Source: Pelagibacteraceae bacterium AG-325-C03
GTDB lineage: Bacteria; Pseudomonadota; Alphaproteobacteria; Pelagibacterales; Pelagibacteraceae
NCBI GenBank assembly: GCA_003283025.1
Contig: QBYC01000009.1
Coordinates: 1 to 34,959, forward strand
Direction: 5' to 3'
DNA length: 34,959 nt
The notes beneath the pieces were generated by a model. The model was not told where the DNA came from. It worked only from the letters and a program-made list of their open reading frames with translations, and made no database searches. Shown one piece after another: positions 1 to 34,959 of this stretch; the first letter of the stretch is position 1, and every line of letters begins with the position of its first letter. A program made the translations under genes and the position numbers.

Positions 1-504
1 AATTTACATGAAGTTCATAGTATAAGAGATCATGCTTTTGGCCATGGATTAAGTGCAAACTTTGAACTCAAAGCAGGATTACTCCACGGACATGCCATTA
101 GTGTTGAAATGAATTTAAGTTCCTTTATGTCATATAAAAGAGGGTGGATTAGTGAAAAAGATTTGCATAGAATTTTAAATCTATTTAGTGAATATGAATT
201 AAGTTTGTGGCACGACATTTTATTAGATGAAAAATGTATGGATCAAGGGTTTGATAAAATTTTGCAAAAAAGAGGTGGAAATTTAGCTATTCCAGTTCCA
301 ACCGGCATAGGAAAATGTAAATATATTAATGATTTAACAAAAACTGAATTAAAAAAGGTTATCCAGGAATATAAATTAATAGTTTCAAACTATCCAAGAA
401 AGGGAAGAGGTGTCGAACCTCTTTGTTCAGATGCAGGTCTGGAGGACCCTGTTACTGTTTTTAAAACAGATGAAAAAATTACTAAAGAAGCAAATTTAAA
501 TTAA
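1..504 (+). CDS. Sugar-phosphate cyclase (3-dehydroquinate synthase-like), C-terminal part
   Basis: The reading frame is open from the first base, so the N-terminus lies outside the window; 167 residues are visible. Residues 10-22 (DHAFGHGLSANFE) and 27-37 (LLHGHAISVEM) match the two metal-binding histidine blocks of the dehydroquinate synthase superfamily (GHTFGHxxE and LLHGEAVxxGM), with His11 and His29 as likely zinc ligands. The usual Glu after HG is His here. The tail with GNLAIPVPTGIGK resembles sedoheptulose-7-phosphate cyclases (EEVS-like) about as well as AroB. Such enzymes cyclise sugar phosphates using NAD and zinc. An ATG at 109 lies inside the conserved core and is not the real start. 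It is followed after 4 nt by a putative glycosyltransferase, suggesting surface-polymer or cyclitol chemistry rather than housekeeping shikimate synthesis. The family call is solid; the substrate is unknown. Confidence 0.75.
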   Translation, partial: NLHEVHSIRDHAFGHGLSANFELKAGLLHGHAISVEMNLSSFMSYKRGWISEKDLHRILNLFSEYELSLWHDILLDEKCMDQGFDKILQKRGGNLAIPVPTGIGKCKYINDLTKTELKKVIQEYKLIVSNYPRKGRGVEPLCSDAGLEDPVTVFKTDEKITKEANLN

Positions 505-508
505 TTTC

Positions 509-1477
509 ATGTATCAATTTGTTATCCCTGTTCATCATGTTACTTGGAGCACAAGATCAGTCCTTGAGGGTATTTATCAAAAATACAAGCCAAAGCATAT
601 TTATGTTATTACATCAGAAAATGAGATAAAAATCCTAAAAGATAAATCAAAGTATTGGAAAATTAAAAATTTAACTTTATTAGACGAGGATAATTTTTTT
701 TTAAAGAAATATGGTTTAACAAAAAATGATATTTTATCCCAAATAACCCAAAACAAACCAAATTACGCTCCTGGATGGTTGTATCAGCAGATTATTAAAC
801 TTGGAGCTAATGATGTTATAGATCAAATAGAGGAAGTTTTTGTGGTATGGGACTCCGATTTACTACCAGTAAAATCTTGGCCAATACTTGATGAAAAAAA
901 GGAAAAGTTTGCTTTACTACAAGATAAATCTTATGGAAATCAGGATATTTTAAATTCATGGAAAAATTTAATAATAAATGTCTTAGAGATTAACCCTGTT
1001 GAAGATCAAAGAGGAACATTTACTTCACATCATATGGTTTTTAAAAAAAAGTACTTAAAAAGTCTTAAATTAAAATTTAAAGATCATTTTAAATCTGATA
1101 AAAATTGGATTGAATTAATAATAAAAGCTGCAAATATTTATGGTTCTTTTGGTGAATATTGGACATATGCTAGTTGGGTAAATCACATAAACAAAAATGA
1201 TCTAAATTACTATCCTTATGAAAAATATGGTCTTACCACTGAGAGATTTTATGATGATGGCAATGGTTTATTTTCTATAAAATATAAGAAACATAATAAT
1301 TTTGATGAACAAGAGGATTTTTATCCATCATATTCCTCGATAATAAATTTTATAGATAAAAACTATCAGTTTTCTCCCTCTTCTTTATCATTTGAAACTA
1401 ATGTTAGGCATACAAAGAAAAAAGATGAGAATATTCATCTTGAAGAAAAAAGATCTATTTGGCGAGAAACAAATTAG
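509..1477 (+). CDS. DUF6492-like putative glycosyltransferase
   Basis: This 322-residue protein has no signal peptide or membrane segment. It shows the pattern of the DUF6492 family: an N-terminal beta strand with VIPVHH, GWLYQQIIKL near residues 89-98, VVWDSDLLP near 112-120 (an acidic DxD-type motif), a SHHMVF block near 173, and GEYWTYASW near 215. The acidic motif suggests a nucleotide-sugar-binding GT-A-like fold, but no substrate can be assigned. It starts 4 nt after the cyclase-like gene, so the two are probably co-transcribed. No Shine-Dalgarno sequence is obvious. Family membership is from remembered motifs, and the function is inferred. Confidence 0.62.
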   Translation: MYQFVIPVHHVTWSTRSVLEGIYQKYKPKHIYVITSENEIKILKDKSKYWKIKNLTLLDEDNFFLKKYGLTKNDILSQITQNKPNYAPGWLYQQIIKLGANDVIDQIEEVFVVWDSDLLPVKSWPILDEKKEKFALLQDKSYGNQDILNSWKNLIINVLEINPVEDQRGTFTSHHMVFKKKYLKSLKLKFKDHFKSDKNWIELIIKAANIYGSFGEYWTYASWVNHINKNDLNYYPYEKYGLTTERFYDDGNGLFSIKYKKHNNFDEQEDFYPSYSSIINFIDKNYQFSPSSLSFETNVRHTKKKDENIHLEEKRSIWRETN

Positions 1478-1695
1478 AAATCAAAGTGATAAATAAAATA
1501 GCTTTTTTTTAATCAATTTATGTCAACTAGACTTGCACGAAAAATTTTATCGAGTAAGAAGCAAATTTTTTCTTTTTTTTTCACATTTTACTTTATTTTT
1601 TTGATTACAATATCTCTTTAAAGTATAAGTTACTGATATGCCACTAATTAGTATAAATTTTAATATCTTTAATTTAATGAGTGTTTTAATCATAA

Positions 1696-1899
1696 CTAAA
1701 TATCAAACTTTTCTAATAAGAAGTGTATTACTAAATTGTAGAAAAATACAAAACAAGAAATATAGAATAGAAAAATTATTTCTTTAGAATTAAAGATGTA
1801 TCCAGTAGAAGTTAAAAGCGCAATAAATAAGCTAATTGATAAAGCAAGCTTTGATTGTGATTTTTTTTTTAAATGAGATTTGACAAAATTTTTTTTCAT
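1696..1899 (-). CDS. Possible small membrane protein (doubtful)
   Basis: A 67-codon frame with a Lys-rich start (MKKNFVKSHLKKK) and two hydrophobic stretches around residues 18-36 and 40-60, as expected of a two-helix membrane peptide. It stands alone in AT-rich decayed sequence with no clear ribosome-binding site, and AT-rich DNA readily produces such frames by chance. It may equally be a remnant of a larger gene. No homology is recognised. Confidence 0.3.
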   Translation of the reverse strand: MKKNFVKSHLKKKSQSKLALSISLFIALLTSTGYIFNSKEIIFLFYISCFVFFYNLVIHFLLEKFDI

Positions 1900-2035
1900 T
1901 AGGTTTAATAATAATTATAAAAGATATTCATTCATCAATAATTTTGTCCTACTTAGATATTCCAAATATAATATTTTAACATTTTAACGTCTATTTCTCT
2001 CATTTTTGGTATATTGACGTAATCAATAATAGATA

Positions 2036-2085
2036 GAATTTTATAGGATAACTAGATTTATACTAGAAACTGAAAAGATAAAATA
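2036..2085 (+). repeat. Degenerate arm-type repeat, right end of an older unit
   Basis: TTTTATAGGATAACTAG followed by ATACTAGAAAC and then a run ending in GATAAAAT parallels the right-end repeat at 6753-6800. The first repeat unit starts at 2050, exactly 104 bp before the tRNA-Leu fragment at 2154. The same 104-bp spacing is seen at 6763 to 6867 and 7896 to 8000. This supports a decayed recombination-site arm rather than a chance match. Confidence 0.5.
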
Positions 2086-2153
2086 AAAAAATCTTACTTA
2101 TTGAAATTGTTCAATTGTAAATATTAGCATAAATACTTATGAAATTCATTAAT

Positions 2154-2192
2154 ACTCTTGTGGTGAAATTAGTAGATATAGAGGACTTAAAA
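2154..2192 (+). repeat. tRNA-Leu(UAA) 5'-half remnant, copy A (degenerate)
   Basis: It aligns without gaps to the first 39 nt of the intact tRNA-Leu at 8000-8038, with 7 mismatches. All mismatches are transitions, and six of them change G or C in the tRNA to A or T here. It cannot make a tRNA because the 3' half is absent. It is interpreted as the left attachment site of inserted unit 1. Confidence 0.7.
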
Positions 2193-2216
2193 GCCGAGGG
2201 ATAGAAGTTAAAATCA

Positions 2217-2246
2217 GTCCACCGTAGTTCAAGGTAATCTAAAACA
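2217..2246 (+). repeat. Degenerate GTCTCA-type triplet, copy A
   Basis: GTCCAC, GTTCAA and ATCTAA are spaced 10 bp apart and begin exactly 63 nt after the start of tRNA copy A. The clean triplets after copies B and C sit at the same offset. It is a decayed version of the same element. Confidence 0.5.
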
Positions 2247-2454
2247 TCCTATAAAATTTCATAACTTTAATTTAGCTTTTAATTAATATTAAAGAATAAG
2301 GGTTAATTAAATTATTCAAACAAGAGTAAGATCAGTGCATATAGAGATAGATTTTAGCAAATAGACTCATTATTAAGGATTTGTTATTCTTGAATTATAA
2401 AAAATATTTTATATATTTTTTGTTATTTTGTTTATTTAGTTAAATCTTAACAAT
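2247..2454. other. Left-end sequence of unit 1 and leader of the hydrolase pair
   Basis: The first part (TTTAGCTTTTAATTAATATTAAAG near 2270-2294) aligns with the corresponding left-end sequence of units 2 and 3. A weak trace of the inner arm repeat may lie at 2319-2350. The remainder is AT-rich with no gene, no clear promoter and no Shine-Dalgarno motif before the ATG at 2455. Confidence 0.4.
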
Positions 2455-3411
2455 ATGAAAAAATTAATTATTTACTTATTTATTGTCATTTTATTTTCAA
2501 GTAATATTTTTGCAAATGATGATCGTAAATGTATAAATGAAACTGGATTTGTTAGCGATAATTTTAATTTTAGCAAAAAAATAAAATTTGAAGATCCAGA
2601 AAATACTTTAATTTTCACTTATCATCATGGCGGAGCTGCTGATGAGGCTCGTACCTCAGACTGTGTTTTTAGTGAAGAATATTTAAAAAATGCAATTAAA
2701 CTAACAAAAGAAGATTTTGGAACAAAATACAGTTATCTTTATGTAGTAAATACAAAACCATTGTATGGAGACGCTTATAAAGATAGGAAAAATAAAACTA
2801 AATGGAAAGCTTTTCCAGTAGGTGAATATCCCGGAAAAACAAAAATAGAAAAAAAAATCGATTTAATAAATGAAATTAACGAGAACTTTTATTCACAAGG
2901 AATCAAACCTGAAAATATAATCACCACAGGACATTCTAATGGAGGTTATGTATCTCTTTTGTATACAGCTAGACATCCTGATAAAGTTAGAGGTGCTATC
3001 GCTTATCACCCAGCCTGTTGTGGTAAGTTAACAAAGTCTGATATTGCAACAGAGAAAGGAAGAAAAAAATGGCTTAAAGATGAAAATTGGAAATGCCCTA
3101 TTAAAGAAAAAGGTAAGTATCCTTGTGCTGAAGCATTCTGGAAATTTAGATCAGAAATCATTGATGAAATTCAAAGTAATAAAAATCTTAAAGCTGTAGT
3201 TATACATAACAATGATGACCCTTATGACGGAGAGCATAGTGAATGGTTAAAAGAAATAAAAACTGTCAAATTCATTAAAACACCAGGAAAAAAGGATAAG
3301 TGGAAAATAAATGGAAAATCTTGCAAAAGTTGGAAGCCTTTTGGACATAATGTACACACAAGTTCATGTATGAGTGAATATTTTCCAGAAATTATAGCAT
3401 ATTTCAAATGA
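2455..3411 (+). CDS. Secreted alpha/beta hydrolase (esterase / PHB depolymerase-like)
   Basis: A 318-residue protein with a signal peptide (MKKLIIYLFIVILF, likely cleaved after residue 20), so it is probably periplasmic. THHGG-like FTYHHGG at about 54-60 is an oxyanion-hole type motif. GHSNGG near residue 161 is the nucleophile elbow (catalytic Ser), DDPYDG near 253-258 can supply the acid, and FGHNVH near 295-300 the catalytic His. This layout fits the alpha/beta-hydrolase superfamily, near the LpqC/feruloyl-esterase/poly(3-hydroxybutyrate) depolymerase group; the substrate cannot be read. Several Cys residues (CC at about 188, plus 213, 223, 289 and 304) suggest disulfides. It lies in inserted unit 1 and is followed after 7 nt by a second hydrolase, so the pair is likely one operon. 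Confidence 0.68.
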   Translation: MKKLIIYLFIVILFSSNIFANDDRKCINETGFVSDNFNFSKKIKFEDPENTLIFTYHHGGAADEARTSDCVFSEEYLKNAIKLTKEDFGTKYSYLYVVNTKPLYGDAYKDRKNKTKWKAFPVGEYPGKTKIEKKIDLINEINENFYSQGIKPENIITTGHSNGGYVSLLYTARHPDKVRGAIAYHPACCGKLTKSDIATEKGRKKWLKDENWKCPIKEKGKYPCAEAFWKFRSEIIDEIQSNKNLKAVVIHNNDDPYDGEHSEWLKEIKTVKFIKTPGKKDKWKINGKSCKSWKPFGHNVHTSSCMSEYFPEIIAYFK

Positions 3412-3418
3412 GCAAATA

Positions 3419-4258
3419 ATGAAAAAACTTTTAGTGATCGTGTTTCTTGGTTTGTTGTTGAGTGGAAACTCTAACGCTTGTGAAAAAGAGGATTTCACAA
3501 AATATATATCAGCAGGTAAAAACAAATGTATAGCAATTTTAAATTTAGGAAAGATTGATAAGGGCAAAAAAAACCTAATAGTATTTCTTCATGGTGATGG
3601 TAGTCCTAATTCTCCAAGACCAGGAATACCCAAAAAAAGTCAAATTAGATTTGCAAAAGAATTCATAAACGATAATAACAATATTTTTCTTTTTGCAAGA
3701 CCTGGTTACTTTATTAGAGAAAGAGGCAGTAGTGAAGAGGATAGATATTCATCAGGACCACGTAACGCTATTAAGAGTACAGTTGTAAATTATGATTGGA
3801 ACAATTTTCAAATACTAGCACCTGCATTACAAAATCTTAGAAAATATTATAAACCAAAAAAACTAATTTTAATTGGTCATTCTGGAGGAGCTTATCAGGG
3901 AGGTACTATTCATGGAAAAGCACCAGGATTAGTTGATATAAATATTTTGATCTCTTGCCCGTGTGACTGGGAAATTAGAAAAAAACTAAGCAACGGTAAA
4001 AAATGGGAAACAAAATCTCAATTGAAAGAATTAAAAAAAAACTCACCAAGTTTTAATTATAAAGATATAGATTTAAAATCTCTCAATATATTAATTGTTG
4101 GAAAAGATGATAAAAATACAGCTCCAGGAGTTTCAAAATATTATTATGATTTACTTAAAAAGAAAAAACTACAAGTTAATTTACATATTATCGATGGAGG
4201 CCACGGATTAAGGTCTATGCCAACAATTGGATCTATAATTAAAGAATATATAAACTAG
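3419..4258 (+). CDS. Secreted alpha/beta hydrolase
   Basis: A 279-residue protein with a clear signal peptide (MKKLLVIVFLGLLLSG, cleavage probably after SNA at residue 20). FLHGDG at 56-61 is an oxyanion-hole motif. GHSGGA at 153-158 holds the nucleophile Ser155, GKDDK near 222 is a candidate acid region, and GGHGLRS near 265-271 carries the candidate catalytic His. It is not closely similar to the preceding hydrolase outside these motifs, so the two are probably distant relatives placed together rather than a recent duplication. The start 7 nt after the upstream stop implies coupling. The first 33 bases are closely echoed just after its stop codon (see 4258-4430). The substrate is unknown. 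Confidence 0.65.
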   Translation: MKKLLVIVFLGLLLSGNSNACEKEDFTKYISAGKNKCIAILNLGKIDKGKKNLIVFLHGDGSPNSPRPGIPKKSQIRFAKEFINDNNNIFLFARPGYFIRERGSSEEDRYSSGPRNAIKSTVVNYDWNNFQILAPALQNLRKYYKPKKLILIGHSGGAYQGGTIHGKAPGLVDINILISCPCDWEIRKKLSNGKKWETKSQLKELKKNSPSFNYKDIDLKSLNILIVGKDDKNTAPGVSKYYYDLLKKKKLQVNLHIIDGGHGLRSMPTIGSIIKEYIN

Positions 4259-4430
4259 TGAAAAAATTTTTAGGGATCGTAGTTCTGGGTTAAAGGGGGG
4301 CGTTGTTCTTTTGCCAGGTGCCCTGGACCTTTCTTCTTTTAACGAGAATCTATCAGCATTTCAATACTGTGATTAAATTGAGTCTTATAGTGTGATCGAT
4401 TTATGATCAAAAAAAATATATAATTAAATT
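4258..4430 (+). pseudogene. Decayed signal-peptide ORF fragment and intergenic repeat
   Basis: Starting at a GTG overlapping the previous stop, the frame reads VKKFLGIVVLG then a stop. This matches, codon for codon in pattern, the signal-peptide start of the gene at 3419 (MKKLLVIVFLG). Adding one base after CTGGG, as in the related sequence at 5451, would continue it as LKGGVVLLPGALDLSSFNE to a stop near 4373. I read this as a frameshifted remnant of a short exported-protein gene. The block GGGGCG...TTGCCAGGTGCCCT at 4298-4323 can also fold as a hairpin, so an RNA element is possible. A TGATCG...GATCA inverted repeat lies at 4393-4409. Confidence 0.4.
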
Positions 4431-5297
4431 ATGTATTGGGGTGATTTAGCTATACTACTTGCAAGAACAACTGATCCAATAGTTTTTACTTTTGTATTCA
4501 TAATTAATTTATTATTTCCAAAAAGAATAACAATATTTATATCTGCTATTATCGCTGCTTTGCTTGCGGAAACTATCTTGTCACAATTCCCAGGAAGATA
4601 TTGGGGAGATAGAATATTTCACGGATTAATTGGTAGTACTATTCAAGCTTTAATTTCTTATAACATTATTAAACGATTCATAAAATTTAAACCAAAACAT
4701 AGAAAAATATTTATAAATTCTCTGATTGCACTTTTTTTTATAACAACAGTTGGTTATATAATTTTTATGTCAAATTTAGCTAAACAAGCATCAAAGCCTA
4801 AAAAAGAAGAAATTATTAAAACAGAAAAAAAAGTTAATAAATATGATGCGTTAAAAAATCATGAAAATCCAACTTTCTCAGATATATTACTTCAAGAAGA
4901 TAGAATTCTTTCTGATCGTGATTTTAAAATAATTGAAATTTTTAATAAATTAACTAACAATTTTAATATTTGTGATATTCAAAGTAGTCTTGGACCATCC
5001 TGTAAAGATAATAATTTTGATTCTTCTAAATATTTCCTAAATAGTTTTATATATGTTGAAAATGAAACTTTGCATTTTGAATTTGATGATTGGGATTATT
5101 ATTTTGATATAATTGAAATTTCAGATAAAGAAGCAATAATTAAATTTGAAGACAAAGCTAAACATGCCTCTTATCACGCCATTGGTATGATTAAATTTAA
5201 ATATAATAAATTCAAGTCAAAATGGTTTGTTCATTCTACAAAAACAATTTATCCTAAATCCGAGGCTGATAATAATTTCGTATTAATTTCAAAATAA
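4431..5297 (+). CDS. Membrane protein of unknown function
   Basis: A 288-residue protein not recognised as a known family. The N-terminal part (residues 1 to about 115) has hydrophobic stretches near 8-28, 31-50, 62-82 and 92-113, consistent with about four membrane helices. A Lys-rich linker (120-140) leads to a soluble, acidic and aromatic C-terminal domain (140-288) with a tract rich in Asp, Trp and Tyr (FEFDDWDYYFDIIE). The two Cys near 183 and 192 might bond if that domain is periplasmic. It is the last gene of inserted unit 1. The start ATG is the first in frame, and no clear Shine-Dalgarno is visible. Confidence 0.6.
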   Translation: MYWGDLAILLARTTDPIVFTFVFIINLLFPKRITIFISAIIAALLAETILSQFPGRYWGDRIFHGLIGSTIQALISYNIIKRFIKFKPKHRKIFINSLIALFFITTVGYIIFMSNLAKQASKPKKEEIIKTEKKVNKYDALKNHENPTFSDILLQEDRILSDRDFKIIEIFNKLTNNFNICDIQSSLGPSCKDNNFDSSKYFLNSFIYVENETLHFEFDDWDYYFDIIEISDKEAIIKFEDKAKHASYHAIGMIKFKYNKFKSKWFVHSTKTIYPKSEADNNFVLISK

Positions 5298-5637
5298 CTT
5301 TTCTATAAATAATCAAAATTTTTTTAAAAATGTATAAGGGTATAAAACCTAAAAGAATCAATTCAGGAAGCATTAACTCTTATAAAAATTTTTAGTGTTT
5401 TTAATGTGATCATATTGTGATCAAAAATAATTAATCTTTTATTTTTCAAGCTGGGCTTAAGTTATTCGAAGATTAGAAGGGGCGTTCTGTTGCCAGATGC
5501 TCCTAACTATATTTGTTGAAATATCATCCTATAGATTATGGGACAACTGGAACTAAACTGGAACCTAGAGAGATAAAACCATAATTTAGTCTTGTTAAAT
5601 TTTTAAACTTGCCATAAATACAAGTAAACAAAGGAAT
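5298..5637. other. Intergenic right end of unit 1
   Basis: No gene is visible. AAAAATTTTTAG then CTGGGCTTAAG and GGGGCGTTCTGTTGCCAGATGCTCC (5479-5503) form a second, shuffled copy of the decayed sequence at 4258-4330, and TGATCA pairs occur at 5407-5422. The arm-type repeat follows at 5541-5565. The last 70 bases are AT-rich and unlike the sequences preceding the tRNA copies at 6867 and 8000. Confidence 0.45.
5541..5565 (+). repeat. Arm-type direct repeat, right end of unit 1
   Basis: GGACAACTGG, AACTAAACTGG and AAC contain ACTGGAAC twice with a 10-bp offset. The pattern resembles the tandem GGAC/GGAAC motifs common as integrase arm sites beside tRNA-borne islands. The first AACTGG begins 93 bp before the tRNA half at 5638, against 104 bp in the other units, a difference of one repeat period. 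Confidence 0.5.
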
Positions 5638-5676
5638 GCCCTCGTGGTGAAATTGGTAGACACAAAGGACTTAAAA
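5638..5676 (+). repeat. tRNA-Leu(UAA) 5'-half remnant, copy B
   Basis: It is identical over 39 nt to the first 39 nt of the intact tRNA-Leu at 8000-8038, ending at the last base of the anticodon loop. The sequence then departs to CCCTAGGGATT instead of the TCCTT anticodon-stem strand. No 3' half follows, so this is an attachment-site remnant and not a tRNA gene. Confidence 0.85.
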
Positions 5677-5700
5677 CCCTAGGGATTGAGCAAGATTAGA

Positions 5701-5726
5701 GTCTCAGACAGTCTCAGGTAGTCTCA
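5701..5726 (+). repeat. GTCTCA triplet repeat (10-bp period), copy B
   Basis: GTCTCA occurs three times at 5701, 5711 and 5721, one helical turn apart. The block starts 63 nt after the tRNA half and 24 nt after the end of tRNA identity. The 12 nt just before it differ completely from copy C while the repeat is conserved, so the repeat is under constraint. It is probably a protein-binding site for an integrase or excision factor. Confidence 0.65.
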
Positions 5727-5800
5727 AAACATTATCAAACCTAACTTTCTTATTTAACCTTTCAATTAATGTTAAAAATTACACTTAATTAATACTCGCA

Positions 5801-5832
5801 AACTAGTGGACAGACTAGGAGATGCGGAGGTA
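5801..5832 (+). repeat. Arm-type direct repeat, left inner copy of unit 2
   Basis: AACTAGTGGAC and AGACTAGGAGAT lie in tandem with a 12-bp period, followed by GCGGAGG. The first unit begins 163 nt after tRNA half B, the same offset as in unit 3. Its tail GGAGG at 5826-5830 sits 11 nt before ATG 5842 and could double as the ribosome-binding site of the cargo gene. Confidence 0.6.
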
Positions 5833-5841
5833 AAGTATTTT

Positions 5842-6429
5842 ATGAAAAAAATAATTTATTCTATCATCTTAAGTTTCTTCTTAAGCAGTGTTGCTTATAC
5901 TGAAAACTCTAATGATCCTGAAACAAATAAAATTTATAAATGTACAGCTTTTGCAGGAGGAAATGACATAGTAGAGTTAAATTTTTCTAGGGTAAAGATG
6001 GAACCTTTTAAGATAGAGAATATTTCAAAGGTTAAACAAATTTATCTTGTTGAACATAAGACTGTAGTATTGGGCAAAAATCTCCAAACTTTTCACTATG
6101 CTATCTCAACTCAAAGCCAGATCTATTTTTTTGTTTTAAATAGTGATTTTAAAGAATTAACTATTCAAATGTTTGTAAAAGATAGTGGATGGAAATATTT
6201 CGAAATTTTTTTGTCTCTTAATGATGATAGCTTTAAAAAGATTGAAAAATATTCTGATAGATTTGGTTATTTAAAAAAGGATTATGAAAAAATTGCTTCT
6301 TTATCGCCAGCAAATTTTAACGAGGAGATATCAATATTAAAAGCATTAAAGAGTTTTACTGTTGATATACATAAATCAGGTGAGGTAAAAAAATATATGG
6401 ACTCACAAACTGCTTATAACTGTGATTAA
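5842..6429 (+). CDS. Exported protein of unknown function
   Basis: A 195-residue protein from ATG 5842. An upstream in-frame start at 5806 would run through the arm repeat and bury the signal peptide, so it is rejected. Residues 1-20 (MKKIIYSIILSFFLSSVAYT) form a signal peptide. The mature part is mixed alpha/beta with single Cys residues near the N-terminus (KCTAF) and at the penultimate position (YNCD), which could pair as a disulfide. No family is recognised. GGAGG at 5826-5830 is the likely ribosome-binding site. It is immediately followed by the next gene with no gap. Confidence 0.6.
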   Translation: MKKIIYSIILSFFLSSVAYTENSNDPETNKIYKCTAFAGGNDIVELNFSRVKMEPFKIENISKVKQIYLVEHKTVVLGKNLQTFHYAISTQSQIYFFVLNSDFKELTIQMFVKDSGWKYFEIFLSLNDDSFKKIEKYSDRFGYLKKDYEKIASLSPANFNEEISILKALKSFTVDIHKSGEVKKYMDSQTAYNCD

Positions 6430-6738
6430 ATGAGGAAATCAATATTTGAGATTTGTTTTATAATTTTTACATCTATAGTACTTCTTGCTCTCACTTATTA
6501 TTCTATTAATGGAAGTTTTATACTTTGGAGTAAAGAGCCATCGTTTATTGATATATCAAATAGATCTGGATCGGGTACTCTTTTAATAATTATTAGCAAT
6601 TTTCTTTATAGTATTTTTGGTATTTACGCTAACAAGGTTGCATCCGTTGGTTTATTTTTAACTGGTTTCTATGCTTTTATAGTATTTGTATTATCTACAT
6701 TAGGAAATATTGAAAACTTTAAAAAAAATAAGTTATAA
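6430..6738 (+). CDS. Small membrane protein of unknown function
   Basis: A 102-residue protein with hydrophobic segments near 8-28, 49-66 and 72-92, so about three membrane helices, and a Lys-rich tail. The ATG directly follows the upstream TAA, which implies translational coupling with the exported-protein gene. The arrangement YSINGSF, a polar loop and LYSIFGIYA faintly recalls the N-terminal membrane domain of FtsK, but the similarity is too weak to use. It is the last gene of inserted unit 2. Confidence 0.55.
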   Translation: MRKSIFEICFIIFTSIVLLALTYYSINGSFILWSKEPSFIDISNRSGSGTLLIIISNFLYSIFGIYANKVASVGLFLTGFYAFIVFVLSTLGNIENFKKNKL

Positions 6739-6762
6739 ATCAATTAAAGGATTTTATAGGAT

Positions 6763-6796
6763 AACTAGGAGCAGACTAGGAGATAAAGACGGAAAA
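6763..6796 (+). repeat. Arm-type direct repeat, right end of unit 2
   Basis: AACTAGGAGC and AGACTAGGAGA are in tandem with an 11-bp period, followed by TAAAGACGGAAAAT. The repeat starts 104 bp before tRNA half C. It closely matches 7896-7930, including the GGAAAAT tail. The intervening 60 bp to the tRNA are also conserved between the two. Confidence 0.68.
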
Positions 6797-6866
6797 TAAT
6801 TTTTTTTTACTTCTTCAAAACTCTTGTGTATTAATATACTAACAATAACAATAAAAATAACGACGT

Positions 6867-6905
6867 GCCCTCGTGGTGAAATTGGTAGACACAAAGGACT
6901 TAAAA
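6867..6905 (+). repeat. tRNA-Leu(UAA) 5'-half remnant, copy C
   Basis: Identical over 39 nt to 8000-8038, then CCCTAGGGATT as in copy B. The preceding 40 bases (from ACTCTTGTGTATTAATATA at about 6829) are also nearly identical to those before the intact tRNA. No 3' half follows. Confidence 0.87.
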
Positions 6906-6929
6906 CCCTAGGGATTCACAAAGTTCATT

Positions 6930-6955
6930 GTCTCAGACAGTCTCAGGTAGTCTCA
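6930..6955 (+). repeat. GTCTCA triplet repeat (10-bp period), copy C
   Basis: GTCTCA occurs at 6930, 6940 and 6950, identical to copy B through GTCTCAGACAGTCTCAGGTA and at the same +63 offset from the tRNA half. It is probably a recombination-protein binding array. Confidence 0.65.
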
Positions 6956-7029
6956 CAACATTATTAATCCTAACTTTCTTATTTAGCTCTTCAATTAACA
7001 TTAGAAATCAAGGTAAATTTATTTGTGTA

Positions 7030-7060
7030 GACTTGGAGCAAACTTGGAGATGAAGAGGAG
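7030..7060 (+). repeat. Arm-type direct repeat, left inner copy of unit 3
   Basis: GACTTGGAGCA and AACTTGGAGAT are in tandem with an 11-bp period, starting 163 nt after tRNA half C. Its purine-rich tail GAAGAGGAG lies about 19 nt before ATG 7079, rather far for a ribosome-binding site. Confidence 0.65.
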
Positions 7061-7078
7061 ATTTGATAAGCTCATTAT

Positions 7079-7867
7079 ATGAAAAAAATTCTTTTAACTT
7101 TATTGATAACTCTTTTTTTTACAAATTTATTTGCACAAAGTGAGCGTTCTTTAAAAAGACAAATTAAAAACAAAGGTCAAATTCCTATAAGCAAAGATTT
7201 AATTGGAAGCGATATATATTTAAATGTACTTCAACTGCAACTCGACAAGATTATTGAAATAGAGCTACAAGTGAAAGAAGATATAGAGGTGTCCAAAAAA
7301 AAATGCTCAAAAAAAGGATTATCGTTTGAGAAGAGCACAAAAGAATTTAATAAATGTGTAATATCTCATTGGGGTAATGATACTGGTTTATTTGATGCGA
7401 TAAATGAAATTAAAGCAGACAACACAAAAATTTCTGCACATGTTCAAATGGAAAAATATATTAGCAGTCAAAACAAAAAGAAAGAATTTGATATTAATCA
7501 AAGTTCTTTAGGAGGAGTAACTACTTTACAAGAAGGAATAGACTCTTCAATCGCTCCATTCATTTCTGGGACCTATGCATATAATCATTACAGCGATCAG
7601 GCAAAACAAACAGAAAAAATTGTTGAAAAATTTTATGATAGAAATGAAAATGGAGATCTTCTTTTAGACAAAGGAGAGGTAAGTAAACAAGTATTAAAAT
7701 TAGCTGTTACTGCGGGAGTTGCTTATTATGGAACAAAAACAATCATGAAACATATAAACAAATCTAAAGTTACAAAAGTTCAACCAACTAAAAAGAAATT
7801 TGTATATTGTACTGTTTCTATGAACCCTTATGGTTATGGATCAGGTATTGCTGTGTGTCCAAAATAA
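7079..7867 (+). CDS. Exported protein of unknown function with EF-hand-like segment
   Basis: A 262-residue protein with a signal peptide (residues 1-19, ending LFA). The mature region to about 180 is hydrophilic and probably helical, with Cys near 76 and 93. Residues 187-200 (DRNENGDLLLDKGE) resemble an EF-hand/dockerin calcium loop with D, N, N and D at positions 1, 3, 5 and 7, but the position-12 acidic residue is Lys with Glu two residues later, so calcium binding is uncertain. A short apolar stretch at 207-218 precedes a basic tail with two further Cys (YCTVS and VCPK). No family is recognised. It is the only gene of inserted unit 3, enclosed by arm repeats on both sides. Confidence 0.6.
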   Translation: MKKILLTLLITLFFTNLFAQSERSLKRQIKNKGQIPISKDLIGSDIYLNVLQLQLDKIIEIELQVKEDIEVSKKKCSKKGLSFEKSTKEFNKCVISHWGNDTGLFDAINEIKADNTKISAHVQMEKYISSQNKKKEFDINQSSLGGVTTLQEGIDSSIAPFISGTYAYNHYSDQAKQTEKIVEKFYDRNENGDLLLDKGEVSKQVLKLAVTAGVAYYGTKTIMKHINKSKVTKVQPTKKKFVYCTVSMNPYGYGSGIAVCPK

Positions 7868-7895
7868 AAGATTCTTATCCTATAAAATATGGGAA

Positions 7896-7930
7896 GACTT
7901 GGAGCAGACTTGGAGATAGAGGCGGAAAAT
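7896..7930 (+). repeat. Arm-type direct repeat, right end of unit 3
   Basis: GACTTGGAGCA and GACTTGGAGAT are in tandem with an 11-bp period, followed by AGAGGCGGAAAAT. It starts 104 bp before the intact tRNA-Leu. TATCCTATAAAATATGGGA just upstream resembles 5526-5543 at the end of unit 1. Confidence 0.68.
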
Positions 7931-7999
7931 AAATTATTTTTACTTATTTAAAACTCTTGTGTATTAATATATTAACAATAACAACAATAATAACGACGT

Positions 8000-8085
8000 G
8001 CCCTCGTGGTGAAATTGGTAGACACAAAGGACTTAAAATCCTTGCCCTTTTGGGAGTGCCAGTTCGAGTCTGGCCGAGGGCACCA
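8000..8085 (+). tRNA. trnL: tRNA-Leu(UAA)
   Basis: An 86-nt type II tRNA. Acceptor stem GCCCTCG/CGAGGGC, encoded CCA end at 8083-8085, anticodon stem AAGGA/TCCTT (8027-8031 and 8039-8043) with loop CTTAAAA and anticodon TAA at 8034-8036, variable arm, and T-loop TTCGAGT. It reads UUA and probably UUG. It is the target of the tandem inserted units upstream, whose tRNA fragments stop at the end of its anticodon loop. nadK begins only 8 nt after the CCA. Confidence 0.95.
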
Positions 8086-8093
8086 TTTTATAG

Positions 8094-8861
8094 ATGAATA
8101 AACCATTAATAATTTCTGATACAAACGTCAAATCATTAAAAATAAAAAAACAAATTATTAAAATATTTAACAAAGAGAGAATAAAAAGATCTGATATAAT
8201 TATAGTCATTGGCGGAGATGGCTTTATGCTTCAAACTCTCAAGAAAAATAAAAAATCAAAAAAATCATTTTATGGAATTAATTCTGGTAATTATGGATTT
8301 TTAATGAACAAGTTTTCTGGTAAATTAATTGTAAAAAACTTATCTAGAGCAAAAAAAGTAAATATTTCACCATTAGAGATGTCAGTTAATTCTAATAATA
8401 ACTTAAGAAAAAGTATTGCGATAAATGAAATTTCAATATTAAGACAAAGCAGACAAGCAGCAAACTTATCAATAAAAAATAATAAAAAAAATATTATCAA
8501 AAAATTAGTTTCAGATGGTGTTTTAGTTTCAACACCTGCTGGTAGTACCGCTTATAACTTATCAGTTAATGGTCCTATTTTAAATTTAAATTCAAAAAAA
8601 ATTTCAATTGCTCCAATAAGCGCTTTTAGACCAAGAAGATGGGCTGGAAAAATTGTAAGTGATAAATCAAAAGTAATTATTAAAAATTTAAATCCAAAAA
8701 AAAGACCTATTAGTGCTGTAGCTGATAACGTTGAAGTGAGAAATGCTAAAAAAATTGTTGTAAAAGTTCAAACTAAGATTAAGTTTAATCTTCTATACGA
8801 TAAAAATACTAGTTTACAAAAAAAAATAAAACTAGAACAATTAAGAAAAGAAATAAATTAA
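8094..8861 (+). CDS. nadK: NAD kinase
   Basis: A 255-residue cytosolic enzyme that phosphorylates NAD to NADP with ATP. The hallmark GGDG lies near residues 40-43 (VIGGDGFMLQTLKK), followed by the NxGxxGF-type motif (INSGNYGFLMN), the NE-containing segment (AINEISILR), and the conserved block GVLVSTPAGSTAYNLS with the NAD-binding residues. The length suits the compact alphaproteobacterial form. The start lies 8 nt after the CCA end of tRNA-Leu with no Shine-Dalgarno sequence. It is therefore probably co-transcribed with the tRNA and translated from a nearly leaderless mRNA after tRNA 3' processing. Confidence 0.92.
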   Translation: MNKPLIISDTNVKSLKIKKQIIKIFNKERIKRSDIIIVIGGDGFMLQTLKKNKKSKKSFYGINSGNYGFLMNKFSGKLIVKNLSRAKKVNISPLEMSVNSNNNLRKSIAINEISILRQSRQAANLSIKNNKKNIIKKLVSDGVLVSTPAGSTAYNLSVNGPILNLNSKKISIAPISAFRPRRWAGKIVSDKSKVIIKNLNPKKRPISAVADNVEVRNAKKIVVKVQTKIKFNLLYDKNTSLQKKIKLEQLRKEIN

Positions 8862-8864
8862 GAG

Positions 8865-8940
8865 TGGTGCCCTCACACGGACTCGAACCGCGAACCTATT
8901 GATTACAAATCAATTGCTCTACCAATTGAGCTATGAGGGC
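8865..8940 (-). tRNA. trnT: tRNA-Thr(UGU)
   Basis: On the minus strand: acceptor stem GCCCTCA/TGAGGGC, D-arm GCTC...GAGC, anticodon stem ATTGA/TCAAT with loop TTTGTAA (anticodon TGT), T-loop TTCGAGT, encoded CCA. It has 76 nt. It converges on nadK, with 3 nt between the nadK stop and the tRNA 3' end, and I see no terminator between them. Confidence 0.94.
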
Positions 8941-8950
8941 GATACGGGAA

Positions 8951-8979
8951 GATATAGAATAAAACTTAATATTCTTCAA
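8951..8979 (-). promoter_or_regulatory. Candidate promoter of tRNA-Thr
   Basis: On the minus strand TTGAAG (8974-8979) and TATATC (8951-8956) are separated by 17 bp, and the mature tRNA starts 10 nt further on. The match to TTGACA/TATAAT is moderate, and an overlapping alternative (TTGGAC with TATTCT) exists. Confidence 0.4.
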
Positions 8980-9232
8980 GTCCAATAATACTTTTAACTG
9001 AATTACACAAGCTTACATTGACTGATGGAAATGCACGCTGATGAAGAATTGTGCGATCTTGAATTAGATTTGTGAGACAACTGTATACATAATAAATAAA
9101 AATTGAAAGTTTAATTGACTACAAAGATTTTAAACTAAATAACTCTAAATATTATTTTTCAAACCTAGATAGCTTTTATAGTTTTGCTTAAACTATACAA
9201 ATAAAGTTTGATAATAGCTTAATAATGTATTT
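8980..9232. other. Intergenic stretch without a recognisable gene
   Basis: About 250 AT-rich bases between the tRNA-Thr promoter region and the end of rlmB. A relatively GC-richer patch at 9010-9062 has no open frame of note. I see no structured RNA or repeat I can support. Confidence 0.4.
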
Positions 9233-9976
9233 TTATTTTACGGATTGAAAAATATAATGACTTACTACGGATACTGTATTTGATATATTTAAACTTTCAA
9301 TATTATTATTCATGCTGACTTTAAATTTGAAGTCTGCGTTTTCAAGCGTTTTTGACTTTAACCCATAACCTTCAGACCCGAAAAGTAAAACATTTTTCCC
9401 TTTCCAGTTATTTTGAGTAAAATCTTTTCTAGCAGTAATATCAAATGCACTGACCCAAAAGTCTTTTGATTTTAAAAATTTTAATGATGTATTAAGGTTT
9501 GAAACTTTAAATATTTTTATGTGTTCCGTCCCTCCGCTAGCACTTTTATAGAGTAATTTGCTTTTAAACGGAAAAGATCTCTCCTTTACTATTAAACCGT
9601 CCATATTAAAAGCCACCGCACTTCTTATAATTGACCCTATATTTCTTGGATCTGTAACTTCTTCTAATGCTATTAAATTTATATTTTGTTTATTATTCTC
9701 TGAAACAAATTCTTTAAGTGTAATTTCTTCTAATTGCTCAACTTCTGCTACCAATCCTTGATGTGCAGTCTCATCTCTTCCACAAAGATTATCTAACTCT
9801 TTTCTTGTTTTATAAAATACAGGAGCTTTTTTAAATAAATTAAGATTTTGATTTTCTCTATTGAGTTTTTTTTTTGCATCTTCTGTTAAAAAAACTCTTT
9901 CTATTTTTCTAGATGGATTTTTTAATGCCTCTAAAACAGCATGTTTTCCGGCAATTAAAAAGGTTGATTTTTTCAT
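9233..9976 (-). CDS. rlmB: 23S rRNA 2'-O-ribose methyltransferase, TrmH/SpoU family
   Basis: A 247-residue SPOUT methyltransferase. The N-terminal substrate-binding part begins with GKHAVLEALKNP, typical of RlmB. The three SpoU motifs follow: EEVTDPRNIGSIIRSA (motif 1, with the catalytic Asn-Arg region), LLFGSEGYGL (motif 2) and SMNNNIESLNISNTVSV (motif 3), which form the trefoil-knot SAM site. RlmB methylates G2251 of the 23S rRNA P-loop in E. coli; the same role here is inferred. Another TrmH-family target cannot be excluded. It is divergent from tRNA-Tyr and tuf, which fits a translation-related neighbourhood. Confidence 0.88.
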   Translation of the reverse strand: MKKSTFLIAGKHAVLEALKNPSRKIERVFLTEDAKKKLNRENQNLNLFKKAPVFYKTRKELDNLCGRDETAHQGLVAEVEQLEEITLKEFVSENNKQNINLIALEEVTDPRNIGSIIRSAVAFNMDGLIVKERSFPFKSKLLYKSASGGTEHIKIFKVSNLNTSLKFLKSKDFWVSAFDITARKDFTQNNWKGKNVLLFGSEGYGLKSKTLENADFKFKVSMNNNIESLNISNTVSVVSHYIFQSVK

Positions 9977-10031
9977 TATTTTCAGGGTTATTTGGTCAAT
10001 TTATTAGCATAATTTATGGTAAAATGATTTA

Positions 10032-10059
10032 TTGCAATTATTACATAAATGCTTATAAA
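10032..10059 (+). promoter_or_regulatory. Candidate promoter for tRNA-Tyr/tRNA-Gly/tuf
   Basis: TTGCAA at 10032-10037 and TATAAA at 10054-10059 are separated by 16 bp, a good sigma-70-type match. It lies about 50 bp before tRNA-Tyr. Since no clear promoter is visible before tuf itself, it may drive the tRNAs and the long tuf-secE-nusG transcript together. Confidence 0.5.
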
Positions 10060-10109
10060 ACGCTTGTTGTTAAATGCTTTTTAAGTTAGTGGGTATCCCC
10101 AAGATATAA

Positions 10110-10195
10110 GGAGGGGTACCAAAGCGGTCAAATGGGGCGGGCTGTAAACCCGTTGACTTCGGTCTTCGAAAGTTCGAATCTTTCCCCCTCCACCA
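10110..10195 (+). tRNA. trnY: tRNA-Tyr(GUA)
   Basis: An 86-nt type II tRNA with acceptor stem GGAGGGG/CCCCTCC, anticodon stem GCGGG/CCCGT enclosing CTGTAAA (anticodon GTA), long variable arm, T-loop TTCGAAT and encoded CCA. tRNA-Tyr followed by tRNA-Gly and tuf is a conserved proteobacterial arrangement. Confidence 0.95.
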
Positions 10196-10239
10196 AACTA
10201 AAGGCTTTGATGACCAAGAGCGCGATAAGTTTGGATATT

Positions 10240-10313
10240 GCGGGTGTAGTTCAATGGTAGAACGCTAGCCTTCCAAGCTGGATGTAAGGGTTCGATTCCC
10301 TTTACCCGCTCCA
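10240..10313 (+). tRNA. trnG: tRNA-Gly(UCC)
   Basis: A 74-nt tRNA with acceptor stem GCGGGTG/TACCCGC, anticodon stem CTAGC/GCTGG around CTTCCAA (anticodon TCC), T-loop TTCGATT and encoded CCA. It lies 44 nt after tRNA-Tyr and 37 nt before tuf, so it is probably part of the same transcript. Confidence 0.95.
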
Positions 10314-10350
10314 AGATTAAAAAATAAAATATAAAGTAAGGAAAAAATAA

Positions 10351-11550
10351 ATGTCTAAAGAAAAGTTCAATCGAAATAAACCGCATTGTAATATCGGTAC
10401 TATAGGGCACGTTGATCATGGTAAGACAACATTAACTGCAGCTATAACGAAAGTTTTATCCGAGGCTGGAGGAACTAGCTCGGCTAATTTTGTTGCTTAT
10501 GATCAAATAGATAAAGCACCTGAAGAAAAAGAAAGAGGAATTACAATTTCAACTGCTCATGTTGAATACGAAACTGAGAAAAGACATTACGCTCACGTAG
10601 ACTGCCCAGGACACGCTGATTACGTTAAAAATATGATTACAGGTGCAGCACAAATGGATGGGGCAATTTTAGTAGTCAATGCTGCTGATGGTCCGATGCC
10701 ACAAACAAGAGAACATATCCTTTTAGCAAGACAGGTAGGAGTTCCAGCAATTGTAGTGTTCCTAAATAAAATTGATACAGTAAAAGATAAAGAGCTTGTT
10801 GATTTAGTGGAAGAAGAAATTAGAGAACTTTTAACTTCTTATAAATTTCCAGGAGACAAAATTCCTATAGTTAAAGGATCTGCTTTAAACGCAGTTGAAG
10901 GAAAAGATGAAGCAACAGGTAAAAACGCAATTATGGAATTAATGAAAGCTGTTGATGAAACAATTCCACAACCAGATCGACCAAAAGATAAACCTTTTTT
11001 GATGCCAGTCGAAGACGTTTTCTCAATTTCTGGAAGAGGAACAGTAGTAACTGGAAGAGTAGAGTCAGGAGTTATAAAAGTTGGTGAAGAAATTGAAATT
11101 GTAGGTATTAGAGATACCAAAAAATCTGTTTGCACTGGAGTAGAAATGTTTAGGAAACTTTTAGATAGCGGGGAAGCAGGTGACAATATTGGAGCTCTTT
11201 TAAGAGGTGTGGAAAGAACAGACGTTGAAAGAGGTCAAGTTCTTTGTAAACCTGGTTCAATTACCCCACACACTGAATTTGAATGTCAGGCTTATATCTT
11301 AAAAAAAGAAGAAGGAGGAAGACATACACCCTTCTTTACAAAATATAGACCACAATTTTATTTTAGAACTACAGATGTAACTGGAGAAGTAACATTACCA
11401 TCAGGCACAGAAATGGTTATGCCAGGTGATGATGGAAAGTTCTCAGTTAAATTAATTACACCAATTGCAATGAACGAAAATTTAAATTTTGCAATTCGAG
11501 AAGGTGGAAAAACAGTTGGAGCTGGAGTAGTAACTAAAATAATTAAGTAA
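10351..11550 (+). CDS. tuf: Elongation factor Tu
   Basis: A 399-residue GTPase that delivers aminoacyl-tRNA to the ribosome. The G1 motif GHVDHGKT is at 19-26, the effector segment EKERGITIS carries G2, DCPGH is G3, NKID is G4 and a SALN segment is G5. Domains 2 and 3 follow with [16 protein letters not shown] and the conserved end [20 protein letters not shown] upstream serves as ribosome-binding site. It is the only tuf copy in the window and is not adjacent to fusA; instead it is followed after 5 nt by tRNA-Trp and secE. Confidence 0.98.
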
Positions 11551-11555
11551 CGCTT

Positions 11556-11631
11556 AGGAGCGTAGTTCAATTGGTAGAGCGCCGGTCTCCAAAACCGGAG
11601 GTTGTGGGTTCGAGTCCCTCCGCTCCTGCCA
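11556..11631 (+). tRNA. trnW: tRNA-Trp(CCA)
   Basis: A 76-nt tRNA with acceptor stem AGGAGCG/CGCTCCT, discriminator G, anticodon stem CCGGT/ACCGG around CTCCAAA (anticodon CCA), T-loop TTCGAGT and encoded CCA. It lies 5 nt after tuf and 15 nt before secE, so it must be excised from the tuf-secE transcript. Confidence 0.95.
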
Positions 11632-11646
11632 AACTAAAAAACAGTT

Positions 11647-11838
11647 ATGAAAAATCCTTTAAAATTTATACAAGAAGTTAAACAAGAAACCTTCAGAATT
11701 ACATGGCCAACAAAAAAAGATACTATGATGGGCGCCGTTATGGTTTTTGCCCTTGCTTCAATAGCAGCAATATTCTTTTTAATTTTAGATCAAATATTAA
11801 GATTTTTACTAAACTTAGTTTTAACTATTAATTTTTGA
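11647..11838 (+). CDS. secE: Preprotein translocase subunit SecE
   Basis: A 63-residue protein of the short single-helix bacterial type. The amphipathic part FIQEVKQETFRITWPTKKDT precedes one membrane helix at about 29-57. The motif VKxExxKITWPxxKxT, seen here as VKQETFRITWPTKKDT, is diagnostic of SecE, which clamps SecY in the inner-membrane translocon. It is followed by nusG at 2 nt, the standard pairing. Confidence 0.93.
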   Translation: MKNPLKFIQEVKQETFRITWPTKKDTMMGAVMVFALASIAAIFFLILDQILRFLLNLVLTINF

Positions 11839-11840
11839 TA

Positions 11841-12365
11841 ATGAACTGGTACATTGTACAAGCTTACTCAGGTTTTGAAAAAAAAGTAGTTGAAAACATT
11901 AGAGAGGAACTTAAAAAACATAAACTTGAGGAAAATATTGGTGATATTTTAGTTCCTACACATCAAATCACTCAAGTTAAAAAAGGCAGAAGAACTAAAA
12001 AAGAAAACAAATATTTTCCAGGGTATGTTCTTGTTAAAATTGAACTTACAAAGCAAATTTATCATTTAATAAAGAATTTAACTAAAGTAAGTGGCTTTTT
12101 AGGTTCTGGCGATAAGCCAACTCCTATATCTGATAATGAAATTAAAAGAATTCTAGGTCAAGTTTCTGAAAATGCAAATAACCAAAAAACAGGCATTAGT
12201 TTTGAAATTGGTGAAAAAGTAAAAGTTTGCGATGGTCCATTCGCTTCATTTAATGGATTAATTGAGGAAATTGATGAAGAAAAATCTAGACTTAAAGTCT
12301 CAGTTTCTATATTTGGTAGAGCTACACCTGTAGATTTAGAATTTAATCAGGTGGAAAAAAATTAA
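11841..12365 (+). CDS. nusG: Transcription antitermination factor NusG
   Basis: A 174-residue protein with the N-terminal NGN domain (MNWYIVQAYSGFEKKV... and FPGYVLVKIEL) and a C-terminal KOW domain (GEKVKVCDGPFASFNGLIEEID) that contacts NusE/S10 or Rho. ATG 11841 is chosen because MNWYIVQAYSG is the canonical beginning; a TTG at 11835 would overlap secE. It is followed directly by rplK, with the ATG adjacent to the stop. Confidence 0.95.
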   Translation: MNWYIVQAYSGFEKKVVENIREELKKHKLEENIGDILVPTHQITQVKKGRRTKKENKYFPGYVLVKIELTKQIYHLIKNLTKVSGFLGSGDKPTPISDNEIKRILGQVSENANNQKTGISFEIGEKVKVCDGPFASFNGLIEEIDEEKSRLKVSVSIFGRATPVDLEFNQVEKN

Positions 12366-12791
12366 ATGGCAAAAGAAATAACAGGTTACGTAAAATTACA
12401 AATAAAAGGAGGTCAAGCTAATCCTGCACCTCCAGTGGGTCCTGCTTTGGGTCAAAGAGGAATAAATATTATGGAATTTTGTAAAGCTTTTAATGAAAAA
12501 ACAAAATCCTTCATGGGAAAACCAGTTCCAGTAGTAATAACGGTTTATAAAGATAAAAAATTTGATTTTATTATAAAATCTCCACCTGCTTCACATTTTA
12601 TTAGAGAAGCTGCAAAGTTGAAAAGTGGATCAAAAGAACCAGGGAGAGTTGTTGCAGGTTTTATTACACTTAAACAAGCAGAAGCAATTGCTAAAGAAAA
12701 AATGAAAGATCTAAATGCTTTTGATATTAAAGAAGCTACAAAAATTATTTGTGGTTCAGCAAGATCAATGGGTATTGAGGTAAAAGAATAA
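12366..12791 (+). CDS. rplK: 50S ribosomal protein L11
   Basis: A 141-residue protein with the family signature [17 protein letters not shown], which binds the GTPase-associated centre of 23S rRNA, and the C-terminal RNA-binding domain ending [14 protein letters not shown]. It abuts nusG with no spacer, so there is no room for a separate promoter or an L1-binding leader as found in E. coli. Confidence 0.97.
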
Positions 12792-12794
12792 AAA

Positions 12795-13481
12795 ATGAAT
12801 AAAAGTTCAAAAAGATATAGAGAAATTTTAAAAAATTCCATTAAACACAAAAAAATTCAGGCCAAAGAGGCAATTGAACTTGTTAAAAAAAACTCGACAA
12901 CTAAATTCGATGAGTCAATTGATGTATCTTTAAAGATAAATCTCAAACAATCAAAAGGTGGAGATTTTATTTTAAGAACAGTTGTTAATTTACCAAATGG
13001 TTCAGGCAAAAAAAATAAATTAGCTGTTTTATGTGAAGCCGACAAAATAGACGAAGCTAAAAAAGCTGGAGCAGATGTAGTTGGGTCTGATGATCTTTTA
13101 GAAAAAATTGCCTTAGGAAAATTTGATTTTACAAAACTTATCTGCACACCGACAATGATGGGTAGAATTGGCAAACATGGAAAAGTTTTAGGACCAAAAG
13201 GATTAATGCCAAACCCTAAATTAGGAACTGTGGCAACAGATATAATAAAAGCCATTAAAGATATTAAAACAGGATTAGTTGAAATACGAAATGACAAGGA
13301 TGGCAACCTTTCGTCCACTATTGGAAGAAAAAGTTTTTCTAACGAAAAATTATTAGAAAACTATAATTACTTTGTAGAAAGTGTAAAAAAAGAAAAACCC
13401 GAAAATATTAAAGGTGAACTTATTAAAGGTGCCTTCTTGACCTCTACAATGGGTATATCTTACAAAATAGGAGTTAAGTAA
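12795..13481 (+). CDS. rplA: 50S ribosomal protein L1
   Basis: A 228-residue L1-stalk protein. The family block TPTMMGRIGKHGKVLGPKGL near residues 118-137 and the end TSTMGISYKI are diagnostic. L1 acts as an autogenous repressor in E. coli by binding the rplK leader; the 0-nt nusG-rplK junction here makes the same mechanism doubtful. It starts 3 nt after rplK. Confidence 0.97.
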   Translation: MNKSSKRYREILKNSIKHKKIQAKEAIELVKKNSTTKFDESIDVSLKINLKQSKGGDFILRTVVNLPNGSGKKNKLAVLCEADKIDEAKKAGADVVGSDDLLEKIALGKFDFTKLICTPTMMGRIGKHGKVLGPKGLMPNPKLGTVATDIIKAIKDIKTGLVEIRNDKDGNLSSTIGRKSFSNEKLLENYNYFVESVKKEKPENIKGELIKGAFLTSTMGISYKIGVK

Positions 13482-13485
13482 AGTT

Positions 13486-13998
13486 ATGATGTCTAAAGAA
13501 GCAAAGAAAAATTATATAGAGGAAATGAAAAAAAATTTTACAGAAAATGAATCTGTAATGATTGCTCAATATCAAGGTCTTAATGTAAATGAATTAGATG
13601 AATTAAGAAAAGAATTACGAGAAAAAGGAATTTTATTTAAAATTACAAAAAATAGAATTACTAAAATTGCATTAAAAGACACTTCCAAAAAAGATTTAGA
13701 AAAATATTTTATTGGACCAACGGCTGCAGCAATCTCATCAGACCCGATTTCTACTGCAAAAATTTTAACTAAATTCTCTAAATCGAACGATAAATTAAAA
13801 ATTGTTGCTGGATTCATGGATGGTAAGGTTTTAGATGATAAAGAGGTGTCTGTAATTGCCACACTACCTTCATTAGAGGAAGCAAGGGCCAAAATAGTGG
13901 GAATTTTAGCTGCACCGGCACAGAAATTAGTTAGTATTTTACTTGCACCTGGCTCAAAAATTGCTAATTTAGCGCGCGCAAAGAGTTTAAAAAATTAA
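13486..13998 (+). CDS. rplJ: 50S ribosomal protein L10
   Basis: About 170 residues. Two adjacent ATGs exist (13486 and 13489) and either may be used. The protein shows VMIAQYQGLNVNELDELRKELR and the C-terminal helix that carries L7/L12 dimers (ILAAPAQKLVSILLAP). It anchors the stalk on 23S rRNA. The 4-nt gap from rplA leaves no independent leader for L10-L12 feedback, so any such site would overlap rplA. Confidence 0.96.
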   Translation: MMSKEAKKNYIEEMKKNFTENESVMIAQYQGLNVNELDELRKELREKGILFKITKNRITKIALKDTSKKDLEKYFIGPTAAAISSDPISTAKILTKFSKSNDKLKIVAGFMDGKVLDDKEVSVIATLPSLEEARAKIVGILAAPAQKLVSILLAPGSKIANLARAKSLKN

Positions 13999-14013
13999 AT
14001 CACAGGATCATAA

Positions 14014-14385
14014 ATGGCAGACTTAAATAAAATTATAGATGAACTTTCTACCTTAACAGTTGTTGAAGCAGCAGAGCTTTCAAAACAACTTGAGGAGAAA
14101 TGGGGAGTAACAGCAGCAGCACCAGTAGCAGTTGCACCAGCAGGTGGAACAGCGGTACCAGCAGGAGAAGAAAAATCAGAATTTTCTGTTTTCTTAGCCT
14201 CAGCAGGTGACAAAAAAATTAATGTTATTAAAGAAGTAAGAGCAATAACTGGTTTAGGTTTAAAAGAAGCTAAAGATTTAGTAGAAGCAGCACCAAAAGA
14301 AGTAAAAGGTGGAGTAGCTAAAAAAGAAGCTGAAGAATTTAAGAAAAAACTTGAAGCAGCTGGAGCAAAAGTAGAATTAAAGTAA
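14014..14385 (+). CDS. rplL: 50S ribosomal protein L7/L12
   Basis: A 123-residue stalk protein with an N-terminal dimerisation helix ([22 protein letters not shown]), an Ala/Pro/Val hinge (about 30-50), and a C-terminal factor-binding domain ([20 protein letters not shown]). GGATCATAA precedes the ATG. A hairpin terminator follows before rpoB. Confidence 0.97.
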
Positions 14386-14405
14386 ACAATATTAAAGATT
14401 AGGTT

Positions 14406-14437
14406 TTATTGCAAAAAAAAAATTTGCAGTAATTTTT
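14406..14437 (+). terminator. Hairpin terminator/attenuator between rplL and rpoB
   Basis: A 10-bp stem TTATTGCAAA (14406-14415) with TTTGCAGTAA (14423-14432), including one G-U pair, encloses seven A residues and is followed by five T residues. It has the form of a factor-independent terminator, though AT-rich. A partial terminator at this position that sets the ratio of ribosomal protein to RNA polymerase mRNA is known in E. coli; the same role is inferred here. Confidence 0.65.
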
Positions 14438-14448
14438 ACATATATTTG

Positions 14449-17400
14449 ATGCAATTATCTTTTACGCAAAAGAAACATATTAGAAAGAACTTTGGAAAGT
14501 TAGTTGAGGGATTGTCAATACCAAACTTAATAGAGGTTCAAAAAAATTCTTATAATGAGTTCTTGGAGTCTAAGTCATTAAAAGAACAGCTAAATGAACT
14601 ATCTAAAGGTATTAATAAAGTTTTTAAAAGCATTTTTCCTATCGAGGACGGAAACGATAAATCAACGCTAGAATATATCTCTTATAAATTAGATAAACCA
14701 AAATTTGATGTTATTGAGTGCAAACAAAGAAGTTTATCTTATGCTGCCGCTCTTAAAGCAAATTTAAGATTAGTAGTTTATGACATTGATGCAGAAAATA
14801 ATACAAAACAAATTCTTTCTGCAAAAGAACAAGAGGTTTTTATCGGAGATCTACCATTAATGACTCCAAGTGCAACGTTTATTACAAACGGCGTCGAAAG
14901 AGTTGTAGTGAACCAAATGCATAGAAGTCCGGGAGTATTTTTCGATCACGATAAAGGAAAAACACATGCAAGCGGAAAACTTTTATTTAATTGTAGAATT
15001 ATTCCTGGGAGAGGTTCGTGGTTAGATTTTGAATTTGATCCAAAAGATATTTTATATTTTAGAATAGATAGAAAGAAAAAACTTCCGATAACAACTTTTT
15101 TATTTGCTCTAAATTACTCAAAAAATAAAATAATTGAAACTTTTTATTCAACAAATAAATATTCATACAGCAAAGAAACAAAAAGCTGGATAACAGAGTT
15201 TAATTTAGATAACTACAAAAGACCTTTAAAATTATCTTATGATCTAATAGATGCTAAAAATAACAAAAAAGTCTTAGGTAAAGGAGAAAAACTAAATACT
15301 GTTATTGCCAAAAAATTGAGAGAGAAAGGATTAGAATCAATTTCTGTACCTAATGATCAGATAATTGGAAAGTATATTGCAAAAGATATTAAAGATAAAA
15401 ATAGCGAGATATTAATTGGTGCTGGCTTTGATATAACTGAAGAACAACTAGAGAAAATTATATCCCAAGGTGAAAAAGAACTAATTATTGTAAACGTAGA
15501 TCCAATTAATAAAGGACCTTACATTCTTGAAAGTTTAAAAATTGACAAAAATACTAATAAAACTGATGCATTAAATGATATTTATAAAGTCTTAAGACCC
15601 GGTGAAGCACCATCTGTAGAGATAGCCGAAGAACTGTTTAATAATTTATACTTTAAAAAGGAAAGATATGATTTGTCTGAGGTGGGCAGAGTAAAACTTA
15701 ATTCAAAACTCGATTTAAATATTAGTCCTAAGAAAACTATTTTAGAAGCTACAGATATAGTTGCCATAATTCAATTTATGCTAGACTTAAGAGACGGAAA
15801 AGGAGAAGTGGATGATATTGATCATTTAGGAAATAGAAGAGTAAGATCGGTTGGAGAACTCGTAGAAAATCAATTTAGAATTGGTCTTTTAAGAATGGAA
15901 CGAACAGTTAAAGAGAAGATGTCTACATTTTTAGAAATAGAGTCAGCAATGCCACAAGACTTAATTAATGCTAAGCCAATCACAACTTCATTAAAAGATT
16001 TTTTTGCTACTTCCCAACTTTCACAATTCATGGATCAAACTAACCCTCTTTCTGAAATAACTCATAAAAGACGTGTATCCGCATTAGGCCCTGGAGGATT
16101 AACAAGAGAGAGAGCAGGATTTGAAGTCAGGGATGTGCATCCTACTCATTATGGTAGGATTTGTCCTATAGAGACACCCGAGGGCCCAAACATTGGTTTG
16201 ATAAACAGCTTAGCTACATACTGTAGAGTAAATAAATTTGGTTACATAGAAAGTCCATATAAAAAAGTTTTAAATGGAAAAGTTACTTCAGATATAAAAT
16301 ACTTATCCGCTATAGAAGAAGAAAAATACACAATTGCGCAGGCCAACTCAGTTTTAAACAAAGATGGATCATTTGTTGAAGAATTGGTTGCATGTAGAAA
16401 GAATCTAAATTTTGAATTGTCATCAAGAGAAAATATTGATTATATTGATGTTTCTCCTAAACAGCTTGTGTCTGTGGCTGCTGCTTTAATTCCTTTTTTA
16501 GAGAATGATGATGCAAACAGAGCGTTGATGGGTTCAAACATGATGAGACAGGCAGTTCCTTTATTAAAACCAGAATCACCTTTGGTAGGCACAGGAATAG
16601 AGTCAGATGTAGCACTGGATTCTGGAGTAACAATTGTTGCTAAAAGAAATGGAGTTGTTGATAAAATTGATGGCAAAAGAATAGTTGTTAAAGCAACTGA
16701 TGTTACAGACTTATCTCAATCAGCTGTAGATATTTACAACCTTTCTAAATTTCAAAGATCTAATCAAAATACATGCATTAATCAAAAACCGTTAGTTAAA
16801 GTTGGAGATAAAATAAAAAAAGGCGACATTATTGCCGATGGACCAGCAACAAAACTCGGAGAATTAGCTTTAGGAAAAAATGTGACGGTGGCATTTATGC
16901 CTTGGCAAGGATATAATTTTGAAGATTCAATTTTAATTTCAGAAAGATGCGTTACAGACGATGTATTTACGTCAGTGCACATAGAAGAATATGAGTCTAT
17001 GGCTAGAGATACAAAACTTGGAGCAGAGGAAATTACAAGAGATATTCCGAATGTAAGTGAGGAGAGTTTAAGAAATCTAGATGAGTCAGGAATTGTTTAT
17101 GTTGGAGCAGAAGTAAAACCCAGTGATATTTTAGTTGGTAAAGTTACTCCGAAAAGCGAAACCTCTTCAAGCCCCGAAGAGAAACTCTTACGATCTATAT
17201 TTGGAGAAAAAGCAACAGATGTTAGAGACTCCTCTCTTAAGTTACCTTCAGGAAGCACAGGAGTAGTAATTGATGTGAGAGTATTCAATAGACATGGTAT
17301 TGAAAAAGACGAAAGATCAATAGCAATAGAGCGAGCTGAAATTGAATCAGTTCAAGAGGACAAAAAAGTTGAGGAAGAAATTCTTAATAGAAACATTAAA

Positions 17401-18540
17401 TTAAGAGCAATTGAATTATTAAACGGTCAAAGTATCAATAAGCAATTTAAAGATTTAAAACAAGGAACTACTTTAAATTTAAATGATTTCGAAATTTTAT
17501 CTTTAAAAGATCTTTGGAAAATTTCTCTGCAAAAACAAGAATTAAACTCAGATTTAGAAAAATTAAAAAACCAATTTGAAAATGCTTCTGAGGATATAAG
17601 ATTAAGATTTGAGGACAAAGTCACTAAAATTCAACAAGGCGATGATTTGCTACCAACAGTTATGAAGGTTGTAAAAGTATTTGTCGCTGTAAAAAGACGA
17701 TTGATGCCTGGAGATAAGATGGCTGGTCGACATGGAAATAAAGGCGTTGTAAGTAAAATTGTTCCAGTTGAAGATATGCCTTACATGGAAAACGGTAAAC
17801 CAGTTGACATTGTATTAAATCCTTTAGGAGTTCCTAGCAGAATGAACGTTGGCCAAATATTAGAAACACATTTAGGATGGTCTTGCTCAGAATTGGGAGA
17901 CCAAATAAAAAAATATTTAAGAAACTTCGATACAGAAATTGAAAAAATTAAACAAAAATTAAATCAGATTTATGGAGATCATTATTATAGTGAAGTTATT
18001 TCAAAATTATCAAATAAAGAAGTTGCTGAATTAGTGCAAAATTTATCCAATGGTGTTCCAATAGCTACACCAGTATTTGATGGAGCAAGTACTGAGGATA
18101 TTACAAAAATGTTAGATTTAGCTAAATTACCAAATTCTGGTCAAACACACCTTTGGAATGGTCAAACAGGGGAGAGATTTGATAGACCCGTGACAGTTGG
18201 AATAATTTATATGTTAAAGCTTAACCATTTAGTCGAAGATAAAATTCACGCACGGTCAACAGGACCCTACAGTTTAGTAACACAACAACCTCTTGGTGGT
18301 AAAGCTCAGCTGGGTGGTCAAAGATTTGGTGAAATGGAGGTTTGGGCTCTTGAAGCTTATGGAGCTTCATACACACTACAAGAAATATTAACCGTTAAAT
18401 CAGACGATGTCGCTGGAAGAACAAAAGTTTATGAAACTATAGTTAAAGGAAATAATAATTTTGAGTCAGGTGTTCCTGAGTCTTTTAACGTTTTAGTAAA
18501 AGAAATCAGAGCACTTGGATTAAATATAGAATTAAATTAA
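14449..18540 (+). CDS. rpoB: RNA polymerase beta subunit
   Basis: A 1,363-residue protein from ATG 14449; a TTG one codon earlier is the less likely start. The rifampicin pocket [21 protein letters not shown] is intact, followed by [24 protein letters not shown]. The C-terminal region includes [15 protein letters not shown] and [23 protein letters not shown], which contacts the active site and beta prime. It is the catalytic core with RpoC. The His and Ser positions commonly mutated in rifampicin resistance are the sensitive residues. It ends 2 nt before rpoC. Confidence 0.99.
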
Positions 18541-18542
18541 TA

Positions 18543-21500
18543 ATGGAAAAAAATTTAACAAAAAATTTTGAAAATCAAAATATTACTCAAGAAAACAATT
18601 TTGACAGTATCAAGATAACTTTAGCTAGTCCTGAAAAAATTAAATCTTGGTCTTACGGAGAGATAAAAAAGCCAGAGACAATTAATTATAGAACATTCAG
18701 ACCAGAAAAAGATGGATTATTTTGCTCTAGAATATTTGGTCCAGTAAAAGATTACGAATGTCTTTGCGGTAAATATAAAAGAATGAAGTTTAGAGGAATA
18801 ATTTGTGAGAAATGTGGGGTAGAAGTAACAAAGTCTAATGTAAGAAGAGAAAGAATGGGACACATCGATCTAGCATGTCCGGTAGCACATATTTGGTTTT
18901 TAAAATCATTACCAAGTAGAATCTCTTTAGCAATTGATATGAAATTAAAAGAGGTTGAAAAGGTTTTATATTTTGAAAGTTTTATAGTCGTAGAACCAGG
19001 TTTAACTACGTTAAAAAAAGGTCAATTAATTTCTGAGGAAGCATTAATTAAAGCTCAAGAAGAATTTGGAGAGGATGCTTTTACAGCAGGTATTGGAGCT
19101 GAGGCAGTTAGAGAAATTTTAGTTAACTTGGATTTAAAAAAGGAGCAACACAAACTTCGAGAGTCTTTAAGTGAAATAAAATCTAAAGTTACAGAGGAGA
19201 GAACTATTAAAAGGTTAAAGTTAATAGAGTCGTTTTTAAATTCAGGTAATAAACCTGAGTGGATGATTCTTACATCAGTTCCTGTTATTCCCCCTGAATT
19301 AAGACCACTAGTTCCTTTAGATGGTGGTAGATTTGCTACGTCAGACTTAAATGATTTATATAGAAGAGTTATAAATAGAAATAACAGATTAAAAAGACTT
19401 TTGGATTTAAAAGCTCCAGATATAATTGTAAGAAACGAAAAGAGAATGCTTCAAGAGTCAGTCGACGCATTGTTTGACAATGGTAGAAGAGGAAGAGTTA
19501 TTACCGGAACTGGCAAGAGACCATTAAAGTCCTTAGCAGAAATGTTGAAAGGCAAACAAGGAAGATTTAGGCAAAACTTATTAGGTAAAAGAGTAGATTA
19601 TTCAGGAAGATCTGTAATTGTTGTAGGCCCTGAACTGAAATTGCATCAATGTGGTCTACCAAAAAAAATGGCTTTAGAATTATTTAAACCATTCCTATAT
19701 GCAAGGTTAGATAAATTAGGACTTGCAACAACAATTAAACAAGCAAAGAGATTAGTTGAAAAAGAAAAAAGCGAAGTATGGGACTCACTGGAACATATTA
19801 TTAGAGAACATCCTATTATTTTAAATAGAGCTCCAACGCTTCATAGATTAGGAGTTCAAGCTTTTGAGGCAAAATTAATAGAGGGAAATGCTATTGAACT
19901 TCATCCTTTAGTTTGCGCAGCGTTTAACGCAGATTTTGATGGAGACCAAATGGCTGTTCATATCCCTTTAAGTTTAGAAGCACAATTAGAAGCAAGAGTT
20001 TTAATGATGTCGACTAATAATATTTTAAGTCCATCAAACGGAAAACCAATAATTGTACCAAGTCAGGATATAGTACTAGGTATATACTATCTTTCGCAAT
20101 CAGAGGAAAACGAAAAAAAACCTAAAGGTATATTTTCAAGCATCGAAGAAATCGAGCAAGCTCTTGAATATCAATCTATAAGTTTACACTCAAAAATAAT
20201 TTCAACTTTTAATACAGTTGATAATGAGGGAAAAATTATTAGTGAAAAATATGTGAGTACAGCTGGGAGATTTTTACTAGCAAATGTTCTTCCAAAAAAT
20301 CCCAATATTAAATTTGCATTGGTAAATAAATTATTAACAAAAAAAAATGTATCAGAAGTAATTGACACTATTTTTAGATATTGCGGTCAAAAAGAAACTG
20401 TTATTTTTTGTGATAAAATTAAAACTTTAGGTTTCAAACACGCATTTAAAGCAGGAATATCTTTTGGAAAAGATGATTTAATTATCCCAAAAACAAAAGA
20501 AAACTTAATCGGTAATACAAAAAAACAAATAGAAGAATACGAAAAACAGTACTCAGATGGCCTTATTACAAGAGGTGAAAAATACAACAAAGTAGTAGAT
20601 GTGTGGTCTAAATGTACGGATACAGTTGCAAATGAAATGATGAAAGAAATTTCTTCAGCAGAAAAAATTTATGAAGATGATAGAATAGAGACAAATTCGG
20701 TTTATATGATGGCAGACTCTGGTGCAAGAGGTTCACAAGCTCAGATGAAGCAGTTAGCAGGTATGAGAGGTTTAATTGCAAAACCTTCAGGTGAAATTAT
20801 TGAAACACCAATTATTGCAAATTTTAAAGAAGGATTATCAGTATTAGAATATTTTAATTCTACACATGGAGCAAGAAAAGGTTTAGCAGATACAGCTTTA
20901 AAAACTGCAAACTCTGGATATTTAACAAGAAGATTGTGTGATGTAGCTCAAGATGTGCAAATTACAAAAGCTGAGTGTGACCCAAAAAAAAGATCATCAG
21001 TCACCATCTCTGAAATAATTGAAGGAGGAAATATATTAGTAAGTCTATCAGAAAGAGTTTTGGGTAGGGTTATAGCAGAGAATATTAAAAATCCTGTTAC
21101 AGGTGAAGTTATAATAAAAAAAGATAAATTAATAGATGAGTTTGATTGTGAAAAAATTGATGCAGCAGGTGTTAAATCTGTCAATGTATATTCAGTTATT
21201 ACATGCGCTTCAACTAAAGGTGTTTGTCAAGTTTGTTATGGTAGAGACTTAGCAAGAGGTAAGCTTGTAAGTGTAGGTGAAGCGGTAGGGATGATAGCTG
21301 CTCAATCAATTGGAGAACCTGGTACACAATTAACTATGAGGACGTTTCATGTTGGAGGTACAGCACAAATTAAAGAAGAATCTCAAATTATTTCTCAAAC
21401 TAAAGGTAAACTTAATATAATTAATAAGAACCTAATTGAAGATTCAAAAAAAAATACAATAGTTATGGGTAGAAATACTCAATTAAGTATCGAAGATGAT

Positions 21501-22730
21501 AATGGAAGACAACTTGCAATTTATAAAGTTAATTATGGATCCAAATTATTCTTTAAAGATGGAGATGTAGTTGATAAAGGAAAAAAAGTTGCTGAATGGG
21601 ATCCATATACTTTGCCTGTAATAGCTGAGACAGGAGGTATAGTAAATTACATGGACTTGATGGAAGGAAGTTCTTTAACTGAAACTTTAGATGACGCAAC
21701 AGGTTTATCGTCTAAGTCTGTTACAGATTGGAAATCATCCTCTAAAAATTCTGAATTAAAACCTAGAATAACATTAAGGGATGAAAAAGGGGGAATCATA
21801 AAAAAAGCTGATGGGAATGAAGCAAGATACTATTTAGTTCCAGATACAATTCTATCAGTAAAAGACGGTCAGAAAATCTCAGCCGGTGACGTTTTAGCAA
21901 GACTTCCAAAGGAAACTTCTAAAACAAAAGATATAACTGGAGGATTACCAAGAGTAGCTGAATTATTTGAGGCAAGAAAACCAAAAGATAGTGCGATTAT
22001 AGCAGAGAACGATGGTGTTATCGAATTTGGAAAAGAGGTAAGAGGTAAACAAAAAATATCTATCGTTTCATTAAACGGTGATATGTCTAATTATTTAATA
22101 CCTAAAGGTAAACACGTTAATTTTAATCAAGGTGAAAAAATTAAAAAAGGTGAGTATTTATTAGATGGAGCACCTTTGCCACACGACATTTTAAGAATTT
22201 TAGGTGTTGAAAAACTTACAGAATATTTTATTACAGAAGTGCAAGAAGTTTATCGATTACAAGGAGTGGTAATAAATGATAAGCACATAGAAACAATCGT
22301 AAGACAAATGTTAAAAAGAGTAGAGGTAAAAGACCCTGGGGACTCTGATTTACTTTCGGGAGAGATAATTGACTTGTTAGACATTAATGTTATTAACGAT
22401 AAGCTTAGAGAAGAAAAGAAAAAACCAGCAATTTATGAGAGAATTCTTCTAGGTATCACTAAAGCTTCATTACAAACAAATTCATTTATATCAGCTGCCT
22501 CATTTCAAGAGACAACAAGAGTATTAACCGATGCCTCTATAAGAGGAAAAGTAGACAAATTAGAGGGTTTAAAAGAGAATGTGATCGTAGGTAGATTGGT
22601 ACCAGCAGGAACTGGTTTGACTAAAATTGACTGGGACAAACAAGCAAGAGAGCAAGATAAGATAAGATTAGAAGAACTTAAAAAACAAGAGCTAGAATCC
22701 GCACCAGAAGCCACTGAACAGACAGCTTAA
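18543..22730 (+). CDS. rpoC: RNA polymerase beta prime subunit
   Basis: A 1,395-residue protein. The N-terminal zinc ribbon [20 protein letters not shown] is present, then the lid and rudder region, the absolutely conserved [12 protein letters not shown] with the three Asp that hold catalytic Mg, and the bridge and trigger region ([18 protein letters not shown] and [17 protein letters not shown]). A second zinc site with [13 protein letters not shown] lies before the trigger-helix segment. The N-terminus has about 20 extra polar residues before ITLASPEKI. The length is similar to E. coli (1,407). Confidence 0.99.
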
Positions 22731-22755
22731 ACATCATTTTAAAACCGCTTAAATA

Positions 22756-22783
22756 TTGACTTTTATTAATTCGGTGCTAGTTT
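22756..22783 (+). promoter_or_regulatory. Candidate promoter of the str operon
   Basis: TTGACT (22756-22761) and TAGTTT (22778-22783) are 16 bp apart. The -35 is strong and the -10 weak. It lies in the only sizeable gap (153 bp) between rpoC and rpsL, which is where a new transcript would be expected. Confidence 0.45.
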
Positions 22784-22804
22784 ACGGCACATTTTGAATG
22801 TTAG

Positions 22805-22860
22805 AAGTAAGGTGGATTAAAACCTTAAACACTAACAAAAAATACCTGAAGGTTTTTTCT
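22805..22860 (+). promoter_or_regulatory. Attenuator-like leader before rpsL
   Basis: Three complementary segments lie in order: AAGGT (22809-22813), ACCTT (22822-22826) and ACCTGAAGGT followed by six T (22844-22858). The first two can pair as one hairpin. The second can instead pair with the AAGGT of the third. The third alone forms a small ACC-TGAA-GGT hairpin before the T-run, as in a short terminator. The mutually exclusive pairings suggest attenuation of rpsL-rpsG-fusA, but stems are short. Confidence 0.42.
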
Positions 22861-22883
22861 TATTTCAACTTCAAAATATTGTT

Positions 22884-23255
22884 ATGCCAACAATCAATCA
22901 GTTGATAAAAAAAAGCAGAGTAAAACCTATTGCTAGAAATAAAGTTCCAGCACTAGAAAAGCAGCCTTTAAAAAGAGGTGTCTGTGTCAAAGTTTATACA
23001 ACTACTCCTAAAAAACCAAATTCAGCACTTAGAAAAGTTGCTAGAGTTAGGCTGTCAAACGGATTTGAAGTAACAGCTTATATTCCTGGAGAAGGTCACA
23101 ATTTACAAGAGCACTCAGTTGTTTTGTTACGTGGTGGGCGAGTAAAGGATTTGCCAGGAGTTAGATATCATATTTTAAGAGGAAACCTAGATACACAAGG
23201 CGTAGCTAATAGAAAAAAAAGAAGATCTTTATACGGAACAAAAAAACCGAAATAA
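22884..23255 (+). CDS. rpsL: 30S ribosomal protein S12
   Basis: A 123-residue decoding-centre protein. [18 protein letters not shown] and [13 protein letters not shown] are intact. The Lys residues equivalent to E. coli K42/K43 and K87/K88 are present, the streptomycin-sensitive state. It heads the str-type cluster and is followed after 3 nt by rpsG. Confidence 0.98.
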
Positions 23256-23258
23256 CTT

Positions 23259-23729
23259 ATGTCTAGAAAACGAAAAGCTCCTGTTAGAAAGGTTTATCCA
23301 GATCCCAAATTTCATTCAGAAGTAGTTTCTAAATTTATCAATTCAATAATGTACGATGGAAAAAGATCAACAGCGGAAAAAATTCTTTATGATGCTTTAA
23401 ATAAAATCAAATCCAAAAATAATGAAGATCCATTAAAAATTTTTAACGCAGCAATAAGTAATGTTAAACCAAATTTAGAATGTAGATCTAGAAGAGTTGG
23501 TGGCGCTACTTACCAAGTTCCTGTAGAAGTAAAATCAAAAAGGGCCCAAGCTTTAGCCTTAAGATGGATTATGGATGCTACTAGGAAAAGAAAAAATAAA
23601 ACAATGGCAGAAAAACTTTACGCAGAGATTTTGGATGCCTCTCAAAATAAAGGTTCAGCAATTAAAAAAAGAGAAGATACACATAAGATGGCAGAATCAA
23701 ATAAAGCCTTTGCTCATTTCAGGTGGTAA
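23259..23729 (+). CDS. rpsG: 30S ribosomal protein S7
   Basis: A 156-residue 16S rRNA assembly initiator. It shows the N-terminal [21 protein letters not shown], the central [14 protein letters not shown] beta hairpin and the C-terminal [18 protein letters not shown]. It lies between rpsL and fusA with spacers of 3 and 6 nt. Confidence 0.98.
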
Positions 23730-23735
23730 TAATTC

Positions 23736-25808
23736 ATGGCTAAATACACTTTAGATAAATATAGAAATATTGGTATCATGGCACATATCGACGCCGGTAA
23801 AACAACAACTACAGAAAGAGTTTTATACTACACAGGAAAAAGTCATAAAATAGGTGAAGTACATGATGGTGCTGCAACAATGGATTGGATGGAACAAGAG
23901 CAAGAGCGAGGTATAACTATTACATCTGCTGCAACAACATGTTTTTGGAGAGACCATAGAATTAATATCATAGACACACCTGGACATGTTGACTTTACTA
24001 TTGAAGTAGAAAGATCATTAAAAGTTTTAGATGGAGCTGTTTGTGTTTTTGATGGCGTTGCAGGTGTAGAACCTCAATCTGAAACTGTTTGGAGACAAGC
24101 TGATAAATATAAAGTACCTCGTATATGTTTTGTAAACAAACTTGATCGAACTGGAGCAGATTTTTATCGTTGTGTAGATATGATTAAGGATAGGCTTGGT
24201 TGTAAACCTTTGGTTTTACAGCTGCCAGTAGGAGCAGAGGCGGATTTAAAAGGTGTTGTTGATCTGGTAAAAATGAAAGGTATTATATGGCAGAATGAAG
24301 ATTTAGGGGCAAAATTTGATATTGTTGATATTCCTGAAGATCTAATAGAAAAAGCAAATACTTACAGAAAAGAATTAGTTGAAGCTGCAGTGGAAGAGGA
24401 TGAAAAACTCATGGAAGCTTATCTAGAAGGTAAAGAACCATCAGAAAACGATTTAATTGAATGTATAAGAAAAGGAACTCTAGGTTTTAGCTTTGTTCCC
24501 ATAACAACAGGATCTGCTTTTAAAAATAAGGGGGTTCAACCTCTTTTAGATGCTGTGATAGATTATTTGCCAAGTCCAAAAGATATTGGATCTATTGAGG
24601 CAACAAAACTGAATTCTGAGGATAAAATGAAAATGAAATTTGATGATAATGAACCATTTTCTGCTTTGGCTTTTAAAGTTGCAAACGATCCTTTTGTTGG
24701 ATCTTTAACTTTTATAAGAATTTATTCTGGTAAAATACAAGCAGGTACTTCAGTATATAACTCCTCTAAAGAAAAAACAGAAAGAGTTGGAAGAATGCTT
24801 TTAATGCATGCTAATAGCAGAGAAGATATTAAAGAAGCTACAACTGGAGACATTGTTGCTTTGGCAGGATTAAAACATACAATCACAGGACACACTTTAT
24901 GTAATGAAAACAAACCAATTTTATTAGAGCCAATGGAATTTCCAGACCCTGTAATAGAAATTGCAGTAGAACCGAAGACAAAAGCAGATCAAGAAAAAAT
25001 GGGTGAAGCTTTGGCTAGATTAGCTAAAGAAGACCCGTCATTTAGAGTAACTTCTGATGAAGAGTCAGGGCAGACAATAATAAAAGGTATGGGTGAATTA
25101 CATTTAGATATTATTGTAGATAGAATGAAAAGAGAATTTAAAGTTGAGGCAAATGTTGGAGCACCTCAAGTAGCTTATAGAGAAACAATATTAGGCTCCA
25201 CAGAGGTTACCTACATTCATAAAAAACAAAGTGGTGGATCAGGTCAATTTGCTAAAGTTACTTTGAACGTTGAACCTCTTGAACCGGGAAAAGGTCGTGA
25301 AGTTGAAAACAAAATTAAAGGTGGGGCAATACCAAAAGAATTTATTCCAGGTGTGGAAAAGGGAGTGTTAAGTGTAGCAGAGAGCGGAATATTAGCAGGA
25401 TTTCCAGTAATTGATTACAAGGTAACAATTTTAGACGGACTACATCATGACGTTGATTCAAGCGTATTAGCTTTTGAAATTGCATCAAGAATGTGCTTTA
25501 GAGAAGCTTGCCAAAAAGCTACATTAAAACTATTAGAACCAATGATGAAAGTTGAGGTGGTTACTCCAGAAGATTTTATGGGTGATGTTATTGGCGACTT
25601 GAATAGTAGAAGAGGTCAGGTTGCTTCAACAGAAGCTAGGGGTAATGCAACTGCAATAAATGCAACAGTTCCTTTAGCTAATATGTTTGGATATATAAAT
25701 AATTTACGTTCTTCAACTCAAGGAAGGGCCCAATATACAATGCAATTTAGCCATTACGATAAAGTTCCTCAAAATGTACAAGATGAAGTAACAAAAAAAT
25801 TAGCTTAA
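23736..25808 (+). CDS. fusA: Elongation factor G
   Basis: A 690-residue translocation GTPase. P-loop [13 protein letters not shown] near 16-28, switch [14 protein letters not shown] as G4, then domains III-V including [17 protein letters not shown] and the [14 protein letters not shown] segment. It is directly followed by rpsJ (3 nt); the tuf gene that follows fusA in many proteobacteria is elsewhere (10351). Confidence 0.98.
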
Positions 25809-25811
25809 TCT

Positions 25812-26120
25812 ATGGAAAACCAAAATATAAGAATACATCTTAAAGCATACGATAATAAAATCCTTGATCTTTCAACTGAAGAAATTGTTAACACAGCAAA
25901 AAGAACAGGAGCACAAGTTAAAGGCCCTATACCTTTACCTACACGAATTGAACGATATACAGTATTAAGGTCTCCACATATTGATAAAAAGAGTAGAGAA
26001 CAATTTGAGTCAAGAACACATAAGAGATTGATTGATATAATTGAACCCACACCTCAAACTGTAGAAGCTCTTATGAAACTAGATTTGGCTTCAGGTGTAG
26101 ACATTGAAATAAAAATTTAG
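25812..26120 (+). CDS. rpsJ: 30S ribosomal protein S10 (NusE)
   Basis: A 102-residue protein with [16 protein letters not shown] at the start, [29 protein letters not shown] in the middle and an HKRLIDI segment. It is both a 30S head protein and the NusG partner in antitermination. It is the first gene of the S10 cluster, with only 3 nt to fusA, so no separate S10-operon leader for L4 control can be present. Confidence 0.97.
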
Positions 26121-26123
26121 ATT

Positions 26124-26828
26124 ATGGGCATTGGATTAATAGGAATAAAAATAGGTATGACTAGAGAATTTATGGAAAGTGGTCAGTCAGTCCCTGTAAC
26201 TGTTATAAAAGTTGAGAAAGGTAGAGTTCTTGACGTTATAACAAAAGAAAAAAGAGGTTACAACGCTGTTAAAGTAGGTTTTTTTAAACTTAAAAACTCA
26301 AAATTAACAAAACAAATGAAAGGATATTTTGCAAAAAAAAATACTGAACCTAAAAAAATTCTTAAAGAATTCAGAGTGGAAAAAAATGATCAGTACAAAG
26401 AAGGTAACGAGTTAGGTTTGGAAATTTTTAAAGATAAAAAATTTATAGATGTACGTTCAAAAACAATAGGCAAAGGTTTTGCTGGTGTTATGAAAAGATG
26501 GAATTTTGGAGGTTTAAGAGCTTCTCATGGTGTTTCTGTTTCTCATAGATCACATGGGTCTACCGGACAAAGACAAGATCCAGGAAAAGTATTTAAAGGT
26601 AAGAAAATGGCTGGACATATGGGTGACAAACTAAGAACAATGTTAAATTTAGAAGTAGTAAAATCAGACTTAGAAAATAATTTATTATACGTAAAAGGTT
26701 CAATACCAGGTTCAAAAAATTCAACAGTATATTTAAGAGAGTCTGTTAAAAATGTAACTAGAAAAACTATTAAAGAAAAATATGAAGCAAAAGTTAAAGC
26801 GGCCGCTGCCAAGAAAGGAAAAAAATAG
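26124..26828 (+). CDS. rplC: 50S ribosomal protein L3
   Basis: A 234-residue protein with GLIGIKIGMTREF at the start and GGLRASHGVSVSHRSHGSTG then GKVFKGKKMAGHMG, the loop that reaches the peptidyl-transferase centre. The C-terminus has a Lys/Ala-rich extension (KVKAAAAKKGKK). It is followed directly by rplD. Confidence 0.96.
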   Translation: MGIGLIGIKIGMTREFMESGQSVPVTVIKVEKGRVLDVITKEKRGYNAVKVGFFKLKNSKLTKQMKGYFAKKNTEPKKILKEFRVEKNDQYKEGNELGLEIFKDKKFIDVRSKTIGKGFAGVMKRWNFGGLRASHGVSVSHRSHGSTGQRQDPGKVFKGKKMAGHMGDKLRTMLNLEVVKSDLENNLLYVKGSIPGSKNSTVYLRESVKNVTRKTIKEKYEAKVKAAAAKKGKK

Positions 26829-27464
26829 ATGAAATTTCCCCTTTTAAATGTTGATGGCTCCAAATCAAATTCTATTGACATTTCAGATAAGTTAGTAAAA
26901 CTAAAAGTAAATCATAAGTTGATTAAATTTGTTTTAGATTGGCAATTAAATCATGCAAAACCAAGAACTGCTAAAACAAAACAAAGGAATGAAATTAGAG
27001 GATCAACAAAAAAAATAGTCCCGCAAAAAGGTGGTGGTGGAGCTAGACACGCTAGTAAAAAAGCCCCTTTATTTGTTGGTGGTGGTGTTGCACATGGCCC
27101 GAAAGGCTCTGTTTATAAAAAGAAAAAAATAAACAAAAAAGTAAGAAAACTTGCACTTGCACAAACTCTATCAAAAAAACATTTAGATAAGAATCTTTAT
27201 ATTTTAGCCGATGTAAAAAAAGAAATTAAAAAGACAAAAGTTTTTAATGAATTTCTTAAAAAAAATAATTTAGCCAATGCTTTAATTATATCTGATGGAG
27301 ACACGATGAAAAATATTAACAAATCTGCCCGTAATATTAAAAATGTTAAATTAATTAAAGATGAAGGTGCTAATATTTATGACTTATTTAAGTATAAAAA
27401 TGTAATAATTACTTCATCTTCTGCAAAAAAAATTCAAGAAAGGGTTCTTTATGAAAAAAATTAA
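26829..27464 (+). CDS. rplD: 50S ribosomal protein L4
   Basis: A 211-residue tunnel-wall protein. The extended loop includes RGSTKKIVPQKGGGGARHAS and FVGGGVAHGPKG, followed by the globular part with the NLYILADVKKEIKK segment. It overlaps rplW by 14 nt. L4 represses the S10 operon in E. coli; no leader for that exists here. Confidence 0.96.
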   Translation: MKFPLLNVDGSKSNSIDISDKLVKLKVNHKLIKFVLDWQLNHAKPRTAKTKQRNEIRGSTKKIVPQKGGGGARHASKKAPLFVGGGVAHGPKGSVYKKKKINKKVRKLALAQTLSKKHLDKNLYILADVKKEIKKTKVFNEFLKKNNLANALIISDGDTMKNINKSARNIKNVKLIKDEGANIYDLFKYKNVIITSSSAKKIQERVLYEKN

Positions 27465-27744
27465 TTATATAGACTCAATTCGTAATCCAATAATTACTGA
27501 AAAAGCTACAATTATGTCTGAGCAAAATAAAACTGTTTTTAAAGTTCATAAAAAAGCTAATAAGACCACTATAAAAAAAAATATAGAAAAATTATTTAAA
27601 GTAAATGTTGTTAAAGTTAATATTATAAATCGAAAAACAAAACTTAAGATGAAACAAGGAAAAAAATCATTTAAGAGTGGTTATAAAAAGGCAGTCGTTA
27701 CTCTTAAAAAAGGTCAAAGTATTGATCTAACAACAGGAATATAA
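27451..27744 (+). CDS. rplW: 50S ribosomal protein L23
   Basis: A 97-residue protein at the tunnel exit where trigger factor and SRP dock. IRNPIITEKATIMSEQNKTVFKVHKKANKTTIKKNIEKLFKV is split by the conserved TEKA and the NKTxIKxxVExLF-type motif. It overlaps the end of rplD by 14 nt. Confidence 0.95.
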   Translation: MKKINYIDSIRNPIITEKATIMSEQNKTVFKVHKKANKTTIKKNIEKLFKVNVVKVNIINRKTKLKMKQGKKSFKSGYKKAVVTLKKGQSIDLTTGI

Positions 27745-27747
27745 CTT

Positions 27748-28581
27748 ATGGCGCTAAAAACTTTTAAACCATATACTAAATCTACAAGAGGCACTGTTGT
27801 ATTAGATAAGAGTAATTTGTGGAAAGGATCTCCATATAAACCTTTAACTAAAGGTCAAAACTTTACTGGTGGTAGAAATAATAATGGCAGAATCACATCA
27901 AGACATATCGGCGGTGGTTCCAAACATAAATATAGAATTATTGATTTTTATAGAAAAAAAAAAAATGTACCTGCAACAGTAGAAAGGATTGAATACGATC
28001 CAAATAGAACAGCTTATATTGCATTAATAATTTATAAAGATAAAGAAAGATCATATATTGTAAGCCCTCAGGGTTTAAAACAAGGCGACACTATCGAGTC
28101 AGGAAAAAACGTTGAAATTAAGGTAGGGAATTCACTAGAACTGAGAGATATACCTCCAGGAACTTCAATACATAATGTTGAGTTGATACCTGGCAATGGT
28201 GCAAAGTTAGCTAGATCAGCTGGGTCTTCAGTAACTTTGTCAGGATACGATGGAGATTATGCTATTTTGAAACTTACTTCAGGTGAGGCAAGAAAAGTCA
28301 GTAGTTCGTGTATTGCTACTATTGGAACAGTTTCAAATCCTGATCAAAAAAATATTAAAATTGGCAAGGCTGGTAGAAATAGATGGAGAGGAAAAAGACC
28401 TCAAACGAGAGGTGTAGCGATGAACCCTGTAGACCATCCTCATGGTGGAGGAGAAGGAAAAACTTCTGGCGGAAGAAGCCCAGTATCTCCTTGGGGACAA
28501 TCTGCTAAAGGCTTAAAAACAAGAAGACCTAAAAGAAGTGATAAATTAATAATCACAAGAAGAAGAAAAAGGAAAAAATAA
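27748..28581 (+). CDS. rplB: 50S ribosomal protein L2
   Basis: A 277-residue protein needed for subunit joining and peptidyl-transferase assembly. The motifs [16 protein letters not shown] and [20 protein letters not shown], with the conserved His of the latter, are present, as is the basic C-terminus. Its last base is the first base of the rpsS ATG. Confidence 0.98.
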
Positions 28582-28892
28582 TGACTAGATCAATTTGGAA
28601 AGGCCCGTTTGTACACCCAAGTTTATTAAAAAAAATCGATAAACTTAAAAATACTCCAAATAAAAAACCTATTAAAACATGGTCTAGAAATTCTACAATA
28701 ATACCAGATTTTGTGGGACACAGTTTTATGATACACAATGGTAAATCTTTTATTCCAATTACAATTTCTGAAGAGATGGTGGGACATAAGTTAGGTGAGT
28801 TTGCTCCTACTAGAACCTTTAAAGGACATACACCAGCTGACAAAAAAGCAGCTGCACCAGCTGCTGCTAAATCTGTGGGAGAAAAGAAATAA
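28581..28892 (+). CDS. rpsS: 30S ribosomal protein S19
   Basis: A 103-residue 30S-head protein. [49 protein letters not shown] (split by the conserved Pro-Asp) and [16 protein letters not shown] are standard. The Ala/Lys tail after residue 86 is longer than in E. coli (92 residues). It overlaps neighbours by 1 nt at each end. Confidence 0.97.
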
Positions 28893-29260
28893 TGGATAAG
28901 AAAAATTCTTTAGTAAAAGCGGTAAATAAAAACGTAAGAACAAGTCCTAGAAAGTTAGCGTTAGTCTGCAATTTTATAAAAGGAAAAAAAGCAGATATAG
29001 CTTTAAGAGATTTAGAATTTTCAAGAAAAAGAATTTCAAAAGATGTTAGTAAAACTGTAAAATCAGCAATATCTAATGCAGAAAATAATTATCAATTTGA
29101 TATAGATAATCTTTTTGTCAAAGAAGCATATGTTGGTAAATCACTCGTTATGAAAAGATTTAGACCTAGAGCTAAAGGTAGAGCAAGTCCAATTAAAAAA
29201 CCTTTTAGTCGTATTACAATAGTTTTAGAGGAAAAAAAAGAAAAGAAAGTGATTAGGTAA
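28892..29260 (+). CDS. rplV: 50S ribosomal protein L22
   Basis: A 122-residue tunnel protein with [21 protein letters not shown] and the C-terminal loop region [20 protein letters not shown], whose hairpin lines the exit tunnel. It overlaps rpsC by 1 nt. Confidence 0.97.
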
Positions 29261-29946
29261 TGGGACAAAAAATAAATCCTATTGGATTAAGACTTGGAAT
29301 TAACAGAGGGTGGGACTCTACATGGTTCGCTAAAAAGAAAGATTTTGGTAAGTATTTAATAGAGGACTTCAAAATAAGAAATTATATTAAAAAAAATATT
29401 ACAAATTCAGGAGTTTCTGAAATAATTATAGAGCGTTCTTCAAAGAAATGCACTGTTTCAATTCATACCTCAAGACCAGGTTTTGTAATTGGCAAAAAAG
29501 GTGCAGATATAGAAAAAATTAAAAAGAGCATTATGAAAATTACTGACAATGATGTTAGTGTAAATATCAAAGAAATTAAAAAGCCTGAGATAAACTCTAA
29601 TTTAGTTGCTGAAAATATAGCTCAACAATTAGTTAAAAGAATAGCTTATAGAAGGGCTATGAAAAGAGCCATGCAATCTGCGATGAGATTAAATGCAAAA
29701 GGCATTAAAGTAATGCTTAGTGGAAGATTGGCTGGAAATGAAATTGCTAGAACCGAATGGTTACGAGAAGGTAGTATTCCATCACATACTTTAAGAGCTG
29801 ATATAGATTATGGTTTTGCAGAAGCATTGACGACTTATGGGATAATTGGTGTAAAAGTTTGGATTTATAAAGGTGAATTAATGGCTAAAGATGTTGAAAA
29901 AGAAAAAAAAGAAAGGGTAAAAAATGCTACAGCCAGTAAGAACTAA
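29260..29946 (+). CDS. rpsC: 30S ribosomal protein S3
   Basis: A 228-residue mRNA-entry protein with N-terminal [19 protein letters not shown], a KH domain with the [18 protein letters not shown] loop near 75-88, and the C-terminal domain with [19 protein letters not shown]. The last 23 nt overlap the start of rplP. Confidence 0.97.
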
Positions 29947-30328
29947 ATATAGAAAAGCTTTTAAAGGTAGAATACATGGCAATGCAACAAGAGCAGTGAA
30001 ACTAAATTATGGACAGTTTGGCTTAAAAGCGATTCAACCTGAAAGAATAATAGGAAAACAAATTGAAGCAGCTAGAGTTGCTTTAACAAGGTATATGAAA
30101 AGAACTGGTAAAGTATGGACCAGAGTCTTTCCTAATATTCCTGTCTCGAAAAAACCAACTGAAGTTAGAATGGGAAAAGGGAAAGGATCTCCTGAATACT
30201 ATGCTTGTAGGGTTAAACCAGGAAGAATAATTTTTGAAGTAGATGGGGTAAGTGAAGAAATTGCTAGAGAGGCTTTATATAAAGCTTCTGCTAAATTACC
30301 TATTAAAACAAAATTTGTGAAAAGATAA
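29924..30328 (+). CDS. rplP: 50S ribosomal protein L16
   Basis: A 134-residue protein beginning [19 protein letters not shown], the expected N-terminus, which supports a start inside rpsC (23-nt overlap). [21 protein letters not shown] and [19 protein letters not shown] are conserved blocks. It positions A-site tRNA. Confidence 0.96.
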
Positions 30329-30516
30329 TGAATAAGAAAAAAGAGGAAAAAAAATTGACTAAAGACCAAGCTGAAAAAAAAATCTTAACGCTTAAAAAAG
30401 ATTTATTCAATATCAGGTTTAAAAAAGTTAATAATCAAATTAATAATCCAGCTCAATATAATTTAATTAAAAAAAGTATAGCAAGACTATATACAACTTT
30501 GAAGAATACAAAATGA
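30328..30516 (+). CDS. rpmC: 50S ribosomal protein L29
   Basis: A 62-residue helical hairpin protein near the tunnel exit. [22 protein letters not shown] and [18 protein letters not shown] match the two L29 helices, the second with the typical IKKxIARxxT pattern. It overlaps rplP by 1 nt and rpsQ by 4 nt. Confidence 0.93.
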
Positions 30517-30740
30517 CAAAAAAAATTTTAAAAGGAATTATAACAAGTGCAAAGAATAACAAAACTGTTGTAGTAGAAGTTACTAGAAAATTTAAACATC
30601 CTTTTTATGAGAAAGTGATAAAGAGATCTAAAAAATATCACGCTCATGATGAAAAAAATAAATTTAAAGAGGGAGAAAAAGTTTCAATTATTGAATGCAA
30701 ACCTTTTTCAAAAAAGAAAACTTGGCAGGTATTAGAATAA
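30513..30740 (+). CDS. rpsQ: 30S ribosomal protein S17
   Basis: A 75-residue OB-fold primary 16S-binding protein. [20 protein letters not shown] and [19 protein letters not shown] then [20 protein letters not shown] are diagnostic. It overlaps rpmC by 4 nt and rplN by 1 nt. Confidence 0.95.
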
Positions 30741-31108
30741 TGATACAAATACAAACAGAGCTTACAGTGGCTGATAATACAGGAGCTAAAAGAGTTGAAT
30801 GTATTAAAGTTCTTGGAGGTTCTAAAAGGAGATATGCTTCAGTTGGAGATATAATCGTTATTAGCGTCAAAGACGCTATACCAAAAGGAAAAGTAAAAAA
30901 AGGTTCAGTCCACAAAGCTGTTGTAGTAAGAACTAGAAAAGAAATCTATAGAGATGATGGTTCAAAAGTTCAATTTGATAAAAATGCAGTCGTGTTGACT
31001 GACGATAAAGGCGAACCAATAGGAACTAGAATTTTTGGACCGGTAACAAGAGAACTTAGAACAAAAGGCCACACAAAAATTATTTCACTAGCCCCGGAGG
31101 TACTTTAA
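30740..31108 (+). CDS. rplN: 50S ribosomal protein L14
   Basis: A 122-residue protein that forms an intersubunit bridge. ATG 30740 is chosen because [17 protein letters not shown] is the canonical start and it overlaps the rpsQ stop by one base; an in-frame upstream ATG at 30695 would lie deep in rps[15 protein letters not shown] near the end is conserved. Confidence 0.96.
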
Positions 31109-31109
31109 A

Positions 31110-31361
31110 ATGAATTTAAAAAAAGGGACTCAGGTAAAAATAATTTCTGGTAAAGATAAAGGAAAAATAGGAGAAATTTTAGAAATAAATAGAGTTTTGA
31201 ATAAGGTAAAAATAAAATCAATAAATATGATTAAAAGACATACAAAACCAACAAAGGAAAATAAAGGTGGTATTATCTCAAAAGAGAGCTTTATTCATCA
31301 ATCTAATGTAAAAAATATAGATAACAAAAAAAAAGACAAAAAAATAGCAAGTAAAAAATAA
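31110..31361 (+). CDS. rplX: 50S ribosomal protein L24 (short form)
   Basis: An 83-residue protein with the KOW motif at the start (KKGTQVKIISGKDKGKIGEIL) and NMIKRHTKPTKENKGGIISKE. It is about 20 residues shorter than the usual 104, lacking the Cys-containing C-terminal strand, and ends in a Lys-rich tail. L24 initiates 50S assembly. It starts 1 nt after rplN and overlaps rplE by 1 nt. Confidence 0.93.
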   Translation: MNLKKGTQVKIISGKDKGKIGEILEINRVLNKVKIKSINMIKRHTKPTKENKGGIISKESFIHQSNVKNIDNKKKDKKIASKK

Positions 31362-31909
31362 TGCCAAGATTAAAAAGCATATATAACAAAGAAATAGTGT
31401 CATCGTTAATGAGTAAATTATCTCTTAAAAATAAACATGATGTACCAAAGATTGATAAAATTATTTTAAATATGGGTCTTGGAGAGGACGCTTCGGATAA
31501 TAAAAAACTTAAAGCATGCGTAGAGGATATATCATTAATAGCTGGACAAAAACCGATTATAACAAAATTTAAAAAATCTATCTCAAATTTTAAAACTAGA
31601 AAAGGTTCAAATGCTGGAGTAAAAGTTACACTAAGATCACAGAAAATGTATGAGTTTTTGGATAGATTAGTTAATATTGCTTTACCAAGAATTAAAGACT
31701 TTAGAGGCCTCTCATCTAAAGGTATAGACAATTCTTTTAACTATTCTTTTGGAATAAAAGAACACATAATTTTTCCTGAAGTAAATTTTGATAAAGTAGA
31801 TAAAATAAGAGGACTAGATATAACGATTGTTATGTCAAGTAAAAGTAAAAAAGGTACATTAGAATTGTTGAAAGAATTCAACCTCCCGATAAATGAAAAA
31901 AAAAATTAA
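31361..31909 (+). CDS. rplE: 50S ribosomal protein L5
   Basis: A 182-residue protein that binds 5S rRNA and contacts P-site t[18 protein letters not shown] near the start, then the [21 protein letters not shown] segment and the end block with [15 protein letters not shown] and RGLDITIVM are conserved. Confidence 0.97.
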
Positions 31910-31917
31910 GGATAAAA

Positions 31918-32223
31918 ATGGCTAAAACAAGTGCGATACAAAAAAATCTAAAAAGAATTAAGTTAGTAAAAAAATATGCTAAAAAGAGAGCTAATCTTAA
32001 AAAGATAATTAATAATAAAAAACTAGAGTTATCTGAGAGATTTGAAGCTCAACTAAAATTAAATAAGCTTCCTAAAAATTCTTCAAAAATAAGAATTAGA
32101 AACAGATGTGAAGTATCAGGTAGGCCACACGGAGTTTATAGAAAATTAAGAATATCAAGAATTGCACTAAGAGATATGGCATCTTCTGGTAAAATTCCTG
32201 GAATAACTAAATCAAGCTGGTAG
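31918..32223 (+). CDS. rpsN: 30S ribosomal protein S14 (zinc-free type)
   Basis: A 101-residue protein of the long form. [20 protein letters not shown] is the conserved block, with a single Cys instead of the CXXC-CXXC zinc set of the short form. AAGGATAAAA supplies the ribosome-binding site in the 8-nt gap after rplE. Confidence 0.96.
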
Positions 32224-32230
32224 GAGAAAT

Positions 32231-32629
32231 ATGACATTTACAGACCCAATAGGTGATATGTTTTCAAGAATAAGAAATGGACAAATGAGATCGCTTAATT
32301 CAGTTGAAATACCGTCATCAAATTTTAGAAAAAATATTTTGGAGATTCTTAAAAATGAGGGTTTCATAAAAGATTATTTTATTGAAAAAACGGAAAACAA
32401 TAAGACAAGTTTAAGAATTTCTCTAAAATATTACGAGGGTGATCCAGTAATTAAGGAGATTAAAAGAATTTCAAAACCAGGTAGAAGAGTTTATTCAAGA
32501 GCCACAAGTATTCCAAAAGTGATGAATGGCTTAGGACTAGCAATTTTATCTACTCCAAAAGGAGTTATGAGTGATACAGAAGCTAGAAAAAATAATGTTG
32601 GCGGAGAAATAATTTGTAGAGTGTTTTAA
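32231..32629 (+). CDS. rpsH: 30S ribosomal protein S8
   Basis: A 132-residue primary 16S-binding protein with TDPIGDMFSRIRNGQM at the start and GLGLAILSTPKGVMSDTEAR toward the end, followed by NNVGGEIICRVF. In E. coli S8 represses the spc operon by binding the rplE leader; no leader is present here. AGGAGAAAT precedes its ATG. Confidence 0.97.
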   Translation: MTFTDPIGDMFSRIRNGQMRSLNSVEIPSSNFRKNILEILKNEGFIKDYFIEKTENNKTSLRISLKYYEGDPVIKEIKRISKPGRRVYSRATSIPKVMNGLGLAILSTPKGVMSDTEARKNNVGGEIICRVF

Positions 32630-33171
32630 TGTCAAAAATAGGAAAAAAAAATATTACAATTCCAAAAGAGTCATCAATTAAAATTGAGGGCGGGTACTTA
32701 ACTATAACTGGTCCAAAAGGTACAAAAAAATTGACTATAGACGATAAAATTTTCTCTTCAAAATTAAATGAAAGTCAGTTTCAGATAAAACCATTAGAAA
32801 AAAAAGTTGATAAAAAAACTTCTATTATGTGGGGAACCTACAGAAGTTTAATAAATAATGCTATTACTGGAGTATCCAAAGGGCATGAAAAAATATTAGA
32901 GCTTAATGGTGTAGGATTTAGAGCAAATTTAAAGGGAGAAACTTTAAACTTACAAATAGGATTTAGCCATGATGTAAATTTTAAAATTCCAAAGGATATA
33001 AAGATAACAGTTGAAAAACAGACAACTATTAAAATTAATGGAGTTGATAAAGAATTAGTATCTAAAATTGCCGCAGATATAAAGAATTTTAAACCTGTAG
33101 AGCCTTATAAGGCTAAAGGAATTAAAGAAAAAGGTCAATTTGTTTTAAGAAAAGAAGGTAAAAAGAAGTAA
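32629..33171 (+). CDS. rplF: 50S ribosomal protein L6
   Basis: A 180-residue two-domain protein near the sarcin-ricin loop. It shows SKIGKKNITIPKESSIKI and the end motif EPYKAKGIKEKGQFVLRKEGKKK, matching the PYKGKGIRY-type signature with slight change. It overlaps rpsH and rplR by 1 nt each. Confidence 0.95.
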   Translation: MSKIGKKNITIPKESSIKIEGGYLTITGPKGTKKLTIDDKIFSSKLNESQFQIKPLEKKVDKKTSIMWGTYRSLINNAITGVSKGHEKILELNGVGFRANLKGETLNLQIGFSHDVNFKIPKDIKITVEKQTTIKINGVDKELVSKIAADIKNFKPVEPYKAKGIKEKGQFVLRKEGKKK

Positions 33172-33524
33172 TGAAAAAATTAAACAATAAGGTAAAAAGA
33201 AAACTTAGGAACAGAAAAAAATTGAAAAACATAAATACTAATAGGTATAGAGTATCTGTATCAAAGTCTTTAAACAATTTGTTTGCACAAATTATAGACG
33301 ATAAAAAAAAGAAAACACTTGTTTCTGCTTCATCTATTGAGAAAGAAATCAGATTAAAAAAAATTAAGAAAATGGAAAAATCCTCATTAATTGGAGAAAT
33401 ATTAGCAAAAAGAGCTAAAGAAAAAAATATTAGCGAAGTATATTTTGACAGAGGCCAAAACAAGTATCATGGAAGAGTTAAAAAATTCGCTGAGATTCTA
33501 AGAAAAAATGGACTAAAATTTTAA
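33171..33524 (+). CDS. rplR: 50S ribosomal protein L18
   Basis: A 117-residue 5S rRNA-binding protein. The basic start is followed by [20 protein letters not shown] and the end by [27 protein letters not shown], the L18 signature with the usual GYxxHGRV block altered to NKYHGRV. Confidence 0.95.
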
Positions 33525-33525
33525 C

Positions 33526-34044
33526 ATGGCAGAAAATAGAAAAATTGAGAGTGATATCAAAGAGAAATTAGTTGCGATTAATAGAATAACTAAGGTTGTT
33601 AAAGGTGGTAGAAGATTTGGGTTCGCAGCTTTAATGGTGGTGGGAAATCAAAAAGGGTCAATTGGAATAGGTCAGGGAAAATCTAAACAGGTGCCTGATG
33701 CAATAAAAAAAGCTACAGAGGTAGCTAAAAGAAATTTAATTAAAATTTCTCTTAAGGATGGAAGAACTTTGCATCACGATGTTAAAGGTAAAAATGGATC
33801 TGGCAAAGTATTTTTAAGAGCAGCACCCGCAGGAACAGGAATTATTGCAGGAGGTCCTATACGTTCTGTTTGTGAAGTTTTAGGCATTCAAGATGTTGTT
33901 GCCAAATCTTTAGGCTCAGCTAATCCTCATAATGTACTAAAAGCTTGTGTAAATGGGTTAAAGTCTCAAAATTCTCCAAAAATTTTATCTGCAATAAGAG
34001 GAAAAAAAATATCTGATATTGTTTTAAAAAGAGAGGCCAAATAA
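33526..34044 (+). CDS. rpsE: 30S ribosomal protein S5
   Basis: A 172-residue accuracy protein. [20 protein letters not shown], the [20 protein letters not shown] helix and [19 protein letters not shown] are conserved. It directly adjoins rplO with a 1-nt overlap; the rpmD gene normally found next is absent. Confidence 0.97.
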
Positions 34045-34496
34045 TGGAATTAAATAGTTTAACAAAAATTAATAAAAAAAAAATTCGTCTGGGAAGAGGA
34101 ATAGGATCCGGTAAAGGCAAAACTTCCTCAAGAGGTCACAAAGGACAGAAATCAAGATCTGGAGTAGCTATTAAAAGTTTTGAGGGCGGTCAGATGCCAT
34201 TGTATAGAAGATTGCCTAAAAGAGGCTTTAAATCAATAAAGAAAGGAAATATTGCTATTCTAAATCTTTCAAAAATTCAAAATATTTTAGATAAATCAAA
34301 AAAGGATATTAATAAAACTTTTGATCTTAAAATTTTAAAAGAAAAAAACTTGATCAATAAAAAGTTTTTGAAATTAAAAATTTTAGGTACAGGTGAATTA
34401 AAAAAAAATATTGAAATTTCTGCTCACTTTGTTTCTAAACAAGCACTAAATAAAATAGAAAAAGCAGGTGGAAAAATCAGTATAATAAAAAAATAA
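34044..34496 (+). CDS. rplO: 50S ribosomal protein L15
   Basis: A 150-residue protein with the Gly/Lys-rich start RLGRGIGSGKGKTSSRGHKG and EGGQMPLYRRLPKRGFKS, which penetrate the 23S core. The C-terminal part includes ISAHFVSKQALNKIEKAGGK. secY follows after 6 nt. Confidence 0.97.
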   Translation: MELNSLTKINKKKIRLGRGIGSGKGKTSSRGHKGQKSRSGVAIKSFEGGQMPLYRRLPKRGFKSIKKGNIAILNLSKIQNILDKSKKDINKTFDLKILKEKNLINKKFLKLKILGTGELKKNIEISAHFVSKQALNKIEKAGGKISIIKK

Positions 34497-34502
34497 TTAT
34501 TT

Positions 34503-34959
34503 ATGTCTAGCGAAACAACAAATACAGCTGGAGCCTTTAGTCAAGCTAAGGACCTTAAAAATAGAATTTTATTTACAATTTTATTGCTAATAATTTATAG
34601 ATTAGGAACATATGTTCCACTTGCCGGAATTGATCCTCTAGCTCTAAAAGATATTATGGCTTCAAGTCAAAAAGGTTTACTTGGTATGTTTAACATGTTT
34701 TCAGGTGGAGCTGTTACGAGAATGGCAATATTTGCGTTGGGAATCATGCCATACATATCATCTTCAATTATTGTTCAGCTATTAACAGGAGTTTCTGATT
34801 ATTTTAAAAATCTTAAAGAACAAGGTGAAATAGGTAGAAAAAAAATTACACAAATAACAAGATACGGAACTGTTTTAATTGCATGCTTGCAAGGCTATGG
34901 AGTCTCTGTTGGATTAGAAAATGCAGGTAATTTAGTTATTGATCCTGGTATCTCATTTA
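34503..34959 (+). CDS. secY: Preprotein translocase subunit SecY, N-terminal part
   Basis: The frame from ATG 34503 stays open to the window edge (152 codons plus one base). It begins MSSETTNTAGAFSQAKDLKN, then a first membrane helix (RILFTILLLIIYRLGTYVPL), the plug-region sequence GLLGMFNMFSGGA, IFALGIMPYISSSIIVQLL (second helix) and a further helix beginning after RKKITQITRYG. It forms the translocon channel with SecE (11647). Its position after rplO is the standard spc-operon location. Confidence 0.95.
   Translation, partial: MSSETTNTAGAFSQAKDLKNRILFTILLLIIYRLGTYVPLAGIDPLALKDIMASSQKGLLGMFNMFSGGAVTRMAIFALGIMPYISSSIIVQLLTGVSDYFKNLKEQGEIGRKKITQITRYGTVLIACLQGYGVSVGLENAGNLVIDPGISF

Follow-up and report, generated by a model that had tools for sequence, protein, structure and literature searches.

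The tRNA-Leu(UAA) gene, which constitutes the attachment site of the locus described here, is preceded in the window (the whole analysed stretch of 34,959 nucleotides) by three copies of its own 5′ half. Compared over 40 nt, the copies at 2154, 5638 and 6867 retain 32, 39 and 39 identical positions, respectively. No other position on the + strand of the window reaches at least 26 of 40, and the best of 200 mononucleotide shuffles scored 26. The first-pass annotation had described three such copies ahead of an intact gene at 8000, delimiting units of 3,484, 1,229 and 1,133 bp that encode no integrase. The 40-nt match and ARAGORN bear out the copies and the gene, the half-to-half spacings reproduce the three lengths exactly, and neither the list of window ORFs nor Pfam revealed a recombinase.

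Other elements of that description were correct in part. The half is indeed repeated, but the repeat is not the 39-nt half alone: about 110 nt upstream of it, including the tRNA promoter region, are repeated as well, and 6755-6909 and 7888-8042, which comprise half and upstream segment, are 90% identical. Similarly, the array was taken to span three units from 2036. These exist, but it reaches further to the left, where 2042-2153 is the right end of another unit and where the genes at 109-1477 have counterparts in the cargo of a unit in locus L045. Finally, the GTCTCA triplet described at +63 is found in units 2 and 3 (5701 and 6930) but not in unit 1, because the latter belongs to a different arm class, whose triplet occupies the same +63 position. 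The features are collected in Table 1. The NAD kinase gene on the right is present in 66 of the fetched loci.

Table 1. Features of the tRNA-Leu(UAA) array and its right flank (window coordinates).
Feature	Position	Strand	Basis or remark
Unit 0, left end cut by contig start	1-2153	+	Right end resembles other class-B right ends
Unit 0 cargo ORFs	109-504, 509-1477 (DUF6492)	+	Homologous to L045 unit cargo; Pfam DUF6492
Unit 0 class-B right end with tRNA promoter region	2042-2153	+	
Decayed 5′ half of tRNA-Leu(UAA)	2154-2193	+	32/40
Unit 1, arm class B	2154-5637	+	3,484 bp
Unit 1 left-arm triplet AGTCCA/AGTTCA/AATCTA	2216-2241	+	10-nt spacing, +63 from half
Unit 1 cargo ORFs	2455-3411, 3419-4258	+	Alpha/beta hydrolase or S9-peptidase like, signal peptides
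Unit 1 cargo ORF	4431-5297	+	No assigned function
Unit 1 right-end octamer pair ACTGGAAC	5546-5564	+	At 5546 and 5557, 11-nt spacing
5′ half of tRNA-Leu(UAA)	5638-5677	+	39/40
Unit 2, arm class A	5638-6866	+	1,229 bp
Unit 2 left-arm triplet GTCTCA x3	5701-5726	+	At 5701, 5711, 5721
Unit 2 left octamers ACTAGTGG + ACTAGGAG	5802-5821	+	12-nt spacing; possible relic of integrase N-terminus
Unit 2 cargo ORFs	5806-6429, 6430-6738	+	First ORF: likely start 5842, signal peptide
Unit 2 right end with element-borne tRNA promoter region	6755-6866	+	90% identical to 7888-7999
Unit 2 right-end octamer pair ACTAGGAG	6764-6782	+	At 6764 and 6775
5′ half of tRNA-Leu(UAA)	6867-6906	+	39/40
Unit 3, arm class A	6867-7999	+	1,133 bp
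Unit 3 left-arm triplet GTCTCA x3	6930-6955	+	At 6930, 6940, 6950
Unit 3 left octamer pair ACTTGGAG	7031-7049	+	At 7031 and 7042
Unit 3 single cargo ORF	7079-7867	+	Signal peptide, no Pfam match
Unit 3 right-end octamer pair ACTTGGAG	7897-7915	+	At 7897 and 7908, identical to left pair
Element-supplied promoter region of intact tRNA gene, TTGTGTATTAATATATTAACAATAAC...	7916-7999	+	
Intact tRNA-Leu(UAA), attachment site	8000-8085	+	ARAGORN
NAD kinase gene, conserved right flank, outside array	8094-8861	+	Pfam NAD_kinase

The same anatomy is directly visible in related genomes. In each unit the left arm bears its triplet at +63, the right end is made of a new tRNA promoter and 5′ half, and att sites (core plus arms) are kept at both ends in nearly every unit. 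In 29 loci with units, the intact tRNA is preceded by the TTGTGTATTAATATATTAACAATAAC promoter motif; empty-site genomes have a different chromosomal sequence there. The two ends are observed to be paired. Left-arm and right-end classes agree in most units, with the mixed exceptions of L073 and L074 (class-B left end, class-A right end), and of 32 units, 29 have the same unit-specific octamer of the form ACTxGxxx at their two ends, where permutation gives an expectation of 6.3 and a maximum of 15 in 10,000 permutations. The octamers of the two ends do not match in L040. On the left, the octamers are spaced by 11 nt in 19 units and by 12 nt in 12 units, the latter agreeing with the in-frame integrase N-terminus of a satellite contig described below (L116); the N-terminal resemblance between unit and satellite integrase is short (KLVDKLED versus KLGPELGS).

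Judging from these sequence patterns, an excisionase or a replication initiator probably binds the octamer pair as a second cis-acting site, which must match at both ends. More tentatively, the pair may form an evolving recognition code, such that mobilisation of a unit requires a helper with an excision or replication protein able to read its octamer; we regard this as possible, if doubtful. Were it true, minimal gene cassettes would be traded throughout the SAR11 population according to the specificity of their helpers, the tRNA gene serving as docking port.

Units bounded by tRNA-Leu 5′ halves occur in about 42 of the 125 genomes of the same genus that have the tRNA (roughly one third), and in other genera as well. 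A comparison of strains had been proposed to look for different numbers of units, and loci with 0, 1, 2 and 3 units at tRNA-Leu(UAA) were all seen, together with empty sites in which the conserved neighbour gene lies directly upstream of the tRNA. The collection-wide search for the triplet pattern returned Pelagibacterales records only. No further copy of the tRNA-Leu half was found elsewhere in the window's own genome, nor were units seen there at unrelated loci; the presence of such units without tRNA halves in related strains was what the annotation had named as speaking against site-specific insertion. The cargo comprises restriction-modification genes, a large defence-like helicase, secreted hydrolases, a polysaccharide lyase, pilins and whole transporter operons.

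Whole units are also found nearly unchanged in diverged cells. Three genomes share an integrase-less unit of 5,026 bp at 99.94-99.98% identity, while the genes flanking it are 76-81% identical, and the identical block extends from 2-4 nt before the half to the end of the tRNA or just past it. Two other units shared by diverged genomes, of 5,378 bp and 1,887 bp, are 99.5% and 99.2% identical. As far as genome comparison can tell, recent horizontal movement of whole units is strongly supported; the transfer between cells would likely have been by phage particles or vesicles.

The source of the recombinase had to be sought outside the units. No PF00589 integrase was found beside a unit in 169 genomes of the same genus, and no integrase or transfer gene family was present among the best 25 of the 71 Pfam families of 83 cargo proteins. 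Candidate helpers were found in two other SAR11 genomes, as satellites of 7.7-10 kb at the tRNA-Leu(UAA) locus which encode a tyrosine integrase of 531-549 aa and a primase. In G305, a 7,776-bp satellite with a 545-aa integrase and a primase lies between half and intact tRNA, with GTCTCT at +63 and an octamer that matches at both ends; in G272, the integrase-bearing satellite adjoins a class-B integrase-less unit. Integrase-bearing elements of the same layout are thus directly observed at the same tRNA. The 7,799-bp contig L116 has ends that overlap across an attP junction of the satellite type, as in a circle. It encodes an integrase, a primase and a RusA-like resolvase, with no structural family match among its nine ORFs, and so combines integrase and replication genes without capsid genes, as is expected of a phage satellite. 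The contig comes from a viral contig collection. The 97-aa HTH protein of the satellites was modelled with a mean pLDDT of 83, and a Foldseek search against the PDB listed the excisionases 8dgl, 4j2n and 2kvv among the matches, none with an E value below 0.35.

The annotation had also suggested a search for excision circles and for a cognate integrase with the same att sequence. This succeeded for the satellites, as L116 spans attP and the integrase-bearing elements share the arm layout, but none of the small units was seen as a circle, and the search did not turn up a helper whose arms and octamers are exactly those of class A or class B in the window. Among the 397 Pelagibacterales genomes searched, 8 have relatives of the satellite integrase, only two of these being seen at tRNA-Leu(UAA); the helpers came from that search, the genome contig collection yielding no relative. 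Scanning IMG/VR with the 26-nt class-A arm pattern gave no match, and a looser core-plus-arm pattern matched only L135. The window's own genome contains no match to the satellite integrase family. Two integrases on its contig C14 were considered as helpers and rejected, one residing in an element that resembles a satellite and lies next to tRNA-Pro, the other being Xer-like.

Taken as a whole, the units of the tandem array are most likely miniature integrative elements, non-autonomous, site-specific and cis-mobilizable, with satellite-type ends, and are moved in trans by a satellite integrase; the initial interpretation as a tRNA-gated array, with satellite-like units that are mobilised in trans, is supported. 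Between its two satellite-type ends, each unit holds one gene or a few as cargo, the left end consisting of the attachment core, three arm sites spaced by 10 nt and the octamer, and the right one of the octamer pair, the tRNA promoter region and a new 5′ tRNA half. The tyrosine integrase of an autonomous satellite using the same site would probably recombine the circular attP of the unit with the tRNA core. In the process, the promoter and 5′ half that the host had before would be displaced to the left as a relic, while those of the unit rebuild a working tRNA gene. Because later units would enter at the rebuilt tRNA, older ones should lie further to the left, which suggests the order of insertion in the array. 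We infer that the satellite integrase acts on the units in trans, and their ends may have derived from satellites in which cargo replaced the integrase, an origin suggested by the short N-terminal resemblance noted above.

Alternatively, the units could be decayed former autonomous elements (classical CIMEs) that lost their integrase after integration and move only passively, in composite with a neighbouring satellite. Such accretion beside active islands is the accepted model for CIMEs, also proposed for the Dehalococcoides ssrA islands (PMC5704250, PMC3146451), and the direct contact of an integrase-less with an integrase-bearing unit in G272 fits it. However, the 5,026-bp unit moved as exactly one unit and has no helper alongside in any of its three genomes, though a helper may have left again. 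Units with near-identical ends hold different cargo (L055 and L064), and many are 1.0-1.4 kb long with intact ends, unlike the outcome of random decay. We therefore consider passive movement of decayed elements unlikely and favour mobilisation in trans.

The same tRNA-Leu(UAA) is used by the pelagiphages HTVC105P, HTVC109P and MedDCM-OCT-S35-C6, which have the tRNA core just downstream of their integrase gene, and L119 resembles a chromosome-phage junction at this core. Mobilisation by a pelagiphage integrase is nevertheless quite improbable. Neither a GTCTC or AGTCC triplet at +63 nor an octamer pair is present around the phage core, and the phage integrase gene measures about 0.9 kb (<300 aa), as opposed to 531-549 aa in the layout-matching satellites. 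Because the phage arms differ from those of the units, this driver was set aside.

SAR11 bacteria recombine frequently, and homologous recombination of the chromosomal region could spread units whose tRNA halves merely mark old insertions. Some units do lie in closely related loci, such as L063 and L065, which are 96-98% identical throughout. Against this, the near-identity described above ends on the left at the half and on the right with the tRNA or shortly behind it, and flanking homology of comparable identity is limited to the tRNA itself, so that there is little chance of this explanation being correct. Equally remote is movement of the units by a host Xer-like tyrosine recombinase. Most of the 120 genomes in which PF00589 was matched have such an enzyme, which measures about 310-325 aa and whose gene is distant from the tRNA. 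The unit ends, however, share arm-site arrays with satellites that encode their own long integrase, and Xer-type enzymes, to our knowledge, need no such arms.

Units moved in trans by satellites would bear on a wider question. SAR11 bacteria are among the most abundant bacteria, have very small genomes and are generally thought to be poor in mobile elements, which raises the question of how their variable genes arrive. The locus provides a defined docking site, defined ends and near-identical units in otherwise diverged cells. Its stacked cassettes illustrate one route by which stripped-down SAR11 genomes gain genes, apparently with an integrase borrowed from larger satellites that use the same tRNA site. 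The system also opens the way to direct tests of helper-unit pairing and of carriage in phage particles.

Among known systems, CIMEs have no integrase, keep att sites at both ends and stack in tandem at one target gene, and the classical ones are described as decayed ICEs or IMEs (PMC5704250). The SAR11 units resemble them in all three respects, carrying neither integrase nor transfer genes and retaining both att sites. Unlike CIMEs, most of them measure 1-8 kb and hold one cargo gene or a few. Their compact ends, which include a paired octamer, correspond to those of satellites and not of ICEs, and their recent transfer was one unit at a time. The ssrA islands of Dehalococcoides are likewise arranged in tandem at one tRNA-like gene; 15 were counted without an integration module, and mobilisation by neighbours was proposed (PMC3146451). 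They involve a serine recombinase and a repeat of the 3′ end of the target, whereas in SAR11 a tyrosine integrase is implicated, a promoter and 5′ half are supplied, and units are as small as 1 kb. The tycheposons of Prochlorococcus and the tycheposon-like islands of Methylophilaceae, cargo-bearing elements of streamlined marine bacteria, use a tyrosine recombinase and a tRNA gene; tycheposons are reported to span 4-200 kb and to encode their own recombinase (PMC10872708). The SAR11 units are similarly inserted with cargo at a tRNA gene but start at about 1 kb and have no tyrosine recombinase, which is found in the candidate helper satellites instead.

The candidate helpers (7.7-10 kb, integrase and primase, no capsid genes seen) resemble PICMI, other small marine phage satellites and VEIMEs (PMC10803314, PMC11389934), although they use tRNA-Leu in SAR11 whereas PICMIs integrate next to fis in Vibrionaceae (PMC10803314); the small units differ in having no integration or replication genes at all. 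The ‘Charybdis’ ocean elements are described with marine group II archaea as hosts, a description that does not mention Pelagibacter (PMC12324425). HTVC105P and HTVC109P share the tRNA-Leu(UAA) core with the units but are full phage genomes with different arm sequences and a different integrase; where a prophage would have phage genes between its att sites, the window units hold cargo ORFs only. In their working, the units would be like the gene cassettes of integrons, single-gene units stacked at one site and moved by an integrase in trans. No integron integrase was seen in them, and their boundaries are tRNA 5′ halves with arm triplets. In contrast to integron cassettes, the site is a tRNA gene, to which each unit brings its own promoter and half site.

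The first-pass annotation had placed three copies of the tRNA-Leu(UAA) 5' half ahead of the intact gene, and all three were recovered, with half-to-half distances of 3,484, 1,229 and 1,133 bp. No further position on the + strand of the window matched the half at 26 or more of 40 nt, 26 being the shuffle maximum, and no additional copy was found elsewhere in the same genome. The repeats extend well past the half itself, as 6755-6909 is 90% identical to 7888-8042 and 5626-5793 is 84% identical to 6855-7022. Because an additional right end lies upstream of the first half, and the cargo of a unit in another locus (L045) has homologues in the genes at 109-1477, the array comprises at least four units.

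Features of the tRNA-Leu(UAA) array in the window
Feature	Position	Remark
Additional unit right end	2042-2153	upstream of 2154
Copy of tRNA first 40 nt, start of unit 1	2154	32/40
Conserved leader	3419-3470	
Truncated leader copy	4259-4295	
Copy of tRNA first 40 nt, start of unit 2	5638	39/40
Copy of tRNA first 40 nt, start of unit 3	6867	39/40
Intact tRNA-Leu(UAA)	8000-8085	

Each unit opens with the 5' half (the core), followed from +63 by three arm sites at 10-nt spacing, which are either GTCTCA-like (class A; window units 2 and 3) or AGTCCA-like (class B; unit 1). Next is an AT-rich stretch, and around +160 to +185 an octamer of the form ACTxGxxx appears once or twice before the cargo. At the right end, an octamer pair with 11-nt spacing lies about 95 nt ahead of the next core, and the unit terminates in a new 5' half after a second AT-rich stretch, which should contain the tRNA promoter. 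From this anatomy, the right end provides the tRNA with its promoter region and 5' half, and the leftmost relic is the original promoter region and half. Right ends in loci L180, L181 and L175 show a third promoter/arm class, ending in GATATAACAATGCAAA and of the type of the G272 helper described below, so that at least three arm classes make use of this tRNA. In the mixed units of L073, L074 and L040, left and right ends differ in class or octamer, as if two adjoining units had fused.

Of the 32 units in which both ends have an octamer, 29 have left and right octamers that are identical to each other, compared with a mean of 6.3 and a maximum of 15 matches when right ends were re-paired among units (10,000 trials), a difference that is not an exact probability given that the permutation set contains related units. 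The octamers are varied (ACTAGGAG, ACTAGAAG, ACTGGAAG, ACTTGGAG, ACTAGAGC, ACTGGTAC, ACTGGACG, ACTAGGAT and others); window unit 2 has ACTAGGAG and unit 3 ACTTGGAG at both ends. Presumably, the octamer plays a role in the units.

A 5,026-bp unit found in L066, L069 and L070 is 99.94-99.98% identical among these loci, while adjacent genes reach 76-81%; near-identity begins 2-4 nt ahead of the half and stops where the tRNA ends or no more than about 20 nt from there. Two more unit pairs behave alike (5,378 bp at 99.5%; 1,887 bp at 99.2%), and L073 and L074 have a 2,374-bp unit in common at 98.8% identity, compared with 76% in the NAD kinase gene. This is strong sequence evidence that units move singly. 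In L055 and L064, a left end of 209 bp (100%) and a right part of 1,387 bp (99.9%) are common to both loci and enclose different genes, and thus cargo was swapped between fixed ends.

The tRNA query matched in 125 of 169 same-genus genomes, about 42 of which have more than one match; the extra matches are mostly 5' halves, with 3' halves in two genomes (G020, G024). In most loci fetched from multi-copy genomes, the intact tRNA is preceded by a 5' half. The chromosomal promoter type without a half occurs in 11 fetched loci, from a set enriched for multi-copy genomes; the remaining loci have either an element-type promoter with no half nearby or a promoter of another type. In other genera, units are present in L180-L185 and absent from L186-L195. 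The suggested comparison of strains thus yielded both occupied and unoccupied sites. Several of the unit-bearing genomes from other genera are single-contig, and the 21 records that an arm pattern retrieved from named genomes are all from Pelagibacterales, several of them from single cells, which makes a metagenome-binning artefact unlikely.

Complete tRNA-Leu 3' halves downstream of the intact gene (L043, +1083; L044, +791 relative to the tRNA) bound small integrase-less units of 0.8-1.1 kb on its opposite side, so that insertion at this tRNA has a second geometry; in L044, a 196-aa HTH-like protein is part of the cargo. In L049, L062 and L071, a 6.9-kb sugar-type ABC-transporter operon, 95-98% identical among genomes, lies between an arm-less half (-6.9 kb) and the tRNA, probably as an older, domesticated insertion. 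In L175 (1419-5075), L039 and L043, type IV pilin-like genes (MNRKAFTLIELLVVVAIIGILAAVGVVAYNGYT) are repeated in runs that make up the cargo of several units or adjoin them. In the window and many units (L043, L048, L051, L064 and L073 among them), a conserved leader (MKKLLGIVVLGLLW...), conserved also as DNA, precedes unrelated mature proteins; three more stretches of the same genome match its DNA (E below 0.01). It may be a common secretion leader to which new cargo gets fused.

Comparison of integrase and tRNA-match coordinates revealed no PF00589 integrase adjoining a unit in the 169 genomes; PF00589 matches occur in 120, mostly as a Xer-like enzyme of about 310-325 aa encoded elsewhere. 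An IMG/VR core scan retrieved a candidate helper satellite, L116, a contig of 7,799 bp with 97-nt ends that overlap across an attP, with GTCTCT at +63. The contig carries genes for a 545-aa integrase, a primase and a RusA-like resolvase, its proteins gave no structural family match, and it has relatives in L131, L135 and L137. A wider genome search located this integrase family at the same tRNA-Leu in genomes G305 and G272. The G305 satellite spans 7,776 bp from half to tRNA, with the same downstream genes as the window; one stop codon was flagged in the alignment of the first search, yet the 545-aa ORF is open. This satellite has its octamer, ACTAGAAA, both at the right end and within the first integrase codons, an arrangement repeated in L116, L131, L135 and L137 (CTAGGGTC, CTAGGATC, ACTAGTAA and CTAGGGTC, respectively). 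The integrase-bearing element of G272 has, directly on its left, a class-B unit whose octamers match (CCAGCACA). The searches found no helper with exactly the arms of the window. We infer that satellites act on the units in trans, and likewise that packaging takes place; the satellite HTH protein is a candidate excisionase. Another satellite-like element of the same genome (L179, on contig C14 of G000, 3796-10294) lies by tRNA-Pro(UGG) and contains a 465-aa integrase, a 713-aa ORF and small ORFs.

Left octamers lie 12 nt apart in 12 units, the spacing seen in integrase genes, and there allow the reading M-C-K-L-V-D-K-L-E-D, which resembles MTEKLGHELD, the start of the L142 integrase; in 19 units they lie 11 nt apart, as at right ends. 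This resemblance is consistent with cargo having replaced an integrase gene just past its first codons, the right-end form sometimes being copied afterwards.

Pelagiphages share the tRNA core with the units, but not the arms. One IMG/VR contig, L124, has PhoH-like and other phage genes and terminates (4423-5129) in a class-B unit right end, complete with an octamer pair (CCTGTACA) of its own and a tRNA half; it may represent a phage carrying unit ends. In L119 (1-420), a class-B promoter region and 5' half run directly into DNA with a T7-like RNA polymerase gene, apparently a junction of chromosome and pelagiphage at this tRNA.

With no integrase and an att site at either end, the units match the working definition of cis-mobilizable elements. 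Compared with those described in the open-access papers searched, they differ in their small size, single-gene cargo, satellite-type ends, paired variable octamer and the strength of the sequence evidence for single-unit movement. Tycheposons (PMC10872708) and PICMIs (PMC10803314) are closer to the helpers than to the units, and the nearest parallel in those papers comes from Dehalococcoides, where integrase-less islands lie in tandem at ssrA (PMC3146451).
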